NCBI RefSeq assembly: GCF_017696175.1
Contig: NZ_JAAORE010000003.1
Coordinates: 248,001-312,000 of the forward strand
Origin: Prochlorococcus marinus XMU1404
GTDB taxonomy: Bacteria; Cyanobacteriota; Cyanobacteriia; PCC-6307; Cyanobiaceae
Direction of reading: 5' to 3'
DNA length: 64,000 nucleotides
Shown in pieces: positions 1 to 64,000 of this stretch. The position numbers and the translations under genes are program-made. Each line of letters starts with the position of its first letter. The stretch's first letter is position 1. The notes under the pieces were generated by a model. It searched no databases. It saw nothing but the letters and a program-made list of their open reading frames with translations, and had not been told where the DNA came from.

Positions 1-148
1 TTCGATTAAATGTGATTTCAAATTGAAAGCATTATTTAAAAACTCCTTTAATATAAAATTATTCTTTTTCAATTTCTTACTTCAAATCTCTAATACAAAA
101 ATCATAGGATGTTGGTAAATCTTTCTCAAAATATTCTTAATATTAAAA

Positions 149-1072
149 ATGGAAACTAAGGATGGATTCTTAATAATCAATAAAGAAAAAGGTTGTACAT
201 CTCATGATTGCGTTAAACAAATACGCAACTTATTAAATACAAAAAAAGTTGGCCATGCAGGAACTCTTGATCCAGAAGTTACAGGAATATTACCAATTGC
301 CATAGGCAGTGCAACAAGATTTATTCAATATCTTCCCCAGGGGAAAACTTATATTGGACAAATTAAATTAGGTATTAGAACAAGTACTGATGATATTCAT
401 GGCAAAATAATAAACCGAAAAGATTGGCCTAAAATCAGTAATAAGAAATTAGATCAATATTTAAATAAATTCAGAGGAATAATTAAACAAGTTCCGCCAA
501 AAGTATCTAGTGTACATGTCAATGGAGAGAGAGCATATAAAAAATCTTTTAAAAATGAAAATTTTGAATTAGAACCAAGAAAAGTAACAATAGACGAACT
601 CCTTTTAATAAAATGGGACCAAATAAATGGAATCATAGAAATAAAAATCAAATGTTCCGCTGGTACATATATAAGATCAATTGCAAGAGATGTAGGTGAA
701 ATTCTTAATTCCGAAGGTTGTCTTCTACAACTAAAAAGAGTTTCAGCTTGCGGCTTTGATGAACAAAACTCTATTAAAATATCTGACATTGAAAAAGATA
801 AAGGCAAAAAAAACGCAACAAATTATATTATTCCGACACTCTCTGCTCTCAATCACATTTCAACATTAGTCTTAAATAAAGAAGAAGAAATAAATTTTTG
901 GCGAACTGGAAGAGCTATTAAAGTTAATACAAGTTACTTAAATAAAAGCAAATTTTTTGATTATAAGAGACCCATAAAGGTAGTGGACAAAAGAAAAGCT
1001 CTTCTTGGTATAGGCTTTTTTAATAAAGAACAAACTGATATAAATCCAAAATTGGTCCTTAATGCAAAATAA
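149..1072 (+). CDS. truB: tRNA pseudouridine-55 synthase TruB
   Basis: The enzyme isomerises U55 in the T-loop of tRNAs in the cytoplasm. The N-terminal half carries the TruB catalytic motif [15 protein letters not shown] near residues 35-49, with the presumed catalytic Asp at residue 41, followed by a GSATRF segment. A second family motif, [16 protein letters not shown], follows near residues 170-185. The 307-residue length is usual for bacterial TruB with a degenerate C-terminal tail. The ATG start is chosen because the family normally begins with a short [10 protein letters not shown]-type strand, as here. It converges with the SpoIID-like gene, whose stop lies 5 bases beyond its own. Confidence 0.95.
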
Positions 1073-1076
1073 TTTT

Positions 1077-2459
1077 TTATAAAAAATATTTTTTAAACGG
1101 TTTTATTTCAACTCCCTTATAAAAATGTTTTAGGATGGCATTTGCTTTTAGTCCCTTATTTGCCATATATTTAGCACCCCATTGACTCATCCCCACACCG
1201 TGACCAGATCCATATCCCGAAACTACTAAAATTTTGTCTGAAGATGATGAATTAAGATTATTTCTTGGAACTAATAATCTTTGACCTATATTTATTAATG
1301 ATGAATTTTTAATATTATTTAAGGCAACTATTGCTTCAACACTTACATCATATTGATCAGCTATAAGTATCAAGGTATCTCCAACTCGAACTATATGGGT
1401 AAGAGGTTCATTTTCTGATGAATTTGTTGAAAATAATTTAAGGCTTTCATCACTAGATTTATTTTCATTATCTTCGATAAATTTAAATCTTACTAAAGTG
1501 CTTTTAAGGTTCATTTTTTTTCGAATATCAACTCCTGAAATTTGATCAGTTCCAAATTCACCATGAATTCTTACATTTTTTACTCGACCCGTACTTGTTA
1601 CATTTAAAATTTCAATTTTGTTAATTCCTCCAATGTTTGGGAATAGATTTTGCAATTGAGACTTTGAGAATTTCTTATTCCATCGAAGTTTTGGATTATT
1701 TTTATCAAAGTCTTTAACACTTGATAAATATGGATATTTATTTTTCCATACATCTTGGCTATTTTCTGTCATGCCAGCCGAACTACTATGAAATAAAGAA
1801 TTAATTAATTTGTTTTTATATGTCAAAACTAATGATCTTGTACTATTTACTGCTCTTTTAGTTCTATGCGTCCCGGCCTCTAGTCCAATGTAGACTTGAT
1901 TCTTATTTGTCGAATCAATATCGTAAAGAGAATTTCCTTTTTGCTTCAAGGCATAAGTTCTTGATGCAATAGCTTGAGCTTTTAATGCTTCTAGAGGCCA
2001 TTTAGCGGGCATTTCTGAACCAACAACACTACCAAGATACTTCTCAATCCCAAGAACATTAACAACCAATATGTCATTTTCACGTATGAATAGATTCAAT
2101 TTACCTGCATATCTTTTCTGACCAACCCAAATACCTCTTCTATCTGAAGACTTCAATACAAGTTTTTCCTCATTTTTCAAGTAATAGATTTTCTGTTTAT
2201 TCTTATCAAAATTTAAAGTATTTCCGTTATTTTGTTTTTTTAAAGTTAAACCTTTAATTTTTTTATTCGTAAATCTTTGACCTTTGATCGTTAATGGAAT
2301 AGATCTATCAGATCTAATTCTTATTTCTTTGTCTTTTAAAATTAAAACATTTATGATAGGTTCCGTTGAAGCCAATACAGTTCTGGGCTGGGGAAAACAA
2401 AAAATTATTATGCTTAGTAAAAAAAAGTTATAAGTGGTTTTTATGTTCTTTAAAATCAC
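1077..2459 (-). CDS. SpoIID/LytB-domain protein with an embedded LysM domain
   Basis: Residues 1-30 look like a signal peptide, so the protein is probably exported. Residues ~130-320 resemble the SpoIID/LytB domain (GSEMPAKWPLEALKAQAIA, then SRTYAL and a serine-rich FHSSSAGMTE segment). A LysM peptidoglycan-binding module (RVGDTLILIADQYDVSVEAI to GQRLLVP) sits at ~355-400. The final SpoIID block, GYGSGHGVGMSQWGAKYMA, follows the LysM. In the family SpoIID cleaves or binds peptidoglycan glycan strands, and cyanobacterial homologues are assumed to act in cell-wall remodelling. The LysM insertion between SpoIID segments is unusual compared with N-terminal placement. Confidence 0.85.
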   Translation of the reverse strand: MILKNIKTTYNFFLLSIIIFCFPQPRTVLASTEPIINVLILKDKEIRIRSDRSIPLTIKGQRFTNKKIKGLTLKKQNNGNTLNFDKNKQKIYYLKNEEKLVLKSSDRRGIWVGQKRYAGKLNLFIRENDILVVNVLGIEKYLGSVVGSEMPAKWPLEALKAQAIASRTYALKQKGNSLYDIDSTNKNQVYIGLEAGTHRTKRAVNSTRSLVLTYKNKLINSLFHSSSAGMTENSQDVWKNKYPYLSSVKDFDKNNPKLRWNKKFSKSQLQNLFPNIGGINKIEILNVTSTGRVKNVRIHGEFGTDQISGVDIRKKMNLKSTLVRFKFIEDNENKSSDESLKLFSTNSSENEPLTHIVRVGDTLILIADQYDVSVEAIVALNNIKNSSLINIGQRLLVPRNNLNSSSSDKILVVSGYGSGHGVGMSQWGAKYMANKGLKANAILKHFYKGVEIKPFKKYFL

Positions 2460-2546
2460 TTTGTTTGAAAAACAAATTTTGAAATTGCCTAAGTTTGTCT
2501 AAAAGTCTAGATTTAATCCAGATAAAAAACACAAATATTATTATAA

Positions 2547-3485
2547 GTGAACATCACCTTTCTAGGAACAAGTTCAGGAGTTCCAACCTTAACGAGGAAT
2601 GTCTCTTCATTAGCTCTTAAATTATCACAATCTTCTGAAGTTTGGCTTTTTGATTGTGGAGAGGGAACACAACATCAAATTATGAAGAGCCATATTAAAT
2701 CTTCGCAAATCAAGAAGATATTTATTACCCATATGCATGGAGATCATGTTTATGGTTTACCTGGCCTTTTGGCTACCTTAGGTTTATCAGGAAATAGTAA
2801 TGGTATCGAAATTTATGGCCCTTCAGAATTACGTGGTTTTATCAAATCTGCACTCAATACTAGTTATTGTAAATTGGCATTTCCATTGCATTTCGTAGAG
2901 ATTGAAAATTTTGCATCACAAAATAAAACTTTATTTGAAGACAACAAAATAAAAGTAAATTGTGCCTGCCTTAAACATAGAATTCCAGCTTATGGTTATA
3001 GAGTGAGCGAAAAAGACAAGCCAGGTATATTTGATGTCAAAAAAGCAGAAGCCATGAACATAGCTCCTGGACCAATTTATTCTGAATTGCAACAAGGTAA
3101 AAAAGTCGTATTAGCAGATGGAAGGTCATTTGACGGGAAAGAATTCTGCGGACCTCCAAGAAAAGGTGAAAGCTTTGTGTATTGCACAGATACAGTCTTT
3201 AGTGAATCAGCTGTGTCACTTTCAAAAAATGCCGATTTACTTGTACATGAATCAACATTTTCTCAGGAGGATGAGAGCATGGCTTATGAAAAATTACATT
3301 CCACAACAATCATGGCTGCAAAAACAGCATTATTATCTAATACAAAAAAATTAATTATTACTCATTTTAGTCCAAGATACACTAATAAAAATTCAATTAC
3401 GCCAAGCGATTTACTTAAAGAGGCTCAAAAAGTTTTTCCAAATACTCAGCTTGCAAAAGATTTTCTAACTGCAGAAATAAAATAA
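2547..3485 (+). CDS. rnz: Ribonuclease Z (tRNA 3'-processing endonuclease)
   Basis: It matures tRNA 3' ends by cutting after the discriminator base. The metallo-beta-lactamase signature HMHGDH is at residues 62-67. Further zinc-ligand histidines are visible in LKHRIPAYGYR, TDTVFSE, HESTF and ITHFSPRY. The length (312) is that of bacterial short-form RNase Z. The start is a GTG, because the typical first strand NITFLGTSSGVPT begins immediately after it. It is divergent from the SpoIID-like gene with an 87-base gap that must hold both promoters. Confidence 0.95.
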   Translation: MNITFLGTSSGVPTLTRNVSSLALKLSQSSEVWLFDCGEGTQHQIMKSHIKSSQIKKIFITHMHGDHVYGLPGLLATLGLSGNSNGIEIYGPSELRGFIKSALNTSYCKLAFPLHFVEIENFASQNKTLFEDNKIKVNCACLKHRIPAYGYRVSEKDKPGIFDVKKAEAMNIAPGPIYSELQQGKKVVLADGRSFDGKEFCGPPRKGESFVYCTDTVFSESAVSLSKNADLLVHESTFSQEDESMAYEKLHSTTIMAAKTALLSNTKKLIITHFSPRYTNKNSITPSDLLKEAQKVFPNTQLAKDFLTAEIK

Positions 3486-3517
3486 ACTGCAACAGTTCGT
3501 TAGAAGAAGGGTCGTAA

Positions 3518-4120
3518 ATGACCAACCCATGGAATAATAGTCATAGGTTTTCTATATTGATATTGATCGAAATGGTTTCTATGTTTTCATCACTACATAA
3601 GTCTTTAAAAAGGCTATTTATTTTTCTTCCGTTAATTATTGGTTTACTTATTAGTCCAATCTCTGCAAACGCACTCTATCCAAGTGATCCTTCATCAGTT
3701 GATGTACTAAAAGATGATCTTCATGGTGCCGACCTTCATAATAATGAATATGTTAAATATGATTTATCTAATCAAGATTTAGGAGAAGCTAATCTTCAAG
3801 GCGCATATATGAGTGTAACAACTGCAAAAAACTCTAGTTTTAAAGGAGCCAATATGACGGATCTAATTGCATATGCAACACGCTTTGATAATGCTGATTT
3901 TACAGATGCAAATCTTAGTAATGGTGAGCTATTGAAAAGTGTTTTTGATGGAGCAATTATTGATGGAGCAGACTTTACTGATGCAAATCTTGATCTTTCT
4001 CAGAGAAAATCATTATGTGAAAGAGCTAGTGGAACTAATTCACAAACTGGAGTTAATACAATTGATAGTCTTGAATGCACCGGTTTAAAAGGTTACATGC
4101 CTCCTAAGCCAAAATCATAA
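3518..4120 (+). CDS. Exported pentapeptide-repeat protein, probably thylakoid-lumenal
   Basis: After a hydrophobic segment (RLFIFLPLIIGLLI) and an Ala-x-Ala-like cleavage region (ISANA), residues ~75-170 consist of pentapeptide repeats of the A(D/N)Lxx type, such as ANLQGAYM, ANMTDLIAY, ADFTDANLSNGEL and ADFTDANLDLSQ. Cyanobacterial proteins of this shape are commonly lumenal, with function unknown. The listed start gives a 200-residue protein. ATGs at 3572 and 3581 would place the signal peptide closer to the N-terminus and are at least as plausible. A rho-independent terminator follows at 4158. Confidence 0.8.
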   Translation: MTNPWNNSHRFSILILIEMVSMFSSLHKSLKRLFIFLPLIIGLLISPISANALYPSDPSSVDVLKDDLHGADLHNNEYVKYDLSNQDLGEANLQGAYMSVTTAKNSSFKGANMTDLIAYATRFDNADFTDANLSNGELLKSVFDGAIIDGADFTDANLDLSQRKSLCERASGTNSQTGVNTIDSLECTGLKGYMPPKPKS

Positions 4121-4123
4121 GAT

Positions 4124-4498
4124 TTAAACCCAACTAACTTCAGAAGGGAAGATATTACCAGGTTCTTTTGAGCCTGGTTTTTTGCTGTACCACCATTCTT
4201 GTATGTCAGAAGAAAATTTCTTTGAAAAGAGAGTTATAACTGTCTCAACAGGTTTTGATCCAGGCTCCAAAATCTGTACTGAGTAAGATGGACATTTTCT
4301 TGAAGCCATATCAGCAACGAACCTAGAACCTATTCTTCTCCAACTAGGCTCCTTACTTCTCCAAGCAAGCCTTGAACAGGGCCATGGTAACTCTTCCCTA
4401 TCATAAAGTCTGCAGCATGGTCCGATTACCTTATAACTGTACTGACCTCCATAACTTGATTGAACACTGCCAGTTTTGAAAAATTCAAATTTATTCAT
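4124..4498 (-). CDS. Conserved hypothetical protein, 124 residues
   Basis: I do not recognise a named domain. The protein is soluble, rich in Ser, Trp and Arg, and has a CC pair near residue 28 plus isolated cysteines (WPCSRL, RKCPSYS). It begins MNKFEFFKTGSVQSSYGGQY and ends EPGNIFPSEVSWV. It lies downstream of petF on the same strand, but the strong petF terminator lies between them. Its 3' end is overlapped by the terminator of the convergent pentapeptide gene. Composition and compact length suggest a real conserved cyanobacterial gene. Confidence 0.65.
   Translation of the reverse strand: MNKFEFFKTGSVQSSYGGQYSYKVIGPCCRLYDREELPWPCSRLAWRSKEPSWRRIGSRFVADMASRKCPSYSVQILEPGSKPVETVITLFSKKFSSDIQEWWYSKKPGSKEPGNIFPSEVSWV
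4158..4184 (+). terminator. Rho-independent terminator after the pentapeptide gene
   Basis: An 8-bp stem, CCAGGTTC / GAGCCTGG with one G-T pair, has a TTTT loop and is followed by six T. It lies 38 bases past the stop at 4120, inside the 3' end of the convergent gene. Confidence 0.8.
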
Positions 4499-4501
4499 TT
4501 A

Positions 4502-4531
4502 CAAAAAAAGCCACCTTCATAGAGGGTGGCA
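4502..4531 (-). terminator. Rho-independent terminator of petF
   Basis: Read on the minus strand, a GCCACC..GGTGGC hairpin with a short loop is followed by seven T. It lies about 45 bases downstream of the petF stop. Confidence 0.85.
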
Positions 4532-4575
4532 GAGAAATAGTAAATAATCAACTTAGAAAAGTTAATTTTTTATAA

Positions 4576-4875
4576 TTAGTACAATTCTTCCTCAGCATGA
4601 GTTGTAATTGTTACGTCAGATGTTGGATAAGCAACACATGTAAGAACAAAACCAGCTTCTAATTGGTCATCATCCAAGAAACTTTGATCTGATTGATCAA
4701 CACTACCTGAAGTAACTTTTCCAGCACATGTAGAACATGCTCCTGCTCTACAAGAATAAGGAAGATCGATACCTTGTTCTTCAGCCGCGTCAAGGATGTA
4801 CTGGTCATCAGGTACTTCAATAGTTGAATTGAGACCTTCACCTTCGCTGATGAGTGTAACTTTGTAAGAAGCCAT
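4576..4875 (-). CDS. petF: Plant-type [2Fe-2S] ferredoxin I
   Basis: This is the soluble electron carrier from photosystem I to FNR and other reductases. It has 99 residues, the classic length. The four cluster ligands are Cys42, Cys47, Cys50 and Cys80 in [15 protein letters not shown] and LTCVAYP. The acidic C-terminus HAEEELY is typical. It is monocistronic, with its own terminator. Start MASYKVTLI matches the family. Confidence 0.98.
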
Positions 4876-5003
4876 TTAAATAAAAAATTGTTGGTAGTTA
4901 ATACCTATCAATTACATTTTTAACATCGATTAGGTCGATATGTGAGATTTTGACGTAAAAAATGACACAATAAAATGTATGAAAGAGTATCTATAAGAAA
5001 AAC

Positions 5004-5921
5004 TTATAGTTTAGTTGGATCGCTGGTTTTTTGCGCAGAAATACATACCCAATCTTTTCTAGTTGATACATCCAATAATTTCAAGTCATTCTGAATTAAT
5101 ATTTTTATAATTTCATCCTTTTGTGAATTCAGAATTCCACTTAAAATGACTTCCCCATTGTTTTTCAAGCACTTATAAATATTTGGAATCATTCCTTTTA
5201 TTACTTCAGCAAGAATATTGCATAAAACAAAATCAAATTGTTTAAGTTGATTTTTTAAAATTACCTCATTAAAAGATCCCAAATATGTATTTAAGTTGTT
5301 TAAATTACCGAAATTTAGTTGGAAATTTGATTTAGTTGAATTTATAGCTAAATAATCATTATCCACTGCAAAAACCTCTTTAGCGCCAAGCAATCTTGCG
5401 GCGATACTCAAAATCCCGCTACCACTGCCAATATCTAATATCTTTTTATCAGAAAATAAAATATTATCCATTTTTTCCAAGCAAAGATAAGTCGAAGGGT
5501 GACTTCCTGTACCAAAGGCTGCTCCAGGATCAATTTGTATGATTTTTTTATCTTTAAATTTTTCATCTAGATTTATCCAATAAGGCAATATTAAAAAATG
5601 ATTTCCCACTAATTCAGGCGCCCAATATTTCTTCCAGCTTGTCAACCAATCCTCCTCTTTGATAGTACTCCAATCAAAAAATTTATCCTTAGAATCATCA
5701 ATATTAATAAGTTTGCTAATTATTTCTTCAAAATTGTTTCTAGAACTCTCGTCCCATTCATTAATTGGGAGCCATATATTAACCTCTTTTTTATTTTCAT
5801 TTTTAATTAAATACTCAAATGAAAAACTAAATATTCCAAGATCATTTAACTTCCAAATAATAATATCCTCTGAATCACTTTCTATCTGAAAAGTTAGTTT
5901 ATACCAATCTTTAACTTCCAC
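5004..5921 (-). CDS. prmA: Ribosomal protein L11 methyltransferase
   Basis: It is predicted to trimethylate L11 using S-adenosylmethionine. The family signature [20 protein letters not shown] lies near residues 130-150 and is followed by the SAM-binding loop [14 protein letters not shown] and [15 protein letters not shown] matches the motif IV region. The 305-residue length is normal. It sits 17 bases after the serA stop on the same strand and is probably cotranscribed with serA. Confidence 0.93.
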
Positions 5922-5938
5922 TAATAGAGCAAACCTCT

Positions 5939-7525
5939 TTATAAAGTAACTGGATTAGCGCTGGTAATTCCCTCTACTTCAGTAATGGTATCAAGCAACT
6001 TATTAGGAATTGGATCATCAATACTTAGAACCATAACAGCTTCTCCTCTAACAATTTTGCGGCCAACTTGCATTGAGGCAATATTTACATTGTTGCTACC
6101 CAATAAAGAACCAAGCTTACCAATGATACCAGGCATATCTCTGTGCCTAGTAACCAACATGTATCTACTTGGCGATACATTAACAGGATATTGATCAATA
6201 CTAATAATTCTTAATTCCCCATCAGCAAAAATGCTTCCTGCTACGCTATGGTCGCCATTATCTCCATAAGTGGTTAATTGAAGTGATCCACTTGCGAATT
6301 CAGGTCTTGCCTCATCTTTACTTTCGACAACTATAATACCCCTCGAATCTGCTTCTAAAGAGGCATTCACATAATTTATCCTATCTCCCAAAGCTTTACT
6401 TAGAAGGCCTTTTAGACTGGCTATTATTAATGGTTGGGAAGGATGTTGAACAAATTCGCCTTGAAGCTTTACCTCTAGTTTTTGGATCTGTCCACCTGAA
6501 AGCTGGCTTACAAGCAGACCCATTGTTTCAGCTAACTGCAAATGAGGTTTTAGACTGTCCATAATATCAGGGCTCAAGCCTGGTATATTTACTGCGGTTC
6601 TAGCAGATAAGCCAAGCAAGACATCTCTGATTTGCTCTGCAACATCAACAGCTACATTTTCTTGTGCTTCCCGAGTAGATGCTCCTAGGTGAGGGGTAAG
6701 AATAAGATTCTTTTCAACCTTCAAAAGTGGTGAATTAGATTCCAAAGGTTCTTTAGAAAAGACATCTATTGCAGCTCCTGCAATCAATGATTTATTTAAA
6801 GCTTCTGCTAATGCTTCTTCGTCAATTAATCCCCCTCGAGCACAATTTATTAATTTTGCGCTACTTTTCATACTCTTAAGTACCTCCATATTTACCAAAT
6901 TCTCTGTCTCTGGTGTGCGAGGCAAATGCAAAGTTACATAATCTGATTGTTTGAATAAATCCTCTAGTTCAGTTAGTTTAACTTTTATTTGTTGAGCTCT
7001 TTCAGTTGAAACAAAGGGATCATATCCGTAAACTTCCATTCCCAATGCATTAGCAACTTTCGCTACATGAGCACCAATTTTCCCTAAACCAACTACACCT
7101 AGTTTTTTATTATAAAGCTCATTCCCGACAAATTTCTTTCTTTCCCATTTACCTAAGAAAGTACTAATATTGGCAACTGGAATATGCCTAGATAAGGCCA
7201 ACATCATAGCTATAGTATGTTCAGCGGCTGCTATCGTATTACCTCCTGGAGAGTTAACAACAAGAACTCCTTTTTGCGTAGCAGCCTTAACATCTACATT
7301 GTCGACTCCAACTCCAGCTCTTCCAATAATTCTAAGTTTACTTGAAGAGTTAATAATTTCTTCAGTCACTTGAGTACCAGAGCGAATCATTAAAGCATCA
7401 TAATCATTAATGATGGAAGCTAGCTCAGAGTTTGAGATTCCTATCTTCTGATCAACCTGAGCAACTTGTGAAAGAATATCGATTCCTGTTTGATCAATTG
7501 GATCTGTAATGAGAACTTTTGTCAT
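5939..7525 (-). CDS. serA: D-3-phosphoglycerate dehydrogenase (long ACT form)
   Basis: It catalyses the first step of phosphorylated serine synthesis. The NAD-binding loop [15 protein letters not shown] is near residue 145. The catalytic Arg, Glu and His are in [18 protein letters not shown] and LTPHLGAST. An intervening domain follows, then a C-terminal ACT domain ([18 protein letters not shown]..) expected to bind serine. The 528-residue length is the long cyanobacterial/plant form. It is divergent from the gene at 7625. Confidence 0.96.
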
Positions 7526-7624
7526 TTAAGATTGGTTCTTTAATCTTTTACTTTAACTTAATCTATAGTGTATGTATCTTATTTTATTAATTTGAATAAC
7601 ACACAAAAATTTGAGGATTGAAAT

Positions 7625-8191
7625 TTGACTAAAAGTATTGTGATATTTGAAGACATTAATAAATGTATCCAGCTATTTGAAGTTTTCAAAGAAAAATCAG
7701 TAATGCTCTCTGAAGCTATTTTGATCCCACCAATAACTGAAAAAATAACATCAGAAGAAACCGAATTGTTAAATGCGAAAGCAAATATCTTATTCAAATC
7801 TCAAAATTTTGAAGATATAAGAATTTTAAATCCTAAACTTGATAGAAAGATTAGACAAAAAGATATGAGTAGATGGCTAATGCCATTTGGTTTTGTAGCT
7901 GGAATAGCTTTTTCTAATATGACAAATTTATCTACCTTCAGCTTTCTTGGTTTAAATAACATCGGGGAATCATTAATTGGAGGTCTTTTAGGAATGAGTT
8001 CTGGATATTTAGGAAGCATTGTTTCTTCTGCAAGTATCAACATCAATAGAAATAAAGAGTTGAGATCAATTATTAATTTTAATAAAGAGGGTAAATGGCT
8101 TGTTCTACTTGAAAATCAAATTGGGACTGAATTACCTTGGGCTTTGATAAAACAAACAGAAGCAAAAGATATAATTTTTTTAGAAGGCTAA
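7625..8191 (+). CDS. Conserved cyanobacterial membrane protein, function unknown
   Basis: It has 188 residues. A soluble N-terminal ~80 residues is followed by two probable hydrophobic stretches (MPFGFVAGIAFSNM and NIGESLIGGLLGMSSGYLGSIVSSA) and a soluble tail. No recognised domain. The start is TTG, the only initiation codon near the observed 5' end that keeps the whole frame. Its stop is followed immediately by the ATG of the S4-domain gene, so the two are almost certainly one transcript and perhaps functionally linked. Confidence 0.75.
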   Translation: MTKSIVIFEDINKCIQLFEVFKEKSVMLSEAILIPPITEKITSEETELLNAKANILFKSQNFEDIRILNPKLDRKIRQKDMSRWLMPFGFVAGIAFSNMTNLSTFSFLGLNNIGESLIGGLLGMSSGYLGSIVSSASININRNKELRSIINFNKEGKWLVLLENQIGTELPWALIKQTEAKDIIFLEG

Positions 8192-8983
8192 ATGATTGAT
8201 TTAAAGGGAATCTTAATAAATTCAAACTACAAAAAAGAAACTGAGGAATTAATAAATATTGCTAACTTAGCTTACAAACACTGGGAAACTTATTGGACTG
8301 GATTTCATTCAACTTATGTTTGTGAAGAGATTTTAAAAGATTTTGAAAATTTAAATGATTTCAAATTTTTTATTTATGGAGGATTCTCCTCTTCTCAAAG
8401 ATCCAGAATAGCTTGCTTTAGAGGAGATAATATTCCTGAAGAGGATATGCTAAAAAGTAATTTTCCTGCTCAAGGGATAAAAATTAATGGCAATTTTTTA
8501 TTTGATAATGCTAAACAAGACGACTTTAGATCCCTCTTAATTGAAAATGGGGTAAATAAAGTAAAAGTAGGAGATATATGGACAATAGGCGATAGGGGGG
8601 CACAAGGGATAATTGATAATTTAGATATTGAGCATCTAGATGAAAAGATTTTTTATTTGCGAGACGTAAAAGTAAAAATTAATCTAGTTGGTATAGATGA
8701 ATTACAAATACCTTCTGGAAGAACAAAAAAACTTGTTAATACAGTAGAAGCTTCAACAAGATTAGACGCTATAGCTTCAGCAGGTTTTAGGATATCACGA
8801 ACCAAAATCATTGAAAGGATAGAAAATGGAATGCTCAGATTAAATGGGAGCAAAGTTAATAAGCCAACTATTAATCTAAAAATTGGCGACAAACTAGAAC
8901 TTGAAAATAAAGGATTTATCGAAATTCTAAATTTAGAAATAACCAAAAGAGAACGATGGAAAGTTAAATTACTTAGAAAATGA
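8192..8983 (+). CDS. S4-domain RNA-binding protein (YlmH / photosystem II S4 family)
   Basis: The protein has 263 residues. The C-terminal ~75 residues form an S4 domain (STRLDAIASAGFRISRTKII, then NGMLRLNGSKVNKP and IGDKLEL). The N-terminal two-thirds resembles the YlmH-like fold (GGFSSSQRSRIACFRG; GDIWTIGDRGAQGII). Cyanobacterial members are annotated as photosystem II S4 domain proteins, but a direct role is unproven. It abuts the upstream gene with no gap (TAA-ATG) and is followed by tRNA-Val. Confidence 0.85.
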   Translation: MIDLKGILINSNYKKETEELINIANLAYKHWETYWTGFHSTYVCEEILKDFENLNDFKFFIYGGFSSSQRSRIACFRGDNIPEEDMLKSNFPAQGIKINGNFLFDNAKQDDFRSLLIENGVNKVKVGDIWTIGDRGAQGIIDNLDIEHLDEKIFYLRDVKVKINLVGIDELQIPSGRTKKLVNTVEASTRLDAIASAGFRISRTKIIERIENGMLRLNGSKVNKPTINLKIGDKLELENKGFIEILNLEITKRERWKVKLLRK

Positions 8984-9032
8984 AACGCAACCTGCTATTT
9001 TCTTATAAGGGGGATTAAAAATTCTTCAGTTT

Positions 9033-9104
9033 GGGCGATTAGCTCAGTGGTAGAGCACTACCTCGACACGGTAGTGGCCACTGGTTCGAATCCAGTATCG
9101 CCCA
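9033..9104 (+). tRNA. tRNA-Val (GAC)
   Basis: A full cloverleaf can be drawn. The acceptor stem is GGGCGAT/ATCGCCC with discriminator A, and the D-arm begins AGCTCAGTGG. The anticodon stem is CTACC/GGTAG around loop TCGACAC (anticodon GAC), and the T-arm is CTGG TTCGAAT CCAG. CCA is not encoded. There is no island at its 3' end here. Confidence 0.97.
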
Positions 9105-9170
9105 TTAAAACTTTTGGCAACCTAGGTTATATCCACAGAAAATAATTTCATTTTTTAGATTATTAAAAAA

Positions 9171-9788
9171 ATGAAACTTAATCAAATAATTAATCTACAT
9201 AAAGGAATCACTGCATTTGTAGTGATAGGTCTTATGATTTTTTTTGATAATTTTAAGATCGCTCCCTACGTTTATTTAGCTCTGCATGGTACTTATGGAT
9301 TACTTTGGCTTCTAAAAGAAAAGATATTCCCAGATCCTTATTTTAAAGAAAAAATCAATTTTTTAACTTCAGTTACTGGTTTTATTTTCCTTGGAAGTTA
9401 CTGGGTAGCTCCCTACATTCTTATCTCAACTCAGAAATCTGTTCCAAATATCGTAATAGCTGCATCTATATCTATAAATATAATTGGTGTGTTTCTACAC
9501 TTTGCTAGTGATGCCCAAAAATATTTTTCTCTTAAATTAAAAAAAGATCTAATTAAAGAAGGATTTTTTAAAAATATAAGGAATACAAATTATTTAGGAG
9601 AAATACTAATTTATCTATCATTCGCCATACTTTCAATGAGTTTCATACCATTTGTAATTCTTGCAATATTTTTCTCTATAGTTTTTCTACCAAGAATGAT
9701 AAAAAAAGACAAATCGCTCTCAAAATATGATTCATTCGAAGAATACAAAAAGAAAAGTGGTCTTATATTGCCTAAATTAAATGCCTGA
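9171..9788 (+). CDS. Isoprenylcysteine-methyltransferase-like / DUF1295-type membrane protein
   Basis: It has 205 residues with about five hydrophobic segments. The C-terminal part has the pattern seen in ICMT-like membrane methyltransferases and DUF1295 proteins: LIKEGFFKNIRNTNYLGE (G-x-(F/Y)-x-x-x-RN-P/T-NY), then a hydrophobic hairpin and a charged FEEYKKKSG tail. Substrate unknown. It overlaps the following oxidase-like gene by 8 bases, suggesting translational coupling. Confidence 0.75.
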   Translation: MKLNQIINLHKGITAFVVIGLMIFFDNFKIAPYVYLALHGTYGLLWLLKEKIFPDPYFKEKINFLTSVTGFIFLGSYWVAPYILISTQKSVPNIVIAASISINIIGVFLHFASDAQKYFSLKLKKDLIKEGFFKNIRNTNYLGEILIYLSFAILSMSFIPFVILAIFFSIVFLPRMIKKDKSLSKYDSFEEYKKKSGLILPKLNA

Positions 9789-10332
9789 TAACAACTTACC
9801 CAGTTGGAGGCAAGATTTAAAATCTTCTAGAAAAAAAGAGGGCAAATCACCCTCTTATAGATGGATACAGCTTGCAACAGTCAGCGAAAAAAATGAGCCA
9901 AGATTAAGAACAGTTGTTTTCAGAGGATGGAATAAAGACAGTTCAATGATTATTTTTACAGATAGAAGAAGTGAAAAAATTGGGCATTTAAAATATAATC
10001 CGAATGCAGAAATATTATGGTTCTTTTTGAAAACCAAATCACAATATAGATTCAAAGGAAAAATACGTGAATTGAGTGATAACAAAAATTATTGGGATTT
10101 ATTATCAGAAAAATCAAAATCTTCTTGGTTTTGGGGATCTCCTGGAGAGAAAATAAACTCAAAAGACCGACCTGCTTATGAAATATTATCCAATCTACCC
10201 AAGTCAGAAAATTTTGTAGTTCTAAATTTTGAAATCGATTCAGTAGATCTTCTTAAATTAGAACAGCCTGTTCATAAACGATATCTTTGGGAAAAGATTA
10301 AGAAATGGGAAAAAGTTGAAATTAATCCTTAA
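9781..10332 (+). CDS. Pyridoxamine 5'-phosphate oxidase-like FMN-binding protein (Alr4036 type)
   Basis: It has 183 residues. The N-terminus LPSWRQDLKSSRKKEGKSP, then QLATVSEKNEPRLRTVVFRG, FTDRRSEKIGHL and a C-terminal QPVHKRYLWE fit the split-barrel PNPOx-like family found in cyanobacteria. It probably binds FMN, and the substrate is not known. It overlaps the upstream membrane-protein gene by 8 bases. Confidence 0.8.
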   Translation: MPDNNLPSWRQDLKSSRKKEGKSPSYRWIQLATVSEKNEPRLRTVVFRGWNKDSSMIIFTDRRSEKIGHLKYNPNAEILWFFLKTKSQYRFKGKIRELSDNKNYWDLLSEKSKSSWFWGSPGEKINSKDRPAYEILSNLPKSENFVVLNFEIDSVDLLKLEQPVHKRYLWEKIKKWEKVEINP

Positions 10333-10406
10333 ATATTTCTAAATTGTATATTTAGGTTGAAAAACATATAGTGATCAGTCAGTTTTAAAAAAGAAGTATT
10401 ATTCAT

Positions 10407-10580
10407 ATGAATTTCTCAGAAATTCCAGAAAACCCTTTTATTTTTTTATCTTGGGTGACTGCTATAGGGCTGTTTATAAGTCTGTCTGAAGCAACGATTA
10501 AGATAAAAATTGAGAAGAGAAACAGTTATCGCAAAAGGTTAGAGCTAATCGATAGCCTTTATCCTAAAAAGTTAGCTTGA
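10407..10580 (+). CDS. Small single-span membrane protein, 57 residues
   Basis: It starts MNFSEIPENPFIFLSW, has one hydrophobic segment (FLSWVTAIGLFISL) and a basic C-terminus (KIKIEKRNSYRKRLELID). The last 9 bases overlap the 3' end of the convergent DoxX gene. The ATG is preceded by an AAGAAG-like purine stretch. Function unknown. Confidence 0.55.
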   Translation: MNFSEIPENPFIFLSWVTAIGLFISLSEATIKIKIEKRNSYRKRLELIDSLYPKKLA

Positions 10581-11120
10581 AGTATCTGAGAGTATGTTGG
10601 CTTGCAGAAATTGAAATAAACCACCTTTGCTTGTTTCCTTAACTTCAACTTCCTTAAAATATTTTGATTTTGTTGAAGGTATAATTTCCTCTTCATCTTC
10701 TGATTTCAAAATTCTGATGATGACTTCGTCCAAAGAGAAATTGCCAGGTCCCGTTAATGCAATTGAGGTTGCTGAAGCGAAATACAAAAGTAAAAGCTCT
10801 AGTAAGAAAATATTAAAACCTGAAGTAACAAGTGCATGATAAATCGCGACAGAAATTGTTCCAACAATTGCCAAAGCTCCGAATCTTGTAGCTAAGCCGA
10901 TAATTAGTAACCAACTACCACCTATTTCTGAAAATGCAGCTATGTATGATAAGAATATTGGGAATGGAAGATGTAAAGGTCTGACAAAAGCATCAGCGAA
11001 ATTTTCTATATTTGCTAATTTCTCATAACCGTGATGAATAAGAACAGTCCCTGTTATAACCCTAAGAATTAATAAAGCAGTATCTTTGCTAAACGACTTG
11101 GTAAGAATTGTTGAAAGCAC
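10572..11120 (-). CDS. DoxX-family membrane protein
   Basis: It has 182 residues and four hydrophobic segments. The DoxX pattern is visible as LRVITGTVLIHHGYEKLANIE, then FAAFSEIGGSWLLIIGLATR-like and FNIFLLELLLLYFASATSIA segments. Family members are small quinone- or thiosulfate-linked membrane proteins, and the role in cyanobacteria is unknown. The start is taken as GTG at 11118-11120, where the N-terminus LSTILTKSFSKDTALLILR fits. A palindrome shared with two small-RNA promoters lies ~80 bases upstream (11200). Confidence 0.8.
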   Translation of the reverse strand: MLSTILTKSFSKDTALLILRVITGTVLIHHGYEKLANIENFADAFVRPLHLPFPIFLSYIAAFSEIGGSWLLIIGLATRFGALAIVGTISVAIYHALVTSGFNIFLLELLLLYFASATSIALTGPGNFSLDEVIIRILKSEDEEEIIPSTKSKYFKEVEVKETSKGGLFQFLQANILSDTSS

Positions 11121-11199
11121 TATAAAAAAATTATCCTTAAGTAAAAATAACTAGTCACAGTATCCATCGTGGATTAAACAGCAAAAGTCGCACCTAATT

Positions 11200-11215
11200 A
11201 AGTATTTATACTTAG
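11200..11215. promoter_or_regulatory. Palindrome AAGTATTTATACTTAG upstream of the DoxX gene
   Basis: This 16-base sequence is identical to that at 38267-38282 and close to CTAAGTAAATTTACTTAG at 33008. Read on the minus strand it precedes the DoxX gene by ~80 bases. It is a candidate operator. Confidence 0.45.
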
Positions 11216-11256
11216 TGCTCTAATGAATTCTTTTTCTGATTAGGAATTCAACTAAG

Positions 11257-12411
11257 TTAAAAATTATTTTTTGAATAATTTTCTAATATTCTTTGATTAA
11301 TTTTCGGAATATTTTCTTTAAATTTGAAAAACCCTTTTTTTGCAAATTTCCAAGCAAATAAATCTTCATCCCTCACAAGATTAAAAATTTTTTTATGGTG
11401 TAAATTTTTAAACTGAATTATGAAATCATAATTTTCTCCTACTCCAGGATAAATAATGTCTATTTCGTTAGTATTTTTAAAAGTAACTTCCAGTGAATTT
11501 GGATCAATCTGTTCAACATTATCAAATTTCTCTACAAATTCAGAGACCAAATCTTGTTTAAATTTGAAAACAGATTCAGACAATTTAATTTGTCTTTGTT
11601 CATTTTTTAAAAGGATAATAAATACCTTTTTATAGCTTGGAAGTAAATTTTTAAGGGTTGCAAGGTTCAGATCATTTTCAAACATAATCAGATTATCTGA
11701 TTTAGGATCCATATTATTTTTATAAATCCCATCTTCTAATGGTATTTGATTCGATTCATCAAGAAAAATTTGTTTATTAATTATTTTTTCTGAATTAAAT
11801 CTATTATTTGAAAATTTTCTGAGGTTTGATGATGAAAAAAGATATTGCTTTCCCTTCGTTTGCAATCCTCCGACCCATCTCCAGCTTAGGAGATTAGATG
11901 CAGCATCACCATCAAAAAGATACTTAAAGAAAAATTTTGCTCCCAATTGCCATGGGAGGCCTAAATTAAATATCCATGTACTCGCAAACCACATTCTTGT
12001 ATGGTTATGCAAATAGTTGTACTGCTTTAATTCATGGACCCATGAATTAAAAAAATCTATTTCTGTATTGCCATTAATTGCACTTTCATATAGCTCATAA
12101 TCAAAATTAAGATTGTTTTCTGAAAAAAAACTTCGCCAAACTTTAGGTCTATTTTCCATCCACCCTTTCCAATAAACTCTCCAAAATATTTCTTCAATAA
12201 ATTTAGTTGAATTTTTGATTTTGTATTTACTTTTCATATCATGAATCAGATCATATTCCGATAATATTCTGTGAGTAATGAAAGGTGATAATTTTGAAAC
12301 TGAACTTTCGTTATTTGGCCCAAAATCAAAATTTCTTAATTTTGCATAATCATTAATTTTATATTTCGCAAAATCGTCCCAGATATTTTGAGCTTTAAAT
12401 AAAAATGACAT
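11257..12411 (-). CDS. Photolyase/cryptochrome FAD-domain protein lacking the N-terminal antenna domain
   Basis: It has 384 residues. Residues ~55-195 match the FAD-binding core of DNA photolyases/cryptochromes: EEIFWRVYWKGWMENRP, LHNHTRMWFASTWIFNLGLPW, and DGDAASNLLSWRWVGGLQTKG. The usual N-terminal Rossmann-like antenna domain (~200 residues) is absent. Instead there is a C-terminal ~170-residue extension with no family I recognise. It may be a redox or signalling flavoprotein or a reduced photolyase. It is monocistronic. Confidence 0.82.
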   Translation of the reverse strand: MSFLFKAQNIWDDFAKYKINDYAKLRNFDFGPNNESSVSKLSPFITHRILSEYDLIHDMKSKYKIKNSTKFIEEIFWRVYWKGWMENRPKVWRSFFSENNLNFDYELYESAINGNTEIDFFNSWVHELKQYNYLHNHTRMWFASTWIFNLGLPWQLGAKFFFKYLFDGDAASNLLSWRWVGGLQTKGKQYLFSSSNLRKFSNNRFNSEKIINKQIFLDESNQIPLEDGIYKNNMDPKSDNLIMFENDLNLATLKNLLPSYKKVFIILLKNEQRQIKLSESVFKFKQDLVSEFVEKFDNVEQIDPNSLEVTFKNTNEIDIIYPGVGENYDFIIQFKNLHHKKIFNLVRDEDLFAWKFAKKGFFKFKENIPKINQRILENYSKNNF

Positions 12412-12690
12412 TTTCTGATAACTTTAAAAAATATTTTTTTGTTTTGATAGAAATTAAAAAAATTAGCTGCAAATTAACCCCTTTAAGTTTTCTATTTCAC
12501 TTTTTAAGTAAAAATGTTTGATTGAAGTATTTAATTTAAACCCCTAATACGTACATTTTATACTCTTAATTCGCTCTCCGCGTAGGAGGATATTTAGTTG
12601 TTAATTACTTTTGTAATCTTGTTTTAATTTTTTAAATCTTTATTTAAATGATTTTTTCTAAAAGATTTTAAAATATTTATCAAAATTATT

Positions 12691-13440
12691 ATGAATGGTT
12701 TATTAGTTAGAGATGTTAAGTATCTAGATGAACAATACAGAATAGGTGAAGGCATAATTTCGGATGATGCATTTAAGCAACTTGAGAAGCTCTTTATTAC
12801 TTTTGATCCAGAGCCTGACTACTTTAATCAAAAAAATAATAAACTTTTGCCAAAATTAGCTAAAGACAACTATAAAGAATTTTTGGGGAGTTTATTAACA
12901 AAAACAAGATTAAGCATTCAACCAAAAATTGATGGCTGTGCTATTGCAATTAGATATATAAATGGCAATTTTAAAAAAGCTATTACAAAAAAAGGATTTG
13001 ATGTCTCAAGCAAAATTAAACAAATTAAAAATGTCCCCGATTGTATTCCTATCAAACGAGATTTTCAAATTAGAGGTGAACTATACGCTAAAAACCAAGT
13101 TGCCGGAATTTCCCAAAGAATTACAAGAAAATACCTCAATGATAAGAAAGGGATTGGAGAAAGTCTCAGCTTTTGCTGTTTCCAAATACTTAATGGAAGA
13201 CTTAATCAATATGAAACCCTTAACTATCTTAAAAAATGTGGCTTCAGCACCCCTGACAGTTACTTCACAAATAATACAAGCGAAATCCAAATATATAAAA
13301 AAAATTGGTTAGAGGGAAAAATATTTACGAAATATCCAACTAATGGGATAGTTATTAAAATAAATAGTAGGAAATTACAGTTACTGAGAGAGAAAAGTTT
13401 ATCTCGAAATAATGAATGGCAATATGCAATTGAAAAATAA
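12691..13440 (+). CDS. Stand-alone NAD+-dependent DNA ligase adenylation-domain-like protein
   Basis: It has 249 residues. A short Ia-like helical N-terminus (VKYLDEQYRIGEGIISDDAF) is followed by the nucleotidyltransferase core. The adenylation motif KIDG at ~74-77 corresponds to KxDG of LigA, and RGELY and NGIVIKIN resemble motifs III and V. The OB, zinc-finger, HhH and BRCT domains of full LigA (~670 residues) are missing. In the 279-base gap upstream, a GC-rich block near 12571-12593 contains a CTCC..GGAG hairpin. Whether it is active or a relic is unknown, but the retained catalytic Lys argues against simple decay. Confidence 0.8.
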   Translation: MNGLLVRDVKYLDEQYRIGEGIISDDAFKQLEKLFITFDPEPDYFNQKNNKLLPKLAKDNYKEFLGSLLTKTRLSIQPKIDGCAIAIRYINGNFKKAITKKGFDVSSKIKQIKNVPDCIPIKRDFQIRGELYAKNQVAGISQRITRKYLNDKKGIGESLSFCCFQILNGRLNQYETLNYLKKCGFSTPDSYFTNNTSEIQIYKKNWLEGKIFTKYPTNGIVIKINSRKLQLLREKSLSRNNEWQYAIEK

Positions 13441-13548
13441 TATTAAATAGTACCTTCAAAAAGAGCTCACGATACTGACTTCCAGTATTTACAGTAGAGA
13501 AGTAATTATTTTTTGGTTAAATTCCAAAACATTTTGCAGGATCAATAA

Positions 13549-14478
13549 ATGACTGCCACTATTTCAAGACCTAAAATCTCTAACTGGGAAACATCTAATA
13601 TTCCAAACCTGAACGGCAAAACAGCTCTAATTACTGGCGCAAATAGTGGTCTTGGATACTACACCGCAAAAGCCTTAGCCGAAAAAAATGCTCATGTTGT
13701 TATAGCTTGTAGATCGCTTGAAAAAGCGAATAAAACTATCAAAAAACTCAAAGGTCTTAATCCTGAAGGAAAATTTACACCTCTAGAATTAGATTTGTCA
13801 GATTTAAAAAATGTTGTTGAAGTTCAGTCCAAAATTTTTGATGATTTTGAAAATTTGGATTTACTAATTAATAATGCAGGCATTATGCATCCGCCTAAAA
13901 CACTTAGTGCCCAAGGATATGAAATACAATTTGCAGTTAATCATCTAGCTCACATGCTTTTGACCCTAAAGCTACTTCCAATTATTGAAAAAAAAGATGA
14001 ATCGAGAATAGTGACGGTTACTTCTGGAGCACAATTTTTTGGCAAAGTTGGTTGGAAAAATCTGAAAGCCGAGAACTACTACAACAAATGGGAATCTTAC
14101 TCAAATAGCAAATTAGCAAATGTAATGTTTGCTTTGGAACTAAATGAGATCCTAAAACACAAAAATATACTCTCTTTAGCTGCTCACCCAGGAATTGCAA
14201 AAACAAATCTCTTTACTGCTCAAAAACCTAAACCTAGTCCAATAGAAACATTCTCCTTGGAATTATTTAGCCCTATTTTTCAATCGGCTGAGATGGGTTC
14301 TTTACCTCAACTTTTTGCAGCTACTTCACCAGATGCAAGAGGCGGTGATCATTATGGTCCTAAATTTAATTTCAGAGGTCATCCAAAACTATCCCCTACT
14401 TCTCCTTTCGCTATTAATAAACAAGAAAGAAAAAATTTATGGGGGAAAAGCCTTGAAATACTAAGTAACTTCTTATAG
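13549..14478 (+). CDS. Short-chain dehydrogenase/reductase (protochlorophyllide reductase-like SDR)
   Basis: It has 309 residues. The Rossmann motif is GANSGLGYYTAKAL, NNAG marks beta-4, and the catalytic Tyr-x-x-x-Lys is in SYSNSKLAN. The overall pattern, with AAHPGIAKTNL and a C-terminal GGDHYGPK segment, is that of the retinol-dehydrogenase/POR-related SDR group. Substrate unknown. It overlaps the convergent small gene by 6 bases. Confidence 0.88.
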   Translation: MTATISRPKISNWETSNIPNLNGKTALITGANSGLGYYTAKALAEKNAHVVIACRSLEKANKTIKKLKGLNPEGKFTPLELDLSDLKNVVEVQSKIFDDFENLDLLINNAGIMHPPKTLSAQGYEIQFAVNHLAHMLLTLKLLPIIEKKDESRIVTVTSGAQFFGKVGWKNLKAENYYNKWESYSNSKLANVMFALELNEILKHKNILSLAAHPGIAKTNLFTAQKPKPSPIETFSLELFSPIFQSAEMGSLPQLFAATSPDARGGDHYGPKFNFRGHPKLSPTSPFAINKQERKNLWGKSLEILSNFL

Positions 14479-14739
14479 ATTTTTCATTTTTACTAACTTT
14501 AGAAAATACTTCAAGATATGTAATTCACTCTCTGAGAGTTTCATAAATTCTGTTAAGGCATCATAATTTTTTTCATCAATTTTTTTTGACAATTGAATAA
14601 AGCTATCATGGTTTTCATTAACAAAGCGCTCAGCAATCTGAGACGGAGTTAAACCCTGTTCAATTAATTCACCTGGAGCATTTTTCTCCCACTTTTCATA
14701 AAACCAAGAGAACCAATATTTTGCAGTATTATCATCCAT
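14473..14739 (-). CDS. Conserved hypothetical protein, paralogue of the gene at 25196
   Basis: It has 88 residues, soluble and helical. It shares with the product of 25196-25522 the pattern W(F/L)xxxxxxxx..GxxPxxxAExF(I/V)xxNxxxxxxxxxxxDEKxxDxLxxFxKLxExExHxxxxxxK. The conserved tail LSESELHILK corresponds to LTECEMHVFR. Function unknown. Confidence 0.65.
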   Translation of the reverse strand: MDDNTAKYWFSWFYEKWEKNAPGELIEQGLTPSQIAERFVNENHDSFIQLSKKIDEKNYDALTEFMKLSESELHILKYFLKLVKMKNL

Positions 14740-14839
14740 TAATTAAATTTTCTTTGATGAATTCTATAAATACCGAAGAAATATCTCATGATTGAATTAA
14801 CCATTAAACACAATTAATATAAATGCAATTATTAATTTA

Positions 14840-16246
14840 ATGATAGATAATAATCATTCAAGTAAAAGAAAAAATATTAATCTTGTAATTGGATTAGGTA
14901 AATCTGGATTTTGGGCTGCCAAGTATTTGAGAAGTATGAATAAGAGAGTAATTGTTTGGGAACATAAAGATGGGATAGAATTCTTAGAAAGAAAAACAGA
15001 ATTGGAGGCGCTTAATATACTAGTTTCTCTGAATAAAGAATTTGTATTTGAAAAAATTCAACCTTTTGTGAAAGAGATTGAATCTGTTGTTGTAAGTCCA
15101 TCAATACCTTATGACCATACAACTATTATTGAATTAAAAAAAAAGGGAATTAACGTAATTGGAGAAATTAATGTTGCATGGGAAATTTTAAAAGACACAA
15201 ATTGGATAGGTATTACTGGCACTAATGGCAAAACTACTGTTACACATTTACTAAGCCATATACTCTGCGATACTGGATTATATGCTCCTTTTGCTGGAAA
15301 TATTGGCACACCTTTATGTAAATATGCTTACTCCAAAAATCACGAAAAAATTGATTGGGTTGTAGCTGAATTAAGCAGTTATCAAATAGAAATATCTCCA
15401 GAAGTAAAACCTAATATTGGAATTTGGACAACCTTCACAGAAGACCATCTTGAAAGACATAAAACACTTGACAACTATTTCAACATAAAAAAAAGCTTGC
15501 TAGAAAAATCAGATTTTAGAATTTATAATTATGACGATAAAAACCTAAGAAATCACTACAGTTCACTATCAAGAGGGGTTTGGATAACAACTAGTTTTGA
15601 TAAATCAAATTTTATTCAATGTGACTATTGGATAGATGATGAAGCATACATTGTTGAGAGAGGAAAGAGACTATTCAAACTTGAACAATTTTCTTTAAAA
15701 GGAATGCATAATCTTCAAAATCTTTTATTGGTAATAGCAGCAGCAAGAAAAGTTGGATTATCTGGAAAGAAGATTAAAGGTTCTTTATCTAATTACAAAC
15801 AATTGCCCCATAGGATGGAAACAATTTATAAAAATAATGATCTGGAAATAATTAATGATAGTAAAGCTACAAATTTTGATTCATCTATTGCAGGAATAAG
15901 TTCAATTGAAGGTCAAATAATAATTATTGCGGGGGGTAGATTAAAAGGCAATGAATATAGTGAATGGATAAAAGTTTTAAAGAAAAAAGTTAAATGTGTT
16001 TTCCTTTTTGGAGAAAGCTCAAAAGTCCTAAAAATGGCGCTTATTAATGAAGGATTTAAAAAAAATATTTTTGAATTTTCAGAACTCAAAGAGCTTTTAA
16101 ATTTTGTTTTTCATTATTTAAAAAATAATAGGGTTGGAACATTATTATTCTCACCTTCATGCTCTAGTTTTGATCAATTTAAAAATTATGAAGAGCGTGG
16201 AGATTATTTCAAGAAACTAATAAGTGAAAAATTAAAGGTTAATTAA
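14840..16246 (+). CDS. murD: UDP-N-acetylmuramoyl-L-alanine--D-glutamate ligase
   Basis: It adds D-Glu to UDP-MurNAc-L-Ala in the cytoplasm. The ATP-binding loop [15 protein letters not shown] is near residue 118. Further Mur ligase motifs are [17 protein letters not shown] and the C-terminal [21 protein letters not shown]. The 468-residue length is normal. The N-terminal Rossmann-like sequence [17 protein letters not shown] supports the ATG start. Confidence 0.96.
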
Positions 16247-16362
16247 TCCATTTTTTGTGCAAATATCATTTCGTAATTTTCAGGTCGGTCATCACAACCG
16301 TCTCCCCTCTAGCAAATATTCAATTAATTAGTTAGATTTTGACTATAAATCAACTACCAGCA

Positions 16363-16677
16363 ATGAGTGAATCTAACAATTTACCTCAAGCAATAAGTCA
16401 TAAAAAATTAAGTTACTTGATGCTTAAGGCACAAAAGGATTCTCATTTTTCTGATGAATTAGCAGAAATAGAAAGCCCCGAAAAAAAAGAATTTGAAGAG
16501 TTAATAAACAATTGGGAAGCTTCAACTAGGAAAGTAGTTAATGAATTATCCAAAAGAAAAGAGAATTTACTAAAAGATAAATCACCAAATTCTCTAATTG
16601 CTCTTGGCGCTATGGAAGTTCACCTTAATATGGCTTTGCAAGCCTTAAATGCATTTAATAAAGAAGTTGATGAGTAA
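16363..16677 (+). CDS. Conserved cyanobacterial hypothetical protein, 104 residues
   Basis: It is soluble, helical and acidic. It begins MSESNNLPQAISHKKLSYL and ends ALGAMEVHLNMALQALNAFNKEVDE. The ATG at 16363 is preferred. An in-frame TTG at 16339 would add eight residues (MTINQLPA). No named domain seen. Confidence 0.65.
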   Translation: MSESNNLPQAISHKKLSYLMLKAQKDSHFSDELAEIESPEKKEFEELINNWEASTRKVVNELSKRKENLLKDKSPNSLIALGAMEVHLNMALQALNAFNKEVDE

Positions 16678-16691
16678 TAGTAATAGATAAA

Positions 16692-17423
16692 CTATAAGGA
16701 AGGCATTGAAAATAAGAGAAAATCTAGCTCTTTCTCAGTATCTATAGAGACATCATCAAAATAATTAACTTCAAATCCCAAGCCATCTCCAGATTCTAGA
16801 CATATATTTGAATTAGAGTCTTTACTTTTTAATAAAAGATTACCTTCTATTATTTGTATCCAATTATATTTATCGATTTTTAATGGCAATTTTTTTTCTT
16901 TAATAGGTTTATATTTACAACGCCATAAAGAGATATTTTGATTTAGAAAAAGCTTATTATTTTGACCATTTTTGTAATTAAAAATAAGATTGTCCCACAA
17001 CTTTTCATTTAATGAAATTTGATTATATCGAGGTTTGATATTTTCTTTTTGAGGGTATATCCAAATCTGGAACAACTTACAGGTCTCATTTTCTTCATTC
17101 TTCTCGCTATGAGAGATTCCAGTACCTGCAGACATAATTTGCACTTCATCTTTATAAATTTTTCCAAGGTTGTTTAAAGAGTCTCTATGAGTTATTGCTC
17201 CTTTTGTTACGACAGTAATTATTTCCATATTTGCATGAGAATGTGTATTAAATCCTGTATTAGGAGAAATAACATCTTCGTTTATAACTCTTATTTTCCC
17301 AAAATTATCCCATTTTGGATCTCTATGCTCTGCGAAAGAAAATGAATGCATCGAATTTAGCCATTCTCTATTTGATCTAAATCTATCGTGCGATTTCCTT
17401 ATTTTAATTATTTTCAAAGACAT
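16692..17423 (-). CDS. Pirin-family cupin protein
   Basis: It has 243 residues. The conserved N-terminal pirin pattern is present: HSFSFAEHRDPKWDNFG, then FNTHSHANMEIITVV and GTGISHSEKNEE. These supply the His-x-His and His-x-Glu set expected to bind the metal. Pirins act as quercetinases or redox sensors in different organisms, and the substrate here is unknown. Confidence 0.88.
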   Translation of the reverse strand: MSLKIIKIRKSHDRFRSNREWLNSMHSFSFAEHRDPKWDNFGKIRVINEDVISPNTGFNTHSHANMEIITVVTKGAITHRDSLNNLGKIYKDEVQIMSAGTGISHSEKNEENETCKLFQIWIYPQKENIKPRYNQISLNEKLWDNLIFNYKNGQNNKLFLNQNISLWRCKYKPIKEKKLPLKIDKYNWIQIIEGNLLLKSKDSNSNICLESGDGLGFEVNYFDDVSIDTEKELDFLLFSMPSL

Positions 17424-17509
17424 AAATTCTTAGAAATAAATATAGACAATTTGTGTATATAAATACTGTTGAAAATTATAAATTATGAATAATATAAATT
17501 CCTTTTTAT

Positions 17510-17638
17510 TTATTTGCTAATTTTACTTTGTGCTTTATTTGCTTTATAAATTATTTTTTTTGCTTCTTCTCGTGTAGAACATTTTTCCGCCTCAACATTT
17601 AAATTTTTTAGTTTATTTAATTGCTTTGAAATTTTCAT
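17510..17638 (-). CDS. Small basic protein, 42 residues
   Basis: MKISKQLNKLKNLNVEAEKC begins a lysine-rich helical peptide ending in AKKIIYKANKAQSKISK. It occupies most of the gap between pirin and the DUF1643 gene. Function unknown, and support comes only from the clean frame and amino-acid composition. Confidence 0.45.
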   Translation of the reverse strand: MKISKQLNKLKNLNVEAEKCSTREEAKKIIYKANKAQSKISK

Positions 17639-17720
17639 ATAAGTTTAGATTAACAACTAGAAATTAACACATATTTAATGGAATAGCTAAAAATACTGGT
17701 TTGCATTTGGGCCATACTAC

Positions 17721-18257
17721 CTAAAAATAAGATTGGAGGATGGAATTATCAGAACAGTATAGAGGATGTATTGGATTATCTTTGATTGTTTTTTTAATAA
17801 AAAGCGGTCCAAGAGGATTATCAAAATTATTTTTCCTGATTAAATTATATTGCATTATTTTTTTTGCTATTTTTTTATTTCTATTTAAAAATTTCCCTTT
17901 ATTACCCCAACCTAACCATAAATCACAATTTTTACTTTCAGACCAGTGTTTTAAGTTTTTATAAATATGATTATTGTTTAGATAGCCCACAGGGTTTTTA
18001 TGTTTAAAAAGTTTTTCTGGTTTGCTTGAAATAAGAGCAAATAGATTTATTAATTTTACTTTGCCGTAATTATTGTTTTTCGAAATTTTGATTATCTTTT
18101 TTGTTGTGTTGTCCAAGAAAACTTCATCCGATAATGAGGGATTTAAACCAATAAAGATAATCTCTTTTTTAGATTTAGAAATCTTATAACTTAAACTCCA
18201 TCTATATAGTTTGTTGGCACTTATTAAACAATTTCTTTCTAGGAACAAATTATTCAA
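17721..18257 (-). CDS. DUF1643-domain protein
   Basis: It has 178 residues. The family pattern is visible: RWSLSYKISKSKKEIIFIGLNPS, then LDNTTKKI, YGKVKLINLFALISSKP, and a C-terminal LGWGNKGK and NPLGPLF segment. The function of the family is unknown. It overlaps the upstream DUF2214 gene by 4 bases, indicating one operon. Confidence 0.82.
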   Translation of the reverse strand: MNNLFLERNCLISANKLYRWSLSYKISKSKKEIIFIGLNPSLSDEVFLDNTTKKIIKISKNNNYGKVKLINLFALISSKPEKLFKHKNPVGYLNNNHIYKNLKHWSESKNCDLWLGWGNKGKFLNRNKKIAKKIMQYNLIRKNNFDNPLGPLFIKKTIKDNPIHPLYCSDNSILQSYF

Positions 18258-18739
18258 CCTAAACCTACACCTCTAGCCATGAGAGTGGCAAACAAAGGTA
18301 TTGTTGCAAAACCCACTAATTCAGTAGTAATGATAAGTCTGAACCTCTTGACTAGATTTTCAGATATTTCAGGTAATTTATTCTTACTTAATGGAATGGC
18401 CCATAAGATATAGGTTGTTGTTGGGTATAAAGAAAGTAATCCCACAAGAATATAAAGAGAAACCTTTATCCAAAACACAGGATTACCTGTATAGAAATCA
18501 CCTCCTTGACCAAAATACTTAACACGCAAAATCCCAGTAACTAATATCGCAACTCCTGCTAAACCATAAACAACATCTGCAATTATCATTGAGATCGTCT
18601 CATTTCTATTAAGACCTACTTTGAGAGTCAATCTTTCAAACAAAAGAGAACCGAAACACAATATTATTCCTAAATAATGAACATATGCTACTAATGCACT
18701 TTTAGCAATTTCACCTGTCAATAAAGTTCCTAATAACAT
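18254..18739 (-). CDS. DUF2214 predicted membrane protein
   Basis: It has 161 residues and four hydrophobic segments (VAYVHYLGIILCFGSLLFER; DVVYGLAGVAILVTGILRV; FWIKVSLYILVGLLSLYP; TELVGFATIPLFATLMARG). A His in the first span and the KYFGQGGDFYTGNPVFW loop fit the family. It is translationally coupled to the DUF1643 gene (ATGA overlap). Confidence 0.82.
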   Translation of the reverse strand: MLLGTLLTGEIAKSALVAYVHYLGIILCFGSLLFERLTLKVGLNRNETISMIIADVVYGLAGVAILVTGILRVKYFGQGGDFYTGNPVFWIKVSLYILVGLLSLYPTTTYILWAIPLSKNKLPEISENLVKRFRLIITTELVGFATIPLFATLMARGVGLG

Positions 18740-18827
18740 TTTCTAGTCAAAATTTATACAATACTAACCACCAAATAAAGAATTTGTTTAGAAAATAAAT
18801 TAAACAATAAAAAGTCAGGTATTGAAT

Positions 18828-19577
18828 CTAGGACTCTAAAAACCTTTTTTGACCATCTTCAAAGAAATCCTTTTTATTCCATACTTCGATTACATCTGGG
18901 AAATGTTTTTCCATACAATTATCACAAACCCCATGACTGAATCTAATATCACTAATTTTCGAAAGATATTTTTCTAAATGCATCCAATCGCCCTCCTTAT
19001 TTTTCACTTCTCTGCAATATGAACAGACAGATAAAATACCTTCCTGTTTGTGCAAGTTAGACAAAGCATCTAGCAAGTTCAATGACTTTTTTCTAAGCTC
19101 TAAAAATGAAACTATTTGCTTAGATAATAATTCCATAATATTGAATTGTTGTGTAGTTAGATTTCCTGGCTTTCTGTCTATTACACAAAGAGTTCCAAGT
19201 TTATTACCATCACTATTTCTAAGGGGAAAACCTGCATAAAAACGAATCTTGGGGTCTCCTGTTACCAATGGATTATTTATAAACCTTTCATCTTGGAAAG
19301 CATCATGAATAATTAATGGACTATTTTCTTTTATTGCATGGGTACAAAAAGACCAATCTCTTTTAGTTTCTGATATTTGAAGTCCTATTTTGGATTTAAA
19401 CCATTGTTTATCTTTGTCTACCAATGTCATTAAAGAAATAGGCACATTACAGGTTGTAGCAGCAATTTTTGTAATATCGTCATAACATGATTCTGGCTTG
19501 GTTCCCAAAATCCTATATTCTGCTAAAGCTTTTAATCTTCTTTCCTCTTCTTCTTTTTTTGATACAAGATTCTGCAT
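18828..19577 (-). CDS. GAF-domain protein with a C-terminal cysteine-rich motif
   Basis: It has 249 residues. Residues ~30-165 form a GAF domain (ITKIAATTCNVPISLMTLVD, WSFCTHAI, FYAGFPLRNSDGNKLGTLCVID). The C-terminus contains CSYCREVK, WMHLEKYL, HGVCDNC, a cysteine/histidine pattern often found after GAF or PAS domains in bacterial sensors, which may bind metal. No kinase or cyclase domain is attached, so it is likely a sensory adaptor. Confidence 0.85.
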   Translation of the reverse strand: MQNLVSKKEEEERRLKALAEYRILGTKPESCYDDITKIAATTCNVPISLMTLVDKDKQWFKSKIGLQISETKRDWSFCTHAIKENSPLIIHDAFQDERFINNPLVTGDPKIRFYAGFPLRNSDGNKLGTLCVIDRKPGNLTTQQFNIMELLSKQIVSFLELRKKSLNLLDALSNLHKQEGILSVCSYCREVKNKEGDWMHLEKYLSKISDIRFSHGVCDNCMEKHFPDVIEVWNKKDFFEDGQKRFLES

Positions 19578-19696
19578 TAATCTTCACCAATAATTAAAAC
19601 TTTAAAATTAAAGTTTCTCCAAAAAACTTTTTCCGTCTAATACTTAATAAAAAAAAGATAAACTTATTGAATTGTTACTTACTGATTTATTACTTA

Positions 19697-20938
19697 TTAA
19701 TTTATTGATTGATTTAACTTTGAGACTGCCATCCCAGCGATCCATCCACTTGTCCAACAATGTTGAAAATTAAATCCACCAGTGATCCCATCAACATCCA
19801 AAACTTCTCCAGAAAAAAATAACCCTGGACAAATTAAGCTCTCCATACTTTTAAAATTAACCTCATTAATTTTTACGCCTCCGGAAGTAACAAATTCCTC
19901 GCCAAATGGACCTTTGCCCGAAATTATATATTTATCCCTCATTAGAGTATTTATCATTTTCTCTCTTTCATCCGCCAGTAAATCAGCCCACTTTTTCTCT
20001 TTATCAATACCTATTTTCTTTAATAAAAAAATCCATAATCTTTTTGTTAATAGTGGAACAGGTCTACTATTAATAAGATTCACCTTGCCTTTATTTAATC
20101 TTAAATAATTAATTTTTTCTTTTAACTCCTCATAACTTAAAGAAGACCATTTAATGATTAAATTAAATTTATATTTTTGGCTATAAAGTTCCCTTGCTGC
20201 AATTGATGAAAGTTTTAATACTGCTGGCCCACTAAACCCCCAATGCGTTATTAGTAAATCGCCTCTATTTTGAAAATTTTTATTGTTTAAATTAATTTCT
20301 ATATCTATTCCCCTCATCGATACCCCACTACATTCATCCAAATTTGGTTCTTTTGTGGAAAAAGTAAAAAGCGATGGTACAGGTTTAACAATGGTGTGTC
20401 CAAGATTTTGAGCTAATTTATATCCGCTTGGATTACCTCCAGTTGAAAGAATAATATTTTTTGCAGTTACCTTTGCTTTTTTAAGACTAAAAATATTGAA
20501 TATATTATCTGAAGTTTTAGCAATTTCTTTTACAAAAAATTTTGTTAGTATCTCTACGTTTTTTGATAAAGCACTTTTTCTCAAACAATCAATAACATCT
20601 GAAGAAGAATTAGACACTGGGAATACTCTTAGATCTTCCTCAATTTTTAATTTTAAACCTTTTTTCTCAAACCAATCGTATACATCTCCAGCAGCAAAAC
20701 GATTAAATGATTCCAAGAGCTGAATTCCACCTCTGGGGTAATTCTCAATTAGTTCATTCGGTATCCATGTCGCATTAGTGACGTTACATCTTCCTCCTCC
20801 ACTAATCCTTACTTTCTCCATAAGTTTTGAAGTTCCTTCAAGAATTATTATTCTTTTTACTCCATTTTCAGCAGCAGTTATTGCTGTCATAAAACCGGCT
20901 GCACCGCCTCCAACAACTGCTAAATCAAAAGGTTCCAA
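19697..20938 (-). CDS. HI0933/BaiN-family FAD-dependent oxidoreductase
   Basis: It has 413 residues. The dinucleotide-binding motif AVVGGGAAGFMTAITAAENG is at the N-terminus, followed by the family signature KVRISGGGRCNVTN and ILSTGGNPSGYKLAQ. The C-terminal block runs TSGGVKINEV, FFSGEVLDVDGITGGFN and CWTSGWIAG. The physiological substrate is unknown. Confidence 0.88.
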   Translation of the reverse strand: MEPFDLAVVGGGAAGFMTAITAAENGVKRIIILEGTSKLMEKVRISGGGRCNVTNATWIPNELIENYPRGGIQLLESFNRFAAGDVYDWFEKKGLKLKIEEDLRVFPVSNSSSDVIDCLRKSALSKNVEILTKFFVKEIAKTSDNIFNIFSLKKAKVTAKNIILSTGGNPSGYKLAQNLGHTIVKPVPSLFTFSTKEPNLDECSGVSMRGIDIEINLNNKNFQNRGDLLITHWGFSGPAVLKLSSIAARELYSQKYKFNLIIKWSSLSYEELKEKINYLRLNKGKVNLINSRPVPLLTKRLWIFLLKKIGIDKEKKWADLLADEREKMINTLMRDKYIISGKGPFGEEFVTSGGVKINEVNFKSMESLICPGLFFSGEVLDVDGITGGFNFQHCWTSGWIAGMAVSKLNQSIN

Positions 20939-21123
20939 AAACTTATTATTTAATATGCTTCAATCTGATAATAGCAAGTAGTTATAAAGAAAAATTAGTC
21001 CAAAAACCATAAAAAAATAAATATAAAACTTTAAAACTACATAATAAATAGCTACGATTCGCTAATTTTTAAATTTCTAGAAAAATCAACACAGTCGTTA
21101 TTTTTATGATTTAAGTTAATTAA

Positions 21124-21360
21124 ATGAGTTTGTTATTTTCTTACGTTAAATATTCTGAGGCCAGTTTTCCTATGACTGGTCAATATACTGCTCTTCTTTT
21201 AATAACTTCTGTTATTTGGGTTCTACTTTGGTTTGGATATAGACAAAATAAGATAAATGATGAGATCAAGAAAAAAGAAAAAGAAGAAAGAATTAATGCG
21301 AAAGTTCAAAGAAGAAAGAAGTTAGAGAGTTTGTACCCTACTAATAAAAAAACTGTTTAA
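21124..21360 (+). CDS. Small single-span membrane protein, 78 residues
   Basis: One transmembrane segment (YTALLLITSVIWVLLWFGYR) is followed by a highly charged helical tail (KKKEKEERINAKVQRRKKLE). It is the first of several microproteins of this shape. Function unknown. Confidence 0.6.
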   Translation: MSLLFSYVKYSEASFPMTGQYTALLLITSVIWVLLWFGYRQNKINDEIKKKEKEERINAKVQRRKKLESLYPTNKKTV

Positions 21361-21378
21361 AATAAACTATTTAGGAAC

Positions 21379-21477
21379 ATGAAAAAAAATAATTTCAAAT
21401 CATTAATTCAGTACTTACCGGGGATTTTGATTCTTATTTATGTATTCTTTTTAGCATTTACTCAATTTATAAAATAA
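21379..21477 (+). CDS. Membrane microprotein, 32 residues
   Basis: MKKNNFKSLIQYLPG leads into one hydrophobic span (ILILIYVFFLAFTQF). It lies 18 bases after the gene at 21124, with GGAAC before the ATG, so it is probably cotranscribed. Small size keeps confidence modest. Confidence 0.45.
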   Translation: MKKNNFKSLIQYLPGILILIYVFFLAFTQFIK

Positions 21478-21498
21478 AATTTTTAAAAATTATTCGTT

Positions 21499-22371
21499 TT
21501 GATTGGAATCCTTTCTGCTTTTGGAGCTGCTACATCTTGGACATATGCATGCTTTATTTGGCGCTCGCAAACTCAAAAATATAAATCAATAGATATTAAT
21601 TTAATAAAAAATATAATAGCTTTTTTAATTTTTATACCTGCTTTTATCAATCTAAGTTCTACAACTGAATTAAAAAACATATTTATCCTACTAATGAGTG
21701 GAATAATAGGTATTGGTTTAGGTGATACTTTCTATTTAAAGTCACTACAAACAATTGGCACAAGAAAAACTTTATCTATAGAAACTCTTTCTCCGTTAAT
21801 GGCAGCTTTATCAGGGGAATTTTTTATTAATGAAAATTTAACAACTAAATCATGGGTTGGAATAATTATAGTAACGATTTCGCTATTCATAATTCTCAGA
21901 AAAGGTAACGATTTTAAAGAGGAAAACTCCTCTTTCTCAGAAAAAAATAACTTTAAGATTTTTGCTTTTCCTTTTTTATCAGTTTTATGTGCTGTTCTTG
22001 GAGGTCTTTTATCAAGGATGGTTTTCCTTCAAAGCAATTTATCTCCTTTACTTACAACTGAAATAAGATTATTAGGTGCAATAATTTTTTTAATTAGTCT
22101 AAAAGGATTTAAGATTAATTTTTTCTTAAAAAACATAGACAAAAAACAACAAAAAAGATTTTTTATTTCAATACTTCTTGGAACAAATGTAGGAATATTT
22201 CTACAACAAGTTGTGTTTAAAACCCTTCCCATAGGAGTAGGATGGGCTTTATTAAGCATATCTCCAGTAATTTCCTTATTTTTTGCTAAGACTGAGGAAA
22301 GAGAAATTACCAAAAAAATAACATTTTTTACTTGTTTTTTATTTTTTGGCTTGACATTAATAATTGTTTAA
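21499..22371 (+). CDS. EamA/DMT-family transporter
   Basis: It has 290 residues and about ten hydrophobic segments in two repeats of five, the EamA layout. The first repeat begins ILSAFGAATSWTYACFIW. MAALSGEFFINENLTTKSWVGIIIV and LSISPVISLFFAKTEERE mark the conserved ends of the two repeats. Substrate unknown. The TTG start is the only codon that includes the first helix. Confidence 0.82.
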   Translation: MIGILSAFGAATSWTYACFIWRSQTQKYKSIDINLIKNIIAFLIFIPAFINLSSTTELKNIFILLMSGIIGIGLGDTFYLKSLQTIGTRKTLSIETLSPLMAALSGEFFINENLTTKSWVGIIIVTISLFIILRKGNDFKEENSSFSEKNNFKIFAFPFLSVLCAVLGGLLSRMVFLQSNLSPLLTTEIRLLGAIIFLISLKGFKINFFLKNIDKKQQKRFFISILLGTNVGIFLQQVVFKTLPIGVGWALLSISPVISLFFAKTEEREITKKITFFTCFLFFGLTLIIV

Positions 22372-22448
22372 TCTCTGAGTTAATGTAAAAAATACTCATG
22401 TTAATAAAAATCAAATTAAATAAAATTACCCTATAAACACTCAAAACA

Positions 22449-22571
22449 ATGAAAACATTAAAGAAAAAAAGACTCGGCACATTGGAAGTTTATGTTATTT
22501 TTTTAAGCTGCATTTATGCAGGCTTTATAGGTTATAAATCTCTATTAAATGTTTTATTTACTTGGAATTAA
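22449..22571 (+). CDS. Membrane microprotein, 40 residues
   Basis: Basic N-terminus (MKTLKKKRLGTLEVYVIFLS) and one hydrophobic span (CIYAGFIGYKSLLNVLF). Its stop overlaps by four bases the stop region of the convergent Asp-rich gene. Function unknown. Confidence 0.45.
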   Translation: MKTLKKKRLGTLEVYVIFLSCIYAGFIGYKSLLNVLFTWN

Positions 22572-22702
22572 TTAATTCTTTCTAATGATTTAATCAACTT
22601 ACCTCCATCTTGGTCATCATCATCATTTGAAGCGAAAAATAAAAAAAATATTCCTAAAGAAGCTATAGATAGCGAAATTGACAATACAGAAAGCTCATCC
22701 AT
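22568..22702 (-). CDS. Asp-rich membrane microprotein (DDDDQDGG family), 44 residues
   Basis: One span (SVLSISLSIASLGIFFLFFA) is followed by NDDDDQDGGKLIKSLE. The span plus poly-Asp plus DGGxLI layout recurs in the products at 23840 and 45657, which defines a small paralogous family in this window. Function unknown. The Asp cluster could bind cations, which is inference only. Confidence 0.6.
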   Translation of the reverse strand: MDELSVLSISLSIASLGIFFLFFASNDDDDQDGGKLIKSLERIN

Positions 22703-22821
22703 AAATTAGAAATTTTTTTTATGATAAACGAAAAAAAATAAAAGACAGTAAAGAAATACACATTCTCGAAAATAAATATTTCTTTTATTTGTAAAATGAA
22801 AAAACACATCCGAACTATTTC

Positions 22822-23097
22822 GTGAAAGTTCTAATAACTTCGCCCTGTAGTGCAAGCGTAATAATTCAGTATGGAATAAAAAGTTGGCCTATTTGGGAAT
22901 GTGAGCCAAGCAAATTTCAATGGAATTACGATGATAAGGAAATTTGCTTAATTATTGAAGGTAAAGCGAAAATAAGTACCCAAAACGGTGACATTTACTT
23001 GATTAAAGCTGGAGATCTAGTTGAGTTTCCTGCTGGACTTAACTGCGAATGGGAAGTAACCAAAAGTATTAAAAAACATTATCGATTGGGTAGCTAA
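22822..23097 (+). CDS. Cupin-domain protein (EutQ-like / cupin_3)
   Basis: It has 91 residues from a GTG start. The single cupin fold is seen in WPIWECEPSKFQWNYDDKE, ICLIIEGKAKI, and KAGDLVEFPAGLNCEWEV. The length equals one beta-barrel. It lacks the usual His pair, having Trp and Glu at those places, as in the Cupin_3 group. Substrate unknown. Confidence 0.8.
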   Translation: MKVLITSPCSASVIIQYGIKSWPIWECEPSKFQWNYDDKEICLIIEGKAKISTQNGDIYLIKAGDLVEFPAGLNCEWEVTKSIKKHYRLGS

Positions 23098-23188
23098 ATT
23101 TAAGAAAAAAGATTTTTTCTTCTTTACTGTTAAGTCAATGTAGATAAAATATGGTTAATAAAAAATTTTCAAGAAGGAAATTAATATT

Positions 23189-23359
23189 ATGCCTTTTACT
23201 GATCAAGAATATTTTGAGGTTATTGAAAAAAACGAAATAGTAAAAAAGGCCTTTGAAAATATTAAGCAAATTTGCATTGATTTACAAAAACAAACAAATT
23301 GTCCTGAAGAGGATCTAAAAGATTTTCTTGAATTTATTTCTAAACAATGGAATAAGTAA
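23189..23359 (+). CDS. Small acidic helical protein, 56 residues
   Basis: MPFTDQEYFEVIEKNEIVKK begins a soluble helical protein with Cys29 and Cys38 (QICIDLQKQTNCPEEDL). A GAAGGAA purine run precedes the ATG by 11 bases. Unknown function. Confidence 0.55.
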   Translation: MPFTDQEYFEVIEKNEIVKKAFENIKQICIDLQKQTNCPEEDLKDFLEFISKQWNK

Positions 23360-23423
23360 TAATTAAAAAGCCTTTTAAATACTAAATTTAAAATTTCAAT
23401 TTAGTTTTCTGAGACAATAAGTT

Positions 23424-23555
23424 CTAATCTAATTCCTTTTTTGGTTTTGTATTGATATTGGAAGTTCCCTTAGCAGCAGAAACGAAGAAAAAGAAGCCTA
23501 CAATTCCTGAGATACCAAATATCGCAGCCAAAGGATCAAAAGTGAAAGAAAACAT
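23424..23555 (-). CDS. Small membrane protein, 43 residues
   Basis: MFSFTFDPLAAIFGISGIVG leads into one span (FGISGIVGFFFFVSAA) and a polar tail KGTSNINTKPKKELD. An upstream in-frame ATG at 23606 would add 17 residues, but the short form has the typical microprotein layout. Unknown function. Confidence 0.5.
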   Translation of the reverse strand: MFSFTFDPLAAIFGISGIVGFFFFVSAAKGTSNINTKPKKELD

Positions 23556-23839
23556 AGAATTTATAAAATCAAGATAAATAATAGTTTTTGAATCAAAATT
23601 GTACAATTATTGTTAAGTATAAAAAATAACAATTGCGCGATTCATTATGTCATTATTAGTTTCTCAGTAGGTTCAAAAAAATTATTATTCAAATTGATTT
23701 TAAGAATAAAAATATCAATACATACAAAAGATCTATTCGTGCTAAAGAGAAAAGTTTTTAAAAAATATTTATAGAAATATTGAATAAAACACTACCTAGA
23801 GGATCCACAATTGTTGTTTCTTTAGATTAATATCAATTC

Positions 23840-24022
23840 ATGACAGAATTTTACTCAGCTTCTTCCTCAGTAAGTCCTTTTACAGCAATATTATGGTGCC
23901 TTTATCCAGTAGCTGTACTTGTAATTATTGAATTACTTCTGGGGGGTGGGTTTGATGATGACAATAATGACGATCAAGATGGTGGAATGCTAATACCTGC
24001 TTACTCTAGATCAGACGTTTGA
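23840..24022 (+). CDS. Asp-rich membrane microprotein (DDDDQDGG family), 60 residues
   Basis: A hydrophobic span (ILWCLYPVAVLVIIELLLGG) is followed by FDDDNNDDQDGGMLIPAYSR. It is paralogous to the products at 22568 and especially 45657, which ends in a DDDDDDDGGGLISP-type tail. The 45657 copy lies in an hli operon, which hints at a thylakoid or light-stress setting; this is inference. Confidence 0.65.
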   Translation: MTEFYSASSSVSPFTAILWCLYPVAVLVIIELLLGGGFDDDNNDDQDGGMLIPAYSRSDV

Positions 24023-24059
24023 ATTTTTGAATTAAAGACTCATAAGGAATTTAATTAAA

Positions 24060-24200
24060 TTGGAGAACAATATTGATACAACTCATATTTCTCTAATTAC
24101 ACTTACCATCCTTATGATTTCCTCTCTAACCTGGCTCGTCTTAAGAACCCTTAAGGAAGGTAGAAAAGCTCTGACAGAAATAAATAAGGATAGATCGTGA
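24060..24200 (+). CDS. Possible membrane microprotein, 46 residues
   Basis: From a TTG start: polar N-terminus, one span (HISLITLTILMISSLTWLVL) and a charged tail RTLKEGRKALTEINKDRS. It starts 38 bases after the Asp-rich gene, perhaps in one transcript. The weak start codon makes it tentative. Confidence 0.4.
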   Translation: MENNIDTTHISLITLTILMISSLTWLVLRTLKEGRKALTEINKDRS

Positions 24201-24445
24201 AATACAATAAACATTCAAAAATGTAGAATTTGATTAGATTTATAAAACTCTTAGATTTATAAGTTTTACTAACTAAATAGATATATTCCATAATTTAAAA
24301 ACTTTTCCTTCTAAAAATTTGGGAAAAGCATAAAAAACTTAAATAAATACTAGAATTTGTTTGATTGCTAAGTCAAAAAACTACCAATCTGTTGAAATCC
24401 CATTTTTATGAAAGGACTTCTTTGTTATTACTTTAATAAATAAAA

Positions 24446-24541
24446 ATGCATCTAAATTCTTTACTTTATATTTGTTCTATATCTTTATTCATTTATATAA
24501 TGGCACTGTTTTGGAGAGACTTGCCAAATCAAAAAAAGTAA
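24446..24541 (+). CDS. Membrane microprotein, 31 residues
   Basis: It starts MHLNSLLYICSISLFIYIMA and ends LFWRDLPNQKK. One span with a short basic tail, the layout repeated throughout this region. Tentative because of length. Confidence 0.4.
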   Translation: MHLNSLLYICSISLFIYIMALFWRDLPNQKK

Positions 24542-24623
24542 ATAAATAATTAATATTAATTTTGTTGCTTATAAAAATAAATTGAGTTATTAATTTAATA
24601 TTGGATTTAATTTTTTTATATAA

Positions 24624-24788
24624 ATGCTGAAAGAATCTTCAAATAACAATAACAAAAACATATTCTCAAAAACTAACAGTATTGCAAAAGAAAAGATGAT
24701 TTGCAAAGACGGATTCTGTTCATTACCAAATCAAGATGAGATTTCAAAACAAGATTCAAATGATATGAATTTATTTGATCCTATTTAG
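24624..24788 (+). CDS. Small polar protein, 54 residues
   Basis: It is rich in Asn, Ser and Lys, beginning MLKESSNNNNKNIFSK and containing MICKDGFCSLPNQDEI with a C-x4-C pair. No domain recognised. Confidence 0.45.
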   Translation: MLKESSNNNNKNIFSKTNSIAKEKMICKDGFCSLPNQDEISKQDSNDMNLFDPI

Positions 24789-24856
24789 TAAATAAATAAT
24801 ATTTTGATAAATTAAAGATTAAATTGATAATGTTAGATTCTTTGAATTTTTAATTT

Positions 24857-25192
24857 ATGTTTAATGACTTTTTAAACGCATATAAAGAGTTTTGGATTAA
24901 AGCTACAGACTTCAAGGGATTCACATCTCGATCGGACTGGTGGTTAGTTCAACTAGCGAATCTTATAATTTCTTTCCTAACTATCCCAATATTTTTAAAA
25001 ACGTTTGGATTCAATGTTTATGGCATAGTTTGTATCATTCCTCAAATAGCTATTGATGTAAGAAGAATCAAAGATTTTGGAAAAGATTGGAAATGGATCT
25101 TTATTAATTTAATACCTATCTTAGGATGGATCTTGTGGTTCATCTGGCTAGGCTTTGGTAAGACTGGTAATGGGAAAAATAAACTTATATAG
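24857..25192 (+). CDS. DUF805 membrane protein
   Basis: It has 111 residues. The family start FLNAYKEFWIKATDFKGFTSRSD and the conserved interior VRRIKDFGKDWKWIFINLIP, plus the C-terminal LGFGKTGNGKN, are clear. Four spans are usual, but only about three are obvious here. Role unknown. It converges with the gene at 25196. Confidence 0.82.
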   Translation: MFNDFLNAYKEFWIKATDFKGFTSRSDWWLVQLANLIISFLTIPIFLKTFGFNVYGIVCIIPQIAIDVRRIKDFGKDWKWIFINLIPILGWILWFIWLGFGKTGNGKNKLI

Positions 25193-25195
25193 AAA

Positions 25196-25522
25196 TTAAC
25201 TCCTCAATTTTTTCTTTTTTTTAAAATCTACAAATCTTACCTTTTTTCTTAACTCTATTTGTTTTTCAAGAATTCTAAACACATGCATCTCGCATTCGGT
25301 TAATTTAAGAAACTGATCGAGTGTATCTTTATCTTCTTCATCAAAATTCTCGAAAACTTCTGAAATAGCATTACTATTTCTAGAAATAAAATCCTCTGCT
25401 ACATCTCGTGGATTCTTGCCTGATTCAAAATCCTGAAAAGCTTCATAAGAATTGAGTTCTCTCGTTAACCATTTAAACCATGGTTCATTTTTATTATTTT
25501 TTTTATTTATGATTTTCTTCAT
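25196..25522 (-). CDS. Conserved hypothetical protein, paralogue of the gene at 14473
   Basis: It has 108 residues. The core PWFKWLTRELNSYEAFQDFE, GKNPRDVAEDFISRN, DQFLKLTECEMHVFR parallels the 14473 product. Both N- and C-termini are lysine-rich extensions. Unknown function. Confidence 0.6.
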   Translation of the reverse strand: MKKIINKKNNKNEPWFKWLTRELNSYEAFQDFESGKNPRDVAEDFISRNSNAISEVFENFDEEDKDTLDQFLKLTECEMHVFRILEKQIELRKKVRFVDFKKKKKLRS

Positions 25523-25729
25523 GAAAAAATTTTTACTAGTTTAATCATTATTAGTTATTTAATCTTTGACAGCTGTACAAATACTTATTTTAAAAAACTA
25601 ATTAAAGATTAAACTTATTTTTTTTACAAAATAACTAACATAATTACCATAAAGCTTTTTGAAGAATAAGTATTTATTACTCATTTTTTTGTTTATGAGA
25701 TAGCTAGAATTTATTTTTAGTAAAGTACA

Positions 25730-25948
25730 TTGTCAATTCCATTTTACGACTTTCCTTCATCTCCAATTTTAATAATTGGTGCTCTTGGCATTGCAGTAGC
25801 AATAGCAGTTTTTTTTGTCTCTTACCAAAAATATTTCAATTCTCCTTTGAATAAAGAGCTTGCAGAAAAGAAAAAAGCCTTAATTAAGGAACAAAAAGAA
25901 TTAAATGAAAGATTAGAAAAAATAGAACAAGATTTAAAAAATTTATAA
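25730..25948 (+). CDS. Membrane-anchored coiled-coil protein, 72 residues
   Basis: An N-terminal span (ILIIGALGIAVAIAVFFVSY) is followed by a heptad-rich charged tail (KELAEKKKALIKEQKELNER..LEKIEQDLKNL). The start is a TTG. Function unknown, and the shape suggests a membrane-tethered scaffold. Confidence 0.6.
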   Translation: MSIPFYDFPSSPILIIGALGIAVAIAVFFVSYQKYFNSPLNKELAEKKKALIKEQKELNERLEKIEQDLKNL

Positions 25949-26034
25949 AAAATTACTTTTAAATAGAGATGAGTTAATGATCTCGAATTCAAGACCTTAA
26001 TTTTTTTAACAGCAATTTTGGTCTATAAGGAGAT

Positions 26035-26190
26035 ATGGATAAAGATCATCTTATTGAGTTAATTTCTAATAGTCTTCTTTACGAGAGTAAAAATTCTGAC
26101 TCTAATAAGAATCTTAGTGACTTTAAAAATTACTTAGAAAGATTAAATCTAGATCAATTGAGAACTATGTCTAAAGAATTTATTCTTTAG
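26035..26190 (+). CDS. Small soluble protein (DKxHLI..LISxS family), 51 residues
   Basis: MDKDHLIELISNSLLYESKN ... LNLDQLRTMSKEFIL. The gene at 41661 encodes a paralogue of exactly the same length with the same start (DKEHLIDLISSS) and end (LNLNQLRIISKEFIL). An AAGGAG ribosome-binding site lies just before the ATG. Function unknown. Confidence 0.6.
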   Translation: MDKDHLIELISNSLLYESKNSDSNKNLSDFKNYLERLNLDQLRTMSKEFIL

Positions 26191-26270
26191 TATGGTTTTA
26201 AAATATTTTTTTGTTTATTAAATAATCAATACTTTTTAAAAATTGTTAGCATCAAAAAAATAAGAGAAAT

Positions 26271-27377
26271 ATGCTTAAAGTAAATAGAGTTGATTTTTTA
26301 ATAAAACCATTTTTAAAAAGAAATAATATTAGAGCTTCTTATCAAATTATTTCTACCATCTTCCCAATCTTTTCTATTTGGTCAATCGTCCACCAAATAA
26401 TAAATCAACCTTTTTCATTATTGATTAAAGGATTTCTATTAATACCTTTTTTAGTTCTTCTAACTCTATTTTCTTCTCGAACGTTCTCATTAATGCATGA
26501 TTGCGGTCATAATTCTCTTTTTACAAAACGGAAATTAAACCGCTTTTTTGGATTTTTACTTGGATTGGTTAATGGTATTCCCCAGAAATCATGGTCAATT
26601 GATCATGCATTTCATCACAGAAATAATGGGAATTGGGAAATTTATAAAGGTCCCATAGATGTTTTAAGTCTTGAAGATTATAATTCTCTCTCAAAAAGAG
26701 AACAAATATTTTACAAAGTAAGTCGTAGTTGGTTAATGCTTTTCCCTGGTGGCTTTTATTACTTAGTTTTAAAACCTAGATTGGGACTATGTATTATTTT
26801 TTTTAATTTAACTAAAGATATATTGAAAGAGACTTTTATCAAAATAAAAAACAGAGATTTTACTGAACTTTTAATTATAAATTCAAGAGTTAAACCACCT
26901 TTTTCTGATTATGGAGATAATTTTGGTGAACTATTTGAATTAATAATAAATAACATAGTAGTAATAATCTGGTGGATTTTTATGAGTAAATGGCTTGGAT
27001 TACTTTTTTTCTTATCATTTTATTCAATAGTGTTAACCCTTTCAGCCGCAATTCTAATATGTGTGTTTTTTGTTCAACATAACTATAAGAATGCATATGC
27101 TAAAAGTACAAAAAATTGGGACCTCGTCGATGGAGCGATTTTGGGTAGTAGCAATTTAAATATACCTAATTGGCTTAATTGGTTTTTAGCAGACATATCC
27201 TTCCACAGTATTCATCACCTCTCTGAGAGAATACCAAATTACAATTTAAGAGCATGTCATAAAGCAAATATTCATTTACTGAATCAAGCAAAGTTTTTAA
27301 AATTAAGCGATTTTCCAGACTGCTTTAGATATATTATTTGGGATAAAGAGAATGAAAAATTGATCCAAGTAAATTAA
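26271..27377 (+). CDS. Membrane fatty-acid desaturase-like protein
   Basis: It has 368 residues. The three histidine boxes of membrane di-iron desaturases are HDCGH, HAFHH (SIDHAFHHRNNGNWE) and HSIHH (DISFHSIHHLSERIPN). Four to six hydrophobic segments surround them. It introduces a double bond or hydroxyl into an acyl chain or related lipid, with regiospecificity unknown. A second desaturase gene follows at 29055. Confidence 0.85.
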   Translation: MLKVNRVDFLIKPFLKRNNIRASYQIISTIFPIFSIWSIVHQIINQPFSLLIKGFLLIPFLVLLTLFSSRTFSLMHDCGHNSLFTKRKLNRFFGFLLGLVNGIPQKSWSIDHAFHHRNNGNWEIYKGPIDVLSLEDYNSLSKREQIFYKVSRSWLMLFPGGFYYLVLKPRLGLCIIFFNLTKDILKETFIKIKNRDFTELLIINSRVKPPFSDYGDNFGELFELIINNIVVIIWWIFMSKWLGLLFFLSFYSIVLTLSAAILICVFFVQHNYKNAYAKSTKNWDLVDGAILGSSNLNIPNWLNWFLADISFHSIHHLSERIPNYNLRACHKANIHLLNQAKFLKLSDFPDCFRYIIWDKENEKLIQVN

Positions 27378-27380
27378 TAT

Positions 27381-27533
27381 CTAATTAAACTTTCTTCTTA
27401 ACTTTCTTTTTATAGGAATACCACTATAAGCATGAGTTCCGATTGAAGGTGGCATGTCATTCTTCAAAGGATGCATAAAAGCATTTGCCATACTCTCTAA
27501 CATTTTAGAAAGCCAATTTATAAGTGATTTCAT
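27381..27533 (-). CDS. Small basic protein, 50 residues
   Basis: MKSLINWLSKMLESMANAFM, then HPLKNDMPPSIGTHAYSGIP and a basic tail IKRKLRRKFN. An amphipathic N-terminus is likely. It converges with the desaturase gene with only 3 bases between stops. Confidence 0.5.
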   Translation of the reverse strand: MKSLINWLSKMLESMANAFMHPLKNDMPPSIGTHAYSGIPIKRKLRRKFN

Positions 27534-27819
27534 TTGAGAATCTAAAAGTGTACTAAATTATCATCTAATTAAATTACTTAAAAGTAAATCAGTCTTTATG
27601 CTGATTTTTTTAAAGATTTATTTATAGATTTAATTTTAAATAATCAAAAATATTATTTTCTTATTATTTTATGAGAATATTATTAGTCTTTCTATTGACA
27701 TAAAATAGGAAAATAATTGTTTAGTAAATAATACTTATTTTTTCTAATTCACTTAATAAAGTAAATTTTTGAGCATAATTTCGTGCTATATCTCTATTCC
27801 AAATAAATCTATCAATATT

Positions 27820-27978
27820 ATGAATGATTCAGTTTTTCCTACTAACCAGAACACAGAAATAGATTCTATTAATTCATATTTTGAATGTATTACAGAATGC
27901 GGTGTTGTTGATGGTCATCAAGAATGTATTACTCGTTGTATAGAAATACATTTAAAGGGAGGGGATCAAAATGAATAA
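27820..27978 (+). CDS. Small protein with paired Cys-x3-Cys motifs, 52 residues
   Basis: MNDSVFPTNQNTEID.. then YFECITECGVVDGHQECITR and CIEIHLKGG. The two CxxxC-type pairs suggest metal binding or disulfides. It overlaps the next gene by 8 bases. An in-frame TTG at 27769 could lengthen it, but the ATG at 27820 fits better. Confidence 0.55.
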   Translation: MNDSVFPTNQNTEIDSINSYFECITECGVVDGHQECITRCIEIHLKGGDQNE

Positions 27979-28123
27979 AAAAAAATTTCCACAAAGAAAA
28001 ACAACTTTAAAATGGAACACCAATGGAGAGCTTTCGGAAATTGATATGTTAAGAATTTTAGATAAGTTGTCATCTAGTGAACTTAATCAATGTGAATTAA
28101 CTTGCGATTCTGATCAAGTTTAA
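27971..28123 (+). CDS. Small protein, 50 residues, coupled to the CxxxC gene
   Basis: MNKKKFPQRKTTLKWNTNGE, then LSEIDMLRILDKLSSSELN and a C-x3-C tail CELTCDSDQV. The ATG lies within GGGGATCAAAATGAATAA, overlapping the end of the previous gene, so translational coupling is likely. Confidence 0.55.
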   Translation: MNKKKFPQRKTTLKWNTNGELSEIDMLRILDKLSSSELNQCELTCDSDQV

Positions 28124-28370
28124 AATTATTAAAGCTTGAATTTATTTAAATTAGTAAATCAAAAACTAAAATCAAAATATAAGTAGTTTTTGTAATAAAA
28201 AATTACTTTTATTAAACTTTACGTACCACCAATTTAGTTTGAAAATGTTTAATTATAATTATCATTTCTATTATTTAATTCATTCGCCTGATAAAAAAAG
28301 CAAAAAAAGAGTTAATTGAAAGATATTAACAATTTACTTTATGGATTAAATTAAACTATTAAAACTTTTT

Positions 28371-28526
28371 CTAAGAACTTTGAGTATATTTTGAGTAATT
28401 ACTGCGTTTTCTTCTTAATTTCTCATTAATTTCCTTTTTTGTGATTTCAATAGGTTCTAATATACCTTGATTGCCATAAGTAGGGCAATAATATGTCATT
28501 AGCATCCATTTTTTTTCTTTTTCCAT
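28371..28526 (-). CDS. Small basic protein, 51 residues
   Basis: MEKEKKWMLMTYYCPTYGNQ, then GILEPIEITKKEINEKLRRK. Soluble, no recognised domain. Confidence 0.5.
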   Translation of the reverse strand: MEKEKKWMLMTYYCPTYGNQGILEPIEITKKEINEKLRRKRSNYSKYTQSS

Positions 28527-28724
28527 AAGATAAATCACCGCAAAAATAAAAATTATTGAGTAATTAAATAAGATGAATTTCGTTGAGATTGATGTTTTTT
28601 AATCTTTTTTTCTTTTTTGCTTAATAATTTATATTGTTTTTAAGTAATTCTCAATAAATAGATATAAATACGCATGACTTTAAAAATAAATTCTGCTATT
28701 TATAAATAAATTCAAAATAATGAA

Positions 28725-28856
28725 ATGTCTTTAGAAGCAATATTAATGGTAGTAGCTCCAATCTGTGTTTTTACGGTAGGAGTAATAGTTTTACCTATAT
28801 TAGTCAAACCTCGTAAACCATCAGGGCTCCAAAAGAGATACATTCGCGGTCTTTAA
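28725..28856 (+). CDS. Membrane microprotein, 43 residues
   Basis: One long span (ILMVVAPICVFTVGVIVLPI) and a basic tail KPRKPSGLQKRYIRGL. The layout resembles small thylakoid subunits, but no specific match is claimed. Confidence 0.5.
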   Translation: MSLEAILMVVAPICVFTVGVIVLPILVKPRKPSGLQKRYIRGL

Positions 28857-29054
28857 CTTAAATGAGATAAAAAGAAAAAAGTTAAACATTTAAAAAAAAT
28901 TTTAATAAGCTAAGAGACTTTAAAAAATAAAATGTAGCTTTTGAGAATCCTAAAAAAACATAAACTATACATTATTTTCATAAAAAGCCCTTGTGATGGA
29001 TAATATTATAAATGAATTGATTTTTATTTAACTAAATTCTTACATAACAAAAAT

Positions 29055-30221
29055 TTGAGTAATATAAAATTATCAGGTCTTAAAGGCCAAGCGCTTGTAA
29101 TAGAGAATAAAGATATTCCAAGCTTAAAAGAATTTCAAGATGTTATACCTAATCACTATTTAAACTGCGACACAATTTCCTCTCTAAGGTATCTTTTACA
29201 ATCAACTTTAATTCAATTATTAGTAGTCGCAATAGGTTTATCTATTCCATTAACTCCAAGAATGATCCCAATTTGGATCGTTTACTCATTATTATCAGGC
29301 ACCACTGCGATGGGATTTTGGGTAATTGCCCATGAATGTGGTCATGGTGCATTTTCTAAAAACAAGACTTTGGAAACCATAATCGGATATTCACTTCATT
29401 CATTTCTACTAGTTCCTTATTTTTCTTGGCAGCGTTCTCATGCAATTCATCATCGATTCACAAATAATGTAACAAATGGCGAAACCCACGTTCCCTTAGT
29501 TATTAAGGGAAATGGAGTTACTGAGAAAGGTGGAGGAGAAAAAGAAATAAATTTTTTGAATTCTATAGGTAAAAAAAATTACGGAATTCTTCAACTTCTA
29601 TTACATCTAATATTTGGCTGGCCTGCTTATTTACTTACAGGTAGTACTGGAGGTGTTAAATATGGGACTTCAAATCATTTTTGGCCAATTAAACCATTTT
29701 CTAGATCATTATGGCCATCAATATGGACTAAGAAAGTTTGGATATCAGATATTGGTGTAGCTTTAATGATTTTAGCTATTTCTTTATTTGTTTTTAAGTA
29801 TGGATTGTTTCCTGTAATTGCAATCTATTTTGGCCCTTTATTAGTAGTTAATGGTTGGTTAGTAGTATATACATGGCTTCATCATACAGATTCAGATGTG
29901 CCTCATCTTTCAAATACAGAATTTTCTTTCATGAGAGGAGCATTTCTATCTATTGACAGGCCTTACGGTAAGATTCTTAATTTTCTCCATCATAATATAG
30001 GTTCAAGCCATGTCGTTCATCATGTTTGTCCCACCATTCCTCATTACCATGCAAAAAAAGCGACTTTATTAATTAAAAGGGCTTTTAAAAAAGTTTATCT
30101 TTTTAATCCTGACCCCATACCCAAAGCTCTTTGGAATATTGCTTGTAATTGCGTTGCTGTAAAATCAGATAATGAAGGAGAAATATATGTCTGGCAATCT
30201 TCGTACAACAAAAAAGATTAA
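29055..30221 (+). CDS. Membrane fatty-acid desaturase (DesA/delta-12-like)
   Basis: It has 388 residues from a TTG start. The histidine boxes are HECGHGAF (~94), HAIHHRFTNN (~130) and HVVHH (~316, followed by VCPTIPHYHA), in the DesA-type spacing. Several transmembrane segments include LLVVNGWLVVYTWLHH. It probably desaturates acyl lipids in thylakoid or plasma membrane. It is the second desaturase within 3 kb and distinct from that at 26271. Confidence 0.88.
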   Translation: MSNIKLSGLKGQALVIENKDIPSLKEFQDVIPNHYLNCDTISSLRYLLQSTLIQLLVVAIGLSIPLTPRMIPIWIVYSLLSGTTAMGFWVIAHECGHGAFSKNKTLETIIGYSLHSFLLVPYFSWQRSHAIHHRFTNNVTNGETHVPLVIKGNGVTEKGGGEKEINFLNSIGKKNYGILQLLLHLIFGWPAYLLTGSTGGVKYGTSNHFWPIKPFSRSLWPSIWTKKVWISDIGVALMILAISLFVFKYGLFPVIAIYFGPLLVVNGWLVVYTWLHHTDSDVPHLSNTEFSFMRGAFLSIDRPYGKILNFLHHNIGSSHVVHHVCPTIPHYHAKKATLLIKRAFKKVYLFNPDPIPKALWNIACNCVAVKSDNEGEIYVWQSSYNKKD

Positions 30222-30340
30222 AACATAATGAATTTAGATTTTTATCACATTAATTTACGTAAACCTGAAAAGAATATAAAAGAATTAAAATTATCGTATT
30301 TTTCATCTTAAGAATATTATTATTAAAAAATTTTATTTAC

Positions 30341-30502
30341 ATGAGTGGTGACAATCTGCATGGTAGTCAGCCTATCAAATTTTATTCAGAGAAAATAACA
30401 CTTACAAAAGTGGAATTGTTAGAAAGACATTTGAGTTTAGGTGAAAAAGTTCTAAATTTAGATGAAAAGCATAAAGAATGGAGCAGAAAGCTCTCAGGTT
30501 GA
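30341..30502 (+). CDS. Small soluble protein, 53 residues
   Basis: MSGDNLHGSQPIKFYSEKIT, then LTKVELLERHLSLGEKVLNL. Soluble and helical. Unknown. Confidence 0.5.
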   Translation: MSGDNLHGSQPIKFYSEKITLTKVELLERHLSLGEKVLNLDEKHKEWSRKLSG

Positions 30503-30550
30503 TCAGTTCATAAAACACTACATATTAATTGTTGATTTTTTTATTTGCAT

Positions 30551-31180
30551 TTAATTAAAAACTTTTTTGTAAATTATTGAATAATTATTTGCAGGCATAT
30601 TAATAATATTTTCTTGAAAAAAACCATTTTTTTTAGCTTCATCACTAACTTCCTCAAGATTTCTAATACCCCATAGGTCATTCTTAACTTTTAATGAATT
30701 ATCAAAAAAATAATTACTTTGACTTGTATGCTTATTGCCAATTTTAAATGGCCCATACAATATAAGAAATTGTCCCTCATTAAGTAATTTTCCTGACCCC
30801 CTAAAGAGATCTACAGTACATTTCCATTGCGCTATGTGAATCATATTTATAGAAACTATTCCTTGCAATGAATTTGCGAGTTCTAAAGGAATCTTCCAAG
30901 GAAATTTTTTTACATCAAGTTCAATAGGCTGGGGCATTTTCTTGTTTAATCCTTCATAATCAATCCAAGAACTTATACTTTTTCTATGTACTAATTCTGG
31001 ATCACTTGTTTGCCAAATTATTTCAGGAAAGCGTTTTTGAAAAACCACTCCATGTTCACCACTTCCACTTCCAATTTCCAATACTGAACCATTTTTTTTT
31101 ATGATTCTTGATAGTACATCCCCAATATAATTTCTATTCCTTTGAGTTGCCGAAAAAAAAAGTCTATTATCCAAAACCAA
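30551..31180 (-). CDS. DUF938 SAM-dependent methyltransferase-like protein
   Basis: It has 209 residues. The N-terminus RLFFSATQRNRNYIGDVLSR, the SAM loop VLEIGSGSGEHGVVF, and NMIHIAQWKCTVDLFRGSG with LYGPFKIG follow the DUF938 family pattern. Substrate unknown. Confidence 0.85.
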   Translation of the reverse strand: MVLDNRLFFSATQRNRNYIGDVLSRIIKKNGSVLEIGSGSGEHGVVFQKRFPEIIWQTSDPELVHRKSISSWIDYEGLNKKMPQPIELDVKKFPWKIPLELANSLQGIVSINMIHIAQWKCTVDLFRGSGKLLNEGQFLILYGPFKIGNKHTSQSNYFFDNSLKVKNDLWGIRNLEEVSDEAKKNGFFQENIINMPANNYSIIYKKVFN

Positions 31181-31225
31181 AAGAATTGAGTAAGAAAGTT
31201 GAAATAATTTTTATTAGTTTATTTT

Positions 31226-31390
31226 TCATTTGACCTTTCTTAGTTTCGGAGTTTTAAAAAACATTATTTTAAAACTAAAAAATAATATTGAAATTGTAAT
31301 AGCAGGCAATACATAAAGTATTAAATCAGAAGTGAATAAAGAAGTATTTTTAGCAAAAATCAAATGCATAAAATAAGTAGAAAATGACAT
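31226..31390 (-). CDS. Small membrane protein, 54 residues
   Basis: One span (DLILYVLPAITISILFFSF) and a basic tail KIMFFKTPKLRKVK. Unknown function. Confidence 0.5.
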   Translation of the reverse strand: MSFSTYFMHLIFAKNTSLFTSDLILYVLPAITISILFFSFKIMFFKTPKLRKVK

Positions 31391-31465
31391 TAATCTGTGG
31401 TAGCTAATTTATTAATAGCAATTAATTTCTACCTTAAAAGTATCTTTTCTTAAAATAATTATTTC

Positions 31466-31502
31466 ACTAAAAAGGGTCAGCCTGTATCCCTACTAGCTGA
31501 CC
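31466..31502 (-). terminator. AGGGATAC-loop hairpin with T-run (copy 4)
   Basis: On the minus strand GGTCAGC/GCTGACC encloses loop TAGTAGGGATACAG and ends in a T-run. The same loop core with different stems recurs at 33099, 44391 and 44950. No protein gene ends here on the minus strand, so it may close a short RNA transcribed from the otherwise empty 31503-31698 stretch. Confidence 0.6.
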
Positions 31503-31698
31503 TTAGTTTGATATTAATTAAAATTACTTCTAAATGAGGATTTAATACCAATAGTAAAAATTTTTTAGCCTATTTTTTTTGCGTTGTATTAACAAATAGG
31601 GGGCTCAAAGCCATACCGCACATAAAACATATAATGATACATATTTGTAGCAAAAGTGACGGTAATTAGGCTTAATAGGTAAATTTCCATATTTTTTC

Positions 31699-31727
31699 TT
31701 TACATTACTCAATAAATATGTTATATT
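31699..31727 (+). promoter_or_regulatory. hli promoter, TTTACA-17-TATATT
   Basis: TTTACA at 31699 and TATATT at 31722 are separated by exactly 17 bases, with TGT before the -10 (extended -10). The same design precedes the hli units at 32813, 44102 and 46080. Confidence 0.6.
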
Positions 31728-31751
31728 TATTTACAAATCATATGAATAAAA

Positions 31752-31859
31752 ATGACTCCAGAAGCAGAACGTTTTAATGGTTGGGCAGCAATGTTAGGTT
31801 TTGTTGCAGCTGTTGGCGCATACGTAACAACAGGCCAAATTATCCCTGGTTGGTTCTAA
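31752..31859 (+). CDS. hli: High-light-inducible protein (Hlip), 35 residues
   Basis: A single-helix chlorophyll-binding-type protein: TPEAERFNGWAAMLGFVAAV, then GAYVTTGQIIPGWF. The ExxNGR signature has Trp instead of Arg (ERFNGW). Hlips bind chlorophyll/carotenoid in the thylakoid and protect photosystem assembly under stress. It overlaps the next hli by 1 base. The pair is nearly repeated, inverted, at 46080-45839. Confidence 0.9.
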   Translation: MTPEAERFNGWAAMLGFVAAVGAYVTTGQIIPGWF

Positions 31860-31999
31860 TGAAAAATAATGATCCAAAAATAGTAGAAAAAGAAAAGATC
31901 ATAGCTGAAAAGCTAAATGGGAGATTTGCTATGTTAGGTTTTATAGCCCTAATTGGTGCATATTTAACAACTGGTCAAATAATTCCTGGCTTTATCTAA
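31859..31999 (+). CDS. hli: High-light-inducible protein, 46 residues
   Basis: A lysine-rich N-terminus (KNNDPKIVEKEKIIAEKLNG) precedes the helix NGRFAMLGFIALIGAYLTTG and the QIIPGF end, with the ExxNGR signature intact. ATG at 31859 overlaps the stop of the preceding hli (TAATG), so both come from one mRNA that ends at the terminator at 32019. Confidence 0.92.
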   Translation: MKNNDPKIVEKEKIIAEKLNGRFAMLGFIALIGAYLTTGQIIPGFI

Positions 32000-32018
32000 A
32001 AAACTATATTTCATAAAG

Positions 32019-32043
32019 AACCTAGATTTTTAGGTTGTTTTTT
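32019..32043 (+). terminator. Terminator of the hli pair
   Basis: AACCTA/TAGGTT stem with a 6-base loop and a T-run, 20 bases after the hli stop. Confidence 0.7.
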
Positions 32044-32185
32044 ATATCCAAATTTTGCTGAATGTATCAATTGAAGTTTAATATGCAAACAGACATTAAG
32101 ATAATACTTTTAAAATCAGTATAAAAACTCTACCCTAATAATAAAAATAGAATTAAATTGATTTTAAAGATTGGAGGTCAATCCG

Positions 32186-32287
32186 ATGTTAAATCAATCA
32201 TTAGAAATTCTATTCTGGCTCATTTTAATAAGTTATATCGGAGCAATATTTACTCATACTAAAAAAGGGTTTAAACAACAATATTAG
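32186..32287 (+). CDS. Membrane microprotein (NxxxEILFW family), 33 residues
   Basis: MLNQSLEILFWLILISYIGA, then IFTHTKKGFKQQY. The products at 41296 and 48401 have the same length and the pattern EILFWxILxxYxGxxFxxTxxGFK(K/Q)QY. A GGAGG site precedes the ATG. Unknown function, but three copies argue it is translated. Confidence 0.65.
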   Translation: MLNQSLEILFWLILISYIGAIFTHTKKGFKQQY

Positions 32288-32446
32288 AAAATACAAAATA
32301 GTGTAAGTTAAGGAAATTAATAGTAAGCAAATCAAAGTGAAATATAGTACAGATAAAAATGTAAATTGAGTTGTATTTACTCTAAAATAATTGTGGAATC
32401 TATTTCTCAGAAGTGCTATTTTAATTCAACTACAACTAAGGTTTTT

Positions 32447-32575
32447 ATGAGAGTAAAGCTTGAACCAGAAACAGCATTTATTGGAAGGAAATTTTCCTAT
32501 TTGTTCCTTGGGATAATATTTAGTTTAAATGCAATAACTTTTATTTGGTTTTTTCTATTCTCTAAATTATACTAA
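32447..32575 (+). CDS. Membrane microprotein, 42 residues
   Basis: MRVKLEPETAFIGRKFSYLF, then one span (LGIIFSLNAITFIWFFLFS). The ATG at 32447 is preferred over an upstream in-frame TTG at 32366. Confidence 0.5.
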   Translation: MRVKLEPETAFIGRKFSYLFLGIIFSLNAITFIWFFLFSKLY

Positions 32576-32606
32576 ATAAAAGATTTGGTAGTTAAGCAAA
32601 TATTTT

Positions 32607-32813
32607 TTAGAAAATTCCAGGTATAATTTGGCCTGTTGTTACATAAGACCCAATTAGTGCAACGAAGCCTACCATAGCCCATCTGCCATTAATTTTTTCT
32701 GCATTTTGAGGATACCCATCGTAAGATACAGATTCATCAATATAGGGCCTTGTTTCAGAAGGGAACATGTTTTGTCTTCCGCCCGATTCATTAGTTATTC
32801 CTGATTTTGACAT
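32607..32813 (-). CDS. hli: High-light-inducible protein, 68 residues
   Basis: A longer Hlip with a polar N-terminal extension (GRQNMFPSETRPYIDESVSY) before the helix QNAEKINGRWAMVGFVALIG and the SYVTTGQIIPGIF end. ExxNGR is intact. It has the same extended -10 promoter type as the other hli units. Confidence 0.93.
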   Translation of the reverse strand: MSKSGITNESGGRQNMFPSETRPYIDESVSYDGYPQNAEKINGRWAMVGFVALIGSYVTTGQIIPGIF

Positions 32814-32834
32814 TAAAAAAATAATTGTTAAGTT

Positions 32835-32863
32835 AAATTAACATAAATATTAACTTATGTAAA
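32835..32863 (-). promoter_or_regulatory. hli promoter, TTTACA-17-TAATTT
   Basis: On the minus strand TTTACA (32863-32858) and TAATTT (32840-32835) are 17 bases apart, with TGT before the -10. It matches the promoters of the other hli units. Confidence 0.55.
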
Positions 32864-33007
32864 CCAAAGGGGAAGAATCATCTAACTACGAATGTTTACG
32901 GGTAAATACGTAACAAATTTGCCTAAAATTTGTTTACCGAAACACTCAGCAAATTATTTTTTTATATTTTACGAATAATTCACTTAAAATAAGCATTTAT
33001 ACCCACA

Positions 33008-33031
33008 CTAAGTAAATTTACTTAGTAAAAT
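33008..33031 (+). promoter_or_regulatory. Palindrome CTAAGTAAATTTACTTAG abutting a -10 box
   Basis: A perfect 18-bp palindrome at 33008-33025 is followed directly by TAAAAT (33026-33031), which looks like the -10 of the small-RNA candidate. The same palindrome-then-minus-10 order occurs at 38282-38261. Confidence 0.55.
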
Positions 33032-33035
33032 GGAT

Positions 33036-33131
33036 TTAGCATTTAGGAAGTGCTAAGCCGGTTAAGATCAAAAAATCTGAATTTAACTTGCACGTCATGA
33101 GCTTGCTAGAGGGATACTCGCAAGCTCTTTA
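33036..33131 (+). ncRNA. Candidate small RNA with three hairpins
   Basis: It sits in a 450-base gene-free stretch (32814-33263) and has no credible reading frame. Hairpin 1 is TTAGCA/TGCTAA (33036-33056). Hairpin 2 is GTTAA..TTAAC enclosing AGAT/ATCT (33061-33088). Hairpin 3 is GAGCTTGC/GCAAGCTC with the AGGGATAC loop and a T-run (33099-33130). A palindrome-linked -10 ends 5 bases upstream. The rest of the 450-base stretch holds the hli promoter and otherwise nothing I can name. Confidence 0.6.
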
Positions 33132-33263
33132 AATTTTTAACCAATCAAATTCAAAATAAATTTTCTAACTTTTCATATTTTTTTTAAAAACTTTAAAGCA
33201 AATTAATTAATGAAAGTCAAAATTATATTCTATTGCTAACTATTAAATAGAAAAGAAAAAAAA

Positions 33264-33365
33264 ATGTCTTTAGATTTTATACTCATTCCTTCATGTATTT
33301 TAATTATTATTTTTCTTTTAAATAGAGAAAATACAATCTACAAAAGAAATCAAAAAGCTAAATAA
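33264..33365 (+). CDS. Membrane microprotein, 33 residues
   Basis: MSLDFILIPSCILIIIFLLN, then RENTIYKRNQKAK. One span and a basic tail. Tentative. Confidence 0.45.
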   Translation: MSLDFILIPSCILIIIFLLNRENTIYKRNQKAK

Positions 33366-33447
33366 TATCACTCAATTTTGCCAGATTATTTAATTACAAG
33401 CTCTAACAAGTTTTTTATTATTTATCTAATAATCTATAAGATAGAAA

Positions 33448-33567
33448 CTAAGAGAGATTTTTACTTAGAATTACTTTGTCCCAATATATTCTTGAATTAT
33501 TAATTTGCTCTAATTTTTGCTGACAATGTTGGCACTTGCATTCGTTTAATAACGTTTTATTTTTCAT
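33448..33567 (-). CDS. Small Cys-rich protein, 39 residues
   Basis: MKNKTLLNECKCQHCQQKLE, then QINNSRIYWDKVILSKNLS. The CxCxxC cluster could bind metal. Tentative. The 33568-33756 gap that follows shows no feature. Confidence 0.4.
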   Translation of the reverse strand: MKNKTLLNECKCQHCQQKLEQINNSRIYWDKVILSKNLS

Positions 33568-33756
33568 GCGTTTTACCTTTTTTTTAAAGAAACCAAATTA
33601 TTTGTTTTGACGCAAGTATTAATAAATTATTTTTTTTATTTATTTGAAGATCTAAAAATGCAAAATATCTTACTTAGTTATAAATACTAAATTGGTTTCT
33701 AAATCATTGATATTTTATAATTCTAGAAAAGATATTAAAAATTAAATAAAATCCTT

Positions 33757-34956
33757 TTGAAACTCTCAAATCAATCACTTATTAAAAAAGCCGTTAACAA
33801 AATAATCACTCCCTGGTATTCAATAGCTTTAATAGATAGATGGTTATTAGGTCAAATAATACCTCCAATGGTATTTGCTATTTCCGCGTTTACCGTGATT
33901 TCTCTTTCGGTAGGTGTAATGTTTGATTTAATAAGAAAAATAGTTGAGTATGGCTTACCTTTATTAGAAGCTTTAAAAGCTTTAATTTATAGTCTTCCAA
34001 GCTTTTTAGTATTATCTTTTCCAATGGCTGTTTTGTTGTCCACACTATTATCTTTTGGAAAACTATCAGCCAATTCTGAATTATTAGCTTTAAGGTCATT
34101 AGGAATAACAACTTCACGAATTATTGCTCCAGCAATTGCTGTTTCAATATTCATGACAGGTTTAACTTTTTATTTCAATGATAATTTAGTTCCCAATAGT
34201 AATAAGCTTGCTGAATCTACTTTAAGATCCGGAATAGGAAGTTCTTTCAATCAAGGCAAAAATAAAAATAACATTATTTTTACTAGAAAAGGATCAAGAA
34301 TAGATCCTGACAATCAGGCAACGAAAATCAATACATACCTAACTCATATTTTCTATGCCTCTCGATTTGAAAACAACATTATGAAAAAAGTTACAGTTTT
34401 AGACTTTTCTAGAGAAAATATAAAGCAGATACTTACTGCAAATAGCGCTACTTTTGATAAAGATAATTCTTCTTGGGTTTTCACAGATGGAAATATTGTT
34501 TCAACTGATAATATTGGTCAAACAACGAATATTAAATTCAAACAATATATATATCCTTTCGTTGAAGGCCCATTAGATCTTGCGAAAGTACCCAAGGATG
34601 CTAGCGATATGTCTTTAAAAGAAGCATTAGAAGCAGAAAGAATATATAAAAAAATTGGAGATCTTAAACAGATTAGAAAGATTCAAGTAAGAATTCAAGA
34701 AAAATTCACTTTACCTTGTGCCTGTTTGGTCTTTGGATTGATTGGTAGTATTTTGGGATGTAAATCTAATTTAAGGTCTTCAAAAAGTCAGGGATTTGGA
34801 TTGAGTGTAATTCTAATATTAATTTATTATTTGATATCTTTTATATCCAGTTCTTTTGGTGTTAAGGGATTACTTCCTCCAATCATTGCAGCTTGGTTTC
34901 CAGTCGTATTTTCTATAGGAGGTAGTTTTTACTTTTTAAAAAGAACCTCTATATAA
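33757..34956 (+). CDS. LptF/LptG (YjgP/YjgQ) family permease
   Basis: It has 399 residues from a TTG start. Three N-terminal spans (FAISAFTVISLSVGVMFDLI; ALIYSLPSFLVLSFPMAVLL; IIAPAIAVSIFMTGLTFYF), a ~170-residue periplasmic beta domain and three C-terminal spans form the family layout. It exports lipopolysaccharide in Gram-negative bacteria with LptB ATPase. Cyanobacteria usually encode one such permease. Confidence 0.88.
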   Translation: MKLSNQSLIKKAVNKIITPWYSIALIDRWLLGQIIPPMVFAISAFTVISLSVGVMFDLIRKIVEYGLPLLEALKALIYSLPSFLVLSFPMAVLLSTLLSFGKLSANSELLALRSLGITTSRIIAPAIAVSIFMTGLTFYFNDNLVPNSNKLAESTLRSGIGSSFNQGKNKNNIIFTRKGSRIDPDNQATKINTYLTHIFYASRFENNIMKKVTVLDFSRENIKQILTANSATFDKDNSSWVFTDGNIVSTDNIGQTTNIKFKQYIYPFVEGPLDLAKVPKDASDMSLKEALEAERIYKKIGDLKQIRKIQVRIQEKFTLPCACLVFGLIGSILGCKSNLRSSKSQGFGLSVILILIYYLISFISSSFGVKGLLPPIIAAWFPVVFSIGGSFYFLKRTSI

Positions 34957-34981
34957 TTAACCTGAAAAACGTCAAAATTGT

Positions 34982-35656
34982 TTATTTAAGTTTTTTAATA
35001 GTTTTAAATTCTCCCCAAAAATGCAAAAAGATTCCAGTTGATAAGAGAAATTCGAAAATTTCTTGATCATTTCTAATATGTTGAACTGTTGAAGCCCAGG
35101 AGAGATCATAATAAGCAAAAAATAAAGATACCAATAAAAAAAACAAACTATATTTTCTACTAGGTAAAGAATTTAAATTGGGCCATTTTCTCCATCCAAC
35201 CCAACCTAAAAAGATGCATAAAACATGCAATAGGGGATCAAGAAGAATATTATGAAAGAAAGGAAGATTATGGAAATTTGTCTCACCTTGGATACTTAAT
35301 TCTGATATTGAATTCAATGTAAAACCTGTAATCCTTTCACCCCAACTTATTTCTTCAGCAGAAATTAGGAAACAAAATATACTGAAAAATAACCATATCA
35401 ATGCATTTATGGATTTCTTTTTTTTAGATCTATAGAAAATAAAAAAGCCCATTAGAGAAGCAATAAAAAATTGACTAAACTGCAACCATTCCAAAGGACC
35501 ATCTTCTTTTTTCAATAAATCAAACCAAGTTGTTCCAATAAAATTTTCACCAAAAGGCAATATGTACACAAAACCATAAATAAATATCAAATAGTAAATT
35601 GGGAATAAACTAACTTTTGAGGATATTGAACCCCATGGTGTTCTCATTTCAGACAT
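34982..35656 (-). CDS. Polytopic membrane protein, 224 residues, unknown
   Basis: About six hydrophobic segments. A conserved-looking block ISAEEISWGERITGFTLNSI followed by GETNFHNL lies between spans 3 and 4, and such acidic/aromatic loops occur in a widespread unannotated membrane family. It converges with the LptF/G gene. Function unknown. Confidence 0.65.
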   Translation of the reverse strand: MSEMRTPWGSISSKVSLFPIYYLIFIYGFVYILPFGENFIGTTWFDLLKKEDGPLEWLQFSQFFIASLMGFFIFYRSKKKKSINALIWLFFSIFCFLISAEEISWGERITGFTLNSISELSIQGETNFHNLPFFHNILLDPLLHVLCIFLGWVGWRKWPNLNSLPSRKYSLFFLLVSLFFAYYDLSWASTVQHIRNDQEIFEFLLSTGIFLHFWGEFKTIKKLK

Positions 35657-35850
35657 TTATTTCTTTATTTAGTGTTCAGAATAAGTTTATCTCTATGATT
35701 TAATTAAGTAAAGATCGTTATTTTTTAGTAAAAATTAAGTGTTTTAATATTGTTAAGACTGTGAGTGAATCTGAAAATCTCTAAAAATAAATTAATCCAA
35801 AAATATGAAGATTGCTTATTTAACTTATTAAATTATATTTAAATTGATTC

Positions 35851-35997
35851 TTATTGAAACCAACCTTTTTTCTTTACTTTTTTAACTGCTGGGGAAGTCT
35901 TGATTTTAGTTGATTCATCAACTCTGCCTTTAATAATCATTAAAGGTACAATTGCCCATAGAGCTAAAAATAATATCCAAAATAAGTAAATGTTCAT
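35851..35997 (-). CDS. Membrane microprotein, 48 residues
   Basis: MNIYLFWILFLALWAIVPLM then IIKGRVDESTKIKTS and a basic tail VKKVKKKGWFQ. One span, lysine-rich end. Unknown. Confidence 0.5.
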   Translation of the reverse strand: MNIYLFWILFLALWAIVPLMIIKGRVDESTKIKTSPAVKKVKKKGWFQ

Positions 35998-36126
35998 AGT
36001 ACAAAATTATTAAATTTATAATAAAGATGATTAAATATTTTCCGTGAGTTTCTTTTTAAAGTTCTTATTCACATGTATAATCACATTCTCATAAAACATT
36101 TGTTCTAGAAAGAGAATTTTAATTTT

Positions 36127-36603
36127 CTAAAAGTAATCATTAATTTTTTTTTCTATAGATTCATATTCAGAGTTAATGTCTTTAATAAATTGATCGACTT
36201 CTTTTTTAATATTCTTATATTGATTTACTCTTTGTTTGCTTTTCTCATAGAAAATAGTTTGAAATGTTCCTGGATTCACCTGCTCAATCCAATACCCTCC
36301 CAAACAATAAATTTGATTAGGCACAAAATTTATAATTAATGATTTCTTCGAATTTTTATATGCATCGATTATCTTATTAACTAGTTCTCCTTTAGTTTTA
36401 TTAGTACCAAACAAAGTAATATCTTTTGCAAAAGTCTTATACTTCTCTGAAACATTTTTACTTTTTACTAATGAATTTCTAGAAAGTATCTTTTCAAGAG
36501 AATAACAATAATCAATTAAATTAATTTTTTCTTTTTTTACAGGATAAATAGTTATGAAAGCACAAGAAAATAAAAAAAAAGTTAAAAGTAAATTCTTAAA
36601 CAT
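36127..36603 (-). CDS. Exported hypothetical protein, 158 residues
   Basis: The N-terminus MFKNLLLTFFLFSCAFITIY looks like a signal peptide or anchor. The rest is polar and lysine-rich with a helical C-terminus (KEVDQFIKDINSEYESIEKK). Three further cysteines (YCYSLEK, YCLGGYW). Unknown function. Confidence 0.6.
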   Translation of the reverse strand: MFKNLLLTFFLFSCAFITIYPVKKEKINLIDYCYSLEKILSRNSLVKSKNVSEKYKTFAKDITLFGTNKTKGELVNKIIDAYKNSKKSLIINFVPNQIYCLGGYWIEQVNPGTFQTIFYEKSKQRVNQYKNIKKEVDQFIKDINSEYESIEKKINDYF

Positions 36604-36735
36604 TTATGATGAATTTAAGTATCATTATTGCATAAAAATAAAATAAACTTCAAAAGTGCTTTTAAATGTTCTTTAAAGATTCATGTTAATTAAAAGAGTG
36701 CTTCTAATTAACCTGGCCTTTTATATAATTAAAAA

Positions 36736-37116
36736 ATGAAGAATTCTATTTTTAAAAATAAAGGTATAAAATCTTTTGTAGATTTCTTATCAAGATTATC
36801 AATTTCGGCAATATTTATCTCAGCTATACCAGGTAAAATAAATGGTTTTGAAGGAACAGTTAAATATATTTCTTCAAAAGGTATTCCAGATCCCATTTCA
36901 TCTATTCTTCTAATTGGGGCGATTATATGTCTTATCTTGGGTTCTGGTTTTTTCATATTTGGAGAAAATCAAAAAATTGGTTCAGTATTTTTATTACTTT
37001 TTCTTATTCCTACAACAATAATTTTTCATATATTCCCTTTCCATCCAAGAGCTGTGCTTATGAATCTTGGATTGATAGGTGGAATAATTATTACTGCAAT
37101 AAGAGAACCAATATAA
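36736..37116 (+). CDS. DoxX-family membrane protein, short form
   Basis: It has 126 residues and four spans. FLSRLSISAIFISAIPGKIN, FEGTVKYISSKGIPDPIS and the final HPRAVLMNLGLIGGIIITA follow the DoxX family. It is distinct in sequence from the DoxX protein at 10572. Confidence 0.8.
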   Translation: MKNSIFKNKGIKSFVDFLSRLSISAIFISAIPGKINGFEGTVKYISSKGIPDPISSILLIGAIICLILGSGFFIFGENQKIGSVFLLLFLIPTTIIFHIFPFHPRAVLMNLGLIGGIIITAIREPI

Positions 37117-37144
37117 ATAGTTTAAATAAACCCAAATAATTCTT

Positions 37145-37339
37145 TTATTTCTTATTTCTTAATTCCTGGAAAATATTCGCAATATGAATTAATTCATAAA
37201 CCTCTTTACTATCATATTTTTTACCTGGAATTCCACTCCCCGCTTCTAGTCCTAAAGCTTTCATCTTCTTTAAGATCAATGCTTTTCTTTCAATACTAGA
37301 CATTGAATTGAATTTTTTTATTCGTTCGTCTTTATTCAA
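37145..37339 (-). CDS. Small basic protein, 64 residues
   Basis: MNKDERIKKFNSMSSIERKA then LILKKMKALGLEAGSGIPGK, YDSKEVYELIHIANIFQELR. Soluble and helical. It is the last ordinary gene before the gene-poor stretch. Confidence 0.55.
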   Translation of the reverse strand: MNKDERIKKFNSMSSIERKALILKKMKALGLEAGSGIPGKKYDSKEVYELIHIANIFQELRNKK

Positions 37340-38139
37340 TAGGTTTTTATTTAATCAAATTTATTTGAGGACATTATCAATTAGCGATTCATTATATATG
37401 TAATAAATCCAGTAAATGTAAGTAATTTAAATGCGATAAAGAGAGGCAGATATTTTTTAACTTTTTTGCCAGCCAGTAATAATCTATTTAATGAATTCAC
37501 TTTTGTTGGTATTAAAATCTTTTAAAACTCTAACGAATTTTTTTTAAATTATACCTGATAAAATTTATTCTTTTTGTTGTTTTAGGAAAATATCTTCTTT
37601 TTTGCTAGATAATTTGATTTTCAGGAAAAAATATAAACTTTTGAAAGACTAACACCAATATCAAAAGCTAATAAAGCAATTAGCAACTTATTCATTTTTT
37701 AGAACTCTCAACTATTTTTTTGTAAAGTTCTTCAGAAATAGGTTTCATACCTTTTAAAAATCTTTTCTACAAAATAGTTATTTTTAGATTAATTTCTAGT
37801 GACGAAATATACGAATATATTAATTTTTAAATAGGTTAAAAATATCTTCACAATAAGTTTTCCTTATAAGGTATCAATCAATACTAAGTTAAAAAGTTCA
37901 AGAAATGTCCAAACTTTTATAAAAAATAGTTTATGACTAATAAATTTATCTAGTTTTTAAGTTTAATTTCCCTTCTAATTAATAGCAATTGTTTTATTAA
38001 GGCAAAACTCATAAAGTCCAAGTTTATTGGATATCTAAAAGAAAATTATAAATCTTATTTCAAGTAACTAGATCCTCTATAGGTAAGCTTTATAACCTTT
38101 TCTTCTTGTTTTCTACAATAAACGAATGACTTTCCATTG
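37340..38139. other. Gene-poor stretch left of the 38.2 kb small RNA
   Basis: There is no frame longer than about 30 codons with good features. Two tiny minus-strand frames overlap by ATGA: 37748-37692 (18 codons, MKPISEELYKKIVESSKK) and 37695-37621 (24 codons, one hydrophobic stretch). They could be translated microproteins or chance. Otherwise it is AT-rich, with stops in all frames. Confidence 0.4.
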
Positions 38140-38255
38140 AAAAACATGTTCACCATGATGCAGCTCCTAAACTTGCTCAAGTCCCCGTCCTATGGCTTGA
38201 GTCGTACTGCGGTCTATCAAACGGTAGATCGGACGATTTTGTAGCATTTGCTACA
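38140..38255 (-). ncRNA. Candidate small RNA of ~115 nt
   Basis: This block is clearly more GC-rich than its surroundings and non-coding. On the minus strand the 5' end forms TGTAGCA/TGCTACA (38255-38240), starting about 6 bases after a consensus promoter. A second hairpin is CTCAAG/CTTGAG around a C/G-rich loop (38204-38179), with weaker pairing between the two. A short CATG/CATG hairpin followed by five T ends near 38139. No match to a known class is claimed. Confidence 0.6.
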
Positions 38256-38260
38256 CTCTA

Positions 38261-38289
38261 TTTATAAAGTATTTATACTTAGTTGTCAA
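38261..38289 (-). promoter_or_regulatory. Consensus promoter with embedded palindrome for the 38.2 kb RNA
   Basis: On the minus strand TTGACA (38289-38284), a 17-base spacer and TATAAA (38266-38261). The spacer contains CTAAGTATAAATACTT (38282-38267), identical to the site at 11200. A full -35 box is rare among the AT-rich promoters of this genome type. Confidence 0.6.
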
Positions 38290-39234
38290 CCATTAATTGA
38301 ATTTAAACTTCAATTTAAAATTCGATTCTTCTCTCATGAACTCCCTAAAAAGTATAAAGAACATATAACTACGAGTAACTCCAATACAAACTGAAATAAA
38401 TGCTAGATCTACACAAATAGGGCAATGTGGGAATCCCATTTTTAATTTTCCAATATAAATTTCAATTGAGTCTCCGCACTGAGGATATCAATTCTTCTCT
38501 TTAATAATTTTAAAAATTTAATTATTTTTTTCAAAATTAAAACTTCTTTAGGCATCAACAATAATATTATTCCAATAGTAAATATATCAATAAGCAAAAA
38601 TACTGAATCTATTGATACAACTTAAGTCTCGTAGCATGCTTATACAATAATTCAGGACAGTATATGAACAGATACTTTTGATCTAGTTAACTAATAAAGA
38701 CCTATTCATAATTTAATGTAGTAATTGAATATCAAGCTCCCTTGAGTACCATTTTTCATTTACTGAAAAAATAAAGCGGGCTAAAGTCTAATGCTTTACG
38801 AAGATTTAGTCCGCTAGCTAAAGCTTGAAATTGCAAATTTTTCTTCAATGATCTGAATCTATGCTTATATGAGATAAATATCTTGATTGCTTGATAAATT
38901 TATTTTGTATATTGCTATTACAAAATTTATGAGGTTATTTAGATCAGTTACTAAATTCTCATGGAGCAAGCTTTAGTTAACTTTTTTTACTGGTTACTAA
39001 TAAGATCAGCCGAATCACATTATGGTGCATCATTGATATCAGTAAAAGTTCCTTCTAATTCAATAAAAAGTTTTCCTTGATTTTAGAAAATTTTTTATTT
39101 GAAGATCTTAATATTTAAATTCATAGATTACTGCACATTGAATAACTAAATTAAGTTGATAAATTATCTCCATTGCAAATAAATATGAGGCTGTTAATCT
39201 GAAACTTAACGAAGATACTTAATTTCTTAAACTG
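38290..39234. other. Gene-free stretch right of the 38.2 kb small RNA
   Basis: No credible reading frame. It contains a near-perfect 11-bp inverted repeat at 38773-38815 (listed separately) and a small TGGGA/TCCCA hairpin near 38430. The rest is AT-rich sequence in which I see nothing. Confidence 0.4.
38773..38815 (-). ncRNA. Stem-loop, possible RNA end or terminator
   Basis: AGCGGACTAAA/TTTAGCCCGCT pair over 11 positions with one G-T, enclosing ~20 bases. On the minus strand the stem is followed by a T-rich run. There is no adjacent gene that it would terminate. Confidence 0.4.
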
Positions 39235-39444
39235 ATGCAATTTAATAATTTTAATTCCAACCAAGATGATGACCTCATGTCAATAGAAGAATTAAGGGCT
39301 TTTCGACTTCAAAAAAAGAAAATTGAAAGTGATAAGAAAGCCAGAAAATATATCCTGGATATAAATCAAAGATATAGAAAAATGAATGCTCTCAAAAGTA
39401 ATAACTTTTTAAGGAATATTAACCCTTTTAAAAAGGCCGCATAA
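39235..39444 (+). CDS. Small basic protein, 69 residues
   Basis: MQFNNFNSNQDDDLMSIEEL then RAFRLQKKKIESDKKARKYI, ending NINPFKKAA. Soluble, helical and Lys/Arg-rich. Unknown. Confidence 0.5.
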   Translation: MQFNNFNSNQDDDLMSIEELRAFRLQKKKIESDKKARKYILDINQRYRKMNALKSNNFLRNINPFKKAA

Positions 39445-39504
39445 ATTGTTAATCTTGAATTTGTTAATTTGTCTAACTCTGCATATTACAGAGTAAAATT
39501 TTAA

Positions 39505-39560
39505 TGGTGTTTCTTTGGAAGAGTTTCACCAAGAGGGGGTAATTTTTGCCCCCTTCTTTC
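39505..39560 (+). ncRNA. Hairpin plus strong terminator, possible short RNA
   Basis: TGGTG/CACCA (39505-39531) is followed at once by GGGGG/CCCCC with a T-rich tail (39535-39560). A TAAAAT box lies just upstream at 39494. It could be the terminator of the gene at 39235 (60 bases away) or a self-standing RNA. The rest of 39445-39753 holds nothing I can name. Confidence 0.45.
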
Positions 39561-39753
39561 AAAAGATGTATTGTTAATTGAAAGTAAAAGTGATGTGAAT
39601 CTCTTTTTTAAAGTTTTTTATTCCCACTTTATGAAAACCTTATATGTCAAATAAATCCTCTCTTTATAAAGAAAAGTTTTAGCTAATAAACCACATAAAA
39701 AAATTTATAGTTTTTTTTCAACAATTATAAATTTCTTTCATTTTTGATTTTTG

Positions 39754-39972
39754 ATGGCTTCACCTACTAATTGGGAATTCTTCAAAGAAGTTGAAACTAA
39801 GATCTGATGGGTCAATATTTGTACCCAAGATTTAGAGGGAGTAGCTATTTCGATTAATAAATGGTGGAAGACAAGATATCCAAAATAAAAAATTAGAGTA
39901 GTTTCTAAAAAAGAATTTGAAGTAGTAAAAATGAAAGCTGAAAAAAGGAGCAATAAAATTTTTCTTTGGTAA
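39754..39972 (+). pseudogene. Small gene interrupted by two in-frame stops
   Basis: One continuous frame reads MASPTNWEFFKEVETKI, stop, WVNICTQDLEGVAISINKWW, KTRYPK, stop, KIRVVSKKEFEVVKMKAEKR.. The stops are TGA at 39805 and TAA at 39886, and 73 codons are open otherwise. The coherent aromatic/charged composition on both sides of each stop suggests a decayed gene. Confidence 0.55.
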
Positions 39973-40033
39973 ATTTTGATGCTGAATATTTAATTTGTGC
40001 AGCTAAGATCAATTCATTACATTTAATGAATAA

Positions 40034-40189
40034 ATGAATTCTGCATTTTCAAAAGTATCAAATTTAAAACTTAATAGACTTTCCAAAATAGCTATTACTC
40101 TCACATCATCAACTTTCTTCTTATACGCATTGGGTCAAGCACCAATTTTAAAAAATATTCTTGCAGGTGCCTTCTCTTGTTCTGGTTAA
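40034..40189 (+). CDS. Small membrane protein, 51 residues
   Basis: A basic N-terminus (SAFSKVSNLKLNRLSK) and one span (IAITLTSSTFFLYALG). Unknown. It is followed by the first ATTGACAGTCGATCTAAA terminator element. Confidence 0.5.
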   Translation: MNSAFSKVSNLKLNRLSKIAITLTSSTFFLYALGQAPILKNILAGAFSCSG

Positions 40190-40238
40190 ATAAAATAATG
40201 CTTTTTTAAGAGAAGCTAAAAAGCTAAAATAGACAGTG

Positions 40239-40284
40239 ATTGACAGTCGATCTAAACTTAGAGGGATAAATCCCTCTTTTTTTT
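40239..40284 (+). repeat. R2 element 1: conserved 18-mer plus terminator
   Basis: ATTGACAGTCGATCTAAA (40239-40256) is followed by GAGGGATAAATCCCTC and a run of eight T. It is the best-formed of five copies (others at 42491, 42897, 44704, 46261). Confidence 0.75.
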
Positions 40285-40343
40285 ATGTTTAATAGATTTA
40301 TTGCTGAAAAGATAATGACTCTTCTTATTTCTCTTATCAGCTG

Positions 40344-40460
40344 ATGAATATCTCCCCACACCTATTGATTGATGCTTTGATATTAAGCGCTGCCTTAACT
40401 ATAACTTTGGTATTAAGAGCAAAAGGTAATGCTGCCAGAAAAGAAAAAGGAAATAAATGA
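40344..40460 (+). CDS. Membrane microprotein, 38 residues
   Basis: MNISPHLLIDALILSAALTI then TLVLRAKGNAARKEKGNK. One span and a basic tail. A 19-codon frame (40285-40344, MFNRFIAEKIMTLLISLIS) ends on the first base of its ATG and may be a coupled leader. Confidence 0.45.
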   Translation: MNISPHLLIDALILSAALTITLVLRAKGNAARKEKGNK

Positions 40461-40615
40461 TTACTTAAGAAGAAGAAAAAGAATTTAAAAAACCTAAATT
40501 ATATACAATTTGGAACTTTCTTATTTATGAAAGTTCCATTGCTATTGGAGTTTTCTTAGTTTATTTATATTATGCTTATTTCTTTATAAATAAATTACTC
40601 ACATGTACGGCATAG
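40457..40615 (+). pseudogene. Membrane-protein frame with an early in-frame TAA
   Basis: The frame begins MIT, meets a TAA at 40466, then continues EEEKEFKKPKLYTIWNFLIY with a hydrophobic span (SIAIGVFLVYLYYAYFF) to a stop at 40613. Either a nonsense mutation or use of a non-standard start after the stop would explain it. Confidence 0.4.
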
Positions 40616-40689
40616 CGATTACTTATGGGGTTGTGAGTCTTTTATTGCTTGGTGGGTTTGCATACTTTACTTTTAAAATGAAACGCTAA
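40603..40689 (+). CDS. Membrane microprotein, 28 residues
   Basis: MYGIAITYGVVSLLLLGGFA then YFTFKMKR. One span with a basic end, overlapping the preceding frame. Tentative. Confidence 0.4.
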   Translation: MYGIAITYGVVSLLLLGGFAYFTFKMKR

Positions 40690-40694
40690 TTTTT

Positions 40695-40820
40695 ATGTCC
40701 TCTTCAATGAAAGATTTCTTAGATAAATTTTTTGATTTATGTAGAGAATATCAACAAGAAATTCCACCTCAAAAGATGGCTGAGATTTTAAGAGAATATG
40801 CAGATAGATTAGATGAATGA
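40695..40820 (+). CDS. Small acidic helical protein, 41 residues
   Basis: MSSSMKDFLDKFFDLCREYQ then QEIPPQKMAEILREYADRLD. Soluble amphipathic helix. A 16-codon frame overlaps its end (ATGA at 40817). Unknown. Confidence 0.45.
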   Translation: MSSSMKDFLDKFFDLCREYQQEIPPQKMAEILREYADRLDE

Positions 40821-40952
40821 TAGATAATGGCAGACCTGAGAAAGTATTAAGAGAATATAATTTCTAAACAAACTTTATAAAATTTTTTTAAAGTTAGAAT
40901 ATATTTGTTGGAGATATTTTCCTTACAAGTATTTATAATTTGAGATTTTTTT

Positions 40953-41210
40953 TTGATCCTTAATCCGTACAATTTTGTTCCTCTAACCGCACACATACAA
41001 CTTGAAATTTACTATTCAAATGAATTAGAACATAGATGTAGTCAAGGGATAAGTCTTATGGCACTAAATGACACATTTACTATCCAAGAAATGAATTTGG
41101 ATAAAAAAGACCTTTCATATGAGAATAAGCTCAAAGAAATTGAATCTTATTGGAATAACAAATCTGCAGAACATCCGAGTAACAACCATTGCAAGATTTT
41201 TTGTGATTAA
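40953..41210 (+). CDS. Conserved small protein, 85 residues, duplicated at 48057
   Basis: It starts at a TTG with ILNPYNFVPLTAHIQLEIYY, then SLMALNDTFTIQEMNLD and a Cys/His end SNNHCKIFCD. About four fifths of residues match the 48057 product by eye, including the TTG start. Unknown function. It is followed by the microprotein at 41296 in both copies. Confidence 0.65.
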   Translation: MILNPYNFVPLTAHIQLEIYYSNELEHRCSQGISLMALNDTFTIQEMNLDKKDLSYENKLKEIESYWNNKSAEHPSNNHCKIFCD

Positions 41211-41295
41211 AACTTTAACTTTTAGGTATTCTTACGCTTGATTTTTGCTTAATAACCATACTAGAGAATAATCAGATAGAAAGGAGGCCAAGCAA

Positions 41296-41397
41296 ATGAC
41301 TAATTTAGGTATAGAAATTTTATTTTGGACAATTTTAATTTGTTATCTAGGATTAAGGTTTTCTCAAACTTGGAATGGATTCAAAAAACAGTATTAA
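41296..41397 (+). CDS. Membrane microprotein (NxxxEILFW family), 33 residues
   Basis: MTNLGIEILFWTILICYLGL then RFSQTWNGFKKQY. It has a strong AAAGGAGG site 10 bases before the ATG. It is paralogous to 48401 and 32186. Confidence 0.65.
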   Translation: MTNLGIEILFWTILICYLGLRFSQTWNGFKKQY

Positions 41398-41412
41398 TTA
41401 GGAGAGTAGAAA

Positions 41413-41526
41413 ATGAAAGTTTTTAAGGTTTTTGTACTCGTGTTTAGGAGTGCGGGGTTAACCTTGAAACCGCTAGGCTCAAGTCCTTACGAAAAGGACA
41501 AGTCCTTAGACCACTTATACCGATAA
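41413..41526 (+). CDS. Small protein, 37 residues
   Basis: MKVFKVFVLVFRSAGLTLKP then LGSSPYEKDKSLDHLYR, after an AGGAG site at 41400. The coding block is GC-richer than its neighbours and also folds into a GTCCTT/AAGGAC hairpin. It occupies the position that the 48-residue gene at 48516 takes in the other cassette copy. Confidence 0.45.
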   Translation: MKVFKVFVLVFRSAGLTLKPLGSSPYEKDKSLDHLYR

Positions 41527-41586
41527 AATATATTCATGACAAGTTTAGGTAAGTTGATTTAGCAAACCTATAAGTTTGCCATTTAT

Positions 41587-41604
41587 CTAAGTATTTCTAC
41601 TTAT
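41587..41604 (+). promoter_or_regulatory. Near-palindrome CTAAGTATTTCTACTTAT
   Basis: It matches the palindromes at 11200, 33008 and 38267 with one arm mismatch. It lies ~57 bases upstream of the gene at 41661 and could be its operator. Confidence 0.35.
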
Positions 41605-41660
41605 ATGTTGAGTTGAAGACTTTAAATCATAAATGTTTGTTTTGGATCTATATATTAATT

Positions 41661-41816
41661 ATGGACAAAGAACATTTAATTGATTTAATATCCAGCAGCA
41701 TTATTTCTGAGATTAAAGATCTCGAAATTAATGAGGAAAAATTTATTGAAAATAATTATTTAAATAATCTGAATTTAAATCAGCTTAGAATAATTTCTAA
41801 AGAATTTATTTTGTAA
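41661..41816 (+). CDS. Small soluble protein (DKxHLI..LISxS family), 51 residues
   Basis: MDKEHLIDLISSSIISEIKD ... LNLNQLRIISKEFIL, the same length as and similar at both ends to the product at 26035. The ATG at 41661 is chosen to match the paralogue, although the frame extends upstream. Confidence 0.6.
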   Translation: MDKEHLIDLISSSIISEIKDLEINEEKFIENNYLNNLNLNQLRIISKEFIL

Positions 41817-41895
41817 TTTTAATTGAATATTGATTTAAATAAATGAGATTATCTTTACTATCATTTGAATTTTACTAAGTTAATACCTTTTTTAT

Positions 41896-42081
41896 ATGAA
41901 TGATTCAGAAGAATTTAAACCTAGCCTTAAACAAATAAATGAGGATATCAAACCTACATGGGAAGATATCAAAAAACAATCAGAAGTTTTAGTTAACAAA
42001 CTTGGTTGTCCTAGATCATTTGTAGGAGGGATGCTTCATGCAATAGCAAGCGACTTCTCTGATATGAAAACTTGGGAATAA
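41896..42081 (+). CDS. Small acidic protein, 61 residues
   Basis: MNDSEEFKPSLKQINEDIKP then EVLVNKLGCPRSFVGGMLHA and a final DMKTWE. The end plus the next start (GGGAATAAATGAAA) is shared with the 46304/46688 junction. Unknown function. Confidence 0.55.
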   Translation: MNDSEEFKPSLKQINEDIKPTWEDIKKQSEVLVNKLGCPRSFVGGMLHAIASDFSDMKTWE

Positions 42082-42231
42082 ATGAAAAACTTATTAATTG
42101 CACCACTTTTCAAACTATTCAACAAAAGCACTTTCCTCTCATCACTAAATCAAAACTCGTGCCCTGTTTTAGATGCTGAAGACATAAAAAAGCAAGAACA
42201 GAAAGAAGCTATTGAAAGGTTGTACCCATAA
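42082..42231 (+). CDS. Small protein with hydrophobic N-terminus, 49 residues
   Basis: MKNLLIAPLFKLFNKSTFLS then SCPVLDAEDIKKQEQKEAIE. ATG starts on the base after the previous stop. Possibly exported. Unknown. Confidence 0.45.
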   Translation: MKNLLIAPLFKLFNKSTFLSSLNQNSCPVLDAEDIKKQEQKEAIERLYP

Positions 42232-42251
42232 ACTTTTAACAGAAATTTATC

Positions 42252-42480
42252 AGATCATATATACGATGTAGCACGGTCGTATGCACCCCCCATGCCACCC
42301 ATTACTTTCCTAAATAGTGACTTTGATGGATCATAAACATATAAAAAAATCTGATTCTAACAAAATTCTAGCAGATAAATTCCTCCAAATCACTTAATAT
42401 GACTGAAGAAAAGTTTTGGCTAATGAAAAGTAAACCCGTCTAGCTATCACTAAGATCTCAAGGATTCATAATTTTCTATT
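42252..42480 (+). repeat. R1 copy D: upstream region plus 5' stub of the EVE-domain gene
   Basis: Left part (CACGGTCGTATGCACCCCCC, then CCTAAATAG and GACTTTGATGGAT) resembles copy B and, more weakly, A and C. It ends in a 14-codon stub, MTEEKFWLMKSKPV then TAG (42399-42443), matching the start of EVE-domain proteins. The sequence after the stub (TAGCTATCACT..GATCTCAAGGA) again matches copy B. Together with R2 element 2 it fills the 42232-42552 gap. Confidence 0.8.
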
Positions 42481-42490
42481 CACACTTTTA

Positions 42491-42536
42491 ATTGATTTAA
42501 AGTCGATCTAACGTAGAGGGATTAAAACCTCTTTCT
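42491..42536 (+). repeat. R2 element 2
   Basis: ATTGATTTAAAGTCGATCTAA is followed by AGAGG/CCTCT and T-rich sequence. It lies directly after R1 copy D. Confidence 0.65.
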
Positions 42537-42552
42537 TAACTATTTCTTCCTG

Positions 42553-42810
42553 TTATTCTGATTCTTCTTTAACTTCACTTGCGTTTAACTCTTCCGCTTT
42601 TACTTCTTCTTCTTTAACTTCACTTGCGTTTAACTCTTCCGCTTTTACTTCTTCTTCTTTAACTTCACTTGCGTTTAACTCTTCTGCTTTTACTTCTTCT
42701 TCTTTTGCTGCTATGGATTCAAACTTACCTTTAATTAAATTTACTATGAAGATTAATATTGGAACATGGGCTAGACCACCCATTATCACTCTAGTTTCTG
42801 AATAATACAT
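42553..42810 (-). CDS. Membrane-anchored protein with tandem 15-residue repeats
   Basis: It has 85 residues. One span (GGLAHVPILIFIVNLIKG) is followed by three near-identical copies of EEEVKAEELNASEVK. The 45-base DNA repeats are almost identical (about 42565-42710), so copy number may vary. Acidic, coiled-coil-like tail. A later ATG at 42783 is also possible. Function unknown. Confidence 0.6.
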   Translation of the reverse strand: MYYSETRVIMGGLAHVPILIFIVNLIKGKFESIAAKEEEVKAEELNASEVKEEEVKAEELNASEVKEEEVKAEELNASEVKEESE

Positions 42811-42896
42811 TTGTAAATTAATGAGAACTGAAATATTTAAGCATAAATTTAATTTGATGATTACTTATATTAAGTTGAGTTTAGGGGGAATAATTA

Positions 42897-42938
42897 ATTG
42901 ATAGTCGATCTAAAATGAGGAGCAATTAGCTCCTTTTT
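42897..42938 (+). repeat. R2 element 3
   Basis: ATTGATAGTCGATCTAAAA (from 42897) then GGAGC/GCTCC hairpin and five T. No plus-strand gene ends nearby; the closest gene is on the other strand. Confidence 0.7.
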
Positions 42939-43015
42939 GTTATCTTGCTATATAAATACTAAGATATAAATAAATACTAAGATATAATTTAACTTCTTTT
43001 GCTTTAAGAAATATT

Positions 43016-43306
43016 GTGGAATTAACTGAGCTAATCAAAGATTACGTAGCGACAAAATTATTATCAAGTATTGAGCTTGACTTTCTTGAAGGAGAGTTAT
43101 GGGAAACCACTCAACATATTGAAGAAATAAATACAGTTTTTAAAGCCCCAAAAAATATTTGTGAGAAATTAGACCTGAATGAAAAATCTTGTTGGCAATT
43201 ATGTTGTGCAGCTGTACTTGACTCCTTAAGACCATTAAAGAACGGACAAAAAAGAGTTGATGATTTAAAAAAATTAATTAATCAATATCAAATCAGCTTG
43301 TCATAA
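43016..43306 (+). CDS. Conserved hypothetical protein, 96 residues
   Basis: From a GTG: MELTELIKDYVATKLLSSIE, then SCWQLCCAAVLDSLRPLKNG. Soluble and helical, three cysteines in CWQLCC. Unknown. It converges with an hli gene. Confidence 0.55.
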   Translation: MELTELIKDYVATKLLSSIELDFLEGELWETTQHIEEINTVFKAPKNICEKLDLNEKSCWQLCCAAVLDSLRPLKNGQKRVDDLKKLINQYQISLS

Positions 43307-43333
43307 GCAAATTGTTTGAATTATTAGAAAATT

Positions 43334-43356
43334 AAAAAAAGGGCTTAATAAAGCCC
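43334..43356 (-). terminator. Terminator of the hli gene at 43384
   Basis: On the minus strand GGGCTT/AAGCCC with a 4-base loop and seven T, 28 bases after the hli stop. Confidence 0.75.
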
Positions 43357-43383
43357 CTCAAAAAATTACAAAAATAATTTTTT

Positions 43384-43512
43384 TTAGAAGATACCTGGAA
43401 CAATTTGACCAGTAAAATAGTAAGCCCCTATAAGAGCAAACATTCCAAGCATTGCAGCTTTACCGTTAAGCTTTTCAGCTTTTTCGGTCATGAATTTTTT
43501 TGCGAATTCCAT
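43384..43512 (-). CDS. hli: High-light-inducible protein, 42 residues
   Basis: EFAKKFMTEKAEKLNGKAAM then LGMFALIGAYYFTGQIVPGI. The chlorophyll-binding signature reads ExxNGK, Lys replacing Arg. It is the most diverged Hlip here and lacks the shared TTTACA-17-TATATT promoter, so it may be regulated separately. Confidence 0.9.
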   Translation of the reverse strand: MEFAKKFMTEKAEKLNGKAAMLGMFALIGAYYFTGQIVPGIF

Positions 43513-43739
43513 AATAAGTAATTTGGATTTAATATTTACAAACTAATTATTCCTAATAGGTAATTGATGTAGTGTTTCCTACCTAAATCACCTTTTTTCT
43601 AAGAATTTTATTTTTAATTTATTTTTCATTATTAATTAACAAAATTTAAGTAAAGAAACTATTTCTACAGATCTTTAGTTTGAATGAGAAGTAGTTCAAG
43701 AAAGAACTTAAATTTTGTATTTAAGGTAACCACTTTTTT

Positions 43740-43922
43740 GTGAGCACTAATCAGAATGAGATTACGACTATTTTTTTTATGCAAAAAGATTTAGATGAAA
43801 ATTCTTATAAAAAAAGAATTGAAAATATAGAGAAAGGAAAATCTTATTTAAAAAATAATGGATTTTTTAAATCAAAATCTAACCTATTCGAAGACATACA
43901 AAAATTTATTTATAAAAAGTAA
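43740..43922 (+). CDS. Small basic protein, 60 residues
   Basis: From a GTG: MSTNQNEITTIFFMQKDLDE, then KRIENIEKGKSYLKNNGFFK. Soluble, lysine-rich. Unknown. Confidence 0.5.
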   Translation: MSTNQNEITTIFFMQKDLDENSYKKRIENIEKGKSYLKNNGFFKSKSNLFEDIQKFIYKK

Positions 43923-44046
43923 TTTTAAAAAGTTTATTATTAACAATAAAAAAAGGGCTACATAAAGGATATAGAGATATTTTGACCCATTATTGTGACA
44001 TAGTTGTTTTAGTTTATTTAAAATCTAAGACAAATAACATTATTTC

Positions 44047-44075
44047 TTTACAAAAAGTAATATGAATGTTATATT
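44047..44075 (+). promoter_or_regulatory. hli promoter, TTTACA-17-TATATT
   Basis: TTTACA at 44047 and TATATT at 44070 with a 17-base spacer and TGT before the -10, preceding the hli at 44102. Confidence 0.6.
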
Positions 44076-44101
44076 TATTTATATAAAGTTCCATTCTTCT
44101 T

Positions 44102-44257
44102 ATGAACTCAAAAAAGGTAAAAGTTTCCGAAACTAAAACAGTTGAAAAGGAAAAAGTTGTAGCAGAAAAGCTCAACGGCAGATTTGCCATGATTGGCTTC
44201 ATAGCTGCAATTGGTGCTTATTTAACAACAGGTCAAATTATTCCTGGATTCGTATAA
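44102..44257 (+). CDS. hli: High-light-inducible protein, 51 residues
   Basis: The N-terminus NSKKVKVSETKTVEKEKVVA is followed by EKLNGRFAMIGFIAAIGAYL and TTGQIIPGFV. From the helix on it is almost identical to the Hlips at 31859 and 45839, so these are recent duplicates with varied N-termini. It shares the hli promoter type and is followed directly by a microprotein gene. Confidence 0.93.
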   Translation: MNSKKVKVSETKTVEKEKVVAEKLNGRFAMIGFIAAIGAYLTTGQIIPGFV

Positions 44258-44368
44258 ATGGACTTTATTTCTAAACGCCAAGGATACGTTCCTTTCAAGG
44301 TGGTTCCTTACATTTTCTTTATTTCTGTAGTTTTAAGCATCACGACAGCAACAGAAGTGTTCGTTTAG
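44258..44368 (+). CDS. Membrane microprotein downstream of hli, 36 residues
   Basis: MDFISKRQGYVPFKVVPYIF then FISVVLSITTATEVFV. ATG starts on the base after the hli stop, so it is cotranscribed. One span. Possibly a partner in the thylakoid membrane, by context only. Confidence 0.5.
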   Translation: MDFISKRQGYVPFKVVPYIFFISVVLSITTATEVFV

Positions 44369-44382
44369 AATTTAACTAACAT

Positions 44383-44426
44383 CGTCATGAGTGTTTGCCG
44401 ATAGGGATACTGGCAAGCACTTTTTA
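44383..44426 (+). terminator. AGGGATAC-loop hairpin (copy 2)
   Basis: CGTCAT, then GTGTTTGCC/GGCAAGCAC around loop GATAGGGATACT and a T-run, 14 bases after the microprotein stop. The stem differs from copies 1, 3 and 4 while the loop core is kept. Confidence 0.7.
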
Positions 44427-44457
44427 AATGCAGATTTTTAAACCCTTTTATCCATAA

Positions 44458-44645
44458 AGCAAGGTATCAAAAAACCCCTTATACCACCCATCTCTTACCT
44501 AAATAGGGACTTTGATGGATAATGAATTTATAACCAAAAAAGTTTGAGTAACACCTACTCAGGGCTTTAAAATTCGCTGAGATCCCTTGGTATGAATGAA
44601 GAAAAGTCTTGGCTATAGAAAACGAGCGGGATGCATTTTGCTAGT
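44458..44645 (+). repeat. R1 copy C: upstream region plus 5' stub of the EVE-domain gene
   Basis: CCACCCATC..CCTAAATAG then GACTTTGATGGATAATGAAT matches the other copies, and its left end resembles copy A (AAGGTATC..). The stub reads MNEEKSWL then TAG (44592-44618), related to copy D's start. With copy 2 of the AGGGATAC hairpin it fills most of 44369-44701. Confidence 0.78.
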
Positions 44646-44701
44646 CATATCAATGGTTTTATTTTTTATCAAAAATTCTATTCGAACCGCATTCGAACTT
44701 T

Positions 44702-44863
44702 TTATTGATTTATAGTCGATCTAAAATGATGAAATCTTTGATCGTCAACGTCCGCCATTAAATCATATTCTTTTAAATTTTTTGTAATCCGCTTATATTC
44801 AATATCATTTATTAAATAAGCTAAATATTTTTCTAAGAAATTTATATTGATTTTTAGATTCAT
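44702..44863 (-). CDS. Small protein, 53 residues, ending inside an R2 element
   Basis: MNLKININFLEKYLAYLIND then IEYKRITKNLKEYDLMADVD. Its final codons (HHFRSTINQ) are encoded by the complement of R2 element 4. Unknown, and the overlap with a repeat makes translation uncertain. Confidence 0.4.
   Translation of the reverse strand: MNLKININFLEKYLAYLINDIEYKRITKNLKEYDLMADVDDQRFHHFRSTINQ
44704..44731 (+). repeat. R2 element 4 (degenerate)
   Basis: ATTGATTTATAGTCGATCTA followed by AAATGATG. The conserved head is kept, but the terminator hairpin is lost. It lies after R1 copy C, as element 2 lies after copy D. Confidence 0.6.
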
Positions 44864-44943
44864 TAATATCCTTTATTTATTAATAGCTAATAATTAACGT
44901 TCTAACTTTTTTTTAATGAACACGCTCATCAAAGATAGAAAAC

Positions 44944-44988
44944 AAAAAAAAAGCTAGCTTACATCCCTAAAAGCAAGCTCTTATGACG
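44944..44988 (-). terminator. AGGGATAC-loop-like hairpin (copy 3)
   Basis: On the minus strand CGTCAT, AGCTTGC, loop TTTTAGGGAT, GTAAGCT and a long T-run. It lies 17 bases after the stop of the gene at 45005 and probably ends the long minus-strand hli operon. Confidence 0.7.
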
Positions 44989-45004
44989 ATTAAATTTTAA
45001 ATAT

Positions 45005-45184
45005 TTATGCTGGCAATTTACAATCAAGTTCTATTATCCCTTCATCAATAAGGAGACCAATTTTAAAAACTAGTGCCATATCTAACCTTGAAAACTCTGA
45101 TTGATGATCTGCAATCCAATCCAATTCGGATAAAGTTATTGATCCAGTTGCATTAACTAGGAGAAAAAGAATACCTAAATTCAT
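45005..45184 (-). CDS. Small protein, 59 residues, in the hli operon
   Basis: MNLGILFLLVNATGSITLSE then LDWIADHQSEFSRLDMALVF. The C-terminal LIDEGIIELDCKL gives a winged-helix-like or acidic end. It is the last gene of a series of closely packed minus-strand genes from 46080. Unknown function. Confidence 0.55.
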   Translation of the reverse strand: MNLGILFLLVNATGSITLSELDWIADHQSEFSRLDMALVFKIGLLIDEGIIELDCKLPA

Positions 45185-45188
45185 TTTT

Positions 45189-45278
45189 TTAATTAGTTGC
45201 TTTTTTTCCTTTAGCTATCATTACCACTGGCACTAATAGATATGTAAAGAAGGAGATTAAGAAAATATCTATATTCAT
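45189..45278 (-). CDS. Membrane microprotein, 29 residues
   Basis: MNIDIFLISFFTYLLVPVVM then IAKGKKATN. It starts 1 base after the hli stop and ends 4 bases before the next start. One span with a basic end. Confidence 0.45.
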   Translation of the reverse strand: MNIDIFLISFFTYLLVPVVMIAKGKKATN

Positions 45279-45279
45279 T

Positions 45280-45408
45280 TTAAAAAATACCTGGGATGAT
45301 CCAGCCAAAAAGACCGTAGTTTACCACCAATGCGAATAAACCCATCATTGCCATTCTTCCATTGGTTCTCTCGGCATTTTGCCAATAAGTTGGTTTTGAG
45401 TTTTCCAT
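45280..45408 (-). CDS. hli: High-light-inducible protein, 42 residues
   Basis: MENSKPTYWQNAERTNGRMA then MMGLFALVVNYGLFGWIIPG. ExxNGR is intact (ERTNGR). The second half (NYGLFGW in place of AYxTTGQ) places it in a different Hlip subgroup from its neighbours. Confidence 0.9.
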   Translation of the reverse strand: MENSKPTYWQNAERTNGRMAMMGLFALVVNYGLFGWIIPGIF

Positions 45409-45444
45409 TTTTTAATTGTTCGTTAATAAGAATGATTAAAATTT

Positions 45445-45531
45445 TTATTGTGGGTAAGCAATACTTGGTGATATCGCAGTAGTTATTATTGCAATGCCAA
45501 ATAGTGATATGGCAATTAGAAATGTTTTCAT
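45445..45531 (-). CDS. Membrane microprotein, 28 residues
   Basis: MKTFLIAISLFGIAIITTAI then SPSIAYPQ. Could be one span or a signal peptide with almost no mature part. Overlaps the upstream gene by 4 bases (ATGA). Confidence 0.45.
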   Translation of the reverse strand: MKTFLIAISLFGIAIITTAISPSIAYPQ

Positions 45532-45641
45532 AAAAGTCCTACTTTTCCTGCTGCAATACCCGCAGTAAGAAAGAAACCAAACTCTAAAAGATCTTTAGCA
45601 CTTGAAGGGACTGAGTTAAATAAAGATGAGATAAAAATCAT
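45528..45641 (-). CDS. Membrane microprotein, 37 residues
   Basis: MIFISSLFNSVPSSAKDLLE then FGFFLTAGIAAGKVGLL. Amphipathic start and a short hydrophobic end. Coupled to the 28-residue gene. Confidence 0.45.
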   Translation of the reverse strand: MIFISSLFNSVPSSAKDLLEFGFFLTAGIAAGKVGLL

Positions 45642-45656
45642 TTTGATATATATCCT

Positions 45657-45839
45657 CTAAGCTCCTTGGGGAACGTAGTTATACATCGGGGAGATTAATC
45701 CACCACCATCATCATCGTCGTCGTCGTCTTTCCATGACGAATTAATCAGCATTAACGCACTAACAATAAGTACTGTTATGACTGGCATAAAAGGAAAAAG
45801 TATAGTATTAAGCCAAGTGTTAATTCCTGCCTCAAGCAT
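45657..45839 (-). CDS. Asp-rich membrane microprotein (DDDDQDGG family), 60 residues
   Basis: One span (TILFPFMPVITVLIVSALML) is followed by NSSWKDDDDDDDGGGLISPM. Same length and layout as the 23840 product. It overlaps the hli stop by 1 base, so it is in the hli operon, which is the best clue to its role. Confidence 0.65.
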   Translation of the reverse strand: MLEAGINTWLNTILFPFMPVITVLIVSALMLINSSWKDDDDDDDGGGLISPMYNYVPQGA

Positions 45840-45973
45840 TACACAAAGCCAGGAATAATTTGACCAGTTGTTAAGTAAGCACCAATTGCAGCTATGAAGC
45901 CCATCATTGCAAATCTGCCGTTAAGCTTCTCAGCTATAACCTTTTCCTTCTCAACTGTTTTTGTGTTTATCAT
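45839..45973 (-). CDS. hli: High-light-inducible protein, 44 residues
   Basis: MINTKTVEKEKVIAEKLNGR then FAMMGFIAAIGAYLTTGQII. The ATG at 45973 is chosen because it overlaps the stop of the upstream hli by one base, as in the 31752/31859 pair. ExxNGR is intact. Confidence 0.92.
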   Translation of the reverse strand: MINTKTVEKEKVIAEKLNGRFAMMGFIAAIGAYLTTGQIIPGFV

Positions 45974-46080
45974 TAGAACCAACCAGGAATAATCTGACCA
46001 GTTGTTACGTATGCGCCAACTGCTGCAACGAAACCGAGCATTGCTGCCCAACCGTTAAATCTTTCTGCTTCAGGGGTCAT
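45973..46080 (-). CDS. hli: High-light-inducible protein, 35 residues
   Basis: The protein sequence is identical to that encoded at 31752-31859 (TPEAERFNGWAAMLGFVAAV..), including the ExxNGW variant. It is the first gene of a minus-strand operon reaching to ~45005. Confidence 0.92.
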   Translation of the reverse strand: MTPEAERFNGWAAMLGFVAAVGAYVTTGQIIPGWF

Positions 46081-46107
46081 TTTTATAAAGAGTAATTTAT
46101 GTAAACT

Positions 46108-46136
46108 AATATAACACTAATATTAATTTATGTAAA
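46108..46136 (-). promoter_or_regulatory. hli promoter, TTTACA-17-TATATT
   Basis: On the minus strand TTTACA (46136-46131) and TATATT (46113-46108) with a 17-base spacer and TGT before the -10, serving the hli operon at 46080. Confidence 0.6.
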
Positions 46137-46260
46137 GAAATTGGGCGTTTATGCTTATATTTGTATTTGATCTATACGCTTCTGTTACATAAATGTATTT
46201 CATTACGTATCTACACAAAAAAAATTTAAGGTCTAGTTCAAGTAGTTTTACAAGACTTTA

Positions 46261-46302
46261 ATTGACACTCGATTTAGAATAAGGGGCATTAGCTCCTTTT
46301 TT
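46261..46302 (+). repeat. R2 element 5
   Basis: ATTGACACTCGATTTAGAAT then AGGGGC/GCTCCT and six T, ending 1 base before the next gene's ATG at 46304. A terminator so close to a start suggests attenuation or transcription from within. Confidence 0.65.
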
Positions 46303-46303
46303 A

Positions 46304-46687
46304 ATGTCAAATACTAAAGCCATAGAAGATTTAATTAATGGTTATGCAACCAGTGAAGATTCTTCTTTTCTAATACCAAACGTAACTGAGGATTTTTTAG
46401 CTGTAAGACCAAGTGGAAATCCAATATCTGCTAAGGGATTAGTGGGAATGTTTGATAGTAAAGACTTAGTTGCAGAATCATCAGAACTAATCAAAACCCA
46501 CAAAATTGAAATTTACGGTGAGATAGCTTACGCAGTTTTTACTTTAAATGAAATCTTCAGTTATAAAGGAAATCAAAATAAGGATCTTTCAACTTATACT
46601 TGCATTTTTAAAAATGAAAATGGTACTTGGAAGTATTCTTGGATGCAAAGATCACAAGGCACTACTGATATGACCACATGGGAATAA
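46304..46687 (+). CDS. SnoaL-like / NTF2-fold protein
   Basis: It has 127 residues. The helical start KAIEDLINGYATSEDSSFLI, then GLVGMFDSKDLVAESSELIK, EIYGEIAYAVFTLNEIFSYK and the end CIFKNENGTWKYSWMQRSQG match the cone-shaped SnoaL/DUF4440-type fold. No ligand known. Its stop is followed directly by the ATG of a signal-peptide gene. Confidence 0.7.
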   Translation: MSNTKAIEDLINGYATSEDSSFLIPNVTEDFLAVRPSGNPISAKGLVGMFDSKDLVAESSELIKTHKIEIYGEIAYAVFTLNEIFSYKGNQNKDLSTYTCIFKNENGTWKYSWMQRSQGTTDMTTWE

Positions 46688-47104
46688 ATGAAACGCTTCC
46701 TTCTCCCACTACTAGCTGCACTAGCTTTACCTACTGCAATGGAAGCAAGTGTTATTTACGAGAAAATGAGCAGCAATGGTTGGTGTTCAAGAGGATCTAA
46801 ACCAAAAGCACCTTCTTCTAACTACAAATGCTACAAATTTATAGAGACTAATGATGGAGACTCTTCAGTCATATTTGAAGGGAGAAGGATAAGAGCATTA
46901 GAAAGTAAAAAATCTCTAAAACCTATTTCGTGGGGAGGAAGTGGAGCGACTCAATATAGCTATTACACTTTGTACTTAGTTGAAATTCATGTAAATTTTC
47001 TTGATAATATTGCTCGTTCAGAAAAAGGTTTAAATAAATTAAAGTGGAACAATAGAACTTATAGATTTACAAATAAAGGTAGGTGGGATAAGTTTATTTG
47101 GTAA
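46688..47104 (+). CDS. Exported hypothetical protein, 138 residues
   Basis: The signal peptide KRFLLPLLAALALPTAMEAS is nearly identical in protein and DNA to that of the next gene. The mature part (SNGWCSRGSKPKAPSSNYKC.. and NRTYRFTNKGRWDKFIW) is unrelated to it and has two to three cysteines. Unknown function. Confidence 0.65.
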   Translation: MKRFLLPLLAALALPTAMEASVIYEKMSSNGWCSRGSKPKAPSSNYKCYKFIETNDGDSSVIFEGRRIRALESKKSLKPISWGGSGATQYSYYTLYLVEIHVNFLDNIARSEKGLNKLKWNNRTYRFTNKGRWDKFIW

Positions 47105-47106
47105 AA

Positions 47107-47703
47107 ATGAAACGCTTCCTTCTCCCACTACTAGCTGCTCTTGCTTTACCTACTGCTGTAAAAGCTGAGGTAAGTTCTAATACTTCATCTAGAAAACCAT
47201 TCATTTTAGAAAGACCATGCCCAAGTGAATTTAGTAGTAAATGGGAGTGTTGGGGTTTTCAAACAATGACTAGGCTAATAAATGCTTCTGCTATCAGTTA
47301 CTGCGGAATAGAAAATGGATCCCTTGATAAAGAAGATTTCTGGGACTTTGCAATAGAACATGCTAAAAATAAATTTCCTCCTCGATCAAGAAGTCAAGCT
47401 CGAGAGGATATTATTGAACATATTCAAACAGATAGATTTGCTGTAATTAATGCGGCTCAATATAGACTAAAATTAGCGGGAGGATGCAATAATTTATTGA
47501 AAGATAATTATCCTTTATTACTAAGAGAAAGTTTGAATAATAATAGTCAAGAATATAATCATCACCAAGTCAAAAAGCAAAGACCTGCTTGGATGGTAGA
47601 GAAAATAAAAGGATGTTTTAAATATACAAATGATGAACAAAAAAACTATTGCATTAAAACCTATTCTCCATATGGCAATGCAATCCCAGGAAATCTGGAT
47701 TAA
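47107..47703 (+). CDS. Exported hypothetical protein, 198 residues
   Basis: Signal peptide KRFLLPLLAALALPTAVKAE, copied from or to the preceding gene. The mature part is Cys-rich (RPCPSEFSSKWECWGF, ISYCGIENG, GGCNNLL, KGCFKY, NYCIK), suggesting a disulfide-stabilised periplasmic protein. The ATG at 47107 is preferred over an in-frame TTG at 47098. Confidence 0.65.
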   Translation: MKRFLLPLLAALALPTAVKAEVSSNTSSRKPFILERPCPSEFSSKWECWGFQTMTRLINASAISYCGIENGSLDKEDFWDFAIEHAKNKFPPRSRSQAREDIIEHIQTDRFAVINAAQYRLKLAGGCNNLLKDNYPLLLRESLNNNSQEYNHHQVKKQRPAWMVEKIKGCFKYTNDEQKNYCIKTYSPYGNAIPGNLD

Positions 47704-47737
47704 AAATTAATTCATTTATTTTCACCAAAAATTTCTT

Positions 47738-47985
47738 AGGTCATATATACGAAGTAGCACGGTTGCATTGCCCCCCCATGCCATACAATACTTCCCTAAA
47801 TAGAGACTTTGATGGATAATGAATTTATATCTGAACGAGTTATTCTAACTTCATTCGAACCTGAAATTTTCGCCGAGATACCATGCCACAACAGGAACCT
47901 AGCTACTGGCTAATAAAAAGTGAGCGCGACTAGCTATCACTGCGATCTCAAGGAATCATAATTTTTTACCCAAACTTTACCCAAA
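47738..47985 (+). repeat. R1 copy B: upstream region plus 5' stub of the EVE-domain gene
   Basis: The left part matches copy D (TCATATATACGA.GTAGCACG). The start matches copy A: CGCCGAGAT.CCATGCCACA and MPQQEPSYWLIKSERD then TAG (47883-47933). The sequence after the stub again matches copy D. It fills the 47704-48056 gap. Confidence 0.82.
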
Positions 47986-48056
47986 CTTTTTTAAATTTGA
48001 AATTAATACTTTTGAAGATACTCGGCTGGTCATTATTTTGAATTTGAGAGTCTTTT

Positions 48057-48314
48057 TTGATCCTTAATCCGTACAATTTTGTTCCTCTAACCGCACACAT
48101 AAAACTTGAGATTAACTATTCAAATGAATTAGAACATAAGTGTAGTCAAGAGGTAAGTCTTATGGCATTAAACGACACATTCACCATCCAAGAGATGGAC
48201 TTGGATACAAAAGATCTTTCATACGATATTAAGGCGAAAGAACTTGAAGCTTACTGGAATAAAGAATGCGAAAAGCATCCTAGTAATAACCATTGCAAAA
48301 TTTTTTGCGATTAA
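48057..48314 (+). CDS. Conserved small protein, 85 residues, duplicate of 40953
   Basis: ILNPYNFVPLTAHIKLEINY, SLMALNDTFTIQEMDLD and end SNNHCKIFCD. The TTG start and the length are the same as in the other copy. Substitutions are spread along the protein, so it has been maintained rather than freshly copied. Confidence 0.65.
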   Translation: MILNPYNFVPLTAHIKLEINYSNELEHKCSQEVSLMALNDTFTIQEMDLDTKDLSYDIKAKELEAYWNKECEKHPSNNHCKIFCD

Positions 48315-48400
48315 TACTCAAACTTTTTAAGTATTCTTACGCTTGATTTTTATATATCATCCGTACTAAAGCATAGTCAGATAGAAAGGAGGAAAAGCAG

Positions 48401-48502
48401 ATGACTAATTTAACTATAGAGATTCTATTTTGGGCAATTTTAGTTTCTTATCTGGGATTAAGATTTTCTAAAACCTGGGATGGCTTCAAAAAACAGTATT
48501 AA
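48401..48502 (+). CDS. Membrane microprotein (NxxxEILFW family), 33 residues
   Basis: MTNLTIEILFWAILVSYLGL then RFSKTWDGFKKQY, with AAAGGAGG upstream. Paralogue of 41296 and 32186. Confidence 0.65.
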   Translation: MTNLTIEILFWAILVSYLGLRFSKTWDGFKKQY

Positions 48503-48515
48503 TTAGGAGGGAAAA

Positions 48516-48662
48516 ATGAAACTTCAAACACAATTCACAGTCCCCAAAAAAGGTCTGAGAGATCTTGATTATGTCAATAAAGTAGAAGTTTTAGAAGAAA
48601 CTTTTAAGAGAGAATGTCAAGATTACCCAACTAAAGAAGATTGTTTAGTTTGTTGTAACTGA
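48516..48662 (+). CDS. Small protein, 48 residues
   Basis: MKLQTQFTVPKKGLRDLDYV then FKRECQDYPTKEDCLVCCN. The C-terminal Cys cluster (EDCLVCCN) is notable. It has a TTAGGAGG site before it. Unknown. Confidence 0.5.
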   Translation: MKLQTQFTVPKKGLRDLDYVNKVEVLEETFKRECQDYPTKEDCLVCCN

Positions 48663-48734
48663 CTATTCATTAATCGGTTTTCATAGCTTATAAATTTTAA
48701 AAATATTCATAAATTTTTAAGGAGAGGTTTAACT

Positions 48735-49253
48735 ATGAAATTAAAATTCATGCCAACAAAAATTTTTAGAGAGACTCCAAAAGTGACATTCTTTGATGCA
48801 GGATTGGGGGCATCTAATGGTTGCGATGTGGTAATTCATTCTGAAGAAGCTATATCTCCTCCAGATGATTTTAAAGATGAACAATATTACGTTCACAATC
48901 ATCAAATTGATCACAACTTAGTTATTACTGGGGAAAGAACATTTGTTTTAATAAATCCTGCATGGGATGAGCCTCATCATGTGATTTATTTAAATAGATC
49001 TATGGGAGCTTTAGAAATTCCTGTTGGAACTTATCACAGATCAATCTCAGGCAAAGAAGGTAGTATTGTTTTAAATCAACCCACAAGAGATAAATTTTTT
49101 GATCCAGCTAAAGAATTTATCCCACAAAAATTAGACCAAATAAGTTTAATAAAGGCAAGAAAAACTCCACCTGTTTATTGGGTTTGGAAAAATGATCAAA
49201 TTAAGAGAGTTGGGTTTAATCCCCTAGAACGAAGAATTAAGACCCTTGCTTAA
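48735..49253 (+). CDS. Cupin-like protein, 172 residues
   Basis: A beta-rich sequence with a His-rich cupin pattern: YYVHNHQIDHNLVITGERTF, HHVIYLNRSMGALEIPVG, TYHRSISG. The RmlC-like fold is inferred. A GGAGAGG site lies 9 bases before the ATG. The next gene starts 1 base after its stop, so it is probably cotranscribed with the LOG-family gene. Confidence 0.65.
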   Translation: MKLKFMPTKIFRETPKVTFFDAGLGASNGCDVVIHSEEAISPPDDFKDEQYYVHNHQIDHNLVITGERTFVLINPAWDEPHHVIYLNRSMGALEIPVGTYHRSISGKEGSIVLNQPTRDKFFDPAKEFIPQKLDQISLIKARKTPPVYWVWKNDQIKRVGFNPLERRIKTLA

Positions 49254-49254
49254 T

Positions 49255-50121
49255 ATGAACAAAACACAAAAAGGTATTTCAACCAAAATTAATAATTCAA
49301 AAAATCTGAATTTAATTATTAATTCTGATACGTATAAATTGGCTTATGAAGATATTGGTTTGCTCAACAGAAACGAAATGCGCGGAGTCAGAATGCTGCT
49401 TGAAATTACTAAACCAGATTTAATCCTAGAAGAAAATAAAATTCTTTCAACCATAATAATTTTTGGAGGCGCAAGTATTGCAGAAGAATCAAAAACAAAA
49501 GAGAAAATTGACGATATAAAAAAGTTAATTAAAAAAAATCCTTCATCGGTTTTGCTTAAACGAAATTTAAATAGATTAGAAAATTTGCTATCAATGAGTC
49601 ACTATTATCAATCCGCAAGGGAGTTTTCTAAACTTGCTTCAATAAATAATCAAAGTAAATCCTGTAATTCTCATGTGATTGTGACTGGTGGGGGTCCAGG
49701 GATTATGGAAGCTGCTAATAGAGGTGCGTTTGAAGCAAATTGTAAATCTATAGGGTTAAATATCAGTCTTCCCAATGAACAAATCCCCAATGCTTTTATA
49801 ACTCCAGGACTATGCTTTAAATTTAATTATTTTGCATTAAGAAAGATCCATTTCGTCATGCGATCAATAGGAGCTGTATTTTTTCCTGGGGGTTTTGGAA
49901 CATTAGATGAATTATTTGAACTATTAACACTTCGTCAAACAGGAATGAAAAACAAAATCCCAATAATACTTTTTGGAAGAGAATATTGGGATAAGATAAT
50001 TAACTTCGAATATCTAGCTGATCTTGGATTAATTTCAGATGAGCACTTAAATCTTTTTGAATATGCAGACACCGCATCCGAAGCATGGGAAATTATCAAA
50101 TCATCAAATATCTCAGATTAG
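49255..50121 (+). CDS. LOG-family / lysine-decarboxylase-like nucleotide 5'-monophosphate phosphoribohydrolase
   Basis: It has 288 residues. The signature is VTGGGPGIMEAANRGAFEAN and PGGFGTLDELFELLTLRQTG. LOG enzymes release adenine-type bases from nucleotide monophosphates. Here an N-terminal ~80-residue extension precedes the domain, as in the larger bacterial subgroup. The ATG at 49255 is preferred over an in-frame TTG at 49246. Confidence 0.85.
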   Translation: MNKTQKGISTKINNSKNLNLIINSDTYKLAYEDIGLLNRNEMRGVRMLLEITKPDLILEENKILSTIIIFGGASIAEESKTKEKIDDIKKLIKKNPSSVLLKRNLNRLENLLSMSHYYQSAREFSKLASINNQSKSCNSHVIVTGGGPGIMEAANRGAFEANCKSIGLNISLPNEQIPNAFITPGLCFKFNYFALRKIHFVMRSIGAVFFPGGFGTLDELFELLTLRQTGMKNKIPIILFGREYWDKIINFEYLADLGLISDEHLNLFEYADTASEAWEIIKSSNISD

Positions 50122-50124
50122 GAT

Positions 50125-50310
50125 AGGTATCCAAAAAATAATGAAGTTCCCCCACACCACCCATCACTTTCCTAAATAGATTATTTGATAGATAATAAAT
50201 TCATATTCACAGAAGTTACCCAAACTTTACTCAAACCCTATATTTTCGCCGAGATCCCATGCCACAACAGGAACCTAGCTACTGGCTAATGAAGAGTGAG
50301 CCTGATGCTT
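50125..50310 (+). repeat. R1 copy A: 5' region of the intact EVE-domain gene
   Basis: Contains CCACCCATCACTTTCCTAAA, GATAGATAATAAATTCATAT, then CGCCGAGATCCCATGCCACA at the start codon. The copy runs to about codon 16 of the gene, where the other copies break off. The left end resembles copy C, while the start resembles copy B. Confidence 0.8.
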
Positions 50311-50723
50311 ACAGCATAGATACTTTAAAAAATGAAGGTATGACCTTATGGGATGGGATAAGAAATTATCAAGCCAGAAATTTCATGAGAAATATGAATA
50401 AAGGAGATAAAGTATTTTTCTATCATTCGAACTGTAAACCTCCCGGCATTGTTGGTCTAATGGAGGTCATAGAACTAAATATTGTTGATCCTACACAATT
50501 TGATAAAGATTCAAAATATTTTGACCCAAAATCGAAACCTGAAAATCCGAGATGGGATTGTGTAAGAGTAAAATACATATCCAAATCAAATAAAATTCTA
50601 AGTTTACCTGAATTAAAAACTTTATTTAGTGGGGATGAGTTATTAGTTGTAAGAAAAGGTAATAGGTTATCTATATTGCCTATCAAAAATGATGTAGCAA
50701 AAATAATTCTAGAAAAAATATAA
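50259..50723 (+). CDS. EVE-domain protein
   Basis: It has 154 residues. YWLMKSEPDAYSIDTLKNEG, LWDGIRNYQARNFMRNMNKG, DKVFFYHSNCKPPGIVGLME and WDCVRVKYI are the EVE (PUA-like) signature. EVE proteins are thought to bind modified bases and are often near mobile or defence genes. The first ~16 codons and the promoter lie inside repeat R1, so the N-terminus may have been supplied by inserted elements. Confidence 0.9.
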   Translation: MPQQEPSYWLMKSEPDAYSIDTLKNEGMTLWDGIRNYQARNFMRNMNKGDKVFFYHSNCKPPGIVGLMEVIELNIVDPTQFDKDSKYFDPKSKPENPRWDCVRVKYISKSNKILSLPELKTLFSGDELLVVRKGNRLSILPIKNDVAKIILEKI

Positions 50724-50731
50724 AATATTTT

Positions 50732-50983
50732 CTAGTCCTTAAAATTCATTGAAAACATATTTCCAATATAGAGTCTAGTTAAATCTCTATTATGAAATCC
50801 TTTTTGCATCAAAAAACCTGCTATCGCGGCTTGTAATATCCTGTATTGATCCCAATTAGGATGTTCTTCAACAAATTCCTTCAAAGCCATTTGAAGATTT
50901 TCTTGAAGTTCACATTTAAAACTAATTACTTCATCTTCTTGATTTAAAGCTATTGAATTTGCATCGTAATTTAACTCTTGCAT
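50732..50983 (-). CDS. DUF2811 protein
   Basis: It has 83 residues. ISFKCELQENLQMALKEFVE, HPNWDQYRILQAAIAGFLMQ, then HNRDLTRLYIGNMFS. A cyanobacterial family of unknown role. It converges with the EVE gene, 8 bases between stops. Confidence 0.8.
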   Translation of the reverse strand: MQELNYDANSIALNQEDEVISFKCELQENLQMALKEFVEEHPNWDQYRILQAAIAGFLMQKGFHNRDLTRLYIGNMFSMNFKD

Positions 50984-51173
50984 ATAAATAATTTATTGAA
51001 AATTAAAGTTTCAAGTTTCAGTTTTCTTCAAAATTACTAAATCGTCAACAAGTATCAATAAGAATCAGTCTCAGATAATAGAATAATGAGAATGCAGTAA
51101 TCACAGGGGATATTAAAGAAAATAATTTTTTTAAAAAACTCCTAACTGAAATATAAAGAATTATATAAAATCG

Positions 51174-51234
51174 CAAGTTTTCCACACCCTTTCGGTCATA
51201 AGATTATTTTTATAAAAAAGTTGTGGAAAACTTG
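51174..51234. promoter_or_regulatory. 13-bp inverted repeat carrying TTTTCCACA boxes
   Basis: CAAGTTTTCCACA (51174-51186) and its exact complement TGTGGAAAACTTG (51222-51234) flank 35 bases. TTTTCCACA matches the cyanobacterial DnaA-box consensus. It is the only structure I see in the 310-base gap 50984-51293. Confidence 0.5.
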
Positions 51235-51293
51235 TGTAAAAAATTTTTAAGTACGGGGAAATATTTTTTAAAATTTCCAATTTTATTTATCTT

Positions 51294-51671
51294 TTATTCC
51301 ATTGAATCCCACATGTTTTTTATTTCATAAAATAAATTTTGTGCTATTGGTATCGGCCAATACATTTCAAAAGACCTAGTTTGGTCTTGGCTTTCAAAAA
51401 CAAACCTTAAACTCCATTCATTTTTTTTGCCTTTTAGCTCTATAAACCAGGGAAGTTGCTCTAATTCTATAGAAATAGACTCTTCATCCAATAATTCTTT
51501 TTTAATACCTAATAATTGTTTATTAATTCTTATAAGTAAAAGATAAAGTGAATGAAATTCATTCTTTTGTAGTTCAATTGACCAGTTATCAACACCAATT
51601 AAAAAGCAAAATTTGCCTTTTTTAAAATCTTTTAGTACTCTCCATCTTTTTTGATCTTTTAACAAAATCAA
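51294..51671 (-). CDS. DUF1818 protein
   Basis: It has 125 residues. [53 protein letters not shown] and a C-terminal [10 protein letters not shown] segment define the cyanobacterial DUF1818 family. It overlaps rpoZ by 4 bases, so the two are cotranscribed. Confidence 0.82.
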
Positions 51672-51904
51672 CCAGGAAGCAAATCTGGTTGGTCTTGTTC
51701 GTCGCTTAGTTCAATAATTGATCTTTGAACAGGTTTGATAGTTGATTCCTCTAGTAATCCATCAAAATCATCAAAACGTCTTTGTTTAGCTCTAAAGGCA
51801 ATTTTCACTGTAGTTAAATATCTATTAGTGGATTTTCTTATTAAGCTCTCACCTCTTTTTGCAAGATCATTAGAATCAAGTCCAGCATTATTTGATATGT
51901 TCAT
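51668..51904 (-). CDS. rpoZ: RNA polymerase omega subunit
   Basis: It has 78 residues, the cyanobacterial form. [15 protein letters not shown]-like start ([20 protein letters not shown]), then [20 protein letters not shown]. It lacks the canonical AREP-type long C-terminus. It assists RNAP assembly. Its stop overlaps the start of the DUF1818 gene. Confidence 0.88.
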
Positions 51905-51997
51905 AAAAATTTTTTATTATAAATTATATTTTACATTTTATTGGACAGATTCAAAACATAAATTACAAAAAGAACTTAATTGATTCAAAAAAATCAT

Positions 51998-53566
51998 ATG
52001 GAAGAAAATTTATCTGGAACGCTTGCTATTGATTTAGGAAATACTAATACCGTAATTGCTTTTCAAGGTCAAAAAGATTCAAATTCTATTTTAGTTGAAA
52101 TACCAAATATTACGTCATCTCCTGGAGTAATCCCTTCAGCAGTTTGGTTCGAGGAACCATCAAAAATATTGAAAATTGGTATCAGTGCTTTAGAGATGAA
52201 AGACAGCTCTAATTCGGATTTGTTTTTTCATTCTAATTTCAAAAGATTAATTGGAAATCATATTGAAAAAATTAATCAAAACAATATCTTAAAACCTAAT
52301 GAATGTGGCGAAAAATTTTTTAAACTTTTGTTGGAAAGTATTCCTCAAAAATATGATGTAAAGAGACTTGTTTTGACTGCTCCTATTGACACGTACAAAG
52401 GTTATAGAGAATGGTTAATTAACCTATGCGAAGAAATATCTGTAGATGAGATAGCTATTGTTGATGAGCCTACCGCAGCAAGTTTAGGAATTAATGTGCC
52501 TTTTGGCTCCAAAATTATGACATTAGATATTGGAGGAAGCACAATAGATATGAATATAGTCAAGATAGAAGGAGGAGAAGGAAAATCTAGTCCAATAGCT
52601 GAATTATTAAAATTCAAAGGAAATGATGTAAGTTCAATTTCAAAACAAAAAGTTAGGTGTGCTGAAATAATCAGTAAAGTAGGCTCAAAAATTGGTGGTA
52701 AAGATATTGATCAATGGATCGTTGATTATTTTATTCCAGATAATAAATATGCAATTAATCTTTTAAAGGCAGAAGAAATAAAATGCAAACTCAGCTCATC
52801 TAAAATAAAATACGAAAATAAATATCCATTAAAATTTTTAATTGAACCAGATAAAGAACAAGAATTTTTCCTAAGTAAAGAAATATTTGAGAAAATCATT
52901 ATTGATAATAATCTTCTAAATCACCTAAACTCTTTGCTCAAAAATTTATTAAATGAAGCAAGAGGAAATTTTTGCACTATTGATGACTTAAGCATAATTA
53001 TTTTGGTTGGAGGGGGATCTCAAATTCCATTAATCAGAGAATGGATTACAAAAAAGATTTCAGAAATTCAAATAAAATCTCCTCCTCCTATTGAATCAAT
53101 AGCTTTGGGAGCTTTAGCAATGACCCCTGGGGTAAAAATTAAAGACATTTTAACCAAAGGATTATCTATAAGATTATTTAATAGAAGAGAGCAGAAACAC
53201 TTCTGGCATCCTATTTTTTACAAAGGTCAAACATGGCCAACTGAAAACCCATTTAAACTTATCCTTCAAGCCAGTAAAAATAATCAGAAAATATTCGAGA
53301 TAATCATTGGTGAAACAAAAAAAGAAAGAGCATATGATGTGATTTTCGAGAATGGATTACCTAAACTATCAGAAGTACAAAGTGAAGAAGAAATTATAAA
53401 ATGGAACAAAAAACCATTAAGAATCGAACTAAAAAATCAATCTAATATCGGAAAAGACAATTTAAAACTTTTCTTCAAAATAACAAAAAAAGCTGATTTA
53501 TTAGTCAAGTGTTTTGATATTAAAGATGAGTTTTTAGGAGAATATAATTTAGGAAATATCTTCTAA
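51998..53566 (+). CDS. Divergent Hsp70-family protein
   Basis: It has 522 residues. The ATPase phosphate loops are AIDLGNTNTVIAFQG, LDIGGSTIDMNIVKIEG and LVGGGSQIPLIREWI, with DEPTAASLGI as the connect region. The C-terminal part is ~130 residues shorter than DnaK and shows no lid or EEVD end, so it is a specialised paralogue. The ATG at 51998 is preferred over the in-frame TTG at 51980. It is divergent from rpoZ. Confidence 0.88.
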   Translation: MEENLSGTLAIDLGNTNTVIAFQGQKDSNSILVEIPNITSSPGVIPSAVWFEEPSKILKIGISALEMKDSSNSDLFFHSNFKRLIGNHIEKINQNNILKPNECGEKFFKLLLESIPQKYDVKRLVLTAPIDTYKGYREWLINLCEEISVDEIAIVDEPTAASLGINVPFGSKIMTLDIGGSTIDMNIVKIEGGEGKSSPIAELLKFKGNDVSSISKQKVRCAEIISKVGSKIGGKDIDQWIVDYFIPDNKYAINLLKAEEIKCKLSSSKIKYENKYPLKFLIEPDKEQEFFLSKEIFEKIIIDNNLLNHLNSLLKNLLNEARGNFCTIDDLSIIILVGGGSQIPLIREWITKKISEIQIKSPPPIESIALGALAMTPGVKIKDILTKGLSIRLFNRREQKHFWHPIFYKGQTWPTENPFKLILQASKNNQKIFEIIIGETKKERAYDVIFENGLPKLSEVQSEEEIIKWNKKPLRIELKNQSNIGKDNLKLFFKITKKADLLVKCFDIKDEFLGEYNLGNIF

Positions 53567-53573
53567 AATAAAG

Positions 53574-54110
53574 CTATTCAAGAAAAACTCCTTCTTCATT
53601 ATCAATATTATTTAGACGTAAACTGATACTTTCATTTTTACTAGTTGGAACTTTTTTGCCGCAAAAATCAGGATGAATAGGTAATTCTCTATGCCCCCTA
53701 TCTACCATTACTAGCAACATCACTTTTTGAGGCCTACCCCATGAATATAGGGCATCAATTGCAGCCCTAATTGTTCTCCCTGTATAAATCACATCATCTA
53801 TCAAAAGAATTTCTAGCTCCTCAATAGGCACTGGAATATCAGTTGCCTTTATTAGGCGAGTTCCAACTCTATTTTGATCATCTCTATAAAAAGTAGGATC
53901 AATTATTCCTATTTTTATTTTTACACCAGATTTAAAAAATAATTCTTTTTCAAGAACTTTGGCCAAATCAATCCCTCTAGTTGGTATTCCAACTAAAAGA
54001 AGATTATCGAGGTTTTTTACTTTTTCAATAATTTCAGAAGTTAAACGTGAAATTGTTTTTCTCAGCTCAACTGCATTAAGTATTATGACCCTCTTAGTTT
54101 TATTTGACAT
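53574..54110 (-). CDS. pyrR: PyrR bifunctional pyrimidine regulator / uracil phosphoribosyltransferase
   Basis: It has 178 residues. The PRPP-binding motif LLIDDVIYTGRTIRAAIDAL and the start VELRKTISRLTSEIIEKV with GIPTRGIDLA are typical. In Bacillus it attenuates pyr mRNA. In cyanobacteria only the enzyme role may remain, which is inference. Confidence 0.92.
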   Translation of the reverse strand: MSNKTKRVIILNAVELRKTISRLTSEIIEKVKNLDNLLLVGIPTRGIDLAKVLEKELFFKSGVKIKIGIIDPTFYRDDQNRVGTRLIKATDIPVPIEELEILLIDDVIYTGRTIRAAIDALYSWGRPQKVMLLVMVDRGHRELPIHPDFCGKKVPTSKNESISLRLNNIDNEEGVFLE

Positions 54111-54247
54111 GATTTATCAATAAAAAAATTTGGTGCAATATTTTAATAAATTAGCAAAAGCTAACTATGTTAAATATAGATTGTTAAAGAGTAGCTTTTA
54201 AAGCTAAATTTAAGATTGGATCACTTAATAGTGAAATTGATCTAAAT

Positions 54248-55870
54248 ATGTCAAAGATTAGCAGCAAAAATATAAATAGAGTTACTGTTCCTCAGAGCCC
54301 TGTAGTTCTTGCAATTCTTGATGGATGGGGCTATCGAGAAGAACTATCACATAATGCTATAAAAAGTGCCAATACACCAATCATAGATTCATTATGGCAT
54401 GCATACCCCCATACTCTTATAAGCGCAAGTGGATCAGATGTGGGGCTCCCAGATGGTCAAATGGGTAATTCAGAGGTAGGTCACCTTACTATTGGTTCGG
54501 GAAGAATAATCGAACAAGAACTTGTAAGAATTTCAAATGTTGTAAAGAATAATCAACTAGATATAGTTAATGAATTAAAGGAAATGGCTAATTCATTAAA
54601 GAAAAGCAATTCTACTTTACACATTACGGGATTATGTTCTGATGGAGGAGTACATAGTCATATAGATCATTTATTAGGTTTAATAAAGTGGGCATCTGAT
54701 AATGGCCTCAAAAAAGTAGCAATTCATATTATTACCGATGGAAGAGATACGCCTGCAAAAAGTGCATCTAAATATCTAAATCAAATAGAGTCCTGCATAA
54801 AAAAATTCAATACAGGTGAGATAGCTTCTATATGCGGAAGATACTGGATAATGGATAGAAACCTCTTATGGGACAGAACAGAAAAAGCATATACTAATTT
54901 GACTAGTCCAGATATCAAAATAACAAATATTTCTCCTCAGGATTATATAAAAAAAAGTTATGGCAAAAACATAACTGATGAATTTATAGAGCCCATACGA
55001 ATGTCTGAAAACTATCTTAAAGATGGTGATAAATTGATTTGCTTTAATTTCCGTCCAGATAGAGCCAGACAAATAATAAAATCTCTTTCAGAGAAAAAAT
55101 TTTCAGATTTTGAAAGAAAAATTTTTCCAAATGTGGATATAGTTACATTTACTCAATACGATATAAATTTCCCTGTTAAAGTTGCATTTCCTCCTGAATC
55201 TCTCAATAATTTTATTGGACAAATAGTTTCAGATAACGGACTCAAACAATACAGAACAGCAGAAACAGAAAAATATCCACACGTAACATATTTTTTTAAT
55301 GGTGGAGTAGAAATACCTTTACCTGGAGAAGAAAGACATTTAATTCCATCTCCAAGAGTCGCAACTTATGATATGAAACCTGAGATGTCAGCTGAAGAAT
55401 TAACTATTAGTTGCTCTAAAGCAATTAAAAGTGGTAACTATGCTTTTATTGTAATCAATTTTGCTAATCCTGATATGGTGGGTCATACAGGTAATATGAA
55501 TGCAACAATTAAAGCAATAGAAACAGTAGATAAATGCATAGGTCAAATAGTTAATGCTACTGGAGAAATGGGTGGAAGCATTCTTATTACTGCCGATCAT
55601 GGTAACGCAGAGGTAATGAAAGGACCTGGAGGAGAACCATGGACGGCGCATACTATAAATAAAGTTCCATTAATTTTTGTTGAAGGTGAAAAAAGAAAAA
55701 TTCCGAATATGGGAAATCAAATTAATTTAAGAGATAATGCTGGCTTAGCAGATATTGCACCCACTTTATTACAGTTATTAAATCTTCCAATCCCAAAAGA
55801 AATGACAGGAAAATCTTTAATTAAAGAGATTGAGTTAAAAGGTTATAATAAGGTCGTACAACACGTTTAA
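54248..55870 (+). CDS. gpmI: 2,3-bisphosphoglycerate-independent phosphoglycerate mutase
   Basis: It has 540 residues. [20 protein letters not shown] begins the phosphatase-like domain, and the nucleophile Ser lies in [45 protein letters not shown] and TADHGNAEV supply substrate and Mn ligands. Interconverts 3- and 2-phosphoglycerate. secG follows 24 bases later. Confidence 0.97.
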
Positions 55871-55894
55871 AGTTTATACGAGTCTTATTAAGCA

Positions 55895-56122
55895 ATGATT
55901 CAAATTTTTAGTTGGATATGGGTATTTTCTGGAGTCATTCTGATACTTTTAGTTTTACTACATAGTCCAAAAGGTGATGGAATGGGTGGTATTGCTGCTA
56001 GTGGAAGCTCAATGTTCAATAGTGCGAGTAGTGCAGAGGCATCTCTCAACAAAATAACTTGGACTTTTCTAGTTATTTTTTTACTACTCGCAATTATTCT
56101 TAGCGCTGGCTGGATTTCATAA
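55895..56122 (+). CDS. secG: Preprotein translocase subunit SecG
   Basis: It has 75 residues and two spans (FSWIWVFSGVILILLVLLHS; TWTFLVIFLLLAIILSAGW) separated by PKGDGMGGIAASGSSMFNSA, the conserved SecG loop. Part of SecYEG. It is probably cotranscribed with gpmI. Confidence 0.92.
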   Translation: MIQIFSWIWVFSGVILILLVLLHSPKGDGMGGIAASGSSMFNSASSAEASLNKITWTFLVIFLLLAIILSAGWIS

Positions 56123-56130
56123 AGTTTGCA

Positions 56131-56160
56131 TAAAAAAAGAGATCATATTAAATGATCTCT
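56131..56160 (-). terminator. Terminator of groEL
   Basis: A perfect 9-bp stem AGAGATCAT/ATGATCTCT. On the minus strand it is followed by a run of seven T, 35 bases after the groEL stop. Confidence 0.85.
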
Positions 56161-56194
56161 TAAGTTTAAAATTTAGTTTATTAACTATTTTTAG

Positions 56195-57859
<1,665 letters not shown>

Positions 57860-57883
57860 TTAATAATTTTTGAAACAAATATT

Positions 57884-58195
57884 TTAGCCAACTACAGCTA
57901 AAATATCTTTTTCTGAGAGTAGGACGTATTCGTCTCCTCCCAATTTAATGTCTGTTCCAGCATATTTGCTGTACAAGACTTTATCGCCAATACTCACTTC
58001 TGGAGTTTGACGAGAACCATCTTCATTAAGTTTCCCAGGGCCTACCTGAGCAACTTCTCCCACCTGTGGTTTTTCTTTGGCTGTATCAGGCAAAAGAATG
58101 CCCCCAGCAGTTTTTTCCTCAGATGCGGAAACTTTAATAAATATTCTATCTCCCAGTGGTTTTACTGTAGAGACTGTAAGTGAAACAGCTGCCAT
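57884..58195 (-). CDS. groES: Co-chaperonin GroES
   Basis: It has 103 residues. [20 protein letters not shown] with the mobile loop [16 protein letters not shown] and the end [14 protein letters not shown]. It lies 51 bases upstream of groEL in the same operon. Confidence 0.97.
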
Positions 58196-58298
58196 AGATT
58201 AATGGAGGATCATGATTGAGACGCTTTGCGTCGTAAAAATAGAAAGAGAAATTCTCTATCCGTATCATCAACAACATAATCCGCTAAGCAGCAATTAA

Positions 58299-59876
<1,578 letters not shown>

Positions 59877-59919
59877 ATATTTATATTTTCTTATTTAACC
59901 TTCAATAATTCTTAAATAA

Positions 59920-60324
59920 ATGGCAATTTCTCTTAAAGTTTTAGCTCCTAATAAAAATGTTTATCAAGGTGAAGCTGAAGAAGTTATCCTTCCTAGTACT
60001 ACCGGACAACTTGGAGTACTTCCAGGACATATTTCTTTGGTTACGGCTATAGATATCGGCGTTTTGAGACTAAGAATGAATTCTCAGTGGAAATCAATAG
60101 CTTTAATGGGGGGCTTCGCTGAAATTGAATCAGATGAAGTCATAGTTTTAGTAAATAATGCGGAAATTGGTTCTGAAATTAATGTTCAAAATGCTGAGCA
60201 AGATCTTAAAGAAGCAAAAATAGCGATTAGTAAATTCTCTGAAAATGAAAAAAATCCAGAGAAAATAAAAGCCTTGAAAGAGATTTCGAAGGCTGAGGCT
60301 AGGATTCAAGCTGCAAAGAACTAA
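59920..60324 (+). CDS. atpC: ATP synthase F1 subunit epsilon
   Basis: It has 134 residues. [40 protein letters not shown] and [17 protein letters not shown] form the beta-sandwich, followed by a helical C-terminal hairpin. It inhibits ATP hydrolysis. 43 bases after atpD. Confidence 0.96.
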
Positions 60325-60327
60325 TTT

Positions 60328-60795
60328 TTAAGCTGTTCCACAAAAAGTAACTTCAGGAAACTTTAACTTGGCTTCTTCTAATTTTTTTGTTTTACCCTCT
60401 TCTTGCCAATAATTTATTACTTCTGTAGCTTTATTCAATATTTCCACTCTTTCATTATCTGTAATCCAACCTTTATTCTCTAGTTCACTTTTTAATTTTT
60501 CCCAGGCATCATCCCTTGGCCAAAAGTAATAAGCAGTGAGAGGGCTTGGGCCTCCCCCCACTATTTGATCAACAGCTAAAGCAACGTTATCAGGTAACCA
60601 CAATACTTTAATAATGAATCTTCCTTCATCAGGTTTAGGGGTATAACCAGTAGGTACTCCGTCTTCATCAATTGTGGCAGCCGCCAATACAGCTGTAGCA
60701 CCCATCATTCCTGAATTAGGAGAGGAATCTTTAGACTTTGAGTCATCACTATTGTTTTTCTTTGAATTTTGATTTAACTTATCAGAAGAGGTCAT
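60328..60795 (-). CDS. ycf65: Ribosomal protein PSRP-3 (Ycf65, cS23)
   Basis: It has 155 residues. A polar Ser/Lys/Asp-rich N-terminal ~45 residues precedes the conserved domain: [40 protein letters not shown], and [20 protein letters not shown] small-subunit ribosomal protein of cyanobacteria and plastids. It converges with atpC, 3 bases apart. Confidence 0.93.
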
Positions 60796-60909
60796 TCAAT
60801 TATTTATGTTTAATAAATAATTTATCAGTTAATGGTCACATTTTGATTGGTTTATTCAAAAATTCTTGATTTTAATTATTGATATTTTCTAAACATAATT
60901 ATTATCTTA

Positions 60910-61068
60910 TTATCTATCATGTGAAACTTGATAAAAATTATAAATTGTAGCTTCTAATGAATCCCAAAGATCTTTAGGAATATCGTTTTCTTCTGCAAAC
61001 ATTCCAAGCTGACTAGCCAAGCCTCTTGCTTGAGAGAGTTTCGAATCGTATGAATCTGATTTATTCAT
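60910..61068 (-). CDS. Small acidic protein, 52 residues
   Basis: MNKSDSYDSKLSQARGLASQ then LGMFAEENDIPKDLWDSLEA. Soluble, helical, between PSRP-3 and the aminopeptidase, all on the minus strand. Unknown. Confidence 0.55.
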   Translation of the reverse strand: MNKSDSYDSKLSQARGLASQLGMFAEENDIPKDLWDSLEATIYNFYQVSHDR

Positions 61069-61121
61069 TTTTGAACATTAAACTTTATAAAAATAAATCT
61101 ATTAATTAGATAAGTCAAATT

Positions 61122-62447
61122 TTAAAATTCTAAATCAGAAATTTCTTTTAGCGCAGCAATACTCAAAACTTCTGGATTTGTATCTTTGACTAGAACATCA
61201 TCTTCAATTCTTATCCCAATGCCTTTCCATTTATCATCAATAAGAGGTTGTCCCTCAGGGACTGGGATCCTATCGCTTATATAAATCCCGGGTTCTACTG
61301 TAAGAATCATTCCATTCTGTAATGGCACTTCATAGTCTCCCATTCTGTATGCTCCAACATCATGAACATCTAGGCCAAGCCAATGTCCAGTTCTATGCAT
61401 GTAAAGATGTTTATAAGATTGATTCTCAATTATCTCTTCGGTACTGCCCGCTAATAAACCAATTTCTTTTAATCCTTCTATCAAAATTGTTAAAGCAACA
61501 TTATGCACAGTACTAGAATTTGATCCAGTTATGGCACTTTTAATTGCCTTTTTCTGCGCACTCAATACAATTTCGTAAATAACTTTTTGCTCTTTAGAAA
61601 ATTTTCCACCTATTGGGATGGTTCTTGTTATGTCTCCATTGTAATAATCAGTTAGTGAGCAGCCAGCATCTACCAACAATAAATCCTTCTTATTCAATGG
61701 TGAGTTATTTGAAGTGTAATGCAAAATACATGCATTATCTCCTGAAGCAACAATAGAGTTATAGGCAGGTCCTCTTGCCCCTTTTTCCAAAAAGAATCCT
61801 TCTAGAAGACCCTGAATTTGCCTCTCATTTTTCTTTGATGAGATAGATTCTCTTACTAGTTCATGAGCTTCTGCTGAAATTTGTGTAGCCTCTCTCATTC
61901 TATTTATTTCAAATTCACTTTTAATTAATCTCATCTCATTTAAATAAATTTCTGGAGATTTTATAGAATTTGCACCAATTCCCAATCGAGAGCGATTTTC
62001 AAGTTGTTCTGAAAATATCTCCAGTACTATTTTTTCAACTAATGGATTTTTACCAATTGAAAAAACAATTTCATCAGAACCATTTATATAACTTGGCAGT
62101 AAATTTCCTAGTTCATTAATTGAATGAGCCTTATCAGCATTAAACTCTTTTTCAGCCCCTTCTAAACCCCATCTAAAGCCATGCCAAACTTCACTAATAA
62201 TATCTTTAGGAGCAACGAACAAAATAAATCTCTCACCCTTTGGCTTATGGGATAAGAAGAGAGCGATTGCATCCGGTTCATCAAAACCAGTTAAATACCA
62301 GAAATTACTCTCTTGTCTAAAAGGATATTCGCAATCAGCATGATGTTTTACAAGAGTAGCCCCAGGGATAATTGCTGCTTTTCCATCTAATTTATCTAGG
62401 AATATTTCTCTTCTTTCTTCAAAAACCTTATTGTTAGATTTAGACAT
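61122..62447 (-). CDS. pepP: Xaa-Pro aminopeptidase (M24B)
   Basis: It has 441 residues. The N-terminal AMP_N domain contains HADCEYPFRQESNFWYLTGF. The five metal ligands are seen in LLVDAGCSLTDYYNGDITRT (two Asp), HRTGHWLGLDVHDVG (His), TVEPGIYI (Glu) and GIRIEDDVLV (Glu). Removes N-terminal residues preceding proline. Confidence 0.95.
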   Translation of the reverse strand: MSKSNNKVFEERREIFLDKLDGKAAIIPGATLVKHHADCEYPFRQESNFWYLTGFDEPDAIALFLSHKPKGERFILFVAPKDIISEVWHGFRWGLEGAEKEFNADKAHSINELGNLLPSYINGSDEIVFSIGKNPLVEKIVLEIFSEQLENRSRLGIGANSIKSPEIYLNEMRLIKSEFEINRMREATQISAEAHELVRESISSKKNERQIQGLLEGFFLEKGARGPAYNSIVASGDNACILHYTSNNSPLNKKDLLLVDAGCSLTDYYNGDITRTIPIGGKFSKEQKVIYEIVLSAQKKAIKSAITGSNSSTVHNVALTILIEGLKEIGLLAGSTEEIIENQSYKHLYMHRTGHWLGLDVHDVGAYRMGDYEVPLQNGMILTVEPGIYISDRIPVPEGQPLIDDKWKGIGIRIEDDVLVKDTNPEVLSIAALKEISDLEF

Positions 62448-62519
62448 AAATTGTGTATTGGCGTGTTTAGAAAAAAAATGGAAGAATGAATTGAACAGAT
62501 TTGGATTTGCTCTATCTTA

Positions 62520-63503
62520 ATGGAACCAAGCGTTTACGGTTTAATTTTACTAATAATAATTATATTAATAGGCTCTGCCTGTTGTTCGGGAGTAGAAGCG
62601 GCTTTTTTAGCTGTAAATTCAATAAGAATTATTAAAATAGCCTCAAGACAAAAGCCAAAAAGTTCTGCGAATCAACTCCTTAAACTCAGGAAACATCTTG
62701 GAAGGACATTAACTGTAATTACTATTACTAATAATGGATTTAATATAATTGGAAGTCTTATTTTAGGTGTATACGGAGCATTAGTAATCAATAGTAATTA
62801 TGGATTAACCTTTTTTTCAATTGCCTTTTATATATTAGTTGTCTTAGTTGGAGAAGTACTTCCTAAAGCTCTTGGTACAAGATTTTCAGTTCAAATAGCA
62901 TTATTATCCGTTCCTATCTTGAGAATATTAAATACTTTAATGAGGCCATTCTTAATATTAATAGAGCAAATATTTCCAGTTATTACTGAAGAAAACGAAA
63001 TTTCAACTGATGAAGAAGAAATTAGGCAAATGGCAAAAATTGGGAGTCAGAAAGGCTTGATAGAAGCTGATGAGGCAGCAATGATATTTAAGGTTTTCCA
63101 ACTAAATGATTTAAAAGCAAAAGATTTAATGATCCCTAGGGTTTCAGCACCTTGTCTTGATGGGTATTCGAATCTTGATGAAATTTCAAAACTTATAATG
63201 TCTGACAGCTCTCCATGGTGGGTTATTTTGGAAGATAAAGTTGACAAAATACAAGGGGTAGTTAAACGTGAAAAAATACTAGAAGAATTAATTAATGGGG
63301 AAAATAAAAAATTATTATCAGAAATTTGCGAGCCTGTGGACTACATTCCCGAAATGATAAAGGCAGATCAATTATTAACGAGATTTGACAAGAATCATAA
63401 AGGAGTGAAAGTAGTAGTAGATGAATTCGGGGGATTCGTGGGAATTATTGGTGCAGAAGCTGTGTTATCTGTATTAGCCGGTTGGTGGAAGAATAAATCA
63501 TGA
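62520..63503 (+). CDS. CNNM (DUF21) plus CBS-domain membrane protein, HlyC/CorC family
   Basis: It has 327 residues. The CNNM transmembrane domain covers ~1-160 (SACCSGVEAAFLAVNSIRI; LVVLVGEVLPKALGTRFSVQ). A CBS pair follows (LKAKDLMIPRVSAPCLDG; HKGVKVVVDEFGGFVGIIG). The usual C-terminal CorC_HlyC domain is missing, so the protein ends ~100 residues short. Proposed in the family to handle Mg/divalent ions. Overlaps the next gene by 4 bases. Confidence 0.88.
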   Translation: MEPSVYGLILLIIIILIGSACCSGVEAAFLAVNSIRIIKIASRQKPKSSANQLLKLRKHLGRTLTVITITNNGFNIIGSLILGVYGALVINSNYGLTFFSIAFYILVVLVGEVLPKALGTRFSVQIALLSVPILRILNTLMRPFLILIEQIFPVITEENEISTDEEEIRQMAKIGSQKGLIEADEAAMIFKVFQLNDLKAKDLMIPRVSAPCLDGYSNLDEISKLIMSDSSPWWVILEDKVDKIQGVVKREKILEELINGENKKLLSEICEPVDYIPEMIKADQLLTRFDKNHKGVKVVVDEFGGFVGIIGAEAVLSVLAGWWKNKS

Positions 63504-64000
63504 AACAAATGAAAATTAATAAAAATTACTTTCTTTTAAAAAATTGGTGGGAGACAATTGATCTTACCAACTATGAAAAGAGTTTTTTTAATAGAGAAAT
63601 AATTTCTTTTAATCAACAACTTATTAGACTCAAAGAACAAAAAATAAGAATTGGAGTATATGGTAAATCAGGCGTAGGCAAATCATCTGTCTTAAATTCT
63701 TTATTAAAAAAAGACATATTCAAAACAGGTATTATCAATGGGACCACAAGAGAAATTCAATCGCAGGGTTGGACTGTTAAAGACCAAACACTCAATAGTT
63801 TAGAGTTGTTAGATTCTCCAGGATTTGATTTCTGCGATATTAAATTCCCAGATAAAATTTACTCTTGTATAAATCATTCAGACCTCATTTTATTTTTAGT
63901 TTCGGGGGATTTAAATAGAAATGAGTTAAGCGAAATCAGGTCTTTTATAAAAGATGGGAAAAAAATTATTGTAATTTTAAACAAAATCGATCTATTTAAT
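63500..64000 (+). CDS. GTPase of the Era/TrmE-like superfamily (partial, runs off the window)
   Basis: The first 167 codons are visible. An N-terminal ~55-residue helical part precedes the G domain: P-loop GVYGKSGVGKSSVLNSLLKK, then NGTTREIQ (G2), LLDSPGFDF (G3) and LNKID (G4). The 4-base overlap (ATGA) with the CNNM gene indicates one operon. The precise subfamily cannot be set without the C-terminus. Confidence 0.85.
   Translation, partial: MKQMKINKNYFLLKNWWETIDLTNYEKSFFNREIISFNQQLIRLKEQKIRIGVYGKSGVGKSSVLNSLLKKDIFKTGIINGTTREIQSQGWTVKDQTLNSLELLDSPGFDFCDIKFPDKIYSCINHSDLILFLVSGDLNRNELSEIRSFIKDGKKIIVILNKIDLFN

Follow-up and report, generated by a model that had tools for sequence, protein, structure and literature searches.

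Organization of the locus

The minus strand of the window, the 64-kb stretch of DNA that we analyzed, carries a promoter with a consensus -35 hexamer, a palindrome of the NtcA type, a glutamine-II (Gln-II) aptamer, and a 33-codon gene in close succession (Table 1). The original prediction of a TTGACA hexamer, a 17-nt spacer, and TATAAA on this strand was borne out, and the exact arrangement occurs a single time in the window; when up to one mismatch was allowed, 2 occurrences were observed compared to 1.8 expected. The block was also found to be GC-richer than its surroundings, as had been claimed (0.45 versus about 0.20–0.27 in the nearby DNA). The box GTAGCAAATGCTAC follows six bases after TATAAA, and the predicted transcription start (+1) is the first G of its GTAGC, at position 38254. 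Over a set of 147 Gln-II loci, the consensus -10 hexamer was located at -12 to -7 from this first G.

Table 1 Features identified at the locus, with positions given for the window
Feature	Position	Strand	Remarks
-35 hexamer TTGACA	38284..38289	minus	Exact match; TTGACA retained in most of the orthologous promoters listed
-10 hexamer TATAAA	38261..38266	minus	Spacer of 17 nt from TTGACA
Predicted NtcA-type operator GTAGCAAATGCTAC (GTA-N8-TAC)	38241..38254	minus	Overlaps the predicted +1
Glutamine-II riboswitch aptamer, RF01704 (downstream-peptide)	38176..38238	minus	cmscan 58.5 bits, model 1-60 complete
Shine-Dalgarno sequence AGGAG	38164..38168	minus	Ahead of ATG 38156
CTGC beside the Shine-Dalgarno sequence	38160..38163	minus	Complement of GCAG in the aptamer's linking strand; tentative expression platform
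33-codon gene, product MVNMFFNGKSFVYCRKQEEKVIKLTYRGSSYLK, DUF4278-like	38055..38156	minus	pN/pS 0.15

An additional element, GTATC-N4-GAAC (searched as GTAWC-N3-6-GAAC), was present in 48 of 152 distinct Gln-II promoters of other genera (L064, L065, L074, L108, and L142, among others) compared to 4 of 2165 control windows. The element starts at -48 to -50 from the first G of the palindromic box, about 66–71 nt 5' of the aptamer, and, judged by this spacing, it lies where an activator would sit. The window promoter does not contain the element; TTGACA is present instead. The pattern GTTC-N5-GAAC was absent from the regions 5' of the Gln-II loci, where the looser GTAWC-N3-6-GAAC was found.

The aptamer

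The original prediction could assign the block to no RNA class that it knew. A search of all Rfam families instead returned RF01704 as the single match at the locus, covering the full model with a score of 58.5 bits compared to a gathering score of 33 (E = 1.4e-11 over the whole window). A small RNA of a novel class is ruled out by this full-length, above-threshold match, and the "unknown sRNA" is resolved as a member of a known riboswitch class.

Comparison of homologous loci established the aptamer and its conservation at the level of sequence. The two strands of the pseudoknot were CGTTC/GAACG in 120 distinct loci and CGTCC/GGACG in 31, with one exception, such that pair 4 is T-A in the former and C-G in the latter; the window copy has CGTCC/GGACG, which fits the pattern of 5' CGUNC with 3' GNACG. 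Compensatory changes in homologues had been proposed as a check on the structure, and they were found: the stems are kept, pair 4 of the pseudoknot covaries, and P2 is compensated in two loci, L164 and L166 (GAATCAAG/CTTGATC). The folding energy was unremarkable both for the 116-nt leader (z = -0.76) and for the whole 201-nt transcript (z = +0.58), so our claim of structure derives from the covariance-model match and the pseudoknot covariation. The window copy shares with the RF01704 class the full-length match, the pseudoknot, both helices, a short ORF directly 3', and a picocyanobacterial host, and nothing essential differs; its own traits are the consensus -35 hexamer and a peptide with a diverged N-terminal repeat. 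Judged from these sequence comparisons, the feature is a glutamine-II riboswitch of the known type, and the gene whose leader contains it is short and conserved.

In published work, type-2 glutamine riboswitches are found ahead of DUF4278 genes, whose expression rises with glutamine (PMC6316151). The crystal structure of glutamine-II is that of an ON switch, probably a translational one (PMC6698751). By analogy with these published relatives, the window aptamer would bind L-glutamine and act in the ON direction. In the predicted fold, GCAG of the aptamer pairs with CUGC beside the Shine-Dalgarno sequence. CTGC is kept in 29 of 30 listed orthologues and is CTGT in the other; GCAG is invariant, so the pairing provides no covariation to test. 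The modeled GCAG:CUGC pairing is a possible expression platform, the exact form of which we infer.

The small protein gene

The block had been described as having no reading frame, which was not borne out: the ATG lies within the range that had been reported, 20 nt 3' of the aptamer, and is preceded by AGGAG. Among 38 distinct 33-codon orthologues, pN/pS was about 0.15 and the third positions varied most. This ratio indicates that the ORF is under purifying selection, and the alignments thus document a coding constraint.

The constraint bears on the proposal that the RNA functions by itself. A stand-alone regulatory sRNA, either trans-acting or bifunctional, was first suggested for yfr6, which was initially catalogued among the non-coding RNAs, with a bifunctional role also being discussed (PMC2518516), and a structured, GC-rich block behind a promoter of its own would suit such a role. 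We nevertheless regard this explanation as highly improbable for the window locus, where a ribosome-binding site and a frame subject to purifying selection directly follow the aptamer, and where a minus-strand scan revealed no terminator-like site after the aptamer. The earlier designation of a candidate small RNA thus stands with respect to a structured RNA that has its own promoter, but the RNA is a riboswitch leader rather than a stand-alone sRNA.

The window peptide has no match in Pfam or NCBIfam, and so does not reach the cut-off for DUF4278 (PF14105); among the orthologue peptides, 2 of 10 gave a DUF4278 hit, with a best E of only 0.065. The C-terminal LTYRGSSY (pattern LTYRGxxY) aligns with DUF4278 downstream peptides (hhalign probability of 83% over 15 columns), and the first repeat has FNGKSF in place of YRGxxY. 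Because the peptide has no Pfam match yet its C-terminal repeat aligns, we refer to it as DUF4278-like and not as a member of the family. The peptide of a paralogous locus in this genome (L001) passes the DUF4278 cut-off with 33.1 bits. By comparison with the DUF4278-bearing IF17 or with PII-binding small proteins elsewhere, the window peptide probably curbs nitrogen assimilation.

The downstream-peptide motif is that of yfr6, the transcript of which starts some 20 nt ahead of the motif (PMC2864571). Yfr6 of Prochlorococcus MED4 and the window locus have in common a short RNA, the downstream-peptide motif, and a 33-aa frame (PMC2864571, PMC2518516), whereas Yfr6 lies opposite Yfr14 and encodes a peptide that begins MTLIYRGQKY; the window locus is a paralogue. 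The Gln-II match at 627894-627956 of the genome that is likely MED4 (G015) falls within the published Yfr14/Yfr6 region (PMC2518516), and Yfr6 therefore corresponds to L001, not to the window copy.

The palindrome at the predicted start

The NtcA consensus is GTA-N8-TAC. The box GTAGCAAATGCTAC has this pattern, lies inside TGTA...TACA, and spans about +1 to +14. The entire palindrome, TGTAGCAAATGCTACA (38255..38240), is predicted to fold as RNA into a 6-bp stem capped by a 4-nt loop. The original prediction had interpreted it as a 5'-terminal hairpin; its position at the expected start and its predicted stem were confirmed, but the palindrome is better read as a DNA operator of the NtcA type.

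A GTA-N8-TAC box was located 17–23 nt 5' of the aptamer in 147 of 153 distinct Gln-II loci, compared to 33 of 2202 control windows (1.5%) from the same loci, and its fixed position is thus documented across the sequences. The stricter form, GTAGC-N4-GCTAC, has three occurrences in this genome, all at Gln-II loci. When tallied over 14 genomes, 32 of 43 such boxes adjoined a Gln-II aptamer; of the other 11, which are without Gln-II, at least three are situated in long open frames and two within long inverted repeats. In L223 and L224, GTAGC-N4-GCTAC stands at the center of near-perfect intergenic inverted repeats of about 50 bases that are unlike the Gln-II operators and are possibly terminators or mobile repeats.

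Three above-threshold Gln-I riboswitches (L191, L192, and L198), from genomes without a listed Gln-II match, are also preceded by a GTA-N8-TAC box, at -23. The box is thus common to two structurally different aptamers and therefore behaves as a separate module. Many weaker Gln-I-type (RF01739) matches (L193-L213) have no such box; the sequences that these have in common are TGTTCACCATGAACA, a few tens of bases 5', and GAAGGACAA, directly before the match. In L193, the match is followed by a 72-aa frame containing YRG repeats and by a PII-like gene (552..890, minus strand).

The genome has a gene for NtcA (365 bits). A positive-control search detected no perfect GTA-N8-TAC 5' of the glnA or ntcA genes of this genome, and amt1 has no nearby box, the nearest GTA-N8-TAC being 327 bases 5' of the match. 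A perfect box is therefore no general mark of NtcA control here.

An alternative is that the palindrome functions mainly as a 5'-terminal RNA hairpin, stabilizing the mRNA or forming part of the switch, with NtcA uninvolved. The palindrome would be transcribed and its 6-bp stem is predicted, and among close orthologues positions 5 and 10 of the box are pairable in 94 of 96 distinct haplotypes, with G-U in six and C-A in one. Across the family (147 boxes), however, the same positions are T-G, which is wobble-compatible, in 12 and C-A, which breaks the closing pair in RNA, in 14, a balance that would be expected of a symmetric DNA site. Although these two sets of counts (12:14 and 6:1) are not decisive between a DNA role and an RNA role, we consider the hairpin explanation unlikely: the sequence conforms exactly to GTA-N8-TAC and keeps a fixed position behind the -10 hexamer, the box also precedes the structurally different Gln-I class, and a related NtcA motif has already been described together with a type-2 glutamine riboswitch at PMM1846 of MED4 (PMC6316151). 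For gifA and gifB, repression by NtcA acts through sites that are centered on the core promoter (PMC6316151). We infer from the sequences that the palindrome is a repressor operator rather than a part of the RNA, with NtcA as its binder and repressor.

Proposed regulation

The features suggest a scheme with two gates. Transcription from the consensus -35 promoter would start at about 38254, where it is overlapped by the NtcA-type dyad. When nitrogen is short, NtcA loaded with 2-oxoglutarate would occupy the dyad and obstruct RNA polymerase; with ample nitrogen, it would dissociate and the leader would be transcribed. Glutamine would then close the pseudoknot and free the Shine-Dalgarno sequence, such that translation would be ON at high glutamine only. 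Nitrogen plenty would thus both remove NtcA and supply glutamine, opening both gates and allowing the peptide to be made. With a probability of about 0.85, we read the locus as a gene that encodes a 33-aa DUF4278-like protein and is gated by nitrogen through an NtcA-type operator and a Gln-II ON switch.

The nearest parallel is gifB, encoding IF17, of Synechocystis, which likewise combines an NtcA-type operator at the core promoter and a glutamine ON switch with a DUF4278 motif; in the window copy, the operator and the ON switch are predicted and the peptide is DUF4278-like. The aptamer of gifB is of type 1 (Gln-I), whereas that of the window is Gln-II, and IF17 possesses a GS-binding part that is missing from the 33-aa window peptide.

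Type-2 glutamine riboswitches, yfr6, and the NtcA motif at one such gene were already known from published work. The most useful addition is the near-universal operator in the family, found by comparison to have a fixed place at +1. A wider generalization can be offered tentatively, and we judge it somewhat less probable than its failure: nearly all marine picocyanobacterial Gln-II riboswitches would be wired to the stricter NtcA-type operator (GTAGC-N4-GCTAC) at +1, which is common to Gln-I loci, and a single leader would read 2-oxoglutarate and glutamine as an AND gate; many genera would add the activator-like GTATC-N4-GAAC (-48 to -50), which would be replaced by the consensus -35 hexamer in the class of the window. 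The proposed scheme offers a simple model of how Prochlorococcus, which has few regulators, could integrate two nitrogen signals at a tiny gene.

Copies and distribution

RF01704 matches were detected in 99 of 101 genomes sampled from the same genus and in 126 of 201 from the same family; the 14 control genomes had none. Within a named collection, the operator-aptamer stretch was found in Prochlorococcus records and in a few uncultured Synechococcaceae isolates; a search for phage copies yielded none at E 0.01. Two Gln-II copies, L004 (G000:C3:16389-16452) and L134, are without any GTA-N8-TAC box, and the aptamer of L004 precedes a 56-aa frame that has no Pfam match.

This genome has four Gln-II copies, of which the window copy has the second-lowest score (58.5 bits). 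At L156 (1328527-1328741), which is likely the MED4 homologue of this copy, and at its sister L157, the box and the aptamer have decayed together, and in L172 the homologous locus is present with the segment missing. One might suppose that the window copy is a riboswitch in decay that no longer functions, lodged in a genomic island that varies between strains, given its low rank among the four, the broken homologues in MED4 and G012, and the loss of the segment in G042. This is most improbable for the present genome, in which every part is intact, from promoter and box through aptamer and Shine-Dalgarno sequence to the ORF; dozens of orthologues are likewise intact, with a pN/pS of 0.15. We retain the reading of an intact glutamine-II riboswitch; given the degenerate state of the homologue that MED4 has in this island, the window copy is dispensable in some strains.

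The Yfr20 small RNA (RF02367, 83 bits) is located at 33037..33126 on the plus strand of the window, about 5 kb from the riboswitch, which places the locus in the counterpart of MED4 genomic island 5. In MED4, the likely homologue (L156) also sits near Yfr20.
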